From positions 84,139,657-84,203,656 of the forward strand of contig NC_092091.1 of the NCBI RefSeq assembly GCF_045679555.1: a DNA stretch of 64,000 nucleotides. Direction: 5' to 3'. Made by a program: the position numbers and the translations under genes. Below are positions 1-64,000 of the stretch, piece by piece; the stretch's first letter is position 1; every line of letters starts with the position of its first letter. The notes below the pieces were generated by a model. The model was given only the letters and a program-made list of their open reading frames with translations. It ran no database searches and was not told where the DNA came from. This DNA comes from Salvelinus alpinus. Its lineage: Eukaryota; Chordata; Actinopteri; Salmoniformes; Salmonidae.

Positions 1-418
1 CTATATAAACACTCACTAGACTACACACTATATAAACACTCACCAGACTACACATACACACTATATAAACACTCACCAGACTACACATACACACCATATA
101 AACTAACTAAACTCCACACACTATATAAACACTCACTAGACTACACATACACACTATATAAACACTCACTAGACTACACATACACACTATATAAACACTC
201 ACCAGACTACACATACACTATATAAACACTCACCAGACTACACACTATATAAACACTCACCAGACTACACACTATATAAACACTCACCAGACTACACATA
301 CACACTATATAAACACTCACTAGACTACACATACACACTATATAAACACTCACTAGACTACACATACACACTATATAAACACTCACTAGACTACACACTA
401 TATAAACACTCACTAGAT
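1..418. repeat. AT-rich minisatellite, 27/33-bp units
   Basis: About 14 head-to-tail units built on ctatataaacactcacyag followed by actacaca, with or without a further 6 bp (tacaca). The array runs off the left edge of the window. The minus-strand reading frame across it is a by-product of the periodicity. Confidence 0.95.
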
Positions 419-454
419 TTAACATTCATTATATGCTTCTTCTGCTCTGTTCTT

Positions 455-1640
455 CATGTACATATCTACCTCAAATATCTTATTATTATCTATCCTGATA
501 TCTAGTCACTTTACCCTGCCTTCATGTACATATCTACCTCAAATACCTTATTATTATCTATCCTGATATCTAGTCACTTTACCCTGCCTTCATGTACGTA
601 TCTACCTCAAATATCTTATTATTATCTATCCTGATGTCTAGTCACTTCACCCTGCCTTCATGTACATATCTACCTCAAATACCTTATTATTATCTATCCT
701 GATATCTAGTCACTTTACCCTGCCTTCATGTACGTATCTACCTCAAATATCTTATTATTATCTATCCTGATGTCTAGTCACTTCACCCTGCCTTCATGTA
801 CATATCTACCTAAAATACCTTATTATTATCTATCCTGATATCTAGTCACTTTACCCTGCCTTCATGTACATTTCTACCTCAAATACCTTATTATTATCTA
901 TCCTGATGTCTAGTCACTTTGCCCTGCCTTCATGTACATATCTACCTCAAATACCTTATTATTATCTATCCTGATATCTAGTCACTTTACCCTGCCTTCA
1001 TGTACATATCTACCTCAAATACCTTATTATCTATCCTGATGTCAAGTCACTTTACCCTGCCTTCATGGACATATCTACCTCAAATACCTTATTATTATCT
1101 ATCCTGATGTCTAGTCACTTTACCCTGCCTTCATGTACATATCTACCTCAAAAAACGTATTATTATCTATCCTGATGTCAAGTCACTTTACCCTGCCTTC
1201 ATGTACATATCTACCTCAAATACCTTATTATTATCTATCCTGATGTCTAGTCACTTTACCCTGCCTTCATGTACATATCTACCTCAAATACCTTATTATT
1301 ATCTATCCTGATGTCTAGTCACTTTACCCTGCCTTCATGTACATATCTACCTCAAATACCTTATTATTATCTATCCTGATGTCTAGTCACTTTACCCTGC
1401 CTTCATGTACATATCTACCTCAAATACCTTATTATTGTCTATCCTGATGTCTAGTCACTTTGCCCTGCCTTCATGTACATATCTACCTCAAATACCTTAT
1501 TATTATCTATCCTGATGCCTAGTCACTTTACCCTGCCTTCATGTACATATCTACCTCAAATACCTTATTATTATCTATCCTGATATCTAGTCACTTTACC
1601 CTGCCTTCATGCACATATCTACCTCAAATACCTTATTATT
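455..1640. repeat. 68-bp minisatellite, about 17 copies
   Basis: Period measured from successive catgtacatatctacctc blocks (455, 523 and so on). Copies differ by single substitutions such as ctgatatc/ctgatgtc and by a 3-bp deletion near 1025. No coding content. Confidence 0.95.
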
Positions 1641-1654
1641 ATCGATTATATATA

Positions 1655-1738
1655 ATATATAACCCCTTGTCTTTTTCCACATTTTGTTAAGTTACAGCCT
1701 TATTCTAAAATGTATTTAAAAACAATCCTCATAAATCT
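1655..1738 (+). mobile_element. Tc1-like transposon terminal fragment
   Basis: The segment with tttttccacattttgtta and gttacagccttattctaaaa is the subterminal sequence typical of salmonid Tc1-like elements; a related terminus occurs at 26709. Only about 80 bp remain and no transposase follows. Confidence 0.5.
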
Positions 1739-3260
1739 CCACACAGCCGAAGAACACTGTTGGAAACCCTTTTATCTAAGAGGTTATTCAACAAGTTGAA
1801 CCTGTTCAGTTTCCTCCATTTCATTCTGTACTCCAACATCTGCCTGGTATTCAAGATAACACACAACATAGCAGCACCACATTTGGTTTTAATCAACCTC
1901 AGACTTAAATAGCAGTGTTCCAAGAACCTCCACCAGGGGAACTGTAGAATCCTCAAACGGTCCACCACCTTCTCCCAAACTGCCTTCTCATACAAACCAA
2001 TAAAGACATGGAATGGCCTCAACTCAACACGGATCTAGTCCAATCAGACGTGTCTCACCTCAACATGGATCTAGTCCAATCAGATGTTTTCACACTGATA
2101 TTGATCTAATAGGCAACAGTGACTTTTTTAATGCAACAGAATAAGCACTAAAAAACACATTACATTTCAATAGGTGCAATAACTTCTCTGTACACTATTC
2201 TGATTAGATACTATTTAATGCTGAGTTTGGACACAGGTTTTTATAGGAACACTAAGACACCTGGACCACATATTGAGATGTGCCTTTAGTTAAGTAAATC
2301 AGCTGTTACATGAGGTGACAGTTGTAGGACTGTTAACAAAGTAGCTGAATTGTCAAAGACCGTAGCCTGAGGTCACCCAAAGAAAAGAATTCCAGAACTT
2401 TCTCTTGTAAAGAATTACAAATCTACCACTTTCATATAAACCCCTCGATATACAGCAGAACTTCTACACTGAATCCATCCACCAAACATCCTGATTTGTT
2501 TTAATCAACACTTTTTATGACACTAAAATAACCTTCAACTACAGTATATATGAAGGGATTATTGTCATTGTTACATTATATAGGCTACAGTAAGTTATAT
2601 TCTTCCATTTTAAATAACAGGCTCTCCCACCATCTAGAATCATCAGGTCTGCTTGCAGATGAACAGAATGTCTTGGAAAGACAGACCTTTAGACCTCATA
2701 GGCCTGTCCAATACATTGTTGATTTTTATTATTTATACTTTTATTACAAGTTGGGATTTAAATTGATGTACACACCATGATGTCTATGTGAAAATGTATA
2801 ATATATATTTATTATAAAACAATTTAGAAAACGTCACTCAAATCCTGTTAAATGTATATAGAGGTATTAGTCTCATGCTACAGTATATAAATGATATTGT
2901 TCAATTTTAAACAGCCTAACAGGCTCTCCCACCATCTCTAATGATCTGGTCTGCTTGATGATGAACTAAATGTAGACCACAGCATGATTATTATATGACT
3001 ACCACATCTCTGTACCCCCACACACACAATCCATGTTTGGCAGATGCTCTTTTCATTTACAATTTAACCCTTAGCCTACCATTTCTGCGGCCGTGTGGAA
3101 ATCTGTAACGTCCAATCAGTTTGGCCTTTAAACTGTGGAAAGATGAGACTCAGGAACACGATGATGTTCTCCGTTTTGCTCTACGACCCCATAAGCATCG
3201 TCTGAAGTCATACAGTCCATCTGCCAACCTCTGTCTGTAGTGTCAGAACCGTTTGGACTT
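1739..3260. other. Gene-poor stretch with two small internal duplications
   Basis: No gene recognised. The blocks at 2015-2050 and 2052-2088 are near duplicates (ggatctagtccaatcaga). About 2535-2680 and 2865-2980 share a diverged copy containing aacaggctctcccaccatct. A 97-codon minus-strand frame at 1729-2022 has no recognisable domain. Confidence 0.5.
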
Positions 3261-3680
3261 CACACTAACATGACCCCACTATGGAAAGGTGAGTCTCTCA
3301 AGAACACGTACAGGTTGTATTGATCTAGGACACACTAACATGACCCCACTATGGAAAGGTGAGTCTCTCAGGAACACATACAGGTTGTATTGATCTAGGA
3401 CACACTAACATGACCCCACTATGGAAAGGTGAGTCTCTCAGGAACACGTACAGGTTGTATTGATCTAGGACACACTAACATGACCCCACTATGGAAAGGT
3501 GAGTCTCTCAGGAACACATACAGGTTGTATTGATCTAGGACACACTAACATGACCCCACTATGGAAAGGTGAGTCTCTCAGGAACACATACAGGTTGGTT
3601 TGATCTAGGACACACTAACATGACCCCACTATGGAAAGGTGAGTCTCTCAGGAACACATACAGGTTGGTTTGATCTAGGA
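3261..3680. repeat. 70-bp minisatellite, 6 copies
   Basis: Six exact 70-bp steps beginning cacactaacatgaccccact at 3261, 3331, 3401, 3471, 3541 and 3611. Each unit contains atggaaag|gtgagtct, a good match to a 5' splice-site consensus. Confidence 0.95.
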
Positions 3681-3825
3681 CGCCCACAAGCTTTACAAGA
3701 CTCGTCTGAAGGTCTCCTGGTACCAGTTTAACACATTTATGGAAGTATATATGGAGATAGTTTAGTGTAAAAAATAAGGGTTAAATACATGTAGAATATT
3801 AATATGAGTTTCCTGATCTTTTTCC

Positions 3826-4435
3826 CCCTGTAACGGGCTTCTTCCATCTCTTCATCCGAAGAGGAGTAGCAAGGATTGGACCAAAGTGCAGCGCGGCTAG
3901 TGTTCAACATGTTTAATAAAATAACAAGTGAAACACTACAAACAACATACAAAATAACAAAATGTGCAGAAACCGAGACAGACCTATCTGGTGCAGACAA
4001 TCACAGAGACAGGAAACAAACACCCACCAAATCCCAACACAAAACAAGCCTCCTATATATGAGTCTCAATCAGAGACAACGACTACCATCTGCCTCTGAT
4101 TGAGAACCCACACTAGGCTGACATAGAAACAGACAAACTAGACACACAACATAGAATTCCCACCCAGCTCACGTCCTGACCAACTAAACACATACAAAAC
4201 AACAGAAAACAGGTCAGGAACGTGACAGAACCCCCCCCTCAAGGTGCGAACTCCGGGCGCACCCCTAAAACTCAAGGGGAGAGTCTGGGTGGATATCTGT
4301 CCGTGGTGGCGGCTCCGGCGGTGGACGAGGGCACCACTCCACCATTGTCTTTGTCCACCTCCTTAGCGTCCCTTGAGTGGCGACCCTCGCCCCCGACCAT
4401 GGTCCAGGAACCTTCACCAACTCCCCTCTACAATA
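3826..4435 (+). mobile_element. Dispersed salmonid repeat, class not resolved
   Basis: Starts near tgtaacgggcttcttccatc and continues through ctctgattgagaacccacac and ggtcaggaacgtgacagaac to a GC-rich part ending at the next array. Its composition and the paired tgtaac/gtgaca boundaries suggest a non-coding interspersed, possibly LTR-like, element. No protein is encoded. I cannot assign a family without a repeat library. Confidence 0.5.
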
Positions 4436-4440
4436 GAGGA

Positions 4441-4560
4441 GACAACTCAGGACAGAGAGGTAGTTCAGGACAAAGAGGTAGTTCAGGACAAAGAGGTAGT
4501 TCAGGACAAAGAGGTAGTTCAGGACAAAGAGGTAGTTCAGGACAAAGAGGTAGTTCAGGG
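4441..4560. repeat. 18-bp minisatellite, about 6-7 copies
   Basis: Tandem ggacaaagaggtagttca units (first copy ggacagag). The period is a multiple of three, which explains the short open frames on both strands. Confidence 0.9.
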
Positions 4561-7295
4561 CACTAGTGTAGCCAGCTGGTTGAGAGGGCACTAGTGGAGC
4601 CAGCTGGTTGAGAGGGCCATAGTGGAGCCAGCTGGTTGAGAGGGCACTAGTGTAGCCAGCTGGTTGAGAGGGCACTAGTGTAGCCAGCTGGTTGAGAGGG
4701 CACTAGTGTAGCCAGCTGGTTGAGAGGGCCATAGTGGAGCCGGCTGGTTGAGAGGGCACTAGTGTAGCCAGCTGGTTGAGAGGGCACTAGTGTAGCCAGC
4801 TGGTTGAGAGGGCACTAGTGTAACCAGCTGGTTGAGAGGGCACTAGTGTAGCCAGCTGGTTGAGAGGGCACTAGTGTAGCCGGCTGGCTGAGAGGGCTCT
4901 AGTGGAGACGGCAGTCTGAGAGGGCCCTAGTGAAGCCGGCTGACTGATAGGGCCATAGTGGAACCACCTGACAGATAGGGATCTAGTGGAGCCGACTGAC
5001 TGAGAGGGTCCTAGTGGAGCCGACTGACTGAGAGGGTCCTAGTGGAGCCGACTGACTGAGAGGGTCCTAGTGGAGCCGACTGACTGAGAGGGTCCTAGTG
5101 GAGCCGACTGACTGAGAGGGTCCTAGTGGAGCCGACTGACTGAGAGGGTCCTAGTGGAGCCGGCTGGCTGAATGGGACCTAGTGGAGCCGACTGACTGAG
5201 AGGGTCCTAGTGGAGCCGACTGACTGAGAGGGTCCTAGTGGAGCCGACTGGCTGAGAGGGTCCTAGTGGAGCCGACTGACTGAGAGGGTCCTAGTGGAGC
5301 CGACTGACTGAGAGGGTCCTAGTGGAGCCGACTGACTGAGAGGGTCCTAGTGGAGCCGACTGGCTGAGAGGGACCTAGTGGAGCCGGCTGGCTGAGAGGG
5401 TCCTAGTGGAGCCGGCTGGCTGAGAGGGCCCTAGTGGAGGAGGCTGGCTGAGAGGGCCCTAGTGGAGCAGGCTGGCTGAGAGGGCCCTAGTGGAGGAGGC
5501 TGGCTGAGAGGGCCCTAGTGGAGCAGGCTGGCTGAGAGGGCCCTAGTGGAGCAGGCTGGCTGGCTGAGAGGACCCTAGTGTAGCAGGCTGGCTGAGAGGG
5601 CCCTAGTGGAGCCGGCTGGCTGGCTGAGAGGGCCCTAGTGGAGCCGGCTGGCTGGCTGAGAGGGCCCTAGTGGAGTCAGCTGGCTGAGAGGGCCCTAGTG
5701 GAGGAGGCTGGCTGAGAGGGCCCTAGTGGAGCAGGCTGGCTGAGAGGGCCCAAGTGGAGCAGGCTGGCTGGCTGAGAGGACCCTAGTGTAGCAGGCTGGC
5801 TGAGAGGGCCCTAGTGGAGCCGGCTGGCTGGCTGAGAGGGCCCTAGTGGAGCCGGCTGGCTGGCTGAGAGGGCCCTAGTGGAGCCGGCTGGCTGGCTGAG
5901 AGGGCCCTAGTGGAGGAGGCTGGCTGAGAGGGCCCTAGTGGAGCAGGCTGGCTGAGAGGTCCCTAGTGGAGGAGGCTGGCTGAGAGGGCCCTATTGGAGC
6001 AGGCTGGCTGAGAGGGCCCGAGTGGAGCAGGCTGGCTGAGAGGGCCCCTGGTGGAGCAGGCTGGCTGAGAAGGCCCTAGTGGAGGAGGCTGGCTGAGAGG
6101 GCCCTATTGGAGCAGGCTGGCTGAGAGGGCCCGAGTGGAGCAGGCTGGCTGAGAGGGCCCTAGTGGAGTCAGCTGGCTGAGAGGGCCCTAGTGGAGGAGG
6201 CTGGCTGAGAGGGCCCGAGTGGAGCTGGCTGGCTGAGAGGACCCTAGTGGAGTCAGCTGGCTGAGAGGACCCTAGTGGAGACGGCTGGCTGAGAGGGCCC
6301 TAGTGGAGGAGGCTGGCTGAGAGGGCCCGAGTGGAGCTGGCTGGCTGAGAGGGCCCTAGTGGAGGAGGCTGGCTGAGAGGGCCCTAGTGGAGCAGGCTGG
6401 CTGAGAGGGCCCTAGTGGAGCAGGCTGGCTGGCTGAGAGGACCCTAGTGTAGCAGGCTGGCTGAGAGGGCCCTAGTGGAGCCGGCTGGCTGGCTGAGAGG
6501 GCCCTAGTGGAGCCGGCTGGCTGGCTGAGAGGGCCCTAGTGGAGGAGGCTGGCTGAGAGGGCCCTAGTGGAGCAGGCTGGCTGAGAGGTCCCTAGTGGAG
6601 GAGGCTGGCTGAGAGGGCCCTATTGGAGCAGGCTGGCTGAGAGGGCCCGAGTAGAGCAGGCTGGCTGAGAGGGCCCCTGGTGGAGCAGGCTGGCTGAGAA
6701 GGCCCTAGTGGAGGAGGCTGGCTGAGAGGGCCCTATTGGAGCAGGCTGGCTGAGAGGGCCCGAGTGGAGCAGGCTGGCTGAGAGGGCCCTAGTGGAGTCA
6801 GCTGGCTGAGAGGGCCCTAGTGGAGGAGGCTGGCTGAGAGGGCCCGAGTGGAGCTGGCTGGCTGAGAGGACCCTAGTGGAGCAGGCTGGCTGAGAGGGCC
6901 CTATTGGAGCAGGCTGGCTGAGAGGGCCCGAGTGGAGCAGGCTGGCTGAGAGGGCCCTAGTGGAGCAGGCTGGCTGAGAGGACCCTAGTGGAGCAGGCTG
7001 GCTGAGAGGACCCTAGTGGAGCAGGCTGGCTGAGAGGGCCCTAGTGGAGCAGGCTGGCTGAGAGGACCCTAGTGGAGCAGGGTGGCTGAGAGGACCCTAG
7101 TGGAGTCAGCTGGTTGAGAGGGCCCTAGTGGAGAAGGCTGGCTGAGAGGGCCCTAGTGGAGCAGGCTGGCTGAGAAGGCCTTAGTGGAGCAGGCTGTCTG
7201 AGAGGGCCCTAGTGTAGCAGGCTGGCTGAGAGGGCCCTAGTGGATCAGGCTGGCTGAGAGGGCCCTAGTGGAGCAGGCTGGCTGAGAAGGCCTTA
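4560..7295. repeat. 28-29-bp minisatellite, about 2.7 kb, with higher-order duplication
   Basis: Roughly 95 copies of a unit such as gccctagtggagcaggctgg plus ctgagagg. The left end uses gtagccagctggttgag variants, the middle gagccgactgactgag, the right gagcaggctggctgag, so subtypes are clustered. A stretch of mixed variants near 5760-6170 recurs at about 6420-6830. The array is contiguous with the 18-bp array and the dispersed repeat to its left. Confidence 0.95.
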
Positions 7296-7615
7296 GTGGA
7301 GCCCTTCCCTTACTCTTTCTCTCTTCTCCACAAATCTATCTCCCCCCTCTCTTCCCTCCCTCTCTCTTCCCTTCCCTTCTCTCTCTTTCTCTCCCCTCCC
7401 CCCTCTCTTCCCTCCCTCTCTCTTCCCTCCCCTTCTCTCTCATTCTCTCTCCTCCACAATTCTCTCCTTCCCCTCTCCTTTTCTCTCCCTTACCCTCCTC
7501 CCTCCTCTACCTCCTCTCTCCCCTACCCTCCTCTGTCCCCTCCCGTCCTCTGCTCTCCCCACCCTTCCTCTCTCCTCCCTCTCGTTCTGCTCATCTCTCT
7601 CTCTAACTATCTCTT
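7296..7615. repeat. Pyrimidine-rich tract
   Basis: About 320 bp of C and T with rare purines on the plus strand, related to the larger tract at 12207-13350; both precede the same duplicated block. The open frames through it have no coding support. Confidence 0.9.
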
Positions 7616-8702
7616 TTCTTGACATATAGTGTTGGACTTGATGATCTTGACTCAGCTCATAGACCTCTATCATCTACATCACTCCCTTCTCCTACTCTAA
7701 CATAACACCAATATAATATATACTCTCATTCATTTACATAGAGACAGATACAATCAATCATTGACACACTGAATATACAACAGTCAGATGCAAGACACCA
7801 TCACATCTTAACTGACATTAGTGCCTGTCCCCAGATGGACAGTTAGGCTACAGTAAAGTACATTTACAGGTGATCACATCATTGTCCTGCTTTGAGACAC
7901 ATTTTTACTGTCTGCTTCCAGTTGCATGTTATTTTACTAGCCCTGCAAATTATGATATATCTTACAATATCAAAACATATCTCAGTAACTGTCACAAGTG
8001 TATATCAATATAACAGCCTCCTACCTGTGCTCCACAACAGGGTCATCAGTACCACTGCAGGTATCATATCTGTCTCTAACTGGGGCTCCACTGACGTATA
8101 CAAGTCACTGTCATAAGGTTTGGACTGAAGAGTGGAACATACTGCTCGGCTATATGACTTCTATGTCATTAGTTCGTTAGGTCTTAGGCTACAGTAAAGT
8201 ACATTTACAGGTGATCACAGGTCTTAGGCTACAGTAAAGTACATTTACAGGTGATCACATCATTGTCCTGCTTTGAGACACATTCTAACTGGGGTTACTG
8301 TCATGAAGAGTGGACTGAAGTGTGTAACATACTGCTAGGCTTTATGACTTCTATCTCATTACTTCCTTACTTCAATGATGTGAGATAAACTTCTTAGCAA
8401 CTTATCTTGGATCAGTGGTTGAACACACTACAGCAAACTGAAAAACTCCACAGGAAACTGCTGACAGAGCAGCAAAGTTACACATAGTGTGTCCTATAAT
8501 ATCAGCTCTAACTTTCTACTGCTTGAGTTCACCTCTTATAGAATATTGGCTTAATGTTCCAGCACCTCAATATAAACAGTACCAGCACCCAAAATGAGTA
8601 CTGATGAGGTCTCATGTTAGAGCAGGAGAAGGGGGGATGTGGTGTAGAAGCTAGAGGTCTGTTACCCAAGTCAACTCAACAGGCCTGATGCTATATGTCA
8701 GT
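7616..8702 (-). other. Duplicated block, copy A (5' part of an SRCR-type receptor gene)
   Basis: Near-collinear with 13351-14250: shared landmarks are cttgacatatagtgttggac, ccccagatggacagttaggc, the signal-peptide exon, cagctctaactttctactgc and caggcctgatgctatatgtc. Copy A has an extra local duplication of a 40-bp piece (gtcttaggctacagtaaagt) at 8181-8260. The block ends where the 73-bp array begins. Confidence 0.85.
8025..8067 (-). pseudogene. Orphan signal-peptide exon, copy A
   Basis: On the minus strand an ATG at 8067 opens 14 codons, MIPAVVLMTLLWST, followed by one base and a strong donor (cacag|gtagga). Hydrophobic core plus small residues fit a signal peptide, and the phase-1 end is the phase needed by the mini-exon found at 12013-12042 and 59844-59873. 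No mini-exon or SRCR exon follows in the next 7 kb, so this copy looks like a stranded first exon. I infer the SRCR family link from phase and from the paired arrangement in copy B, not from transcript evidence. Confidence 0.6.
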
Positions 8703-8744
8703 GAGTATGAACTATCTCTCTCTCATATCTCTCTCTCTCTCTCT

Positions 8745-9555
8745 CCCTCTTACCCTGTCTCCTCCTCAGTCTGTCAGTGGGTAAGAACTATCTCTCTCTC
8801 CTATCTCTCTCTCTCCCTCCTCCCCTATCTCCTCCTCAGTCTGTCAGTTAGTAAGAACTATCTCTCTCTCCTATCTCTCTCTCTCTCTCTCCCTCCTCCC
8901 CTGTCTCCTCCTCAGTCTGCCAGTGAGTAAGAACTATCTCTCTCCTATCTCTCTCTCTCTCCCTCCTCCCCTGTCTCCTCCTCGGTCTGTCAGTGAGTAA
9001 GAACTATCTCTCTCTCCGATCTCTCTCTCTCTCCCTCCTCCCCTGTCTCCTCCTCAGTCTGTCAGTGAGTAAGAACTATCTCTCTCTCCCTCCTCCCCTG
9101 TCTCCTCCTCAGTCTGTCAGTGAGTAAGAACTATCTCTCTCCAATCTCTCTCTCTCTCCCTCCTCCCCTGTCTCCTCCTCAGTCTGTCAGTGAGTAAGAA
9201 CTATCTCTCTCTCCGATCTCTCTCTCTCTCCTCTCCTCCCCTGTCTCCTCCTCAGTCTGTCAGTGAGTAAAAACTATCTCTCTCTCCTATCTCTCTCTCT
9301 CTCCCTCCTCCCCTGTCTCCTCCTCAGTCTGTCAGTGAGTAAAAACTATCTCTCTCTCCTATCTCTCTCTCTCTCCCTCCTCCCCTGTCTCCTCCTCAGT
9401 CTGTCAGTGAGTGAGAACTATCTCTCTCTCCTATCTCTCTCTCTCCCTCCTCCCCTGTCTCCTCCTCAGTCTGTTAGTGAGTAAGAACTATCTCTCTCTC
9501 CCTCCTCCCCTGTCTCCTCCTCAGTCTGTCAGTGAGTAAGAACTATCTCTCTCTC
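8745..9555. repeat. About 73-bp pyrimidine-rich minisatellite, about 11 copies
   Basis: Each unit holds a CT-rich run, ctgtctcctcctcagtctgt and cagtgagtaagaactatctc. Unit length varies because the (CT)n part expands and contracts. Short serine/leucine frames are artefacts of composition. Confidence 0.95.
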
Positions 9556-10123
9556 CCAGCCTTCAGGTTGATTAAAGACCCCCCCCCCTCCACAAAAGGG
9601 GGCATATTTGCGTATGTTGTGGTCTTCTGAATTCTGGTAAAGAGGATGCTCTTTAATCTCAGCATGTCTACAGATTCTCTTTTCTCTCTGTATTTGTTGG
9701 CTTGGAAATGTTGATACCGGAGACTGTTATCAGAAGAAACTGTGTAACCAAGCATTTATAGAGGCTGAGAAATGCATTATAGTTAATAGGAAGGTTGGTT
9801 ATCCTCCAACAATGTCACAATGGACGGCAGAAATGTCTCGTTGTGTATCACTAGATTTGATTTACTGGTCAACGTTCATGAGGTCAGGATGCCTTATATG
9901 GAAAACTGTAGGACAAAAGGAGTCTGTATAAAAAACATGACCACTTCATGTTTTCAACAGCTCTTGGGTTGTTCAGCCCTGGGAGTCTGCTGTCCTGTGG
10001 GTTGTCACTCTGGCCTTGACCTAACACACCTGAAACCAACAATGAATGTTTCACTAAGACCCTAAAGCTGAGTGGGATGTGTTGGGTTGGGGTGGTGGAG
10101 GACGGGCCGACCCAGCTACACCT
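9556..10123. other. Unassigned stretch
   Basis: No gene recognised. It holds a C9 run at 9580 and an 81-codon plus-strand frame (9820-10065) without a recognisable domain or splice context. Confidence 0.4.
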
Positions 10124-11305
10124 TACAGTAAATACAAAAGTATGTGGACACCCCTTCAAATTAGTGGATTCGGCTATTTCAGCCACACCCGTTCCTGACC
10201 TGTGAATAAAATCGAGCACACAGCCATACAATCTCCATAGACAAACATTGGCTGTACAATGGCCTTACTGAAGAACTCAGTGACAATCAACATGTCACCA
10301 TCATAGTATGCTACCTTTCCAACAAGTCAGTTCATCAAATGTCTACCCTGCTAGAGCTGCCCCGGTCAACTGTAAGTGCTGTTATTGTGAAGTGGAAACA
10401 TCTAGGAGCAGCAGTGGCTTAGCCTCGAAGTGGTAGCTCACACAAGCTCACAGAACGAGACCGCGAGTGCTGAAGTTTGTCGCGTGTAAAAATCATCTGT
10501 CCTCGGTTGCAACACTCACTTCCGAGTTCCAAACTTCCTCTGGAAGCAACATCAGCACAAGAACTGTTCGTCTGGAGCTTCATGAAATGGGTTTCTACGG
10601 CCGAGCAGCAGCACACAAGCCTAAGATCAACATGTGCAATGCCAAGCGTCTGCTGGAGTGGAAACACTTTCTCTGGAGTGATGAATCACGTTTCCCCATC
10701 TGACAGTCCGAACCACAAACCTGGGTTTGGCAGATGCCAGGAGAACGCTACCTGCCCCAATGCATAATGCCAACTGTAAAGTTTGGTGGAGGATGAATAA
10801 TGGTCTGGGGTTGTTTTTAATGGATCGTGTTAGGCCCCTTAGTTTCATTGAAGGGAAATCTAATCGCTACAGCAGACAATGACATTCTAGACTATTCTGT
10901 GCTTCCAACTTTGTGGCAACAGTTTGGGGAAGGCCCTTTCCTGTTTCAGCATGACAATGCCCCTGTACACAAAGCGAGGTCCATACAGAAATAGTTTGTT
11001 GAGATCGATGTGGAAGAACTTTACTGGCCTGCACAGAGCCCTGACCTAAACCCTATTGAATACCTTTAGGGATGAATTGAAACGCCGACTGTGAGCCAGG
11101 CCTAATCGCCTAACCTCACTAATGCTGTTGTGGCTGAATGGAAGCAAGTCCCCACAGCAATGTTCCAACATCTAGTGGAAAGCCTTCCCAGAAGACTGGA
11201 GGCTGTTATAGCAGCAAAGGGGCACCAACTCCATATTAATACCCAGGATTTTGGAATGAGATGTTAGATGAGCAGGTGTCCACATACTTTTGGTCATGTA
11301 GTGTA
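10124..11305 (+). mobile_element. Full-length degenerate Tc1-like transposon
   Basis: Both ends carry matching inverted repeats: tacagtaaatacaaaagtat at 10124 and the reverse complement of tacactacatgaccaaaagt at 11305, each next to a shared tgtggacacc. Length about 1.18 kb fits Tc1/mariner elements. The plus strand encodes a transposase relic: helix-turn-helix region, then the WSDESR, HDNAP and SPDLNPIEY-type motifs of the DDE domain can be read, but in different frames with stops and frameshifts. It is therefore non-autonomous now. A shorter relative lies at 15853-16234 on the other strand. Confidence 0.9.
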
Positions 11306-11510
11306 CATTCCCCTTCCATGCAAATGTGTAACTCTCTTTGCAGATGAGATTAAATCTAATTTAATTTTAAAACACATTTTTTAAATCACTAATTTCAGAG
11401 GTCAGGGTCAAGCTGAGCCGGACCAAGAGAGGAAAAGGTTACTGGTTATGATGACATCACTGGTGATAAGTCAGTTATGACAAGATATTCAGTTGGCTGC
11501 ATGTTAGTCT
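11306..11510. other. Short unique stretch plus duplicated segment (11401-11480)
   Basis: 11401-11480 is homologous to 14248-14330 (tactggttatgatgacatca). In one plus frame both read GPREE-x-VTGYDDITG, but the 11.4-kb copy has an upstream stop, so no coding claim is made. Confidence 0.5.
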
Positions 11511-11865
11511 GTCAGCCCTATCTCTGTTGATCTCTGTTGACATCTCACTCTCTCTCTACTCCTTCTAGCTCTCCCTATCTCTGTTGACATCTCACTCACT
11601 CTCTACGCCTTCTAGCTCTCCCTATCTCTGTTGACATCTCCCTCTCTCTCCACGCCTTCTCTCTCTCTCTCTCCTTCCTCTCTCTCTGTTCCTCTCTCTC
11701 TCTTCCTGACAGATAGCATCAGACCTGTTGACTTGGGTAACAGACCTCTAGCATTTACACCCCCCCCTTCTCCTACTGTAACATCAGACCTGTTGACTTG
11801 GGTAACAGACCTCTAGCATCTACACCCCCCTTCTCCTACTGTAACATCAGACCAATATAATATAT
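11511..11865. repeat. CT-rich tandem units and a doubled 66-bp block
   Basis: 11511-11700 contains three copies of a unit with ctccctatctctgttgacat. 11715-11850 holds two copies of a block with tgacttgggtaacagacctc, itself a diverged relative of the sequence at 7625-7700 and 13370-13445. Confidence 0.7.
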
Positions 11866-12115
11866 AATATGTCAAGTATTAGTAGTTCCATAAAACACTA
11901 CTTGTTATTGGGGTTTAGAATGGTTTGTATGGACACATTACTTTCTTCGTGGTATAATAACGTTTACTAATATTGAACTGCTATAATCACTGTAGATTTA
12001 TACTCTACCTACCTGGTGGACTGACGCTTTGAGCCTGGAGATCTGAGGAGAAAGAGAGAGACAGAGGAGAAAGAGAGAGAGAGAAAGGGAGGAGTCAGAG
12101 GAAGAGAGAGGCAGA
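11866..12115 (-). other. Duplicated SRCR gene segment around mini-exon 2
   Basis: Collinear with 59703-59935 (caagtattagtagtt, aaaacactacttgttattgg, gaactgctataatcactgta and the mini-exon). Homology stops near 11866 on one side, before the SRCR exon would be reached, and near 12112 on the other, where the 59.9-kb copy is interrupted by a LINE. Confidence 0.9.
12013..12042 (-). pseudogene. Orphan SRCR mini-exon (30 nt)
   Basis: Identical in sequence to the mini-exon at 59844-59873. It is flanked by a consensus acceptor (ctcctcag) and donor (gtaggt) and encodes LQAQSVSPP in the phase used by the complete gene. The signal exon copy B (13763-13805) lies 1.7 kb upstream on the same strand in compatible phase, so this pair is the 5' end of a second SRCR receptor gene. 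The expected SRCR exon is not present downstream, where a Tc1 element and arrays sit. Confidence 0.7.
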
Positions 12116-12206
12116 GATTAAATCAACATAACATGACCTTTCATGATGTGATGGGGAAGACAGGCTTATCGTTGGTATTGTGCAACAACACCCATGTGTA
12201 AACACA

Positions 12207-13350
12207 TTCCCCATCTCTCCTCCACCCTCCTCTCTCCTCCACCCTGCTCTCTCCTCCACCCTCCTCTCTCCTCCAACCTCCTCTCTCCTCCACCCTCCTC
12301 TCTCCTCCACCCTCCCCTCCCCTCCTCTCTCCTCCACCCTCCTCTCTCCCCTACACTTCTCTTCTCCGCAAATCTCTCTATCCCCTCCCCTCCCATCCTC
12401 TCTACTCTACCCTTCTCTCCTACCCTCCATTCTCCCCTTCCCTCCTTTCTCCCCTCCCCTTCTCTCTACCCTACCTTCTATCCCCTACCCTCCTCTCTCC
12501 TCTACCCTTCCCTCTCTCCTACCCTCCACTCTCCCCTACCCTTCCCCCTCTCCTACCCTCCTCTCTCCTCTACCCTTCCCTCTCTCCTACCCTCCTCTCT
12601 CCTCTACTCTTCCCTCTCTCCTACCCTCCTCTCTCCTCTACCCTTCCCTCTCTCCTACCCTCCTCTCCCCAACCCTCTTTTCTCCTCCTCAAATCTCTCT
12701 CCCCTCCCCTTCTCTCTCACCTATCTTGCTCTATGCCCTCCTTTCCCATCTCCCCTCCCTTTCTCTCTCCCCTCCCTTTCCTATCTCCCCTCCCTTTCTC
12801 TCTCCCCTCCCTTTCCTATCTCCCCTCCCTTTCTCTCTCCCCTCCCTTTCTCTCTCCCCTCCCTTTCTCTCTCCCCTCCCTTTCCCATCTCCCCTCCCTT
12901 TCTCTCTCCCCTCCCTTTCCTATCTCCCCTCCCTTTCTCTCTCCCCTCCCTTTCTCTCTCCCCTCCCTTTCCCATCTCCCCTCCCTTTCCTATCTCCCCT
13001 CCCTTTCTCTCTCCCCTCCCTTTCTCTCTCCCCTCCCTTTCCTATCTCCCCTCCCTTTCTCTCTCCCCTCCCTTTCCTATCTCCCCTCCCTTTCTCTCTC
13101 CCCTCCCTTTCCCATCTCCCCTCCCTTTCTCTCTCCCCTCCCTTTCTCTCTCCCCTCCCTTTCCTATCTCCCCTCCCTTTCTCTCTCCCCTCCCTTTCCT
13201 ATCTCCCCCCCCTTTCTCTCTCCCCTCCCTTTCCCATCTCCCCTCCCTTTCTCTCTCCCCTCCCTTTCCCATCTCCCCTCCCTTTCTCTCTCCCCTCCCT
13301 TTCTCTCTCCCCACCCCTCCTCTCTCTTCTCATCTCTCTCTCTCTCTCTT
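12207..13350. repeat. 1.1-kb pyrimidine tract with tandem sub-units
   Basis: The first half is made of tcctctctcctccaccc units, the second half of tctctctcccctccc and ttcctatctcccctccc units. From about 12740 to 13350 the plus strand has essentially no G. All plus frames are open simply because stop codons need purine pairs. It has mirror-repeat character. Confidence 0.95.
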
Positions 13351-14260
13351 CTTGACATATAGTGTTGGACCTGTTGATCTTGACTCAGCTCATAGACCTC
13401 ATCATCTATCATCTACACCCCTCCTTCTCCTACTCTAACATAACACCAATATAATATATACTCTCATTAATTTACATAGAGACAGATACAATCAATCATT
13501 GACACACTGAATATACAACAGTCAGATGCATGACACCATCACAACTTAATTGACATTAGTGCCTGTCCCCAGATGGACAGTTAGGCTACAGTAAAGTACA
13601 TTTACAGGTGATCACATCATTGTCCTGCTTTGAGACACATTTTTACTGTCTGCTTCCAGTTGCATGTTATTTTACTAGCCCTGCAAATGGTAACATATCT
13701 TACAATATCAAAACATATCTCAGTAACTGTCACAAGTGTATATTAGTATAACAGCCTCCTACCTGTGCTCCACAACAGGGTCATCAGTACCACTGCAGGT
13801 ATCATATCTGTCTCTAACTGGGGCTCCACTGAGCGAAACAAGTCTACTGTCATGAAGAGTCGACTGAAGAGTGAGAAATACTGCTAGGCTTTATGACTTC
13901 TATCTCATTACTTCCTGACTTCTATGATGTGACAAACTTAAGATAAGATCAGTTAAACACACCTACCTACAGGAAACACTGACAGTAGAAAAACTCCACA
14001 GGAAACTGCTGGCAGAGCAGCAACGTTTCACATAGTGTGTCCTATAATATCAGCTCTAACTTTCTACTGCTTGAGTTCACCTCTTATAGAATATTGGCTT
14101 AATGTTCCAGCACCTCAATATAAACAGTACCAGCACCCAAAATGAGTACTGATGAGGTCTCATGTTAGAGCAGGAGAAGGGGGGATGTGGTGTAGAAGCT
14201 AGAGGTCTGTTACCCAAGTCAACTCAACAGGCCTGATGCTATATGTCAGGGTCAGGCTGG
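13351..14260 (-). other. Duplicated block, copy B
   Basis: Second copy of the 7616-8702 block, keeping the same landmarks in the same order, without the local 40-bp duplication seen in copy A. Its right end continues into a segment shared with 11401-11480. Confidence 0.85.
13763..13805 (-). CDS. Signal-peptide exon 1 of a partial SRCR receptor gene, copy B
   Basis: Minus-strand ATG at 13805 with 14 codons (MIPAVVLMTLLWST), one extra base and donor cacag|gtagga, identical to copy A. Splicing to the mini-exon at 12013-12042 keeps phase and gives a plausible secretion leader ending near LQAQSVSPP. Since the complete gene at 56.6-59.9 kb starts with the same mini-exon, its own first exon probably looks like this one and lies beyond the window. 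No downstream SRCR exon survives here, so this is likely a gene fragment. Confidence 0.55.
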
Positions 14261-14334
14261 GCTGGGCCAAGAGAGGAACAGGTTACTGGTTATGATGACA
14301 TCACTGGTGAGAAGTCAGTGATACAAATATATTC

Positions 14335-15385
14335 TCTCTCCCATCTCCCCCCTCCTCCCTCTCTACCCCACTTCCCTTCCCCTCCCCCCTCTCTGTCTCT
14401 CTCCCATCTCCCCCCTCCTCCCTCTCTACCCTACTTCCCTTCCCCTCCCCCCTCTCTGTCTCCCTCCCATCTCCCCCCTCCTCCCTCTCTACCCTACTTC
14501 CCTTCCCCTCCCCCTCTCTGTCTCCCTCCCATCTCCCCCCTCCTCCCTCTCTACCCTACTTCCCTTCCCCTCCCCCTCTCTGTCTCCCTCCCATCTCCCC
14601 CCTCCTCCCTCTCTACCCTACTTCCCTTCCCCTCCCCCCTCTCTGTCTCTCTCCAATCTCCCCCCTCCTCCCTCTCTACCCTACTTCCCCTCCCCCTCTC
14701 TGTCTCCCTCCCATCTCCCCCCTCCTCCCCCTCTACCCTGCTTCCCTTCCCCTTCCCCTCCCCCTCTCTGTCTCCCTCCCATCTCCCCCCTCCTCCCTCT
14801 CTACCCTACTTCCCTTCCCCTCCCCCTCCCCCTCTCTGTCTCTCTCCCATCTCCCCCCTCCTCCCTCTCTACCCTACTTCCCTTCCCCTCCCCCCTCTCT
14901 GTCTCCTCCATCTCCCCCCTCCTCCCTCTCTACCCTACTTCCCTTCCCCTCCCCCTCTCTGTCTCCCTCCCATCTCCCCCCTCCTCCCTCTCTAGCCTGC
15001 TTCCCTTCCCCTCCCCGTCTCCCTCCCATCTCCCCCCTCCTCCCTCTCTACCCTGCTTCCCTTCCCCTCCCCCCTCTCTGTCTCTCTCTAATCTCCCCCC
15101 TCCTCCCTCTCTACCCTACTTCCCCTCCCCCTCTCTGTCTCCCTCCCATCTCCCCCCTCCTCCCCCTCTACCCTGCTTCCCTTCCCCTTCCCCTCCCCCT
15201 CTCTGTCTCCCTCCCATCTCCCCCCTCCTCCCTCTCTACCCTACTTCCCTTCCCCTCCCCCTCCCCCTCTCTGTCTCCCTCCCATCTCCCCCCTCCTCCC
15301 TCTCTACCCTACTTCCCTTCCCCTCCCCCTCCCCCTCTCTGTCTCTCTCCCATCTCCCCCTTCCTCCCTCTCTACCCTAACTGTC
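14335..15385. repeat. 1-kb pyrimidine-rich minisatellite, about 63-bp units
   Basis: About 16 copies containing tctccctcccatctcccccc, cctctctaccctacttccc and cccctccccctctctg, with 10-30 bp length variants. A 250-codon plus frame beginning at 14243 is a composition artefact. Confidence 0.95.
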
Positions 15386-15687
15386 CTGTCAGTGTGTTTT
15401 TACTGCTGGCTCAAAACAACACATGACCTGCAAACAGGATATGATTCATGTGTGAGTACTAAAAGCATATGAATATAGTATATTATAGTATGTTTATTAT
15501 ATATGTGGGTCTGATAAGTAAACACTCTTAATGTTTGCTGTTTTATCACACAGAAGAACATTGGACACTATGTAACCAAACACATGTGAAACCTCATGAT
15601 ATGAGTGATAAGAAGTGTTTAAAAAGGTGAGTTCTGCACCCTGTAGACTACTGCACTACTTCTGAAGAAGACCAGAGTCATTTCAGA

Positions 15688-15852
<165 letters not shown>

Positions 15853-15873
<21 letters not shown>

Positions 15874-16234
15874 GTTCAGGGCTTTGTGAAGTTCTTCCAC
15901 ACCAATCTCGACTAACCATTCATGTATGGAACTCGCTTTATCGCACGGGGCATTGTCATGCTGAAACAGGAAAGGGCCTTCCCCAAACTGTTGCCACAAA
16001 GTTGGAAGCACAGAATCTTCCAGAATGTCATTGAATGCTGTAGGGTTAAGATTTCCCTTCACTGGAACTAAGGGGCCCGAACCATGAAAAACAACCCCAG
16101 ACCATTATTCCTACTCCACCAAACTTTACAGTTGGCACAATGCATTGGGGCAGGTAGCGTTCTCCTGGCATCCGCCAAACCCAGATTAGTCCGTCAGATT
16201 GCTAGAAGGTGAAGCATGATTCATCACTCCAGAG
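15853..16234 (-). mobile_element. Tc1-like transposase fragment
   Basis: The minus strand reads FGEGPFLFQHDNAP and neighbouring transposase segments, the same family as 10124-11305. Only the central part of the DDE domain is left, with no terminal inverted repeats. Its left end abuts the microsatellite tail and its right end abuts a 32-bp array. Confidence 0.85.
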
Positions 16235-17420
16235 AATATCACATGTGATGCTGTCTGGTCCAGGAGAATATCACCTGTGATGTTGTCTGGTCCAGGAGAA
16301 TATCACCTGTAATGCTGTCTGGTCCAGGAGAATATCACCTGTGATGTTGTCTGGTCCAGGAGAATATCACATGTGATGCTGTCTGGTCCAGGGGAATATC
16401 ACATGTGATGCTGTCTGGTCCAGGAGAATATCACATGTGATGCTGTCTGGTCCAGGAGAATATCACATGTGATGCTGTCTGGTCCTGATGAATATCACCT
16501 GTGATGTTGTCTGGTCCAGGAGAATATCACCTGTAATGCTGTCTGGTCCAGGAGAATATCACCTGTGATGTTGTCTGGTCCAGGAGAATATCACCTGTGA
16601 TGCTGTCTTGTCCAGGAGAATATCACCTGTGATGTTGTCTGGTCCAGGAGAATATCACATGTGATGCTGTCTGGTCCAGGGGAATATCACATGTGATGCT
16701 GTCTGGTCCAGGAGAATATCACATGTGATGCTGTCCGGTCCAGGAGAATATCACATGTGATGCTGTCTTGTCCTGATGAATATCACCTGTAATGCTGTCT
16801 GGTCCAGGAGAATATCACATGTGATGCTGTCTGGTCCAGGAGAATATCACCTGTAATGCTGTCTGGTCCAGGAGAATATCACCTGTGATGTTGTCTGGTC
16901 CAGGAGAATATCACATGTGATGCTGTCTGGTCCAGGAGAATATCACATGTGATGCTGTCTGGTCCAGGAGAATATCACATGTGATGCTGTCTGGTCCAGG
17001 AGAATATCACCTGTGATGCTGTCTGGTCCTGAAGAATATCACCTGTAATGCTGTCTGGTCCAGGAGAATATCACATGTGATGCTGTCTGGTCCAGGAGAA
17101 TATCACCTGTGATGCTGTCTGGTCCAGGAGAATATAACCTGTGATGCTGTCTGATCCAGGAGAATATCACCTGTGATGCTGTCTGGTCCAGGAGAATATC
17201 ACCTGTGATGCTGTCTGGTCCAGGATAATATCACCTGTGATGCTGTCTGGTCCAGGAGAATATCACATGTGATGCTGTCTGGTCCAGGAGAATATCACCT
17301 GTGATGCTGTCTGGGTCCAGGAGAATATCACATGTGATGCTGTCTGGTCCAGGAGAATATCACCTGTGATGCTGTCTGGGTCCAGGAGAATATCACCTGT
17401 GATGCTGTCTGGAGTATTTG
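16234..17420. repeat. 32-bp minisatellite, about 37 copies
   Basis: Unit tatcacatgtgatgctgtct plus ggtccaggagaa. Variants alternate ac(a/c)tgt and atg(c/t)tgtc. The array begins exactly where the Tc1 fragment ends. Confidence 0.95.
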
Positions 17421-17984
17421 TTTCTTGTCTTATGATTTAGATGTGACTGTATTTTGACAGTTTCTTTATCTATTCCATACAGTTGATGTAACATACAGTA
17501 CAGTAGTTTAAACAGGACTATTTTTCCTCCTTTGCGTATGCTGAATATATTTACTGTATGTTTGCATTTTTACTGTTTGTGTGCTTACAGTAAGCTGTTT
17601 GACATGTATTGAGTCATGTTGAAATAGTAAACTTTAATTTTTACATTTGTGTTCCTTTCTTGTTTGAGTACACCAACAATATACCGTATAACAACAGCAT
17701 CTTAGTCTTTACACTGAAATAGGTTGTGATAGTAGTGTTTTGAATATGTCACATTAGAGTGAAGGGGTCACAAGGTGAGACGTGGTATGAAATAAAGTAA
17801 TAATTTACAGCACACAGTATCTACTGTAAAGACTGTTGTCATTGTGTGGAAATCAGGGTCTGGCCCCCAAAACAAAGTTCCTCTCATAATTATCCATAAC
17901 GAGCCATCTCCACCCTGGTACCTCCCGGCACACAAACACCAAGTCATTCTATGGAACGCGGCTCCGAGAGAGAGAGAGAGGACA
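17421..17984. other. Unassigned stretch
   Basis: AT-rich sequence without a recognised gene; short overlapping frames on both strands at 17768-18050 lack domain or splice support. Confidence 0.4.
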
Positions 17985-19498
17985 AGACCATCATCAATCA
18001 GTAGCTGGAGTTCCATCTCAGAAGCTCTACTGACCATCATCAATCAGTAGCTGGAGTTCCATCTCAGAAGTTCTACTGACCATCATCAATCAGTAGCTGG
18101 AGTTCCATCTCAGAAGTTCTACTGACCATCATCAATCAGTAGCTGGAGTTCCATCTCAGAAGTTCTACTGACCATCATCAATCAGTAGCTGGAGTTCCAT
18201 CTCAGAAGTTCTACTGACCATCATCAATCAGTAGCTGGAGTTCCATCTCAGAAGATCTACTGACCATCATCAATCAGTAGCTGGAGTTCCATCTCAGAAG
18301 TTCTACTGACCATCATCAATCAGTAGCTGGAGTTCCATCTCAGAAGCTCTACTGACCATCATCAATCAGTAGCTGGAGTTCCATCTCAGAAGCTCTACTG
18401 ACCATCATCAATCAGTAGCTGGAGTTCCATCTCAGAAGCTCTACTGACCATCATCAATCAGTAGCTGGAGTTCCATCTCAGAAGTTCTACTGACCATCAT
18501 CAATCAGTAGCTGGAGTTCCATCTCAGAAGATCTACTGACCATCATCAATCAGTAGCTGGAGTTCCATCTCAGAAGCTCTACTGACCATCATCAATCAGT
18601 AGCTGGAGTTCCATCTCAGAAGCTCTACTGACCATCATCAATCAGTAGCTGGAGTTCCATCTCAGAAGTTCTACTGACCATCATCAATCAGTAGCTGGAG
18701 TTCCATCTCAGAAGCTCTACTGACCATCATCAATCAGTAGCTGGAGTTCCATCTCAGAAGTTCTACTGACCATCATCAATCAGTAGCTGGAGTTCCATCT
18801 CAGAAGCTCTACTGACCATCATCAATCAGTAGCTGGAGTTCCATCTCAGAAGCTCTACTGACCATCATCAATCAGTAGCTGGAGTTCCATCTCAGAAGTT
18901 CTACTGACCATCATCAATCAGTAGCTGGAGTTCCATCTCAGAAGCTCTACTGACCATCATCAATCAGTAGCTGGAGTTCCATCTCAGAAGTTCTACTGAC
19001 CATCATCAATCAGTAGCTGGAGTTCCATCTCAGAAGCTCTACTGACCATCATCAATCAGTAGCTGGAGTTCCATCTCAGAAGTTCTACTGACCATCATCA
19101 ATCAGTAGCTGGAGTTCCATCTCAGAAGCTCTACTGACCATCATCAATCAGTAGCTGGAGTTCCATCTCAGAAGCTCTACTGACCATCATCAATCAGTAG
19201 CTGGAGTTCCATCTCAGAAGTTCTACTGACCATCATCAATCAGTAGCTGGAGTTCCATCTCAGAAGATCTACTGACCATCATCAATCAGTAGCTGGAGTT
19301 CCATCTCAGAAGCTCTACTGACCATCATCAATCAGTAGCTGGAGTTCCATCTCAGAAGCTCTACTGACCATCATCAATCAGTAGCTGGAGTTCCATCTCA
19401 GAAGTTCTACTGACCATCATCAATCAGTAGCTGGAGTTCCATCTCAGAAGATCTACTGACCATCATCAATCAGTAGCTGGAGTTCCATCTCAGAAGCT
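17985..19498. repeat. 46-bp minisatellite, about 33 copies
   Basis: Unit gaccatcatcaatcagtagc, tggagttccatctcagaag, then [c/t/a]tctact. The only common variable base is the one after agaag. Homogeneity is very high, which suggests recent expansion. Confidence 0.97.
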
Positions 19499-20467
19499 CC
19501 TCTCAGTTCAGACACAGTGGAGTTCTAAGAACCTCATTCTGCTGCATTAAACAACCAGTTGATGCAGTATTATGACATCATCTTGTCATTTCACTAAGTG
19601 TCTAATGTGAACTGTGTAATCTACTGTAATTTACAGTACTGTAGTATATTACTGTCAGCACTTCTAAGGGTCATTTTGAAACACGTATCTTTCATTGTTT
19701 TCTATTGGATCAACTGGTAGTTAAAATGACTAAATTGAAAAAAGATATAAATATGTTGTGTTTTGGTGATTAAACCAACGTTCTCATTACATTTCACAAT
19801 AAACTTCTGTTCTGAATCAATGGTTGTGTGGTGAGAGATGTTTACAATCCAAATGAATGAATGAATGACAGGTTTAGAATGAAAGACTGTCTGTGTTACA
19901 AGTTGACCAGTTAGGAGTTTTGTACTATGAGTTGTGAAAATGTACCACATAAAAGGTATAATGTTTTAACTCTTCATCGTTGGGGTCTCGTGAGCATTTC
20001 ACAGTAAAGTCTACACCAGTTGTATTCAACACATGTTATTTATGTTTATGTATTTAAGACACTGCATCTCAGTACAAGAGGTGTCACTGAAGTACCTGGT
20101 TTGAATCCAGGCTGCATCACATCCAGCTGTTATTGGGAGTCCCATAGTGTGGTGCACAATTGGCCCAGTGTTGTCCGGGTTTGGCTGGGATAGGCCGTCA
20201 TTGTAAATAACAATTTGTTCCTAACTGACTGTGTGGGAGGATTGTCCAGTCATCTGGTGATTTTCAGTAATCTATACTGTTCTCTTTGAAGTAGAAATAT
20301 GAATCGATATAAGTTTAAATACTAGACATGTGTAAGCAGAATGAAGGCTGAGCCCATGTGAGTGTACAAAGCTGGATCAACATGGAGTCACTATTAGACA
20401 TGTAAAAAACAGAACGTAAGCAGAATCTGTGTAGATGAGGCAAGGAGACTAACAAGACGTGTCTGGT
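19499..20467. other. Unassigned stretch containing a SINE fragment
   Basis: No protein-coding gene recognised; the SINE fragment is listed separately. Confidence 0.4.
20078..20265 (+). mobile_element. tRNA-derived salmonid SINE fragment
   Basis: Contains a Pol III box-B-like ctggtttgaatccaggctgc, followed by gattggg-like cccatagtgtggtgcacaat, tggcccagtgttgtccgggt and taggccgtcattgtaaataa, the conserved body of the common salmonid tRNA-type SINE family. The head before box B and the A/T tail are damaged. Confidence 0.7.
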
Positions 20468-20836
20468 CTGAGCCATATCTGATCTGGTGAAGGTTACTGG
20501 ACACACATGTGTTAATGATACATAGACAACATCGGTCTGATCTTGTGAAGGTTACTGGACACACATGGGTTAATGATACATAGACAACATCAGTCTGATC
20601 TTGTGAAGGATACTGGACACACATGGGTTAATAATACATAGACAACATCGGTCTGATCTTGTGAAGGTTACTGGACACACATGGGTTAATAATACATAGA
20701 CAACATCAGTCTGATCTTGTGAAGGTTACTGGACACACATGGGTTAATATACATAGACAACATCAGTCTGATCTTGTGAAGGATACTGGACACACATGGG
20801 TTAATGATACATAGACAACATCAGTCTGATCTTGTA
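20468..20836. repeat. 58-bp minisatellite, about 6 copies
   Basis: Unit with gatacatagacaacatcrgt, ctgatcttgtgaaggttact and ggacacacatgggttaat. Internal 1-3 bp gaps. Confidence 0.95.
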
Positions 20837-20984
20837 AAGACCTTTGGACAGGAACATTAGATAATCAGTTATAGACACCAGTAGGAGTGTGCATGTCACC
20901 ACCAATAGAATCTATGCCCCAATATCTGAGCCAATAAGAGAATGGACACTAAGCAAGACAACACGATTCATAAAGTGGAGTGAC

Positions 20985-21497
20985 GATGTTAAGTAAGGAT
21001 CAGACTGTATAGGCTCTTTTACATGTATTTAGTGTATTATTGGGGCGGCAGGGTAGCCTAGTGGTTAGAATGTTATGTAAGGATCAGACTGTATAGACTA
21101 TATTACATGTATTTAGTGTATTATTGGGGCGGCAGGGTAGTGGTTAGAATGTTATGTAAGGATCAGACTGTATAGGCTATATTACATGTATTTAGTGTAT
21201 TATTGGGGCGGTAGCCTAGTGGTTAGAATGTTATGTAAGGATCAGACTGTATAGACTATATTACATGTATTTAGTGTATTATTGGGGCGGTAGCCTAGTG
21301 GTTAGAATGTTATGTAATGATCAGACTGTATAGACTATATTACATGTATTTAGTGTATTATCGGGGCGGCAGGGTAGTGGTTAGAATATTATGTAAGGAT
21401 CAGACTGTATAGGCTATATTACATGTATTTAGTGTATTATTGGGGCGGCAGGGTAGCCTAGTGGTTAGAATGTTATGTAAGGATCAGACTGTATAAA
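20985..21497. repeat. About 84-bp minisatellite incorporating a SINE head, 6 copies
   Basis: Each unit has taaggatcagactgtatag, ctatattacatgtatttagt and ggggcggcagggtagcctag followed by tggttagaatg. The last part matches the 5' head and Pol III A box of salmonid tRNA-derived SINEs. Shorter units lack the gcagg step. Confidence 0.95.
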
Positions 21498-22034
21498 AGC
21501 CAAGTACTAAGAATGAAGAGTTAGTTCTTCCATGGAATTGCTCGGCTTTGTTACTGTTAGTAATAAAGTCTAAATGAATTCACAGGTTCAGGTATTGGTG
21601 AAATATTTGACTCAATATTTTCCACAACAGTTAATGTGTATAGACTGCAAGAACTTTGAAATTAAATTGTTTTCAAGTCATTATTAACAACCCGAAAATA
21701 AATATTTAAACCTTTCAACTTAAACTAAACGTATATTGGACGTCGGGTATAGTCTTCTTTTCAACGTCTTTTCATTACATGTAGCTAGGTGGTATAGCCC
21801 AATGTCAAAACACAGTTTTAAAGTGTCCAAATCAATAACCAATATGCAGAAACAGGTTGTGATATTGAAAACCTAAACATAAAATATACCATCTGCACAA
21901 ACATCTGCAACAATAATCATATTACTTGTATTTTTTAAAACAAGCACCGTAGTACTGGATTAATAGCCTGGATTTTCCCCTGAGGTTAATATCCATATCA
22001 TGCTGAAATCAATAGAACAGGGGGCAAACGTTTA
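21498..22034. other. 3' flank of zinc-finger gene 1
   Basis: No gene of its own. 21966-22034 (cctgaggttaatatccatat, gggcaaacgtttagtgttct) is homologous to 35690-35735 next to the zinc-finger pseudogene, so it belongs to the duplicated zinc-finger unit. Confidence 0.6.
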
Positions 22035-22400
22035 GTGTTCTACATTGTGACATTATTAAAATACTCCTACTACAATGTTAAAACATTATACATTGTGACA
22101 TTACTAAAATACTCCTACTACAATGTTAAAACATTATACATTGTGACATTACTAAAATACTCCTACTACAATGTTAAAACATTATACATTGTGACATCAT
22201 TAAAATACTCCTACTACAATGTTAAAACATTCTACATTGTGACATCATTAAAATACTCCTACTACAATGTTAAAACATTCTACATTGTGACATCATTAAA
22301 ATACTCCTACTACAATGTGAAAACAATCTACATTGTGACATCATTAAAATACTCCTACTACAATGTGAAAACATTCTACATTGTGACATTATTTCATTGA
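22035..22400. repeat. 48-bp minisatellite in the 3' region of zinc-finger gene 1
   Basis: About 7.5 copies of ctacattgtgacatcattaa, aatactcctactacaatgtt and aaaacatt. Single or partial units of the same sequence occur at 35737-35800 and about 45890-45925, downstream of other zinc-finger copies. Confidence 0.95.
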
Positions 22401-22418
22401 TATCATGAAACAACTCCT

Positions 22419-23044
22419 TCATGTATGTATTTTCTGATGTTTGATCAGAGATCTTTTATCAGAGTATCGCTTGTCACATTGATCACAGCTATGAGGTTTC
22501 TCTCCTGGGTGTGTTCTCTGGTGTGATACCAGGCTGCTTGACTGAGTAAAACTCTTCCCACATTGATCACAGCTATAAGGTTTCTCTCCTGTGTGTGTTC
22601 TCTGGTGTGATACCAGGTTGCTTGACTGAGTAAAACTCTTCCCACATTGATCACAGCTATAAGATTTCTCTCCTGTGTGTGTTCTCTGGTGTACAATCCG
22701 ATGGCTAGATGTAGTAAAACTCTTTCCACATTGATCACAGCTATAAGGTTTCTCTCCTGTGTGAATTCTCATGTGTACTTTTAGTGAATTTGATCTTAAG
22801 TAACTCTTCCCACAGTCAGAGCAGCAGTGAGATTTCTCTCCTGTGTGTACTCGCTGGTGTATTTTAAGTTCTAATGAAGATTTGCAACCTTTCCCACTGT
22901 CAGAGCAGCAGTGAGATTTCTTCCCTGTGGGTCTCCTCTGGTGTTTCTTGAGGTGTTCTGATCGGGAGGGACTCTTCTCTGCCTCGTCAGCTTCATGATG
23001 TTGTTGAGGCTCCCCAGAGGATCCACGATAGTCACGTCTCTCTC
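22419..23044 (-). CDS. C2H2 zinc-finger gene 1, exon 2
   Basis: Probable nuclear DNA-binding protein of the large fish C2H2 family. The exon starts after acceptor ttgttcacacag and encodes RERRDYRGSSGEP, a linker, then fingers. The first finger (about 80 codons in) has CSDS in place of CxxC and is degenerate. Five good fingers follow (CSDCGKSYLRS, CDQCGKSFTTS, two [24 protein letters not shown]) with TGEK linkers, then a tga stop at 22419. One linker reads HPGEK. The first exon lies at 25233-25657 in matching phase. The last fingers resemble those of the 45-kb gene closely, so these are recent paralogues. Confidence 0.85.
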
Positions 23045-23432
23045 CTGTGTGAACAACAAAGTCAGACAGATGGTTAAAGGCCCACAACAGCAGAAATTCA
23101 CTATAAAAGGTGATACCAACAGAATAGCCATGATATTGTACAACAATTGACGTCTGTAATGAATGTTAAAATTATTTGACAATTGTCTTAAGACAGTCAA
23201 GTGAGCAACAAGTCATATTTTGTCTTGTTTTCACATGAGTAGTAACATCGATGATTGTAGGCTAGAAATAAGTTATTACAGTTGCTGAACCCCTAAGCAG
23301 TGTTCCAGGCAACCTTTGGTCACCAATATAGGCCCCTTTCTGTGTTTGCTAAAATAGACGCACGAGGGCAATGCACACGCAATTTGGTTGCAGAACCTCC
23401 TCCATGCTAATGCGGAAACCGCTAGTTATACC

Positions 23433-23990
23433 AATAACATAGACCTACTGTAGGACCCATAACTTCACCTAACAACAACATAGACCTACTGTAGGACCCA
23501 TAACTTCACCTAACAACAACATAGACCTACTGTAGGACCCATAACTTCACCTAACAACAACATAGACCTACTGTAGGACCCATAACTTCCCCTAACAACA
23601 ACATAGACCTACTGTAGGACCCATAACTTCACCTAACAACAACATAGACCTATTGTAGGACCCATAACTTCACCTAACAACAACATAGACCTACTGTAGG
23701 ACCCATAACTTCACCTAACAACAACATAGACCTACTGTAGGACCCATAACTTCACCTAACAACAACATAGACCTACTGTAGGACCCATAACTTCACCTAA
23801 CAACAACATAGACCTACTGTAGGACCCAGAACTTCACCTAACAACAACATAGACCTACTGTAGAACCCATAACTTCACCTAACAACAACATAGACCTACT
23901 GTAGGACCCATAACTTCACCTAACAATAACATAGACCTACTGTAGGACCAAACACTTCACCTAACAATAACATATACCTACTGTAGGGCC
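23433..23990. repeat. 41-bp minisatellite in the intron, about 13 copies
   Basis: Unit catagacctactgtaggacc, cataacttcacctaacaaca, a. Lies in the intron of zinc-finger gene 1. Confidence 0.95.
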
Positions 23991-23995
23991 CATAA

Positions 23996-24490
23996 CATCA
24001 AGGAACAGTTCTCCACACATTATGAGCTAAGTATCTCTGTGTGTTGTACAATAGCCTCTCCATCAAGGAACAGTTCTCTACACATTATGAGCTCAGTATC
24101 TCTGTGTGTTGTACAATAGCCTATCCATCAAGGAACAGTTCTCTACAGATGAGCTAAATATCTCTGTGTGTTGTACAACAGCCTCTCCATCAAGGAACAG
24201 TTCTCCACACATTATGAGCTAAGTATCTCTGTATGTTGTACAATAGCCTATCCATCAAGGAACAGTTCTCTACACATTATGAGCTCAGTATCTCTGTGTG
24301 TTGTACAATAGCCTCTCCATCAAGGAACAGTTCTCCACACATTATGAGCTAAGTATCTCTGTGTGTTGTACAATAGCCTATCCATTAAGGAACAGTTCTC
24401 TACACATGAGCTAAGTATCTCTGTGTGTTGTACAATAGCCTCTCCATCAAGGAACAGTTCTCTACAGATGAGCTAAGTATCTCTGTGTCC
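23996..24490. repeat. 65-bp minisatellite in the intron, about 8 copies
   Basis: Unit atcaaggaacagttctctac, acattatgagctaagtatct, ctgtgtgttgtacaatagcc, tctcc. Some copies lack 6 bp in acattatg. Confidence 0.95.
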
Positions 24491-25232
24491 AAACAGAGTA
24501 ATGAGACGCGACTGTAAATCAAGCAGACAGTAACATTATAAACGTATTCATAGTGTAGTGAATTCAGGGGGAAGCCCTGAGCTGAACTCAAACCTGGTCC
24601 AGCGACTGTCAAGCCAACACTTTATAACTGTTACACCAAGATGTCTGAACTTCTTGACGAGGTCGCTAGGTTTTGGGTTAAGGTTGCTACAATAGCTTTC
24701 TTTATGAATGTGAGAGTGGTTACATTTCTACAGCCCCCATCCCACAGCGGTTTACCAAACCAAGTCTCAGGCAGCCATTTTGTTGCTGTTTAAATCCTAG
24801 GTTGTCCCTTTAAAAAAGCCAAATCAATCAACCAACCAATCTGCAGTTCAAAACAATAACAAAGATGTCATTCCACCACTGTTTTGGTCATAAGATGATG
24901 GATGGGGCTGGAGAAATGTAACTACTCTCAAATTCATAGACAGACCTATGGATGCAAGGACTGACCATCGATTATATCAGCATTATAGTTTTAACCATGT
25001 TGAAGCTATACAGTGTTGGTTTACTATGTTTCTAAACATTGGCGTAAAAAAAGCTTGTTTGGGGTTCTGATGGGGTACAACAGTTGAACTAAGCTCATGA
25101 GGCATGTGTTATATTCTTCAAGAATCAATGGCTATAAATAATATAAATGTAGCAATTGCATATTTCCCCTTTAACACCACACATCAGTTCAACAACTGCA
25201 GTTTGTTCCTCTGGTTTTAAGACAGTACTTAC

Positions 25233-25657
25233 TAATGTTAATCACGGCCCGGTTTCTCAAAACCATCTTACGGATAAGTTCACCGTCAGAACCATAGGAG
25301 GCCTTAAGATGCGTTTGGGAAACCGGGCCCAGATGTCCAGTTTCCTCCTCTTCGTCCTCTTCCTCCTTTTTCGATGTGACAGTCATCTCCCCCCTCCTCT
25401 TTCACTCCAAAAACTGCATCCTCCTCTCTCTCTGCCTCCTCTTCTTTTACTGTAACATCCTCCTCCTCTTTCACTCTGAACGCGTCTTCCTTTTCTTCCA
25501 CAGAAACGTCTTTCTCTTCTTCTTTCACGGTAACAGCCTCACCCTCTACTTGTTTTTGTATTGTAACATCCTTCTCTTCCTCCTCCTCTTTCAGGAGAGC
25601 TTCTTTCTCCGTCCAGAAGACCTCTTTTTTAGCAGGAGAGTAGCTTAGTGAACTCAT
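25233..25657 (-). CDS. C2H2 zinc-finger gene 1, exon 1 (frameshifted, element insertion)
   Basis: ATG at 25657 opens MSSLSYSPAKKEVFW and a glutamate/lysine-rich stretch (repeats of VKEEE), the usual N-terminal exon of this fish zinc-finger group. Around 25392 the minus strand has a run of six G where the pattern GVKEEGE-MTV requires five, so the frame shifts to DDCHIEKGG. In the other frame the normal end (MTVTSKKEEE to TGHL) continues through an inserted palindromic element and reaches the donor att a|gtaagt at 25233. With the extra G the protein would not join exon 2 in frame; a homopolymer sequencing error is a real alternative. Confidence 0.7.
25243..25333. mobile_element. Short palindromic MITE-like insertion in exon 1
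   Basis: Ends are inverted copies: cggcccggtttctcaaa at the left and tttgggaaaccgggccc at the right. Neither of the paralogous first exons (29246-29510, 40936-41212) has this segment between the acidic region and the donor. Confidence 0.7.
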
Positions 25658-25859
25658 GGTCGGGGATGTTCGCTAGCTAGCATTAGCAACTAGCCTAGTT
25701 CTAAGCTAATTTAGCAAACCAGCTAGCTGACAAACAACGTAATTATATAATTAAATGGGCCAACAAGCACATACGACAGAAGTGTGTTTAAAACACAGCG
25801 ACTAATATACACCATAACAGTGTAAAGACCGTGAATGTTGTAGCTATGTTTGCTAGAAA

Positions 25860-25990
25860 GCTACCGAGGTGTCTGACTAACTGTTGTTGTTGAAGGAGCG
25901 TCCCGTCCACTAGATTATACGTCACACTGGCAGCATCGCCTGAACCTAAAAGACGCACATCGCCGACTGCTGACTGGAATGGGCAACGCA
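25860..25990 (-). promoter_or_regulatory. Promoter-proximal block of zinc-finger gene 1
   Basis: Shared with 29700-29830 and 40600-40770. Constant parts are tgacgtataat (25914-25924 on the minus strand, a CRE/ATF-like half site), agtggacggg and cacctcggtagctt. Position a few hundred bases before the ATG and conservation among paralogues argue for core promoter or 5' leader. Confidence 0.6.
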
Positions 25991-26029
25991 GTTCAGGAAC
26001 CAAAAGTTTATTTTTCATGTATTTCATAA

Positions 26030-26340
26030 AAGTTGATTCTTATATTAAGTCGTTCAAATAAAAGCATGTGTTGATTGAGTCGTTTTTAATGAGTGATAAT
26101 TTAAAACAAACTTTAGATCCACTACATATTTACATTGAACCATATGGATCATTTTGACCCCAGAAGCATATCTTTAATCAGAGCCAAAATGTGGTTAATT
26201 TAATTCTTCATGACTTTGTCAATCAACTTGTTCTTAATACATCTAAATCATGGTTTAGTGTTTCTGTATCAATATGGACTTTTAACAAACTCAAATCCTT
26301 TGGAGTCATTTTGACTCCAGCCAAAAGCACCTTTGATAAA
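26030..26340. other. Upstream flank of zinc-finger gene 1, also present at 45945-46275
   Basis: Reverse complement matches 45945-46275 (caacttgttcttaatacatc, atttaaaacaaactttagat and others). No coding content. Confidence 0.8.
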
Positions 26341-26344
26341 TAGG

Positions 26345-26540
26345 ACGTTTATTTCAAATCAAAATCAAATCACATTTTATTGGTCACATACACGTGTTTA
26401 GCAAATGTTATTGCGGGTGTAGCAAAATGCTTGTGGTTCTAGCTCCGACAGTGCAGTAATATCTAACAATTTCACAACATATACCCAATACACACAAATC
26501 AAAGTATTTGAATGTAGGTTTCTCTGTAGACATGATCCAT
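26345..26540. mobile_element. Dispersed salmonid repeat fragment
   Basis: Contains caaatcacattttattggtc, acatacacgtgtttagcaaa and gttctagctccgacagtgca, a very common salmonid interspersed sequence. Class not resolved; a distant relative is inserted at 53353-53493. Confidence 0.6.
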
Positions 26541-26708
26541 CCCACCAGAGGGTGGAGGGGCACCTGTATCAGTGGTTTTGACCAGATAGACACCTGCAGA
26601 CACACAGTATAGTGCCTCCCATGTACTCTCCTAAGATTGGACTTTTCTATACCACGTATCACGTGACTGTGTACAAAACTGCCAATGGTAGAAAACACTG
26701 CCAGTGTA

Positions 26709-27420
26709 ATACAGTGCATTCGTTAAGTATTCAGACCCCTTCACTTTTTCCACATTTAGTTACATTACAGCCTCATTCTAAAATTGAAGATTTTTTCCCC
26801 TCATCAATCTACACACAATACCCCAAAATGACAAACCAAAAACAGTTTTTTAGACATTTTTGCAAATGTATTTACTTAAGTATTCAGACCCTTTGCTTTG
26901 AGACTCGAAATTGAGCTCAGATGCATCCTGATTCCATTGATCATCCTTGAGATGTTTCTACAACTTGATTGGAGTCCACCTGTGGTAAATTCAATTGATT
27001 AGACATGATTTGGAAAGGCACACACCTGTCTATATAAGGTCCCACAGTTTACAGTGCATGTCAGAGCAAAAACCAAGCCATGAGGTCAAAGGAATTGTCC
27101 GTAGAGCTCTGAGACAGGATTGTGTCGAGGCACAGATCTGGGGAAAGGTACCAAAAAATGTCTGCAGCATTGACGGTCCCCAAGAACACAATGGCCGCCA
27201 TCATTCTTAAATGGAAGAAGTTTGGAACCACCAATACTCTTTCTAGAGCTGGCCGCCCGGCCAAACTGATGAATCGGGGGAGAAGGGCCTTGGTCAGGGA
27301 GGTGAACAAGAACCCGATGTTCACTCTGACAGAGCTCCAGATTTCCTCTGTGGAGACGGGAGAACCTTCCAGAAGGACAACCATCTCTGCAGCACTCCAC
27401 CAATCAGGCCTTAATGTAGC
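26709..27420 (+). mobile_element. Tc1-like transposon, 5' half
   Basis: Left terminus tacagtgcattcgttaagta, ttcagaccccttcacttttt and the subterminal copy aagtattcagaccctttgct are typical of Tc1-like inverted/direct repeats. The transposase N-terminus follows: the HTH region reads MRSKELSVEL then a stop, then DRIVSRHRSGERYQ, GRPAKLMN and so on up to ALHQSGLN near 27418, where it ends. The DDE half and right terminus are missing. Confidence 0.85.
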
Positions 27421-27620
27421 AATGATTAAATTGTCAACATTTATTTCAATGGACAATTCTGTGAACTGTTCTGTGAAAGGTGTCGGCTAGAGATGACTTG
27501 CAGGAGCTTGCAGGGATTTGTAGTCTTGCATGTGGTCTACTTTGATGCTAATTAGCATTTTCAAATCCGAGAGTAAAGAGAGACAAATATATTGATAAAA
27601 GTATTTGTATTTAGTATAGA
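27421..27620. other. Unassigned stretch
   Basis: No gene recognised between the broken Tc1 element and the next array. Confidence 0.4.
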
Positions 27621-27835
27621 TCCCATTTAGTTCCTGCCAAGGCAGCAGCTACTCTTCCTGGGGTTTATTATGGATCCCCGTTAGTTCCTGCCAAGGCAGC
27701 AGCTACTCTTCCTGGGGTTTATTATGGATCCCCGTTAGTTCCTGCCAAGGCAGCAGCTACTCTTCCTGGGGTTTATTATGGATCCCCATTAGTTCCTGCC
27801 AAGGCAGCAGCTCCTCTTCCTGGGGTCCAGCAAAA
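27620..27835. repeat. 54-bp tandem repeat, 4 copies, inside a dispersed element
   Basis: Unit ttagttcctgccaaggcagc, agctactcttcctggggttt, attatggatccccg. It is followed by ggtccagcaaaattaaaggc, the usual continuation of a dispersed salmonid repeat. Confidence 0.9.
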
Positions 27836-27951
27836 TTAAAGGCAGTTATACAATTTTAAAAACATTACAATAAATTCACAAAAAATAGTGCACTAACATT
27901 ACACAAAGTGAACTCAAGTCTGACAGCCCAAACAAAAACACACATTCTCAG

Positions 27952-28475
27952 TCAAAAACACAAGTCAGAACACAGCCTCTCGATTCTCTCATGTGTTTTC
28001 AGGTTCTCTGACTGGGAAAAGGTCTTTCCACAATGAGAGCAGTGGTATGTCTTCTCCTCCTGTGTATTTGTATGTATTATTTCATGCTCTTTCAGGTACC
28101 TTAACCGGGTAAATCTCTCTCCACACTGGGAGCAGCGGTACATCTTCTTACCTGTGTGAGTCCTCTCATGCTTGTTCAGGTTTCCTACCTGGCCAAAACT
28201 CTTTCCACAATGGGAACATTGGAAAAGCTTTTCCCCTGTGTGTCCCCTCTCATGCGTTTGCAGGCTCCCTAACTGGGTAAACGTCATTCCACATTGGGAA
28301 CAGTGGTAAGGCTTCTCTCCAGTGTGTATTCTCTTATGTGTTCTCAGGCTCCCTAACTGAGTAAAACTCTTTCCACACTGGGAGCAGTGATGTCGTCCTG
28401 CTGGTTTGGACGTCTCGGGGTCTGGTTTCCCTGAAGGACTCTTCCTGCTGTCAGAAGGAGAGTCTGGTCTCTCTC
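27952..28475 (-). CDS. C2H2 zinc-finger gene 2, exon 2
   Basis: Acceptor gtctttgacag precedes [18 protein letters not shown], then fingers [52 protein letters not shown] and [13 protein letters not shown]. The linker before finger five is stretched (HTNTQEEKT). The fifth finger ends HERIE where HxxxH is expected, followed by seven residues and a stop at 27952, so the C-terminus looks truncated. Together with exon 1 at 29246-29510 (same phase, 0.8-kb intron) this is the only zinc-finger copy here with no frame lesion. A nuclear DNA-binding role is inferred from family. Confidence 0.85.
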
Positions 28476-29245
28476 CTGTCAAAGACAAACAGATGATTTA
28501 ATTAAACAGAGACCTGAATGAAACCTCCACATGATAAAACTTCCTATGACGTATAATCTAGACTAGATCCCTCAATCACCTGAAGTCAGTTTTCACAAGT
28601 ATTATTAAAGCGACTACAAAATGCAGGTCTCTGTGTGGTTCTTAGTCAGAGAGGCCTACAGAATGGTCTAGAATGTCATTGTATGCTGTAGCGTTTACAC
28701 CAGTCCAGCCTACGCTTGGCACTCTAGCAATGATAAAGTACTTTATGATAACGCAGAAATTAAATAAACGATTTGGTATCATTTTTATTATGGAAGATTG
28801 AATAAGTGTGCTTCAAACGGTTAGCTTGGAATGATTTGTAGCGTCTCGACTATCTGTGCATGAGAGTCCGTTCAACTCAGTTTCCCTGCCTGAAAAAAAG
28901 TGTATTCGCGCACGCAAAGTCAGGAAGAAACTGATCGCGTTTTGCGACTGTCGTCTCACTTGACGGCAGTCAACAGTGGGCTAGGAATCGCCTCCAGTTT
29001 AGCACAATGGAATTGCAGTATTGAATGAAGGCAAGTCCATTCCGTGAGACATTTAAGTTGTGATTTTGCGTGCAAATCCATTGTTAAAGTTTTGTTGTTG
29101 GCCAGCTTGTTGATGGTATTCACATCTTACAGTGTAGCTTTATCAATTCCTACATTAATAAACGGCATTTAAGCTCAGAACTTGAGTAGAATGCCGTTTT
29201 AAAACCACACATTAGTTCAAAAAGTATTTTCAAGACAGGACTTAC
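28476..29245 (-). other. Intron of zinc-finger gene 2
   Basis: Bounded by donor acca|gtaagt (exon end at 29246) and acceptor tttgacag. No repeat array or other gene seen. Confidence 0.6.
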
Positions 29246-29510
29246 TGGTGTTACTCAGATCTTCTGTCTCCTCCTCTTCCCTCTCCTCCTCCTTCAATAT
29301 GACAGTTCTCTCTCCTTCATTCACTCCAGAAAAAGTATAATCGTTTTCTTCCTCTTCTTTCTCTGTAACAGCCTCACCCTCTACTTCTTCGTTTACTGTG
29401 ACATCCTCCTCTTCATCCTCCTCTTTCACGACAACGTTCAGCCAAATACCTTCTTTCTCCTTCAAGCAGACCTCTTTTTTAGCAGGAGGGCAGTAGCTTG
29501 CTGAGCTCAT
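29246..29510 (-). CDS. C2H2 zinc-finger gene 2, exon 1
   Basis: ATG at 29510 opens MSSASYCPPAKKEVCLKEKE and a glutamate-rich segment (VKEEDEEEDVTVNEEVEG) ending TEDLSNT with donor acacca|gtaagt. Uninterrupted, about 88 codons, phase 1, joins the RERPDS start of exon 2. The acidic exon is the standard N-terminal module of this fish family; its molecular role is not visible in the sequence. Confidence 0.85.
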
Positions 29511-29699
29511 GGTCGGGGATGTTAGCCAGCTAACCTAGCTAGTTAGCGACTAGCCTAGTGATAGGCTCATTTATCAAGCCAGCTACCGTTCCCTGACTAA
29601 ACGGAAATATGACATTAAATGGGGAAACTAGTTAAAAGACAGAATTATGTTTCACATACAGAGGCAAATATACACCGAAGCAGTCTGAACAGCTTGAAT

Positions 29700-29830
29700 G
29701 TTTCCGCTAGGAAGCTACCGAGGTGGCTGACTAGATGTTGTTGAAGAAGCGTCCCGTCCACTACATTATACGTCACTCTGATAGCATCGCCTGAAAAACG
29801 CATATCGCCATCTGTTGACTGGAGTGGTTA
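29700..29830 (-). promoter_or_regulatory. Promoter-proximal block of zinc-finger gene 2
   Basis: Same ordered motifs as genes 1 and 3: tgacgtataat (29765-29775, minus), gtagtggacgggacgcttct and cacctcggtagcttcctag. Confidence 0.6.
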
Positions 29831-29898
29831 ACGCAGATAAATGTAATAGTCAGACAACTACAGATTTGTAATAAGTATGAATTTAAAACCTACTTCTA

Positions 29899-30190
29899 CA
29901 TTCTACCAACCCAACAGATGTTTCTACTACAGTGAATATTAACCAATGAGGTGGGTCTTTACACATTCTACCAACCCAACAGATGTTACTACTACAGTGA
30001 ATATTAACCAATGAGGTGGGTCTTTACACATTCTACCAACCCAACAGATGTTTCTACTACAGTGAATATTAACCAATGAGGTGGGTCTTTACACATTCTA
30101 CCAACCCAACAGATGTTACTACTACAGTGAATATTAACCAATGAGGTGGGTCTTTCCACATTCTACCAACCCAACAGATGTTTCTACTAC
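29899..30190. repeat. 65-bp minisatellite, about 4.5 copies
   Basis: Unit cattctaccaacccaacaga, tgttactactacagtgaata, ttaaccaatgaggtgggtct, ttaca. It abuts the 42-bp array without spacer. Confidence 0.95.
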
Positions 30191-33030
30191 CCCGCTGTCT
30201 GAAACGCTCATCCAGACAGTCCTCTGGGTAACCCCGCTGTCTGAAACGCTCATCCAGACAGTCCTCTGGGTAACCCCGCTGTCTGAAACGCTCATCCAGA
30301 CAGTCCTCTGGGTAACCCCGCTGTCTGAAACGCTCATCCAGACAGTCCTCTGGGTAACCCCGCTGTCTGAAACACTCATCCAGTCCTCTGGGTAACCCCG
30401 CTGTCTGAAACACTCATCCAGACAGTCCTCTGGGTAACCCCGCTGTCTGAAACACTCATCCAGACAGTCCTCTGGGTAACCCCGCTGTCTGAAACACTCA
30501 TCCAGACAGTCCTCTGGGTAACCCCGCTGTCTGAAACGCTCATCCAGACAGTCCTCTGGGGAACCCCGCTGTCTGAAACGCTCATCCAGACAGTCCTCTG
30601 GGTAACCCCGCTGTCTGAAACACTCATCCAGACAGTCCTCTGGGTAACCCCGCTGTCTGAAACACTCATCCAGACAGTCCTCTGGGTAACCCCGCTGTCT
30701 GAAACACTCATCCAGACAGTCCTCTGGGTAACCCCGCTGTCTGAAACGCTCATCCAGACAGTCCTCTGGGTAACCCCGCTGTCTGAAACACTCATCCAGA
30801 CAGTCCTCTGGGTAACCCCGCTGTCTGAAACACTCATCCAGACAGTCCTCTGGGTAACCCCGCTGTCTGAAACACTCATCCAGACAGTCCTCTGGGTAAC
30901 CCCGCTGTCTGAAACACTCATCCAGACAGTCCTCTGGGTAACCCCGCTGTCTGAAACACTCATCCCGACAGTCCTCTGGGGAACCCCGCTGTCTGAAACG
31001 CTCATCCAGACAGTCCTCTGGGGAACCCCTCTGTCTGAAACACTCATCCAGACAGTCCTCTGGGTAACCCCGCTGTCTGAAACACTCATCCAGACAGTCC
31101 TCTGGGTAACCCCGCTGTCTGAAACGCTCATCCAGACAGTCCTCTGGGTGACCCCGCTGTCTGAAACGCTCATCCAGACAGTCCTCTGGGTGACCCCGCT
31201 GTCTGAAACGCTCATCCAGACAGTCCTCTGGGTGACCCCGCTGTCTGAAACGCTCATCCAGACAGTCCTCTGGGTAACCCCGCTGTCTGAAACGCTCATC
31301 CAGACAGTCCTCTGGGTAACCCCGCTGTCTGAAACGCTCATCCAGACAGTCCTCTGGGTAACCCCGCTGTCTGAAACACTCATCCAGACAGTCCTCTGGG
31401 TAACCCCGCTGTCTGAAACACTCATCCAGACAGTCCTCTGGGTAACCCCGCTGTCTGAAACGCTCCTCCAGACAGTCCTCTGGGTAACCCCGCTGTCTGA
31501 AACGCTCATCCAGACAGTCCTTTGGGTAACCCCGCTGTCTGAAACGCTCATCCAGACAGTCCTCTGGGTAACCCCGCTCTCTGAAACACTCATCCAGACA
31601 GTCCTCTGGGTAACCCCGCTGTCTGAAACGCTCATCCAGACAGTCCTCTGGGTAACCCCGCTGTCTGAAACGCTCATCCAGACAGTCCTCTGGGTAACCC
31701 CGCTGTCTGAAACGCTCATCCAGACAGTCCTCTGGGTAACCCCGCTGTCTGAAACGCTCATACAGACAGTCCTCTGGGTAACCCCGCTGTCTGAAACGCT
31801 CATCCAGACAGTCCTCTGGGTAACCCCGCTGTCTGAAACACTCATCCAGACAGTCCTCTGGGTAACCCCGCTGTCTGAAACGCTCATCCAGACAGTCCTC
31901 TGGGTAACCCCGCTGTCTGAAACGCTCATCCAGACAGTCCTCTGGGTAACCCCGCTGTCTGAAACGCTCATCCAGACAGTCCTCTGGGTAACCCCGCTGT
32001 CTGAAACGCTCATCCAGACAGTCCTCTGGGTAACCCCGCTGTCTGAAACGCTCATCCAGACAGTCCTCTGGGTAACCCCGCTGTCTGAAACGCTCATCCA
32101 GACAGTCCTCTGGGTAACCCCGCTGTCTGAAACGCTCATCCAGACAGTCCTCTGGGTAACCCCGCTGTCTGAAACGCTCATCCAGACAGTCCTCTGGGTA
32201 ACCCCGCTGTCTGAAACGCTCATCCAGACAGTCCTCTGGGTAACCCCGCTGTCTGAAACGCTCATCCAGACAGTCCTCTGGGTAACCCCGCTGTCTGAAA
32301 CGCTCATCCAGACAGTCCTCTGGGTAACCCCGCTGTCTGAAACGCTCATCCAGACAGTCCTCTGGGTAACCCCGCTGTCTGAAACGCTCATCCATACAGT
32401 CCTCTGGGTAACCCCGCTGTCTGAAACGCTCATCCAGACAGTCCTCTGGGTAACCCCGCTGTCTGAAACGCTCATCCAGACAGTCCTCTGGGTAACCCCG
32501 CTGTCTGAAACGCTCATCCAGACAGTCCTCTGGGTAACCCCGCTGTCTGAAACGCTCATCCAGACAGTCCTCTGGGTAACCCCGCTGTCTGAAACGCTCA
32601 TCCAGACAGTCCTCTGGGTAACCCCGCTGTCTGAAACGCTCATCCAGACAGTCCTCTGGGTAACCCCGCTGTCTGAAACGCTCATCCAGACAGTCCTCTG
32701 GGTAACCCCGCTGTCTGAAACGCTCATCCAGACAGTCCTCTGGGTAACCCCGCTGTCTGAAACACTCATCCAGACAGTCCTCTGGGTAACCCCGCTGTCT
32801 GAAACGCTCATCCAGACAGTCCTCTGGGTAACCCCGCTGTCTGAAACGCTCATCCAGACAGTCCTCTGGGTAACCACGCTGTCTGAAACGCTCATCCAGA
32901 CGGTCCTCTGGGTAACCCCGCTGTCTGAAACGCTCATCCAGACAGTCCTCTGGGTAACCCCGCTGTCTGAAACGCTCATCCAGACAGTCCTCTGGGTAAC
33001 CCCGCTGTCTGAAACACTCATCCAGACAGT
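30190..33030. repeat. 42-bp minisatellite, about 67 copies, derived from a Penelope-like gene
   Basis: Unit ccccgctgtctgaaacgctc, atccagacagtcctctgggt, aa. The period is 14 codons, so several frames are open for hundreds of codons on both strands. In one minus frame the unit reads LDERFRQRGYPEDC, which is the continuation of the Penelope-like reverse transcriptase fragment at 33030-33300. Copies alternate acgctc and acactc (Arg/Cys in that frame). One unit near 30390 lacks 4 bp and shifts the frame. Confidence 0.95.
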
Positions 33031-33300
33031 GGGTAACTGCCTGAAACGCTCATCCAGCTTGTCATAGTCACTCTGTGTACCACTAAACCTGCGTCTGCGA
33101 CAGTATTGGCTGATGGAGAGGCTATTTTCTAGGGGTGTAGGATGGAAGCTAACAGGGAATTCCTGTCCGTCGACTTCCTGTTTAGGTCTGTGCTAAAGCC
33201 ACCCCTCTCCCTCTTAATCAAAATGTCCAGATAACTTGTTTCATGTGCATCAAAGGTGAGGGTGAATTTCAGATGACAGAAGTCACATTTAGGTGCCAGG
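33030..33300 (-). mobile_element. Penelope-like retroelement reverse transcriptase fragment
   Basis: The minus strand reads PKCDFCHLKFTLTFDAHE, TSYLDILIKRERGG, FSTDLNRKSTDRNSLL and, after a stop and a shift, RRRRFSGTQSDYDKLDERF. The SYLDILI, TDLxRKxTDRNxLL and RFxxRGYP motifs in this order are characteristic of the C-terminal part of Penelope-like reverse transcriptases. It is truncated upstream and replaced downstream by the 42-bp array. Confidence 0.75.
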
Positions 33301-33378
33301 TGTAACTGAGGCTATAGATGCTCCATATCCATTACTTTGAGTGTTTTATATAATACGACTAAATGTGTTTCTGTGTTG

Positions 33379-33560
33379 CAGGGGCAGTCAAGAAATGGAA
33401 CGGCAAGGCCACAGAACATGATATAAGAGGAGCTGTGGGAGACCACCTCAAGGGAGACCACCTCAAGCCTGTGGGAGACCACCTCAAGCCCCTGGTAGAG
33501 CCGGGGGTGGTGTTTACCACTCCACCACGCCTTCAGCAGGCTGGAAAAGTCAGATTGATA
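33379..33560 (+). other. Exon-like open segment with GDHLK repeats
   Basis: After a good acceptor-like sequence (gtgtttctgtgttgcag) the frame reads AVKKWNGKATEHDIRG, then three copies of GDHLK separated by KP/PV, then VFTTPPRLQQAGK, with a weak donor-like end. It looks like an exon of an unrecognised gene with an internal 18-21 bp triplication. No neighbouring exon was found. Confidence 0.25.
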
Positions 33561-33609
33561 CTGTTTTTCATACTAAGATGTGTGTTGCTTTGCACATATT
33601 TCTTCATTG

Positions 33610-33760
33610 GTCATTGGGTTACAATATGTTCAAATCAAGCTTTATTTAAACAGCACATTTCAGACATGGATGCAACACATTGGCTTCACAGGAAAATAAG
33701 ACATTTTACACAACAGGATAAAAAAATAGAAGAATAACAACTGAAAGATTAATGAGCATT
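33610..33760. mobile_element. Dispersed teleost repeat fragment
   Basis: Contains caaatcaagctttatttaaa, cagcacatttcagacatgga and tcacaggaaaataagacatt, a common interspersed sequence in teleosts. Class not assigned. Confidence 0.45.
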
Positions 33761-33844
33761 GTAAGGAAACGTCATTGATTAAAATATTAACATTTGAATG
33801 CAATATCCAACCCAAAATATAAGCTTGTTTTACTCCATTGTTTT

Positions 33845-34335
33845 CTTGTTACGTTCCCCAGCAAGAAAACCAGAAATGTCCCTTAAATAGAAAAGGGAAC
33901 TAACAAAGAGTCACTGACAACAACCACAACTAAACAGGTGGGGGTTTAGGAGGGGTTCTGAAAGACACTATGGGGGTGTCCACTGAAAGTTGACTAGTAA
34001 CAACAACTGGGACCTAAAAGACAGCCACTAAATCTGCCCAAGAAGAGACAAACAAAGGAAAAACCCACACCAAACTTAAAGACAGGAAGCAAACCTAAAA
34101 GAATTAAAAGAAAAAGAAGATTCTTAAATAGCACCTGGACCAGCTCAGGTGAAACACCTTCCCACTAACGAGATGGACAAGCCAGCACAGGTGTAACACA
34201 AACTGACTAATGAGGTGACACCAATCAGTGCTCCCTACGTGCTAACCAGCTATACGTGCTAACGAGCTATACGTGCTAAATCCCAACCTCAAAACATAAA
34301 TGGAAAAACCAAAGCCTGTAACACCTTCCCCCTTA
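33845..34335. mobile_element. Dispersed non-coding element
   Basis: Begins tgttacgttccccagcaaga and ends near gcctgtaacaccttccccct. It includes a local triplet repeat of a tacgtgctaa unit (34235-34280). Composition suggests an LTR or non-autonomous element; association with the gypsy-like coding fragment 250 bp away is possible but not shown. Confidence 0.4.
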
Positions 34336-34559
34336 AGCCAACAAATACGTCCTATATTTTTGTTGGACAAGTTTGCTCACCTCCAACAGAAAACAACTTC
34401 CATTTCACATTATAATCAACTAACGTTACAATGCTTCACCTTCACCAATATAAACATGGTGTCTACTGGCTGTCAACAATTAAAAACACACGTATTTCTA
34501 AATATATATATTTTTCTACAATGTTATTTTTTTTTAACTCACTAGCTTCTAGAACTCTC

Positions 34560-34920
34560 GTCTTCCTAAAACTCACTTGCTTCTAGAACTCTCGTCCCCT
34601 TGGAACGCGCCCAAACAAAACTCATCTCCAATACAGAAAAACGTGCAGTCAAAATAAAACTGGGATCCATGGCAACGCACTGGCGAAACGCAAAACATTT
34701 TTGACTGCCCACCATTGAGAATTTCAGCAACCAAGTTGTCCTTACCACGGTCTGATTTCAAGAGGAAACTCCTGCAACATCCGTAGTAACTTTCCACCTC
34801 ACTGCGGAGCTTCTCTCTCTTTTCAGGGTTCACTCGATAGGCATGTTGTTGGATCTGGGCCCAGTCCCCAATGTCATGCTCTAGTACATTTGGGTTGGCA
34901 CTTCTGAGAATGAACCCTGA
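34560..34920 (-). mobile_element. Ty3/gypsy-like retrotransposon polyprotein fragment
   Basis: The minus strand reads NPNVLEHDIGDWAQIQQHAY followed by RVNPEKREKLRSEVESY, the conserved junction between protease and reverse transcriptase of gypsy-type elements. The frame then departs from the family pattern and no reverse-transcriptase active site follows. A relic. Confidence 0.6.
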
Positions 34921-35825
34921 TATTCTAATAGCAGGGCAACAATGTCAATATAATTGTACCCAAAAATGGTCAGCTGGTTGCATAAATAATTATCATTACT
35001 AAATGTTACATAAATTGTAAATATGAAATATGAAAATCAAATGTACACCCCTTTGTTAATATGTATTGGCAATAATTCACTTAATGGTGAGGCATGGAAT
35101 AATAAAACATGTATATAAACACAAACATCTGTCATAATCATATTACTTGTGTTTTTAAACAAGCACCTTATAAACTGCCCAGCAACAACAATGCTGCTGT
35201 TTAGTAGCAATAAATCACTGATATCAATTAGGGGGGAAATCAGGTTGTATGTGCTGTTGAAACTAACACGACTAAAAAAACACATGGAAATGGGAGATAT
35301 ATTTTACCTCACTGGTTAGAGGACAACCTGCAGAAGACAGTCAGCTACATTTTGGAGTGATGCCTTTAAATTTAGAGGTCGCTAAACAAAGGAACGCAAC
35401 ACTTATTTGTCATCACTCATCTATATCATGTTGAAATCATTTGCGTGAGAGTGGGGAGATGAGGTTGCATGTCATGTTAAAACTAACAGCTCAAAAACCA
35501 GATGGAATCTGGGAATAATGTGTACATCACTGGTTAGAGGACAACTTGTAGAAAACAGCTAGCTACATTTTGATTCAAGTGGGTCACCAATGCTGTAAGT
35601 GTAACACAGCTCGTTTTTTGTTAGTCACTTTTTGTTAAATCACATAAATAGTACTGGATATATATATAAATAGCCTGGATTTCCCCCCTGAGGTTAATAT
35701 CCATATCATGCTGAACAGGGGGCAAACGTTTAGTGTTCTACATTGTGACATCATTAAAATATTCCTACTACAATGTTAAAACATTCTACATTGTGACATA
35801 ATTTCATTGATATCATGAAACAACT
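34921..35825. other. 3' flank of the zinc-finger pseudogene
   Basis: AT-rich, no gene. It contains a diverged internal duplication (cactggttagaggacaac at about 35310 and 35529) and, at 35690-35800, sequence shared with the 3' flank of zinc-finger gene 1. Confidence 0.5.
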
Positions 35826-36392
35826 ACTTCATGTATTTTCTGATGTTAGATCACAGATCTTTTATCAGAGTATCTCTTCTCACATTGAGCACAGCTGTGA
35901 GGTTTCTCTCCTGTGTGTTTTTTCTGGTGTAGTCAGATGGCCAGATGAAACAAAACTCTTCCCACATTGACCACAGCTATAAGGCTTCTCTCCTGTGTGA
36001 GTTATCCGGTGTAAAGTCAGCTGGCTGGATGTAGTAAAACTCTTCCCACATTGATTACAGCTGTAAGATTTCTCTCCTGTGTGTGTTATCTGGTGCAATA
36101 TCAAGGAGCTTGACCCAGTAAAACTCTTTTCACATTGATCACAGCTATACGATTTCTCTCCTGTATGTGTTCTCTGGTGTGAAGTCAGCTGGCTAGATGT
36201 ATAAAAACTCTTCACACACTGATCACAGCCATCAGATTTCTCCCCTGTGTGTGTATGCTGGTGTACTATCAGGTTGTTTAGCAGAGTAAAACTCTTCCAA
36301 CATTGATCACAGCTATACGATTTCTCTCCTGTGTGTGTTCTCTTGTGTGTAGTTAGACAGCTAGATGTATAAAAACTCTTCCCACATAACAT
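35826..36392 (-). pseudogene. C2H2 zinc-finger pseudogene, 5'-truncated
   Basis: Reads CGKSFYTSSCLTTHKRTH, CDQCWKSFTLLNN, CDQCVKSFYTSSQ, CDQCEKSFTGSSS, CNQCGKSFTTSSQ and CGQCGKSFVSSGH with TGEK linkers. After GHLTT the frame shifts (a two-base loss relative to paralogues near 35930) giving PEKTHRRETSQ and a stop. The out-of-frame remainder still shows the terminal YSDKRS finger, itself with a taa stop. At 36392 the coding sequence stops inside a finger at a transposon-like junction, so exon 1 and the linker are gone. Confidence 0.85.
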
Positions 36393-36600
36393 ATATTTTT
36401 ATTTGTTTAACACTTGTTTGGTTACTACATGATTCCATATGTGTTATTTCATAGTTTCAATGTCTCCACTATTATTCTACAATGTAGACAATAGTTAAAA
36501 CTGATCCTAGATCTGTACAATGTAGACAATAGTTAAAATAACGAAAAAACATTGAATTTGTAGGTGTGTCCAAACAGTTGACCGGTACTGTATATGCATT
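36393..36600. mobile_element. Tc1-like terminal sequence replacing the 5' end of the pseudogene
   Basis: Contains tttgtttaacacttgtttgg, ttactacatgattccatatg and at the other side taggtgtgtccaaacagttg followed by accggtactgta, both recognisable ends of a salmonid Tc1-like family. It is largely internally deleted. Confidence 0.5.
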
Positions 36601-36604
36601 GTGG

Positions 36605-36828
36605 AGGTGAACTGGTCCTAGATCTGTACAAAGGCATAACATCTCCAGCAGGAACAACTGTCTGTGTTAGAGAACATATAAAACGAACTGATCCTAGATC
36701 TGTACAAAGGCATAACATCTACAGCAGGAACAACTGTCTGTGTTAGAGAACATATAAAACGAACTGATCCTAGATCTGTACAAAGGCATAACATCTACAG
36801 CAGGAACAACTGTCTGTGTTAAAAGGCC
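36605..36828. repeat. 76-bp tandem repeat, 3 copies
   Basis: Unit gaactgatcctagatctgta, caaaggcataacatctacag, caggaacaactgtctgtgtt, agagaacatataaaac. Confidence 0.95.
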
Positions 36829-36958
36829 CAGCTGGATTTAAAATGACGTATTTGAATGTCAAATGATTTGTTTGTCAGTACAAGACAGGGTCTCTGGAGG
36901 CTTGGCCTATTAGTGATAGATTTTTGGAGGGACCCTTGTCCCTACAGCCAATCAGTGA

Positions 36959-37555
36959 GCAGCTTCCCTTCCCCTACATCTCAGGTAGTTCTGTTACTTA
37001 CAACACCCCCCTGCTTTCCTCAACAATGGAACAGCTTCCCTTCCCCTACATCTCAGGCAGTTCTGTTACTCACAACACTCCCCCTGCTTTCCCCAACAAT
37101 GGAACAGCTTCCCTTCCCCTACATCTCAGGCAGTTCTGTTACTCACAACACCCCCCTGCTTTCCCCAACAATGGAACAGCTTCCCTTCCCCTACATCTCA
37201 GGCAGTTCTGTTACTCACAACACCCCCCCTGCTTTCCTCAACTATGGAACAGCTTCCCTTCCCCTACATCTCAGGCAGTTCTGTTACTCACAACACCCCC
37301 CCTGCTTTCCTCAACTATGGAACAGCTTCCCTTCCCCTACATCTCAGGCAGTTCTGTTACTCACAACACCCCCCCTGCTTTCCTCAACTATGGAACAGCT
37401 TCCCTTCCCCTACATCTCAGGCAGTTCTGTTACTCACAACACTCCCACTGCTTTCCTCAACAATGGAACAGCTTCCCTTCCCCTACATCTCAGGCAGTTC
37501 TGTTACTCACAACCCTCCCCCTGCTTTCCTCAACAATGGAACAGCCCACTGAGCT
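36959..37555. repeat. About 72-bp minisatellite, 8 copies
   Basis: Unit cagcttcccttcccctacat, ctcaggcagttctgttactc, acaacaccccccctgctttc, ctcaacaatggaa. The C-run length varies. Three overlapping plus frames are repeat artefacts. Confidence 0.95.
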
Positions 37556-37790
37556 AAAGCCTTGACATTACAAATATGTTTTAAAGGAGCGGGACATTTT
37601 TTACAATGAGGAAATAATATGTCATGTTTTACACGTACCTCAGCCATCATTGTGAATGGTGTCTTATGCAGTGACAAAATTCGTTTTACTGATGCAGTAA
37701 ATCTAATACTTAGGTGTTTTTAGGCATGAAAGGTCTGCGGTGATTCCGTGGTTATAAGTTACTGACCTTGGAATACATTTCTGGCCATGC
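37556..37790. other. Unassigned stretch between arrays
   Basis: No gene or known element recognised. Confidence 0.4.
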
Positions 37791-37799
37791 TGGCAGGGT

Positions 37800-39457
37800 C
37801 TGAATCAAACCCAATGACCACCTGGCACACTGACAGGGTCTGAATCAAACACAATGTCCATCTGGCACACTGACAGGGTCTGAATCAAACCCAATGTCTA
37901 CCTGCCACACTGACAGGGTCTGAATCAAACCCAATGACCACCTGGCACACTGACAGGGTCTGAATCAAACCCAATGTCCACCTGGCACACTGACAGGGTC
38001 TGAATCAAACCCAATGACCACCTGGCACACTGACAGGGTCTGAATCAAACCCAATGTCCACCTGGCACACTGACAGGGTCTGAATCAAACCCAATGACCA
38101 CCTGGCACACTGACAGGGTCTGAATCAAACCCAATGTCCACCTGGCACACTGACAGGTTCTGAATCAAACCCAATGTCCACCTGGCACACTGACCGGGTC
38201 TGAATCAAACCCAATGTCCACCTGGCACACTGACAGGGTCTGAATCAAACCCAATGTCCACCTGGCACACTGACAGGGTCTGAATCAAACCCAATGTCCA
38301 ACTGGCACACTGACAGGAGACAGGGTCTGAATCAAACCCAATGACCACCTGGCACACTGACAGGGTCTGAATCAAACACAATGTCCATCTGGCACACTGA
38401 CAGGGTCTGAATCAAACCCAATGTCTACCTGCCACACTGACAGGGTCTGAATCAAACCCAATGACCACCTGGCACACTGACAGGGTCTGAATCAAACCCA
38501 ATGTCCACCTGGCACACTGACAGGGTCTGAATCAAACCCAATGACCACCTGGCACACTGACAGGGTCTGAATCAAACCCAATGTCCACCTGGCACACTGA
38601 CAGGGTCTGAATCAAACCCAATGACCACCTGGCACACTGACAGGGTCTGAATCAAACCCAATGTCCACCTGGCACACTGACAGGTTCTGAATCAAACCCA
38701 ATGTCCACCTGGCACACTGACCGGGTCTGAATCAAACCCAATGTCCACCTGGCACACTGACAGGGTCTGAATCAAACCCAATGTCCACCTGGCACACTGA
38801 CAGGGTCTGAATCAAACCCAATGTCCAACTGGCACACTGACAGGAGACAGGGTCTGAATCAAACCCAATGACCACCTGGCACACTGACAGGGTCTGAATC
38901 AAACCCAATGACCACCTGGCACACTGACAGGGTCTGAATCAAACCCAATGTCCACCTGGCACACTGACAGGGTCTGAATCAAACCCAATGTCCACCTGGA
39001 ACACTGACAGGGTCTGAATCAAACCCAATGTCCACCTGGCACACTGACAGGGTCTGAATCAAACCCAATGTCTACCTGGCACACTGACAGGGTCTGAATC
39101 AAACCCAATGTCCACCTGGCACACTGACAGGGTCTGAATCAAACCCAATGTCCACCTGGCACACTGACAGGGTCTGAATCAAACCCCATGTCCACCTGGC
39201 ACACTGACAGGGTCTGAATCAAACCCAATGACCACCTGGCACACTCAGGGTCTGAATCAAACCCAATGTCCACCTGGCACACTGACAGGGTCTGAATCAA
39301 ACCCAATGTCCACCTGGCACACTGACAGGGTCTGAATCAAACCCCATGTCCACCTGGCACACTGACAGGGTCTGAATCAAACCCAATGACCACCTGGCAC
39401 ACTCAGGGTCTGAATCAAACCCAATGTCCACCTGGCACACTGACAGGGTCTGAATGT
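37800..39457. repeat. 40-bp minisatellite, about 41 copies, with 527-bp higher-order duplication
   Basis: Unit cacctggcacactgacaggg, tctgaatcaaacccaatgwc. Marker variants (caggttctga, ccgggtctga, gacaggagacaggg) recur at a spacing of 527 bp between 37.8-38.33 and 38.33-38.85 kb. Confidence 0.97.
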
Positions 39458-39522
39458 TAAGGGGAGGGAAGATGGTCAAGATGGTGATGATTATTGTTGT
39501 TCTACTGCCTGATTGTTAAAAA

Positions 39523-39664
39523 AGCTTTGTTAAAGAACAAGAAGACCCTCACACTGTTTACAAAAGCTTTGTTAAAGAACAAGAAGACCTGCACACTGTT
39601 TACAAAAGCTTTGTTAAAGAACAAGAAGGCCTGCACACTGTTTACAAAAGCTTTGTTTAATCAG
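39523..39664. repeat. 42-bp tandem repeat, about 3.5 copies
   Basis: Unit gctttgttaaagaacaagaa, gacctgcacactgtttacaa, aa. Confidence 0.95.
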
Positions 39665-39989
39665 CACAACAGTTTTCAGCTGTTCTATCATTATTGCAAA
39701 AGGGTTTTCTAATGATCAATTAGCCTTTTAAAATGATACACTTGGATTAGCTAACACAACATCCATTGTAACACAGGAGTGATGGTTGCTGATAATGGGC
39801 CTCTGTACGTCTATGTAGATATTCCATAAAACAATCAGCCGTTTCCAGCTACAATAGTCATTTACAACATTAACAATGTCAACACTGTATTTCTGATCAA
39901 TTTGGTGTTATTTTAATGGACAAAAAATTTGATTTTCTTTCAAAAACAAGGACATTTCTAAGTGACCCCAAACTTTTGAACGGAAGTGT
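39665..39989. mobile_element. Tc1-like transposon 3' end
   Basis: Ends ctaagtgaccccaaactttt, gaacggaagtgta, the terminal inverted repeat of a common salmonid Tc1-like family, preceded by its usual AT-rich 3' part (ccataaaacaatcagccgtt). No transposase remains. Confidence 0.65.
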
Positions 39990-39990
39990 A

Positions 39991-40266
39991 CATCTACATG
40001 ATGTATTGTTACACCATGTAGGAGCAGTATAGACCTAGTCTGTTCATTATATACATCTACATGATGTATTGTTACACCATGTAGGAGCAGTATAGACCTA
40101 GTCTGTTCATTATATACATCTACATGATGTATTGTTACACCATATAGGAGCAGTATAGACCTAGTCTGTTCATTATATACATCTACATGATGTATTGTTA
40201 CACCATGTAGGAGCAGTATAGACCTAGTCTGTTCATTATATACATCTACATGATGTATTGTTACAC
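39991..40266. repeat. 63-bp minisatellite, about 4.4 copies, split by a SINE
   Basis: Unit catctacatgatgtattgtt, acaccatgtaggagcagtat, agacctagtctgttcattat, ata. The last copy resumes at 40399-40424 after the insertion. Confidence 0.95.
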
Positions 40267-40398
40267 ATTTACATTTACATTTAAGTCATTTAGCTGACGC
40301 TCTTATCCAGAGCGACTTACAAATTGGAAAGTTCATACATATTCATCCTGGTCCCCCCGTGGGGAATGAACCCACAACCCTGGCGTTGCATCTGCTCC
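40267..40398. mobile_element. SINE-like insertion with 6-bp target duplication
   Basis: Contains tacatttaagtcatttagct, gacgctcttatccagagcga, cttac and, reversed, a tRNA-like head (gaacccacaaccctggcgtt gca). It is flanked by ttacac at 40261-40266 and 40399-40404. Excising one ttacac plus the element restores the minisatellite unit exactly. Confidence 0.8.
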
Positions 40399-40599
40399 TT
40401 ACACCATGTAGGAGCAGTATAGAATGACAGTAGCTGGCTACTTATTTAGATTTAGTTTGACCTAATGAAACTGCGTTAAATGTGCTGTAGTAAAATAAAA
40501 TGTATTCGCACTAATCAATCAACACATTCCTGTCTTTGTATGTCTCAATATAATAGCATTATTTAATGAAATCCATTTCCTCAACTGCATTTCCCACTC

Positions 40600-40770
40600 C
40601 AGTCGGCAGACGGCGATGTTGCTATCTGCATTTCCCACTCCAGTCAGCAGAGCCAGCGATGCTGCTATCGTGACGTATAATGTAGTGGACGGTTCATCAA
40701 AAACAACAAGTCAACCACCTCGGTAGCTTGCTAGCCAACGTAGCCGTAAGATTCAAGCTGTTTTTACGCT
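40600..40770 (+). promoter_or_regulatory. Promoter-proximal block of zinc-finger gene 3
   Basis: Holds a doubled atttcccactccagtc segment, then tgacgtataatgtagtggac at 40671 and caaccacctcggtagcttg, in the same order as in genes 1 and 2. Confidence 0.6.
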
Positions 40771-40935
40771 TTCGGTGTATATTAGCTGCCGTGTTTTAGA
40801 CACACTTCTATCGTATCTACTTGTTAACCTACTTAATTTAGTGTTACGTTATTTTTTATTAGTCAGATATAGTAGCTGGCTGGTTAAATTAGCACTAGCT
40901 TAGTCGCTAATGATAGCTAGCTAATATCCCCGAAC

Positions 40936-41212
40936 ATGAGGTCAGTAAGCTTCTCCCCTCCTGCTAAAGAAGAAGGGGTCTGCTGGACGGAGAAAGAAGC
41001 TCTGGGGCTGAACATTGTAGTGAAAGAGGAGGAGGATATCACAGTTAAAAAATAAATTGAGGGTGAGGCTGTTACAGTGAAAGAGGAAGACGCGTTCACA
41101 GTGAAAGAGGAGGATGAGAAAGAGGATGCCGTTTTTGACGTGAAGAAGGAAGGGGAGATTTCTGTCACATTGAAAGATGAAGAGGTGGAGATAGGAGATC
41201 TGATTTACATCA
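40936..41212 (+). CDS. C2H2 zinc-finger gene 3, exon 1 (premature stop)
   Basis: ATG at 40936 opens MRSVSFSPPAKEEGVCWTEK and the acidic module. An in-frame taa at 41053-41055 follows VKEEEDITVKK, where paralogues continue with a coding codon and VEGEAVTV. After the stop the same frame goes on cleanly (IEGEAVTVKEEDAFTVKEED to GDLIYI) to donor catca|gtaagt at 41212. The only lesion is one nonsense codon. Translation might restart downstream or the allele may be null. Confidence 0.8.
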
Positions 41213-41906
41213 GTAAGTACCGCCTTAACTTGTGTTTTCACTTTGGATATTCGGAGTTGGCTCGTCAATACCTCATCAAGGGAGGGCCCTAGGATGATGA
41301 CTGATATGTCTAGAATCAGACGACGTAGAGAGCAAGCTACCCCTTGTTTTCTCCGTTCCGTTTTCAAAAAGTGACTTAACATATATATTTGAGAAGGGTC
41401 TATCTGGGGGCCACGGCATGTAGTGATTTTAATGTAGTTATGATTTACTACACACAGTGCCCCCCAATAGTGCCATGCGAGAGTTGGGTTGGCTACACCA
41501 ACGATTATGGATATACTGACAATAAGTCTCTGCCCTAACAAGCGGAGTCGTTGTCCACAAAGCGGCACTGTGGGTTGTCTAGCTCCCGCCTATCCTTTCT
41601 TTGGATTGGTGGATACATCTTATTATTGTTATCTATTGTTTATATTCTATGAGGGTTGTTGTCGTCAACCGCCTGTATTCAATGGAGAGAGATGCTAAGC
41701 TACTAGCATGAATATGCATAGCGATCTGGAGACAACTCCTATAGTGTTTTTTATCAAAGTTGTCGGTATGTCACGTGTCCACATAACAATTTAAGAATTA
41801 CGACACTTCTGTTAGATCAAGTAAACCTCACGTAGCAAATAAGCCATTCATTTTGTTGTTGACCAAATTCAACACTTTCCACATTGGGTTGATAATTGTT
41901 TCCACT

Positions 41907-42680
41907 AGAGAGAGAACCAATTGGGTACAACCTACTGTAACCTACTGGCATGACCTAGAGAGAAAACCAATTGGGTACAACCTACTGTAACCTACTGACA
42001 TGACCTAGAGAGAGAACCAATTGGGTACAACCTACTGTAACCTACTGGCATGACCTAGAGAGAAAACCAATTGGGTACAACCTACTGTAACCTACTGACA
42101 CGACCTAGAGAGAAAACCAATTGGGTACAACCTACTGTAACCTACTGACATGACCTAGAGAGAGAACCAATTGGGTACAACCTACTGTAACCTACTGGCA
42201 TGACCTAGAGAGAAAACCAATTGGGTACAACCTACTGTAACCTACTGACATGACCTAGAGAGAAAACCAATTGGGTACAACCGACTGTAACCTACTGGCA
42301 TGACCTAGAGAGAGAACCAATTGGGTACAACCTACTGTAACCTACTGACATGACCTAGAGAGAAAACCAATTGGGTACAACCTACTGTAACCTACTGACA
42401 CGACCTAGAGAGAACCAATTGGGTACAACCTACTGTAACCTACTGACACGACCTAGAGAGAACCAATTGGGTACAACCTACTGTAACCTACTGACACGAC
42501 CTAGAGAGAACCAATTGGGTACAACCTACTGTAACCTACTGACACGACCTAGAGAGAAAACCAATTGGGTACAACCTACTGTAACCTACTGGCATGACCT
42601 AGAGAGAAAACCAATTGGGTACAACCTACTGTAACCTACTGGCATGACCTAGAGAGAGAACCAATTGGGTACAACTTACT
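41907..42680. repeat. 48-50-bp minisatellite, about 16 copies
   Basis: Unit ctagagagaaaaccaattgg, gtacaacctactgtaaccta, ctgacatgac. Copies around 42400-42540 lack two bases (gagagaacc), which brings the period to 48 and opens a short plus-strand frame. Confidence 0.95.
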
Positions 42681-43074
42681 GTAATTGCATGAGAAAATAA
42701 TGGTACCAGTCAAAAGTCTCCATGACTCTGCCGTTGTGCTGTATAATTTGTGAATTTTGTCGCTTGTATAATAAAGGACTATCATTTGTCCCAACATCAC
42801 AGGCCACAGACTTTGATAAAGACTTCCAAAAGTTTTTCCACAGTTTGAGATCGACTGAGTTTTTTTAATGGGGTTTCTCCCTGTGCACCTGCCAATGTAA
42901 ATCCATTGAACGAGACAAGTTACCAGACAGGACATATTGCTGATGCTCTTCCTATTGATAACCCGAATGACAATTAACTTGTGGGTGGTGGTCGTGATGA
43001 CGGCCTATTCGATGACGTCCATCGGGATTCCCCCCCAAAAAAGAAGACGCTCTGGATTGATCACTGGAGTCAGA

Positions 43075-43140
43075 TGTGAAGGAGGAGGTTGATCATCAGG
43101 AGTCAGATGTGAAGGAGGAGGTTGATCATCAGGAGGTTGA
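43075..43140. repeat. 33-bp direct repeat, 2 copies
   Basis: ggaggaggttgatcatcagg followed by agtcagatgtgaa, tandem, immediately before the transposase fragment. Confidence 0.8.
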
Positions 43141-44040
43141 TGGCCACATCAGTGAATCATACTTTTTGGAGAAATGTCCTCTGGTCTGATGAAACAAATA
43201 TAGAACTGTTTGGCCATAATGACCATCGTTATGTTTGGAAGAAAAAGGGAGAGGCTTGCAAGCCAAAGCTCACCATCCCAAATGTGAAGCATGGCGGTGG
43301 CAGCATCATGTTGTGGGGGTGTTTTGCTGCAGGAGAGAGTAGTGCACTTCACAAAATAGATGGCATCATGAGGTGGGGAAATTATGTGGATATATTGAAG
43401 CAAAATCTCAAGACATCAGTCAGGAAGTTAAAGCTTGGTCGCACATGGGTCTTCCAAATGGACAATGACCCCAAGCATACTTCCAAAGTTGTGGCAAAAT
43501 GGCATAAGGACAACAAAGTCAAGGTATTGGAGTGGCCATCACAAAGCCCTGACCTCAATCGTATAGAAAATTTGTGGGCAGAACTGAAAAAGCGTGTGCG
43601 AGCAAGGAGGCCTAGAAACCTGACACAGTTTCACCAGCTCTGTCAGGCGGAATGGGCCAAAATGCACCCAACTTATTGTGGGAAGCTTGTGGAGGGCTAA
43701 CCGCAATGTTTGACCCAAGTTAAACAATTTTAAGGCAATGCTACCAAATACTAATTGAGTGTAGGTAAACTTCTGACGCACTGGGAATTTGATGACATAA
43801 AAGCTGAAATAAATCATTCTCTCTACCATTATTTTGACATTTCACATTCTTAAAATAAAGTGGTGATCCTAACTGACCTAAGACAGGGAATTTTTACTAG
43901 GATTAAATGTCAGGAATTGTGATGAGATTAAATGTATTTGGCTCAGGTGTATGTAAACTTTCGACTTACATTTACATTTAAGTCATTTAGCAGACGCTCT
44001 TATCCAGAGCGACTTACACATTGGAAAGACTTCAACTGTA
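43140..44040 (+). mobile_element. Sleeping Beauty/Tdr-type Tc1 transposon, 3' half
   Basis: The open frame to 43700 encodes the catalytic half of a Tc1-like transposase. Landmarks are FWRNVLWSDET with the first Asp, GHNDHRYVWKKKGEACKP, the glycine-rich KHGGGSIMLWGCFAA, VFQMDNDPKHTS with the second Asp, and SPDLNRIENLWAELKKR with the Glu, so the DDE triad is intact. The DNA-binding half and left terminus are missing; homology starts at about 43149. The right inverted/direct repeat region (ttgagtgtaggtaaacttct and ctcaggtgtatgtaaacttt) is present and interrupted by a 60-bp insertion. It lies in the sense direction in the intron of zinc-finger gene 3. Confidence 0.9.
43968..44027. mobile_element. 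60-bp insertion in the transposon right end
   Basis: acatttacatttaagtcatt, tagcagacgctcttatccag, agcgacttacacattggaaa, flanked by gactt on both sides (43963-43967 and 44028-44032). Same sequence family as the SINE-like insertion at 40267-40398. Confidence 0.75.
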
Positions 44041-44982
44041 GGTACCGTTACTGTGTTAAAAACAGAGGCTGTTGTGGGACTGATGTGTGTGGTGTTAAAG
44101 GGGAAATCTGACATTTGTTTCTAAACATTGGAGTAAAAATATAATGACAGCTTTGTTATTGTTTCAACTGCAGATTGGTTGTTTGTTGCGTGGCTTTTTT
44201 AAAGGGGCAACCTAGGTTTTAAACAGAAACAAAATGGCAGCCCAGAGATCTGAGCTGTGTTGGAATACTCATACTAACTGTACTATTTGTTGACGTACAT
44301 TGAGTTTGTAGTATGCTTATTGGTCGTAGTATGATATAGTTGGTTTAGCCAAAAGTTCCCTGGTAAGCAAGCATTTCTAAACTTTATTCACTGTTATGGG
44401 GTACTATTTTGGTGTGATGTCATTATGGGGTATTGTGATGTCATTATGGGGTATTGTGATGTCATTATGGGGTATTGTCTGAAGATAGATCATTTAAAAA
44501 AAAAAATCATCCATTTTAGAATAATAGCCAAAGAACATTTTACTGGTTGAAGTCGTTTTTAAATACAAAGTAGTACATTTGACAAAAACATAAACATTAT
44601 ATTAATCAGGACATTCAAATGAACCTTACAATTATAATCCAAAGTAGTGTGAAATGCACTCATAAGTAACCTGGAAATGGAGGCTATATCTGCTGTCAGC
44701 CTATGAGAACTCCCCTGAGTTTACCCCCACGGTGGTGAATTAGTGAATAGACACAGAGCTTAATGTGAGTTTCCTTGAGTAGCACTCCTGATCTTGCACT
44801 GATAGTGTGTTGTCATATTCAGAATACATTGTGGAAAAACTAAAATCTTTGCTCACCTTTTTTGCTCCAGGCAGATATACAACATCCATAACTAGTGGTT
44901 TCTGCATTATCAGGGAGGTGTTTCTGCAACCAAATTGCTGTTATGGGCCTTTAACCATCTGTCTGACTTGTTGTTCACACAG

Positions 44983-45857
44983 GAGAGAGACGTGACTATC
45001 GTGGATCCTCTGGGGAGCCTCAACAACATCATGATGCTAACGAGGCAGAGACGAGTCTCTCCAGATCATATCACCTCAAGAAACACCAGAGGAGACCCAC
45101 AGGGAAGAAATCTCACTGCTCTGACTGTGGGAAAGGTTGCAAATCTTCATCAGAACTTAAAATACACCAGCGAGTACACACAGGAGAGAAATCTCACCAC
45201 TGTTTTGATTGTGGGAAGAGTTACTTAAGATCAGAATCACTAAAAGTACACATGAGAATTCACACTGGAGAGAAACCTTATAGCTGTGATCAATGTGGGA
45301 AGAGGTTTAATCACTCAAGCTGCCTGATAGTACATCTGAGAGCACACACAGGAGAGAAACCTTATAGCTGTGATCAATGTGGGAAGATGTTTAATCACTC
45401 AAGCTGCCTGATAGTACATCTGAGAGCACACACCGGAGAGAAACCTTACCACTGCTCTGACTGCGGAAAGAGTTTTGTTAGTTCAACAGATTTAAAATCA
45501 CACCAGAAAATACACATAGTAGAGAAACCTTTTAACTGTACTCAATGTGGGAAGAGGTTTAATCACTCAAGCTGGCTGATAGTACATCTGAGAGCACACA
45601 CAGGAGTGAAACCTTATAGCTGTGATCAATGTGGGAAGAGATGTGTTACATCTAGCCATCTGACTATACACCAGAGAACACACACAGGAGAGAAATCTTA
45701 TAGCTGTAGTCAATGTGGGAAGAGTTTTATTCAGTCAAGCAGCCTGGTATCACACCAGAGAACACACACAGGAGAGAAATCTCATAGCTGTGATCAATGT
45801 CACAAGAGATACTCTGATAAAAGATCTCTGATCAAACATCAGAAAATACATACATGA
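44983..45857 (+). CDS. C2H2 zinc-finger gene 3, exon 2 (nine fingers)
   Basis: Starts after acceptor ttgttcacacag with RERRDYRGSSGEPQQHHD. The frame is open to tga at 45855-45857. Nine complete fingers: [104 protein letters not shown] and CDQCHKRYSDKRS. Three FNHSS fingers are near-identical, indicating internal finger duplication. The first finger keeps CxxC, unlike gene 1. One linker is HIVEK instead of HTGEK. Probable DNA-binding protein, but exon 1 carries a stop. Confidence 0.88.
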
Positions 45858-45945
45858 AGTAGTTGTTTTATGATATCAATGAAATTATGTCACAATGTAG
45901 AATGTTTTAACATTGTAGTAGGAATACAAAGGATTTGAATTTGTT
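45858..45945 (+). other. 3' region of zinc-finger gene 3
   Basis: tagttgttttatgatatcaa, tgaaattatgtcacaatgta and gaatgttttaacattgtagt are the reverse complement of the unit found in the 3' regions at 22.4 and 35.8 kb, present once here. The 22-kb copy has expanded to a 48-bp array. Confidence 0.7.
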
Positions 45946-46275
45946 AAAAGTCCATATTGATACAGAAACACTAAACCATGATTTAGATGTATTAAGAACA
46001 AGTTGATTGACAAAGTCATGAAAAATGGAATAAACCACATTTTGGCTCTGATAAAAGATATGGCTCTGGGGTCAAAATGATCCATGTCACAACTATGGTT
46101 CAATGTAAATATGTAGTGGGTCTAAAGTTTGTTTTAAATTATCACTCATTAAACACGAATCAATCAACACATGCTTCTCTTTGAACGACTTAATATAATA
46201 TTACACTTTTATGAAATAAATGAAAATAAACGTTTGGTTCCTCAACTGCGTTGCCCACTCCAGTCAGCAGAAAGA
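45945..46275 (+). promoter_or_regulatory. Orphan upstream region of a further zinc-finger unit
   Basis: Matches the reverse complement of 25970-26300, upstream of gene 1, and parts of 40510-40620. It stops at cccactccagtcagcagaaa, before the tgacgtataat motif, where AT-rich LINE 3' sequence begins. It is therefore the start of another plus-strand gene copy cut off by a LINE. Confidence 0.65.
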
Positions 46276-46299
46276 GACGCAGCAGAAGTGCCTCTTTTT

Positions 46300-47990
46300 A
46301 TATTTGATTTGATTTATATATTTTTTTTATTCAAAATGCAGATCTACAATTTACATCATACAAAACAGAACACAGGTATTAACAAGAAAATACTAAAACA
46401 TACAAAAAATATAAATAATTAACTATTCTAGTGTAGTTGTAATCACTCTGAAAAAATCTATAATGATTCAGGAAGATGTTATTGTTGTTGTTATTCACTA
46501 GGATTAATGTTTTAATAAAATAGTTACATTCATTCAGAAAAATGTGTAATTTTGGTATAGAATTTTGGAATTTTTGTTTGTGTATAAAGTATTTGGCAAC
46601 AAGAAAAAAAAAAATGAACAATCATTTCAATGGTCTTGTTATCATTGCAATAGTAACATATTATATCTTTCATGTCAAAAACATGGGTCGTGTTCATAAT
46701 GGTAAATAAGTATTTTTCAAGGTTTTCCCAAAATTCTGACACAAATTTACATTAAAGAACAAGTGGGACAGATTCTCACCTTTTCTTCACAGAAAACGCA
46801 GATATCATCAACAGCCACACATTTGGAAATCATAGAATTACATGGATATACAGTATCTTATGTAAAATTTTAAACTGCACTTCCTTAACTTTGTTTGGTA
46901 TACAATATTTGTAAGGCCTTAACCAGGCATTTTTCCAGACAATGTCAGGAATAATAAGCATGTTCCAGAAACATTTTCCTCTCGGTGGAAGTTGGTTTTG
47001 TGAATGAAGAATTTGTCTTATATATTTATTACAACAAGATTTCTCAAGTAAGCCCACGCCTTCCAATCTGAGTTCTGGATAAACTTTGTGATCATTACCA
47101 AAGCTAAGATGAGTTTTCATGAGTGTAGTTAGACCACTGGGAACGGTTTTGATCACAGAAATAAACTCTCTGAAAGGAATTGGAAACTCTTTCAATGTTA
47201 TAAATTGTTCAAATGTAAGAATATTACCTCTGTTGTCAAAAACATCAAGAACAAAGTCAATATTCCTCTCATGCCAGTTGGGGTAGAACAATGACTTATT
47301 CCTTACAGTTATGTCTGAATTATTCCACAAAAGAGCTTTATGAGGGGAAAAATTGTGTAGGAAACATATTTTCCAGGCCTTAAAGCTTGTTGGTGAAACC
47401 TAGCCAATTTAGCGGGTAATCTTTCAGGAATATAATGACATTTCAGTAAAAATTGAAGACCTCCCACCTTATGAAACACATTATTTGGAATGAAATACCA
47501 TATTGAATCAGTGTTGATCAAACATCTTGTCAATCAGTTGATCTTGAAAGTGTTATTTACGTCACAAGTCCAACACTTCCAGACCTCCTTCAGCTCTTTT
47601 GTTACAGAGGACTGACTTCTTCAATTTGTGAGACTTATTTTTCCAGATGAAGTCAAGAAAGGTCTTGTTGATCTCTTTACAAGTAGCAGGATTTACAAAC
47701 AAAGATGAGGGGTACACAAAACCACACAGTCCCTCTGCCTTGGACAGAAGTACTCTCCCAAGTATAGAAAGATCTCTTTGTAGACAATTATTAAATATAT
47801 TTTTGGTTTTCTTAATTTTAGGAGAGAAATTCATATGTTGTCTGACTGTGGTTTTTTGACAGATGTATTCCTAAATATTTAACACAGTCCTTTACAGGAA
47901 TATTTTCTATTTCTTTATCATCAGAGTCAAATAAACATAAGATTGCTGTACTATATTAACACTGCTAATCCAACAATATTGCTAGGTGCC
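46300..47990 (-). mobile_element. LINE (L1/Tx1-like) ORF2 3' fragment
   Basis: Minus-strand pieces in different frames: KIKKTKNIFNNCLQRDLSIL, GRVLLSKAEGLCGFVYPSSL and FLDFIWKNKSHKLKKSVL (47562-47834), then FYPNWHERNIDFVLDVF, LPPRGKCFWNMLIIPDIVWK and KEVQFKILHKILY (46830-47330), then a cysteine-containing end. These are the C-terminal domain motifs after the reverse transcriptase of fish L1-type LINEs. Stops and shifts separate them and the 5' part is missing. An AT-rich 3' tail lies at 46280-46500. Confidence 0.8.
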
Positions 47991-48194
47991 TGCACACTTG
48001 AATTAAAGGGGAACTACTCTCAAAAATGTACATTTCTTAGATTTTCCCCAAACCTAAAAAGTGGTCTCCTGATTGGTTTAAGTATTGTTATGGACTTAGA
48101 ACAATTGCATTGTTTTTGAGAACAAAAACCCGAAAAAATGAAAAAAAAACTGAATTTGTGAATTTCTGACTCAGTTTCTCTGTTTCAATAAAAG

Positions 48195-49388
48195 GCCTAC
48201 TATTATCCTACTGACCAGTACAGCTTGGGTTGGTCTACTATTATCCTACTGAACAGTACAGTTTGGTTTGGTCTACTATTATCCTATTGAACAGTACAGC
48301 TTGGGTTGGTCTACTATTATCCTACTGAACAGTACAGCTTGGGTTGGTCTACTATTATCCTACTGACCAGTACAGCTTGGGTTGGTCTACTATTATCCTA
48401 CTGAACAGTACAAATTGGGTTGCTCTACTATTATCCTACTGACCAGTACAGCTTGGGTTGGTCTACTATTATCCTACTGAACAGTACAGCTTGGGTTGGT
48501 CTACTATTATCCTACTGAACAGTACAGCTTGGGTTGGTCTACTATTATCCTACTGAACAGTACAGCTTGGGTTGGTCTTCTATTATCCTACTGACCAGTA
48601 CAGCTTGGGTTGGTCTACTATTATCCTACTATTATCCTACTGAACAGTACAGCTTGAGTTGGTCTACTATTATCCTACTGACCAGTACAGCTTGGGTTGG
48701 CCTACTATTATCCTACTGAACAGTACAGCTTGGGTTGGTCTACTATTATCCTACTTAACAGTACAGCTTGGGTTGGTCTGCTATTATCCTACTGACCAGT
48801 ACAGCTTGGGTTGGCCTACTATTATCCTACTGAACAGTACAGCTTGAGTTGGTCTACTATTATCCTACTGACCAGTACAGCTTGGGTTGGCCTACTATTA
48901 TCCTACTGAACAGTACAGCTTGAGTTGGTCTACTATTATCCTACTGACCAGTACAGCTTGGGTTGGCCTACTATTATCCTACTGACCAGTACAGCTTGGG
49001 TTGGCCTACTATTATCCTACTGAACAGTACAGCTTGAGTTGGTCTACTATTATCCTACTGACCAGTACAGCTTGGGTTGGCCTACTATTATCCTACTGAC
49101 CAGTACAGCTTGGGTTAGTCTACTATTATCCTACTGAACAGTACAGCTTGGGTTGGTCTACTATTATCCTACTGAACAGTACAGCTTGGGTTGGTATACT
49201 ATTATCCTACTGACCAGTACAGCTTGGGTTGGTCTACTATTATCCTACTGAATAGTACAGCTTGGGTTGGTCTACTATTATCCTACTGACCAGTACAGCT
49301 TGGGTTGGCCTACTATTATCCTACTGAACAGTACAGCTTGGGTTGGTCTACTATTATCCTACTGAACAGTACAGCTTGGGTTGGCCTG
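48195..49388. repeat. 38-bp minisatellite, about 31 copies
   Basis: Unit cctactattatcctactgac, cagtacagcttgggttgg with ac/aa and ggcc/ggtc variants. Confidence 0.97.
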
Positions 49389-50180
49389 ACTGTGAAAGAC
49401 CAATATGGGATTCATCATTTTAGGTCATTCAGAGTGTATATCACTGTTTCTCATGCTTTTCACACAGGGTGCCTTTCCTTCTCTGGGCCGTTTGGAAAAT
49501 GTTTTACTAAATTAGAGTACTGTGTACCCACTTCTCCAGGCAGCACTACACCACTGACCTACACAACAGCTTTCAACATACCAGTATTTAGTTTGGAAAC
49601 TTTCAAAAGAAATGCTGGTCTAAATAACACAATATTAAAATATGTCAAATTATCCATTTATTTGTTTAAAAAGTGGTTGCAATGCTGTGAAAAAGTGTTG
49701 TACTCCACTACAGCAGTAAAATAATCGCTATTCTCAAAGTTGAGCTTGTCTTTGCAGGGGGACTCTTATTTAGAAGAAAATAATCTGATGTTGTGCTGCC
49801 AGCATATTATCCTGCTGCTAGCAGAACAGTAATATAAGAGTTTAACCTCAAATATTTGTACAGTGTGAAGTTATTTCCACAAGGGGGCGACAAACGCCAG
49901 TTAATATTCCAGAATAGAGCACCACAGAATTTATAGGCTCCCTTTGCCAAGTGGTCAATTTGGAGTACCTCAGGCCTGGGCCAGGGGTGCGTCCCAAAAG
50001 TATTTACTGCCTCCTGAAGTGTGCACTAATTCACGACTCCCCATAAAGTGTAAAAGCATTGGATTGGTGAAGGCGTAGGTTATAGCACGAGTTTCCAAAC
50101 TAATCAATTCTTGTCAAATCCTGTCCATGAAGGGAAGTGAACAAGTGCACACTTTGGGAGGAAGGAGAGATTATTGGGGT
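49389..50180. other. Unassigned stretch with dispersed-repeat pieces
   Basis: No gene recognised. Pieces such as ccacaagggggcgacaaacg (49880) and gtgcgtcccaaaagtattta (49988) look like interspersed repeat remnants. Confidence 0.4.
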
Positions 50181-50182
50181 AC

Positions 50183-50465
50183 AGACCAGGTATGCAGACG
50201 TTTCCCCAGCCCAGGTATGCAGACGTTTCCCCAGCCCAGGTATGCAGACGTTTCCCCAGCCCAGGTATGTAGACGTTTCCCCAGCCCAGGTATGCAGATG
50301 TTTCCCCAGCCCAGGTATGCAGACGTTTCCCCAGCCCAGGTATGCAGACGTTTCCCCAGCCCAGGTATGCAGACGTTTCCCCAGCCCAGGTATGCAGACG
50401 TTTCCCCAGCCCAGGTATGCAGACGTTTCCCCAGCCCAGGTATGCAGACGTTTCCCCAGCCCAGC
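50183..50465. repeat. 25-bp minisatellite, 11 copies
   Basis: Unit gtatgcagacgtttccccag, cccag. Each junction reads cccag|gtatg, resembling joined acceptor and donor consensus. Confidence 0.96.
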
Positions 50466-50562
50466 ACCACTTCAACCAATATATCATCAAATCCTTTATG
50501 ATTAGACAATTTAACTTCAGGCATTTCAGTGGTGGTCTGGAACAAAATCCTGCAAAGCCTGT

Positions 50563-51476
50563 ATCTCTCCAGGGTTGGTGGGTGACTGTATCTCTCCAGG
50601 GTTGGTGGGTGACTGTATCTCTCCAGGGTTGGTGGGTGACTGTATCTCTCCAGGGTTGGTGGGTGACTGTATCTCTCCAGGGTTGGTGGGTGACTGTATC
50701 TCTCCAGGGTTGGTGGGTGACTGTATCTCTCCAGGGTTGGTGGGTGACTGTATCTCTCCAGGGTTGGTGGGTGACTGTATCTCTCCAGGGTTGGTGGGTG
50801 ACTGTATCTCTCCAGGGTTGGTGGGTGACTGTATCTCTCCAGGGTTGGTGGGTGACTGTATCTCTCCAGTGTTGGTGGGTGACTGTATCTCTCCAGTGTT
50901 GGTGGGTGACTGTATCTCTCCAGTGTTGGTGGGTGACTGTATCTCTCCAGGGTTGGTGGGTGACTGTATCTCTCCAGGGTTGGTGGGTGACTGTATCTCT
51001 CCAGGGTTGGTGGGTGACTGTATCTCTCCAGGGTTGGTGGGTGACTGTATCTCTCCAGGGTTGGTGGGTGACTGTATCTCTCCAGGGTTGGTGGGTGACT
51101 GTATCTCTCCAGGGTTGGTGGGTGACTGTATCTCTCCAGGGTTGGTGGGTGACTGTATCTCTCCAGGGTTGGTGGGTGACTGTATCTCTCCAGGGTTGGT
51201 GGGTGACTGTATCTCTCCAGGGTTGGTGGGTGACTGTATCTCTCCAGGGTTGGTGGGTGACTGTATCTCTCCAGGGTTGGTGGGTGACTGTATCTCTCCA
51301 GGGTTGGTGGGTGACTGTATCTCTCCAGTGTTGGTGGGTGACTGTATCTCTCCAGTGTTGGTGGGTGACTGTATCTCTCCAGGGTTGGTGGGTGACTGTA
51401 TCTCTCCAGGGTTGGTGGGTGACTGTATCTCTCCAGGGTTGGTGGGTGACTGTATCTCTCCACGGTTGGTGGGTGA
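50563..51476. repeat. 27-bp minisatellite, about 34 copies
   Basis: Unit tctctccagggttggtgggt, gactgta, nearly invariant; five copies have agtgttgg. A period of nine codons leaves four or more long frames open on both strands, none with coding support. Confidence 0.97.
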
Positions 51477-51484
51477 CTATCTCT

Positions 51485-52895
51485 ACACACACCAGGACAA
51501 CAATACATCATAGTCTATGTGGAGGATAAATAACTACACACCAGGACAACAATACATCATAGTCTATAGAGGATAAATAACTACACACCAGGACAACAAT
51601 ACATCATAGTCTATGGAGGATAAATAACTACACACCAGGACAACAATACATCATAGTCTATGTGGAGGATAAATAACTACACACCAGGACAACAATACAT
51701 CATTGTCTATGTGGAGGATAAATAACTACACACCAGAACAACAATACAGCATAGTCTATGGAGGATAAATAACTACACACCAGGACAACAATACATCATA
51801 GTCTATATGGAGGATAAATAACTACACACCAGAACAACAATACATCATAGTCTATGTGGAGGATAAATAACTACACACCAGGACAACAATACATCATAGT
51901 CTATATGGAGGATAAATAACTACACACCAGGACAACAATACATCATAGTCTATATGGAGGATAAATAACTACACACCAGGACAACAATACATCATAGTCT
52001 ATATGGAGGATAAATAACTACACACCAGGACAACAATACATCATAGTCTATGGAGGACAAATAACTACACACCAGGACAACAATACATCATAGTCTATGT
52101 GGAGGATAAATAACTACACACCAGGACAACAATACATCATAGTCTATATGGAGGATAAATAACTACACACCAGGACAACAATACATCATAGTCTATGTGG
52201 AGGATAAATAACTACACACCAGACCAACAATACATCATAGTCTATGTGGAGGATAAATAACTACACACCAGGACAACAATACATCATAGTCTATGTGGAG
52301 GATAAATAACTACACACCAGGACAACAATACATCATAGTCTATGTGGAGGATAAATAACTACACACCAGGACAACAATACATCATAGTCTATGGAGGATA
52401 AATAACTACACACCAGAACAACAATACATCATAGTCTATGTGGAGGATAAATAACTACACACCAGGACAACAATACATCATAGTCTATGGAGGATAAATA
52501 ACTACACACCAGGACAACAATACATCATAGTCTATGTGGAGGATAAATAACTACACACCAGGACAACAATACATCATAGTCTATGTGGAGGATAAATAAC
52601 TACACACCAGAACAACAATACATCATAGTCTATGGAGGATAAATAACTACACACCAGGACAACAATACATCATAGTCTATATGGAGGATAAATAACTAAA
52701 CACCAGGACAACAATACATCATAGTCTATGGAGGATAAATAACTACACACCAGGACAACAATACATCATAGTCTATGTGGAGGATAAATAACTACACACC
52801 AGGACAACAATACATCATAGTCTATGGAGGATAAATAACTACACACCAGGACAACAATACATCATAGTCTATGTGGAGGATAAATAACTACATTG
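51485..52895. repeat. 46-49-bp minisatellite, about 29 copies
   Basis: Unit ggataaataactacacacca, ggacaacaatacatcatagt, ctatgtgga, with a 3-bp length variant (ctatgga) and ctatatgga subtypes interspersed. Confidence 0.97.
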
Positions 52896-52975
52896 ATGTC
52901 TTATCTTCTCTCTCTGTTTGTTTGTAGTTTCTCACTGTTTGAATTAGCAGGTGTTATTATTAGCCCCTCATCTGT

Positions 52976-53042
52976 GTGAGAGAGAGAGAGAGAGAGAAAG
53001 ACAGACAGAAAGAGAGGCACAGAGAGAGAGAGAGAGACAGAC
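52976..53042. repeat. (GA)n-rich microsatellite
   Basis: Three gagaga runs separated by acagacagaaa. Confidence 0.9.
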
Positions 53043-53580
53043 AGAAGAGTCCCCTAAGCAAGCTGGACCTGGGGCTCTGTTCACAAACACAAACAGACCC
53101 CACAGAGCCCCAGGACAGCAAACATATTAGACCCAACCAAATCATGAGAAAACAAAAAGATAATTACTTGACACATTTGAAAGAATTAACAAAAAACAGA
53201 GCAACCTAGAATGCTATTTGGCCCTAAACAGAGAGTACACAGTGGCAGAATACCTGACCACTGTCACTGACCCAAACTTAAGGAAAGCTTTGACTATGTA
53301 CAGACTCAGTGAGCATAGCCTTGCTATTGAGAATGGCCGCCGAGGGCAGACCTCAAATCAAATCAAATTGTATTAGTTATGATCCCCTAACCAACAATGC
53401 AGTTTGAAAAAATATGGATAAGAAATGAAAGTAACAAGTTTTTGAAGAGCAGCAGTAAAATAACAATAGCAGGACTATATACAGGTGGGTACCTGGCTCT
53501 CAAGAGAAGACAGGCTATGTGCACACAGCCCACAAAATGAGGTGGAAACTGAGATGCACTTCCTAACCTCCTGACAAATG
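53043..53580 (+). mobile_element. LINE ORF2 C-terminal fragment with insertion
   Basis: The plus strand reads LDTFERINKKQSN, REYTVAEYLTTVTDPNLRKA, LTMYRLSEHSLAIENGRRGQ. After an interruption it resumes ALKREDRLCAHSPQNEVETE and MHFLTS before a stop, the cysteine/histidine C-terminal end of a LINE ORF2. The interruption (53353-53493) is a dispersed repeat starting caaatcaaatcaaattgtat. Confidence 0.75.
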
Positions 53581-53585
53581 TATGA

Positions 53586-53829
53586 CCAGTTAATTCATAC
53601 TGTATGTTGTAGTCTGTCCAAGAGGGGAATCACACAGACTGATCTCAGTTAATTCATGCTGTATGTTGTAGTCTGTCCAAGAGGGGAATCACACAGACTG
53701 ATCTCAGTTAATTCATACTGTATGTTGTAGTCTGTCCAAGAGGGGAATCACACAGACTGATCTCAGTTAATTCATGCTGTATGTTGTAGTCTGTCCAAGA
53801 GGGGAATCACACAGACTGATCTCAGTTAA
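53586..53829. repeat. 59-bp minisatellite, left part (4 copies)
   Basis: Unit gttaattcatactgtatgtt, gtagtctgtccaagagggga, atcacacagactgatctca. The same array resumes at 55638-55806. Confidence 0.95.
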
Positions 53830-55637
53830 AAACTTCTACTGGGTCACAATCCCGGATCCGGGAGCATCCTCATCAGTAAAAAGCTGACTAGCATAGCCTA
53901 GCATAGCACCACAAGTAAATACTAGCATATAAATATCTTGAAATCACAAGTCCAAGACACCAAATGAAAGATACACATCTTGTGAATCCAGCCATCATTT
54001 CTGATTTTTAAAATGTTTTACAGGGAAGACAATATGTATTTCTATTAGCTAACCACCATAGCAAAAGACTCAACCGCATATTTTCACAATTTTTTTACCG
54101 CATAGATAGCTATCACAAAACCGACCAAATAGATATAGAATTAGTCACTAACCAAGAAACAACTTCATCAGATGACAGTCTTATAACATGTTATACAATA
54201 AATCTATGTTTTGTTCGAAAAATGTGCATATTTCAGGTATAAATCATAGTTTTACATTGCAGCTACAATCACAAATATCACCAAAGCAGCTAGAATAACT
54301 ACAGAGAGCAACGTGAAATACCTAAATACTCATCATAAAACATTTATGAAAAATACATGGTGTACAGCAAATGAAAGACAAACATCTTGTGAATCCAGCC
54401 AATATTTCAGATTTTTACAGCGAAAACACAATATAGCATTATATTAGCTTACTACAATAGCCAACCACACAACCACATTCATTCACCGCAAAGGTAGCGA
54501 TCGCAAAAAAACAGCAAAAGATATAAAATTAATCACTGACCTTGACAAACTTCATCAGATGACAGTCCTATAACATCATGTTACACAATACATATATGTT
54601 TTGTTCGAAAATTTGCATATTTAGCGGTACAAATCGTGGTTTTACAATGTGAATACGTAGTCAAAATGCACAAAATTGTCCGGAGAAATCTTGGACAGTC
54701 ACCTAATCAAATAACTCATCATAAACTTTACTAAAAAATACATGTTGTGCAACAAATGAAAGATACACTAGTTCTTAATGCAACCGCTGTGTTAGATTTA
54801 AAAAAATAACTTTAGTACGACATACAGCTTACGTTATAGCGAGACAGCGCCCAAAATAAGGGCGGAAAATATGACTAAACATTTTCAACAGAAATACGAA
54901 ATAACTTCATAAATGGTTCCTACTTTTGATGAGCTTCCATCAGAATGTTGTACAAGGAGTCCTTTGTCCAGAATAATCGTTGTTTGGTTTTAGAATGTCC
55001 TCTTCTCCTGTCGAATTAGCAACCAAAGCTAGCCATGTGGCGCAAACGTGCCCAACTTCACATGACTCAAAGAAAAGAAAATCCCGAAAATCGCAATAAA
55101 CGTTCAATAAACTGATATAACTCGGTTTTAAAAAACTACTTTATGATGTTATCACATATATCAAATAAAATCAGAGCCGGAGATATCAAACGTCTATACC
55201 GAAAGCTTTTCAGAACGCAATCTGGGGTTCCTTCTCGCGCCTTCCAGACAATGAAAATTCCAGACACGTCATTCCAAAAGCTCTTGTTCGGCCTCAGATC
55301 AAGCTAGACACCCCATTCCACCTCTCACTGCCTGTTGACATCTAGTGGAAGGCGTATGCAGTGCATGTAGATCCATAGATTTCAGGCAAATTAATAGGAA
55401 GGCCCTGGAACAGAGCCTCGATTTCAGATTTTTCACTTCCTAACAGGAAGTTTGCTGCAAAATGAGTTCTGTTTTACTCACAGATATAATTCAAACGGTT
55501 TTAGAAACTAGAGAGTGTTTTCTATCCAATAGTAATAATAATATGCATATTGTACGAGCAAGAATTGAGTACGAGGCAGTTTAATTTGGGCACGATTTTT
55601 TACAAAGTGAAAATAGCGCCCCCCTATTGACAAAAGG
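53830..55637. mobile_element. 1.8-kb element inserted in the 59-bp array
   Basis: Non-coding, AT-rich, beginning aacttctactgggtcacaat and ending atagcgcccccctattgaca. It contains diverged internal copies of a 350-400 bp module at about 53950-54290, 54355-54690 and (partial) 54735-54840, each with caaatgaaagayacacatct type sequence, and in the first two catcagatgacagtcytata and ttttgttcgaaaa. No terminal coding domain; family not identified. Confidence 0.65.
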
Positions 55638-55806
55638 ATAATTCATACTGTATGTTGTAGTCTGTCCAAGAGGGGAATCACACAGACTGATCTCAGATAA
55701 TTCATACTGTATGTTGTAGTCTGTCCAAGAGGGGAATCACACAGACTGATCTCAGTTAATTCATACTGTATGTTGTAGTCTGTCCAAGAGGAGAATCACA
55801 CAAGAC
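55638..55806. repeat. 59-bp minisatellite, right part (3 copies)
   Basis: Same unit as 53586-53829. The last copy ends within 20 bp of the SRCR gene poly(A) signal. Confidence 0.95.
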
Positions 55807-55814
55807 TGACAGCC

Positions 55815-56567
55815 TGTAATTTTATTAAAAGCATTCAGTTGATTACATGGCAGTTTAGAGAGCAACATCATAACAGTAATCTACTTCATAATCAATAATC
55901 TATATCATAACATTTATAATCAATTCAATTATTATCTCTAGACTACTCACAACATTCAAACAATAATCTACACCCCTTTATCCATTTTCTTTTCAAAATA
56001 CAAAGAATGACCAGATGATTATAATAATACATGAACTAATAATAAAGAATCTAAGAGACACTAAATAAGATAAAGAATCTAAGAGACACTAAATAAGATA
56101 AAGAATCTAAGAGACACTAAATAAGATAAAGAATCGAAAAGAACACTAAATAAGATAAAGAATCTAAGAGAACTCTAAAGACATGAAGACAAAAGCAAAA
56201 AGCAAAACCCCATGGAACACAAAACGGACGTAATTTAAAAAAATCAAAACCCCATGCTACCCAAAACCCCATGTTACCAAAACCCCATGTTACCCCAAAC
56301 CCCATGTTACCCCAAACCCAATGTTACCCCAAACCCAATGTTACCCTTGTGGTAAGAAACAAACTAAAAGGAATAATGGTGGTTGCAGTCACTCCTTTTA
56401 GATTCCTTCCAAGGTTCTAGAAAGATAAACTAATTCTGAACTTGTTATTAAAATTAGAACCACTTCAGGTTTGTCACCACATTTTAAACACCAGTCCACT
56501 GCTGACCATCGATTTAAAACACAAAACTGACCTAAGATCAGCATGTAGGATCAGCTTCATTCTACTC
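55815..56567 (-). other. Probable 3' UTR of the SRCR-Ig receptor gene
   Basis: Runs from the tag stop at 56568 to an AATAAA signal on the minus strand (55821-55826). It includes a 28-bp repeat of about 4.5 copies at 56040-56165 (agagacactaaataagataa) and a 15-16 bp repeat at 56230-56345 (aaaccccatgttacccc). The end is inferred from the poly(A) signal only. Confidence 0.45.
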
Positions 56568-56702
56568 CTACTCCGTCCCCTGGGCTGCTCTCTCCTCTCC
56601 CGGTCCAGCTTCAGCTCTGGAGCTCAGAGAGACCATCTCCATGGCATTGACATAAAGATCCATGCTGCTCACCCTGTTCACTCTCTTCTGCCTCCTGGTG
56701 GG
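56568..56702 (-). CDS. SRCR-Ig receptor, last coding exon (cytoplasmic tail)
   Basis: Acceptor gctgtctccctag at 56703, then 44 codons and tag. The tail starts with a basic stop-transfer stretch PTRRQKRVNR, followed by VSSMDLYVNAMEMVSL and an acidic/serine end (EAGPGEERAAQGTE). The Tyr in LYVNA fits the pYxN consensus bound by Grb2-type SH2 domains. It does not fit an ITIM because the +3 residue is Ala. A signalling tail is inferred, not shown. Confidence 0.75.
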   Translation of the reverse strand, partial: PTRRQKRVNRVSSMDLYVNAMEMVSLSSRAEAGPGEERAAQGTE

Positions 56703-56821
56703 CTAGGGAGACAGCACCAACAGTCAGACATTTACTCTCTAGTATCTCCATTCTCTCTCCCTCCCTCTCCTCCTCACCCTCTAGTTTAAATGACTTGTAA
56801 CGTCTGAGTAAATGTCTTTAC

Positions 56822-56910
56822 CTTGTAGTACAGGTAGGAGGTGGTGATGGCTGTCAGTAGGAGCAGCAGCACTACAACGTGTCTGATGATGAAGGCTGGC
56901 AGAGGAGAGG
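56822..56910 (-). CDS. SRCR-Ig receptor, transmembrane exon
   Basis: Acceptor ctgtttgcag, donor aag|gtaaag. 89 nt; with the preceding single base they encode ASPLPAFIIRH followed by VVVLLLLLTAITTSYLYYK, a single membrane-spanning helix. Phase joins the Ig exon upstream and the tail exon downstream. Confidence 0.85.
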
Positions 56911-57013
56911 CTGCAAACAGAAACACCTTTGATGAGGGGACTGATCATCATCACATAGATCTGTGGGAAATCTGTCAATGACAAAGTTATAAGTCTGGTT
57001 CATGTTCAGTTAC

Positions 57014-57334
57014 CTGTGATGGTGAGGGAGAGGAGCTCACTCTCAGAGGAGAAGTCATGAGAGAAAACATAATTGTCATAAACACAGCTGTAGTTCCCTT
57101 GGTGGGAGTCATCTGCAGCAGGGAAGAGGAAGGCAGCAGAGTGATTGACAGCTGTTTGGGTCTGTGTTCTGTTGGAGCCGGTGAACGTGAGGAGGAAGGA
57201 GCCTCCTGGGTACTGTGGCTGAGTGGAGCAGGTGATGGTGAAGCTGTAGCCCCTGAACACCTCGGGCCCCTGGTGGCCCCTGGAGACCCCTCCCATTGAG
57301 TCAGTCAGGAAGATATCAGGCTGGACCAGGAGAT
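57014..57334 (-). CDS. SRCR-Ig receptor, immunoglobulin domain exon
   Basis: Acceptor attgttacag, donor acag|gtaact, 321 nt. Encodes DLLVQPDIFLTD, the first Ig cysteine in YSFTITCSTQ, then AVNHSAAFLFPA and the second cysteine in DDSHQGNYSCVY, followed by a G-strand-like LLSLTIT. One Ig-like fold of about 100 residues just outside the membrane. Candidate N-glycosylation sites NRT, NHS and NYS. Confidence 0.85.
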
Positions 57335-57469
57335 CTGTAACAATAAAAGAGAAGAAGAAAAACCTCTTCAACTAGTTTCCTATAGATATGACAATAACAT
57401 CAGCATGTAACAGTGCTAGCCACCCTCCCTCACAGGGCAACATGAGTAGTGGGCCTACAGTCACTGAGA

Positions 57470-57600
57470 CAACATATGTTGATATCAGGCTTAAGCAGGA
57501 CATCTGGAACAAGAGGAGAGAAAAAGAAAACGTAGCTCCTCAACTACTTTCCTCATTTAGATATGACAATAACATGACATGTGACAGTGGTAGTGAGTAG
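57470..57600 (-). other. Relic duplication of the Ig exon 5' boundary
   Basis: Diverged copy of 57300-57425: gatatcaggcttaagcagga, catctggaac, then intron-like sequence including tagatatgacaataacat. No open Ig exon remains. Confidence 0.6.
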
Positions 57601-57792
57601 AGACGTTCACTGAGATAACACTCAAATACAAAAGCATTCTGGGATATTTAACTTGTATTTCATTCCTACTTGACACCCGTTGATCTATTTAGTAAAGCAG
57701 ACTGACAAGCTAAACAGTCATCATGAGAGGTGCAGAGGAAGTTGTATGAATGAAGGAAATCAGTTGAATATAATTATAATATGTTGATATTT

Positions 57793-57822
57793 CCTGAGCA
57801 GATCACTGTGAGTCCAGGAAGG
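57793..57822 (-). pseudogene. Relic of an SRCR exon 3' end
   Basis: cctgagcagatcactgtgag, tccagga repeats the 3' end of SRCR exon 3 (58154-58185), but the donor GT is GA here (tttcctgag on the plus strand). It sits directly next to the Tc1-derived MITE, on the opposite side from the intact exon. Confidence 0.6.
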
Positions 57823-57830
57823 AGATATAA

Positions 57831-58140
57831 TACATGGACAAAAGTATGTGGAACTCAGCAGTGAGTTTTACAACAGAGGATTATTTTTACGCTCTACGTG
57901 GTTCAACACTCGGCGGTCCGTTCTGTCAGCTTGTGTTGTCTACCACTTCACGGCTGAGCCGTTGTTGCTCCTAGACGTGCCACGTTAAGTCACTGAGATC
58001 TTCAGTGAGACCATTCTACTGCCGATGTTTGTCTATGGAGATTGCATGGCTGTGTGCTCGAGTTTATACACCTGTCAGCAACAGGTGTGGCTGAAATAGC
58101 CGAATCCACTGATGTCCACATACATTTGGCCATATAGTGT
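57831..58140. mobile_element. Tc1-derived MITE
   Basis: Left terminus tacatggacaaaagtatgtg, right terminus gtccacatacatttggccat atagtg, inverted relative to each other and related to the ends of the element at 10124-11305. The inside also holds the Tc1 leader (ggctgaaatagccgaatcca). About 310 bp, no transposase. Confidence 0.8.
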
Positions 58141-58153
58141 GTCTTGTTATTAC

Positions 58154-58444
58154 CTGAGCAGATCACTGTGAGTCCAGGAGAGACTAGCTTATAGCTTCTT
58201 CTGGAACACTCCCTCAGTGAAGATTCAGACTCAGACCCAGAACATTGAACTTCAAACCCTCTAGTGGTGTTTCCAGTTAGTACTGAAACAGTGGAGCCAC
58301 AACCCAGCTGTCTACACACTACTGCAGCTACATCCTCCTGGTCCCAGTCATCAGTTCCCACAGTCCTCCACTCTCCCTGGTCGTACCGCTCCACTCCACC
58401 AGCACAGCGACTGCCTCCTCCCACCAGCCTCACATCATCAGGCT
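58154..58444 (-). CDS. SRCR-Ig receptor, SRCR domain 3 exon
   Basis: Acceptor ttctcag, donor tcag|gtaata, 291 nt, reading EPDDVRLVGGGSRC, GEWRTVGTDDW, VVCRQLGCGSTV, FEVQCSG, LRECSR and GLTVICSG. Six cysteines. Compared with domains 1 and 2 it lacks the second (SVC position) and seventh (before the last), which form one disulfide in group-B SRCR domains, so that bond has been lost as a pair. Confidence 0.88.
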
Positions 58445-58569
58445 CTGAGAAAAGAAAAGAGAGAGACAGTAATCTTACTATTTTCTCACTAAAACACACC
58501 TATATTGTCTCTCATATTCTTCACTCCAGGTGAGAAACAATGTTGATTGAGTGACAAACTGTTTCTTAC

Positions 58570-58875
58570 CTGAGCAGGTGAGTCCAACAGCATTACCAGG
58601 TAGGCAGGTGTTGTGTTTTCTGTCTGAGGTGTCACAGTCCAGGAGAAGGGACTCTTTGCCTTTACACTGGAACTCTTTATCCCAGGTCTGACCCTCACCT
58701 CCTCCATAGAGCCCCCCCTGTAGAGCTGCAGGAGCCCCACAGCCAAGCTCCCCACAGACTACCTCTGCATCCTGCCGGTCAAAGTCAGCTTCACACACTG
58801 AGGCCCAGGACTGATTGGACTTCACCTCCACTCTCCCAGAGCAGAGACCAGCTCCATCCACAAGCCGCACAGACT
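58570..58875 (-). CDS. SRCR-Ig receptor, SRCR domain 2 exon
   Basis: Acceptor tttctccag, donor tcag|gtaaga, 306 nt. Reads ESVRLVDGAGLCSGRVEV, SWASVCEADFD, AEVVCGELGCGAP, KEFQCKGKES, LLLDCDTS, NTCLPGNAVGLTCSG. All eight group-B cysteines are present. One domain per exon with phase-1 ends, as usual for SRCR genes. Confidence 0.92.
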
Positions 58876-59303
58876 CTGGAGAAAAAGAGTTGGTTGAACA
58901 TTCAATCAGTTTTGTTGATGACACTGTCGAGGACTAAACACAAATATGTTGGATAAAAGATTGTAGTTTGCTATGTTTGATACTGTAAGAGGTAGAAATG
59001 GGTTCTTAGTCACTCAGGATCGGGTTGGGAATAATGCAGGCAGGAGACAGGAATAAGTTCACTTCACTTTATAGAAAATAAACAGCTGGACATCCATCAG
59101 GCAGCTTCACTTCAGTACCATCTGAACTACAATGATCTGCCCATGAACATCTCCCATAAACCAATATGACAAACACAAATATAATGTTTAAATACATCTG
59201 ACATCTCTCCCTCTCTTTAAATGAAATAAAAACACATAAAACATGATACATGGTAATATTATATAATGTACAAATAAATCTCTCAATATGACCAGTCTCT
59301 TAC

Positions 59304-59612
59304 CTGAACAGGTCACATGATGATAATATCCACCATCACAGACACCAGGTCCTCCTTCTCTGATGTCACACTGTCTAATAGAAGACTCATTTCCATCACA
59401 TCCCAATAGTGCGACTCTTCTTCTTCCATCTTCAATCAGAGGTCCAATAGATTCAGCTACAGGATTCCCACAGTCCAGCTCTCTACACACAACCTTAGTC
59501 TCTCTCATGCCCCACAACCTAGAACATAGACCCGACCACTCTCCTCTGTAGAAGGCTTCCACTGTCCCAGAACAGGAAGTGGTCCCATTCACTAGTCTGA
59601 CTGAGTATTCAG
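59304..59612 (-). CDS. SRCR-Ig receptor, SRCR domain 1 exon
   Basis: Acceptor gtttacag, donor tcag|gtaaga, 309 nt. Reads AEYSVRLVNGTTSCSGTVEA, GEWSGLCSRLW, KVVCRELDCGNPV, VALLGCDGNES, IRQCDIREGG, GVCDG and HHVTCSG. Eight cysteines, group B. This is the outermost SRCR domain. Overall gene (56568-59873, minus): leader end, three SRCR, Ig, transmembrane, tail, about 470 residues in the window. A cell-surface pattern-recognition or adhesion receptor is the family-based inference. Confidence 0.92.
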
Positions 59613-59843
59613 CTGTAAACAGCAGAGAGGAAAACACAGTGGTGAGGACAGATGATGACAGTGATTCTGTTATTCTAACAGCAGTAATGCTTTGTGGTTG
59701 ACAAGTATTAGTAGTTGCATAAAACACTACTTGTTATTGGGTTTTAGAATGGTTTGTATGGACACATGAATTTCTCCATGTGGGATAATAAAGTTTACTA
59801 ATATTGAACTGCTATAATCACTGTAGATTTATACTCCACCTAC

Positions 59844-59873
59844 CTGGTGGACTGACGCTTTGAGCCTGGAGAT
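59844..59873 (-). CDS. SRCR-Ig receptor, 30-nt mini-exon (leader end)
   Basis: Acceptor tttctcctcag, donor ccag|gtaggt. It encodes LQAQSVSPP and, across the junction, the Ala that begins AEYSVRL. It is too short to start the protein; the initiating signal exon is not in the window. The copy B signal exon at 13763-13805 shows what it probably resembles. The LINE inserted from about 59938 lies between. Confidence 0.75.
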
Positions 59874-59937
59874 CTGAGGAGAAAGAGAGGAGTCAGAGGA
59901 GAAAGGGAGGAGTCAGAGGAAGAGAGAGACAGAGGAG

Positions 59938-60487
59938 GGACTTCCACCCTGCCACAATCCAAAGAATAAACGCCAGCCTATCCCGGGACTGTGCCCTGCG
60001 ACCCAATGTACACCTGGCCCACCATCCCACCCTCGATCTGGACTGTCTCTATGACCATGTTCACCTGTACAGGGAGACAGTCCCCATCCTTGCCAAGACT
60101 CTCAAGGACGTCGCTTTAAACCGCAGCCCGACCTCTCCACCCAGGAACAGCGGAGCAATCTCCACCCCGCCGAGATCACCGAGACAACATCCCGGACCAG
60201 CACCCTGGACCCCCCAGCCACGACCACAGCACCACCAACCTCAATGCCCACCACAGCCAGCGCAGCACAGACCACTCCAGCCCAGCTTCAGAGCCACCCA
60301 GATGAGGCCTACCACCCCCCTCCTCCCCACCGCAGACCCACACCTGGAGGAGCCACAGTCCAGCAGGCAGAGCTACGCACAGGCTGTGAGAGGAGCAACT
60401 GGCCCAGCCCCCACCAACCAAATGAGTGACATTAAACAAATGCTGAGTCTACTATGCTCACATGTGATGGGCCGAGGGTCATGGTAA
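59938..60487 (+). mobile_element. LINE ORF1 C-terminal part
   Basis: An open frame runs from the insertion boundary (FHPATIQRINASLSRDCALR) through a proline/histidine-rich segment to QSYAQAVRGATGPAPTNQ, MSDIKQMLSLLCSHVMG and taa at 60485-60487. Position before an endonuclease ORF2 identifies it as the end of LINE ORF1, 5'-truncated. Homology with the 11.87-12.11 kb copy of the SRCR intron ends where it begins. Confidence 0.65.
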
Positions 60488-60684
60488 GATGAGCACAAGA
60501 ACTCCACCATTCTCACACTACATCCACCCAAGTGGCATGACACAAATTCTATCTAAATGATAAACAAATCACATTTGCAAAATAAGAGTTTACTTTAATT
60601 GAAAAATCCTATTTTAATGGTTCTTCTTGGATTGTGAGTGTTTGTCTCATTTTGAAAGGTAAAGAAAAGAGAAAAAAAAAAGTT

Positions 60685-62094
60685 ATGAAGTCTTTTTACG
60701 TTACACGTTGGAATATACAAGGATTGAAGTCCTCTGCTTTTGGGCTAAAGAGCAGAAACCCAGACTTCCTGAAAGAAATTGATGATGTTGATATTTTAGT
60801 ACTACAGGAAACATGGTGCAGAGGTGATGTTTCCACTGGCTGTCCACTAGGTTATAGGGAGATAATCATACCATCCACTAAATTAAAAGGAATCAAACAG
60901 GGCAGAGACTCAGGGGGAATGCTAATATGGTATAAATCTGAACTAATTAATTCAATCGAATTGATCAAAACAGGAGAATTCTTTATCTGGTTAAAAATCA
61001 ACAAGGAGGCTATCTTGACAGATAAAAACGTCTTCCTCTGTGCCACATACATTCCCCCCTCAGAGTCACCCTACTTCAACGAAGAGAGCTTCTCCATTCT
61101 AGAGGGGGAGATTAGTCACTTTCAGGCCCAAGGCAACGTACTGGTCTGTGGAGACCTGAATGCTAGAATAGCAGAAGAGCAAGACACTATTAACAGTCAT
61201 GGGGATAAACACCTACCAGGAAGCAATAACCTTTCCCTCCCCACATATCCCCACAGAAACAACTATGACAAAGTGAAAAACAAAAATGGATTACAGCTCC
61301 TGAAGCTCTGTGGAACACTGGGTCTGTACATAGTCAATGGCAGGCTGAGAGGGGACTCTTTTGGTAGGTACACCTACAGCTCATCCCCTGGCAGCAGCAC
61401 TGTAGACTACTTCCTCACCGACCTAAACCCAGAGTCTCTCAGAGCCTTCACAGTCAGCCCACTAACACCTCTCTCAGACCACAGTAAAATCACAGTGTAT
61501 CTGAGAAGAGCAGAACCCAACCATGAAGCATCACGGCCCAATAAATTACATGGTACTAAACAAGCCTATAGATGGAGTGCAAACAGTACAGACATCTACC
61601 AAAAAGCAATTAGTAGCCAAAAAATACAATCTCTCCTGGACAACTTTTTAGCCTTAACATTCTCCTTCAGCAATGAAGGTGTAAATTTGGCCGTTAGGAA
61701 CATAAACTTTATATTTGACAAATTAGCCTCCTTGGCTAATCTAAAGAAGCATAAGAGCAAACCAAAAATAACAGATAATGAAAAATGGTTTGATAATGAT
61801 TGCAAAAATCTAAGAAAGTCATTGAGAAATATATCTAATCAAAAACACAGAAAACCAGACAACAAAAATATACGCCTCCAATATGGGGAAACACTGAAGC
61901 AATACAAACGCACCCTAAGAACAAAAAAGGAACAGCACATTAGAAATCAGCTGGATGGAATTGAGGAATCCATAGAATCAAACCACTTCTGGGAGAATTG
62001 GAATAAATTAAACAAACCTCATCATGAGGAGTTGGCTATCCAAAATGGGGATATGTGGAGAAATCACTTTGCAAACCTCTACAGCACATATGTC
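60685..62094 (+). CDS. LINE ORF2, endonuclease half, open into a hAT element
   Basis: The first ATG after a stop at 60583 is 60685. About 470 codons encode an apurinic-type (exonuclease-endonuclease-phosphatase) domain: RWNIQGL near residue 9, QETW with the catalytic Glu at 42, CATYIPP, GDLNAR at 156-161, TYSSSPGSSTVDYFLTD, and LSDHSKI with Asp265-His266. A lysine-rich linker (WFDNDCKNLRK, KKEQHIRNQL, NHFWENWNKLNK) follows, then FANLYSTY, where the reverse transcriptase would start. There the hAT element begins. All expected catalytic positions of the endonuclease are present and the frame has no stop. The fragment at 53.0-53.6 kb shows the C-terminal end of a similar LINE. Confidence 0.85.
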
Positions 62095-64000
62095 AGAGTC
62101 AAGGCCCGCGGGCCACATCCGGCCCGCGAGAAGGTTTTTTACGGCCCCTGGGATGATCTTGATTTATTATTAGAACCGGCCCGCAGACCGCAGCAAGCCG
62201 GCAGCCCGCAGATCTTTTACACGCACCAATACTACATTTCCCACAATGCAACGGTGACGCACCGAGCAGTAGGCTGCTTCATTTCAATATTTATTGGCAC
62301 AGCAGTCGTCAGCATCACAGTAAAATTAACTTTCAGATACCCATCAAAAATGGCAAAACGGAAGGTGGACACTGAGAACCGGGGGTTTCAAACAAGGTGG
62401 GAGTCGGAGTATATGTTCACGGAGGTAGCTGGAAAACCTGTGTGTCTTCTGTGTGGAGAAAGTGTGGCGGTACTGAAAGAGTATAATCTGAGACGACATT
62501 ATGAAACGAAACACGCGGACAAAAACAAGAATATGGACATGGAACAAAGGCTACAAAAGGCAGAGGAATTAAAACGAGGCCTCAAATCTCGACAGGCTCT
62601 GTTCAAAAAAGCCAAATCACAAGGCCAGGCTGCTGTCAAGGCCAGTTTTATTTTGGCAGAAGAGATCGCTAAATCAGCCCGGCCATTTACGGAGGGGGAT
62701 TTCATCAAAAACTGCATGATTAAAGTTTGTGACGAAGTTTGCCCAGAAAAAAGGCAACTCTTTTTAAATGTGAGTCTGAGCAGAAACACCATTGCCGAGA
62801 GAGTAGACCAGTTGTCCATCAATCTAAAAGAGCAGCTTGTGAAAAAGGGAAAAGATTTCATTGCATATTCCTTGGCTGTGGATGAGAGCACCGACATTTC
62901 TGACATTGCCCAGTTGTCAATTTTCATCCGCGGAGTGGACTCCAGCCTAAGCGTGACAGAGGAGTTTTTGGCTTTACGTCCTATGCATGGCACAACTACG
63001 GGGCATGATTTGTATGAAGAGGTGTCAAGATGTGTAAATGAGATGGAGCTGCCTTGGGAAAAACTCGTGGGTTTGACAACCGACGGAGCACCTGCGATGT
63101 GTGGACACAGGAGCGGACTGGTGGCGAAGATACGGGAAAAGATGCAAGAGGAAAACGCGACAGGTGAGCTGACAGCTTATCATTGTATCATACACCAGGA
63201 AGCGTTGTGCGGTAAAGCCTTGAAAATGGAGCATGTAATGAGCATCATCACGCGCACAGTTAACTTTATCAGAGCCAAAGGTTTGAATCACCGCCAGTTC
63301 AAGGCATTTCTGACGGAGTTAGAAACGGAGCATGGTGATTTGCCTTATCACACAGAGGTGCGATGGCTAAGCCAGGGAAAGGTGCTTCAAAGATGTTTCG
63401 AGCTTCGTGAGGAGATTTGTCTGTTCTTGGACAGCAAAGGGAAAGACACAACACAACTCCGAGACGAAATGTTTCTGTGTGAAATGGCTTTTCTGTGTGA
63501 CATTACGAGTCATCTGAATGCAATGAACTTGCAGCTGCAGGGTCGGGATCATGTCATCTCTGATATGTACAGTACAGTGAAGGCATTTAAAACCAAACTG
63601 ACTCTGTGGGAGACGCAGATGCGGAAAGAAAATTTGAGCCACTTTCCCAGCTGCCAGACCATGAAAGAGAAGCTCTCTACCAGTGCGTTCCCGAGCGCAC
63701 AGTTGGCTGATAAAATAGGTATGCTTGCCGCTGACTTTCGACGCCGATTTGCTGACTTTGAAGCACAAAAAAGCAGGTTGGAACTGCTCGGTAACCCATT
63801 TGCTGTTGACGTGGAAAGCTCACCACCAAACCTCCAAATGGAGTTGATTGACCTCCAATGCAATGATGCACTGAGGGCAAAATATGCGGCAGTGGGTGCT
63901 GCGGAGTTCGCCCGTTTCCTCCCCGACACAATGCCCCAGCTGCGCATCCAGGCTGCTCAAACGTTGTCTATGTTTGGCAGCACATACCTGTGTGAACAAC
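62095..64000 (+). mobile_element. hAT transposon, 5' part, inserted in LINE ORF2
   Basis: Begins near cagagtcaaggcccgcgggc followed by cacatccggcccgcgag, the terminal sequence style of hAT elements whose transposases are annotated as GTF2IRD2/ZBED-like. About 255 bp of leader precede the transposase ATG. The right end is beyond the window. Confidence 0.8.
62350..64000 (+). CDS. hAT transposase, GTF2IRD2/ZBED-like (partial, runs off the window)
   Basis: ATG at 62350 (MAKRKVDTENRGFQTRW) and 550 codons to the window edge without a stop. Residues 32-55 form a BED-type zinc finger: CLLC at 32-35, H50 and H55. A coiled, basic region follows. The RNase H-like hAT core shows LAVDESTDISD with Asp178, LVGLTTDGAPAMCG with Asp245, and YHCIIHQEALCGK around 277-289. 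The Glu-containing C-terminal dimerisation part is mostly outside. It would bind transposon ends and cut/rejoin DNA in the nucleus. The reading frame is the same as that of LINE ORF2 upstream and the junction is stop-free. Intactness suggests a young copy. Confidence 0.88.
   Translation, partial: MAKRKVDTENRGFQTRWESEYMFTEVAGKPVCLLCGESVAVLKEYNLRRHYETKHADKNKNMDMEQRLQKAEELKRGLKSRQALFKKAKSQGQAAVKASFILAEEIAKSARPFTEGDFIKNCMIKVCDEVCPEKRQLFLNVSLSRNTIAERVDQLSINLKEQLVKKGKDFIAYSLAVDESTDISDIAQLSIFIRGVDSSLSVTEEFLALRPMHGTTTGHDLYEEVSRCVNEMELPWEKLVGLTTDGAPAMCGHRSGLVAKIREKMQEENATGELTAYHCIIHQEALCGKALKMEHVMSIITRTVNFIRAKGLNHRQFKAFLTELETEHGDLPYHTEVRWLSQGKVLQRCFELREEICLFLDSKGKDTTQLRDEMFLCEMAFLCDITSHLNAMNLQLQGRDHVISDMYSTVKAFKTKLTLWETQMRKENLSHFPSCQTMKEKLSTSAFPSAQLADKIGMLAADFRRRFADFEAQKSRLELLGNPFAVDVESSPPNLQMELIDLQCNDALRAKYAAVGAAEFARFLPDTMPQLRIQAAQTLSMFGSTYLCEQ

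Follow-up and report, generated by a model that had tools for sequence, protein, structure and literature searches.

A reading frame of 1,161 codons that joins a LINE endonuclease to a hAT transposase appears to have arisen by accident in the normal course of transposon activity and not as a new gene. The best explanation overall, which as a whole we consider very likely, is that the long frame is a by-product of insertion and deletion: a hAT element inserted in phase into ORF2 of a LINE copy, and a hAT-associated deletion followed, giving a long frame by chance. The frame was studied in a window of 64,000 bp (C6:84139657-84203656), the whole stretch of DNA analysed, within a searched genome of 2.37 Gb in 928 contigs. 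The features on which the argument rests are given below in window coordinates; numbers above 64000 lie beyond the window.

57892..59934, minus strand: neighbouring SRCR-array unit, 93% identical to the sequence right of the hAT and beginning at 57892 with the right-flank site in its empty form
59935..62084, plus strand: 5'-truncated LINE fragment, consisting of an ORF1 tail without start codon, the ORF1-ORF2 spacer and the first ~467 ORF2 codons
60685..62084, plus strand: LINE ORF2 endonuclease region, open, with the reverse transcriptase lost (Pfam Exo_endo_phos, 4.5e-12)
62077..62084, plus strand: left 8-bp target copy CTCTACAG, LINE sequence
62085..64000 in the window and to 64742 overall, plus strand: hAT element, 2658 bp in total
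62085..62349, plus strand: hAT leader, 265 bp, open in the transposase frame and without an in-frame ATG
62350..64000 in the window, plus strand: hAT transposase, complete, 606 aa, with its stop (TGA 64168) outside the window

One frame runs through parts of two mobile elements

On translation, the frame that opens at the ATG at 60685 contained no stop up to position 64000, which bears out the at least 1,105 codons claimed by an earlier sequence-only reading of this DNA. Followed past the window, as that reading had proposed, the frame closed at the TGA at 64168 after 1,161 codons, made up of ~467 codons of LINE endonuclease, ~88 of leader and the 606-aa hAT transposase. The ORF as listed begins at GTG 60634, and the nearest in-frame stop upstream is at 60583.

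The LINE part was compared with a set of 40 scored copies of 2,165 candidates, from which 19 other copies were fetched; the 39 other listed copies were 99% identical across 785 bp. Copy L054 aligned over 59929-62091 in two blocks, with 99.3% and 98.8% identity, and the alignment opened inside the ORF1 of L054, showing that the window copy is 5'-truncated. Its start lies near 59935, as the SRCR repeat common to other units stops at 59934. An apparent ORF of 1,893 codons in L054 was rejected, a run of N having been read as open (2,506 N in L054). The ORF2 start, MKSFYV, was common to 17 of the 19 other fetched copies. A longer copy, L055, contains an ORF1 of 507 aa and an unbroken ORF2 of 1151 aa, and the latter matched Exo_endo_phos (4.1e-11) and RVT_1 (3.9e-42) in Pfam and R2 and LINE-1 ORF2 among PDB entries. 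By the domains found in L055, the element is a LINE (non-LTR retrotransposon) with an apurinic-type endonuclease, and the window copy keeps the endonuclease only. Against PDB sequences, the window endonuclease gave a single weak match, to APEX nuclease (E 0.31).

The ends of the hAT element were set by comparing 22 insertions: that in the window and 21 more from 19 fetched loci. The sequence-only reading had placed a hAT terminus at about 62095; an element does begin at this junction, but its true left end, as the remaining copies and the 8-bp duplications at their targets show, is 62085. A left end at 62094 with a duplication ACATATGT was ruled out, the same letters lying inside other hAT copies. 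The right terminus was located at 64742. The two ends, CACATATGTCAGAGTC and GACTTTGACACCCCTG, match as inverted repeats at 11 of 16 terminal bases, and these short terminal repeats together with the 8-bp duplications of other insertions are features of the hAT superfamily. At the 21 other insertions, which came from 19 of 39 other hits in a ranking that favours flanks like those of the window copy, the 8-bp flanks matched fully in 17 cases, differed at one base in two and at two bases in two. Both two-base mismatches lie in the complex locus L011.

In the transposase itself, the proposed BED finger gave way to a Pfam match to zf-C2H2_12 (Spin-doc type, E 2.2e-9; 1.3e-9 with the full transposase), and no BED model was among the matches listed. 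The full transposase also matched DUF4371 weakly (0.00056, below the curated cut-off of that model), and no hAT dimerisation model was among its Pfam matches at E up to 0.1. PDB sequence searches with the fused protein returned no match at E 0.01, and those with the transposase only weak, unrelated chains with no convincing hAT match; single-sequence structure predictions of the two parts were poor (mean pLDDT 41.0 and 33.1). The claim that both parts keep their catalytic residues stands as far as catalytic-looking motifs are concerned: QETW, GDLNAR and SDH in the endonuclease part we take to be endonuclease catalytic motifs, and AVDESTD, TTDGAPAM, VRW and CEQLF in the transposase presumably hold the hAT DDE/RW catalytic residues. 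The catalytic residues were also sought in PMC10368747 and were not found in the accessible part of that paper.

The family to which this element belongs is, judged by the identity of its copies, very young, a near-identical burst that appears to have been active recently. A search of the genome with the transposase protein scored 72 copies of 7,963 candidate matches; all 72 aligned along 606 residues with no stop, and the 71 others were ~100% identical in protein. At the DNA level, 39 other matches were 99-100% identical over the first ~425 bp, 14 other fetched full-length copies were identical to the window copy at 2654-2658 of 2658 bases, and three of the fetched copies (L021, L026 and L027) were fully identical to it.

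In the assembly, the hAT element bridges two different target sites

Nested mobile elements are commonplace, and the locus had been read as a hAT transposon nested in LINE ORF2. An intact hAT does start within the LINE ORF2, in matching orientation and phase. A clean nest with identical 8-bp duplications is not what the flanks show, however: CTCTACAG at 62077-62084 and its right counterpart CTCTACGT at 64743-64750, outside the window, agree at only 6/8 bases, and the 3' half of the LINE is absent. All 22 left target copies listed carry TA at positions 4-5. CTCTACAG is identified as the target because the empty LINE site in 19/19 other fetched copies contains it, reading CTCTACAG directly followed by CAATATAAC or, in the longer form from the same 19/19 copies, by CAATATAACAAAG.

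To the right of the hAT, where the LINE would be expected to resume, lie CTCTACGTGGTTCAACACTC and then a unit of an SRCR array; the first stretch here we take to resemble part of a Tc1-type element of salmonids. Pfam SRCR was matched in 3/3 array ORFs scanned (6.8e-12 to 1.1e-21). The right-flank unit is 93-94% identical to the units at 57892 and 97373, the latter beyond the window. Its empty site is CTCTACGT followed by GGTTC, which in both sister units reads TTTTTACG followed by CTCTACGTGGTTC, and ~1,850 bp upstream of CTCTACGT that are common to the two sister units are absent here. In this assembly, the element thus bridges two different sites, both with a complete 8-bp target of their own, and the LINE has lost its reverse transcriptase half. 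The two different empty sites are stronger evidence than the unmatched target copies, which on their own are no proof.

The agreement of the flanks at 6/8 bases could also be read as the trace of one hAT insertion precisely into a boundary already present between the LINE and the SRCR unit, with one target copy mutated later. We regard this as extremely improbable: the element is unchanged relative to L021, L026 and L027, which makes two changes within eight bases unlikely; neither the LINE bases that should follow CTCTACAG nor the SRCR bases that should precede CTCTACGT are present; and the empty site of each flank contains a complete target sequence of its own.

Insertion followed by deletion, or an error of assembly

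On the insertion-and-deletion account, a recently active hAT with an intact transposase inserted in the sense orientation after CTCTACAG, and in phase, in ORF2 of a young 5'-truncated LINE within the SRCR gene array. A second event would then have linked the right end of the hAT to CTCTACGT in the SRCR unit that follows, removing the reverse transcriptase half of the LINE and part of an SRCR unit. Two routes might have led there, homologous recombination between two near-identical hAT copies (route a) and aberrant hAT end-joining, or alternative transposition (route b); both give the same structure, and the present data fit both. We infer the order of insertion and deletion, as well as the deletion mechanism, from the structure in one genome and one assembled haplotype.

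A deletion predicts the loss of two junctions, and the absence of both is in keeping with it: in whole-genome pattern searches, the junction of the hAT with the LINE 3' part was absent at up to 2 mismatches and that of the SRCR unit with the left hAT end at up to 3 mismatches. The present right junction has its only exact genome-wide match here, with one other match at 3 mismatches.

The main rival is misassembly, in which the assembly would have passed from a hAT copy in a LINE to another in the next SRCR unit through 2,658 near-identical bases, with the intervening DNA dropped. The many near-identical copies described above (39, 14 and 71 by the three measures), flanks from separate sites whose 8-bp copies differ, and the position within a highly repetitive array all lend themselves to such an error. 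Yet 119,844 bp around the locus contain no N, and had two assembled loci been swapped, the other pair of junctions should lie elsewhere, yet neither was found (a collapse could drop them). We judge misassembly unlikely, and the left LINE-hAT junction, which is the source of the fused frame, would survive it, being a normal insertion site.

The open leader is a property of the family

Set beside other copies in the genome, the frame is ordinary. Between 62060 and 62400, the transposase frame has no stops and the other two frames have 5 and 3; three ATGs within 62090-62246 are all out of frame, and the transposase ATG at 62350 stands in the context TCAAAAATGG. The sequence-only reading had argued that a stop-free leader was improbable. 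In simulated leaders of the same composition (62094-62349, before the end was corrected), one given frame was open in 6.9% of 20,000. The low-probability argument nevertheless falls, because the leader is open in 72/72 scored copies, each with at least 695 open codons.

In 50/72 scored copies, the frame is exactly 695 codons, which by arithmetic is 606 + 89 and places the stop two bases outside the element. All six fetched full-length copies with this frame (L014, L016, L024, L025, L026 and L028) carry TAG or TAA in the target copy. Frames are short in most copies because a target of the form nnnTAnnn puts TAA or TAG in the leader frame, as in CTCTAGAG and ATCTAAAG. The window target CTCTACAG gives TAC, a sense codon, in the leader frame, and with this codon, an open leader and an in-phase landing the two frames became joined. 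The window copy is the one outlier among the 72 scored, with 1,194 codons from stop to stop compared to 828, 757 and 743 for the next longest; a single case of this kind is not surprising where a family numbers 7,963 candidate matches. On the plus strand of the endonuclease half, there are three target-like sites (nTCTAnnG), only one of which is in phase, and it is the one used. The component of chance that is left is orientation and phase only.

Age, constraint and possible function

Compared to the majority of the 19 other copies, the LINE part has 12 base differences, 9 of them private. Seven are nonsynonymous and 5 synonymous, where 78% of possible changes are nonsynonymous (binomial probability 0.10); this gives no clear signal of selection, and the LINE part may be under weak constraint. 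The hAT insertion is probably much younger than the LINE insertion.

A fusion kept by selection, with endonuclease and transposase acting as one protein, could draw on the 1,161-codon open frame, on the catalytic-looking residues in both parts and on the modest deficit of nonsynonymous change in the LINE part. Several observations make it very improbable in our judgement. Among 40 scored of 1,524 candidates, the LINE-hAT junction was matched at the window locus only, with no second locus spanning it; the hAT is identical to L021, L026 and L027, so that selection has had little time to leave a trace; the 5' truncation of the LINE copy falls within ORF1; and the hAT carries an ATG of its own. 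Since the 5' part of the LINE copy is missing, the fused protein is probably not made, and a transposase, if made, would most likely start at its own ATG at 62350. We give similarly little credence to a longer chain in which aberrant hAT end-joining in the vertebrate germline would, in two steps, yield an ORF transcribed from the SRCR array and a 1,161-residue protein that competes with or redirects the hAT transposase. If true, a fused gene would be a case of two mobile-element enzymes joined into one protein, which the evidence does not support.

Relation to known elements and fusions

We take the window hAT to resemble the hAT-6 / GTF2IRD2-like elements. PMC10641963 describes these elements from fishes, reptiles and amphibians and reports 28 copies that are autonomous, found above all in Atlantic salmon and wrongly annotated as GTF2IRD2. 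As far as that account goes, the two are alike in hAT type, intact ORF, 8-bp target duplications, inverted repeats and DDE/RW-like residues, whereas the window copy sits in a LINE ORF, in phase with it, and its flanks do not match. Mammalian GTF2IRD2 itself is an accepted host gene according to PMC10641963. It and other host-transposase fusions share with the window frame a foreign N-terminal domain joined to a hAT transposase; here, in contrast, there is one junction of two mobile elements without sign of conservation inside the genome.

The 8-bp target copies also fit the consensus nnnTAnnn of the Buster family of hAT elements, as given in PMC3517528, and are in this sense Buster-like. For maize, PMC3744419 describes deletion and duplication products of reversed-ends or alternative transposition in which one side of a hAT element lacks a matching duplication. 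The window locus is alike in this respect; here, though, the event is read from one assembly, and recombination between two copies yields the same structure. Among transposon bursts in salmon, the accessible part of PMC2198921 describes Tc1-like and piggyBac-like ones, and hAT is unmentioned in that part.

Our literature search found no earlier report of a fused LINE-endonuclease/hAT frame, which is not proof of absence. Searches of non-fish collections, which are silent on conservation in fish, returned no relative of the hAT protein or the LINE endonuclease in viral_contigs and genome_contigs, of the hAT protein in plasmids and phages, or of the leader motif CAGAGTCAAGGCCCGCGGGCC in viral_contigs.

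The locus offers a worked case in which a long multi-domain frame is traced to an in-phase insertion and a probable deletion, with both empty sites and both lost junctions checked. Gene finders may call such frames, and PMC10641963 describes the misannotation of this kind of hAT element. The very young, near-identical hAT family is a candidate for activity.

Target preference of the hAT element and closure of its leader frame

Immediately outside the hAT element, the reading frame was shut in 50 of the 72 copies scored among 7,963 candidates in the same genome, or about two thirds of insertions. This closure follows from the nnnTAnnn target preference, which places TAA or TAG in the open frame of the leader (window 62085-62349).

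Clustered hAT copies

The same 72 scored copies included these groups on contig C1:
C1:989386, 995943 and 1002433, three hAT copies on one strand, spaced ~6.5 kb apart
C1:26784660/26789345, close inverted hAT pair
C1:32921404/32923851, close inverted hAT pair

These clustered copies keep full 606-residue frames, and the geometry of the same-strand series and inverted pairs is one in which hAT-driven rearrangements might be sought. At a compound locus on contig C21 (L011, C21:43340867-43345867), three hAT copies with internal deletions lie in direct and inverted arrangement and are linked via CTCTACAG / CTGTAGAG targets, an arrangement that looks, from its sequence, as if hAT copies had inserted adjacent to one another.

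Repeat arrays

Among the 40 young-LINE matches scored of 2,165 candidates, ten lie on one strand of C2:70059566-70097050 (locus L056 at its start), ~4.0-4.2 kb apart and with 99% identity. As judged from this layout, they form a tandem array, an arrangement atypical for retrotransposon insertion.

A large array of units on both strands, with the right flank of the SRCR unit in common, occupies C6 ~83.25-85.95 Mb and takes in window 57892-59934, the one unit of the array covered by the SRCR domain scan. Counting the main locus, the 251-base right-flank query gave 28 matches on C6 at 87-100% identity over full or most length.

Long tandem repeat blocks, with copies ~80-99% identical, are numerous throughout the window and include, among others:
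window 452-1646, tandem repeat block
window 4557-7303, tandem repeat block
window 17986-19499, tandem repeat block
window 30189-33057, tandem repeat block
window 37790-39455, tandem repeat block
window 51487-52892, tandem repeat block
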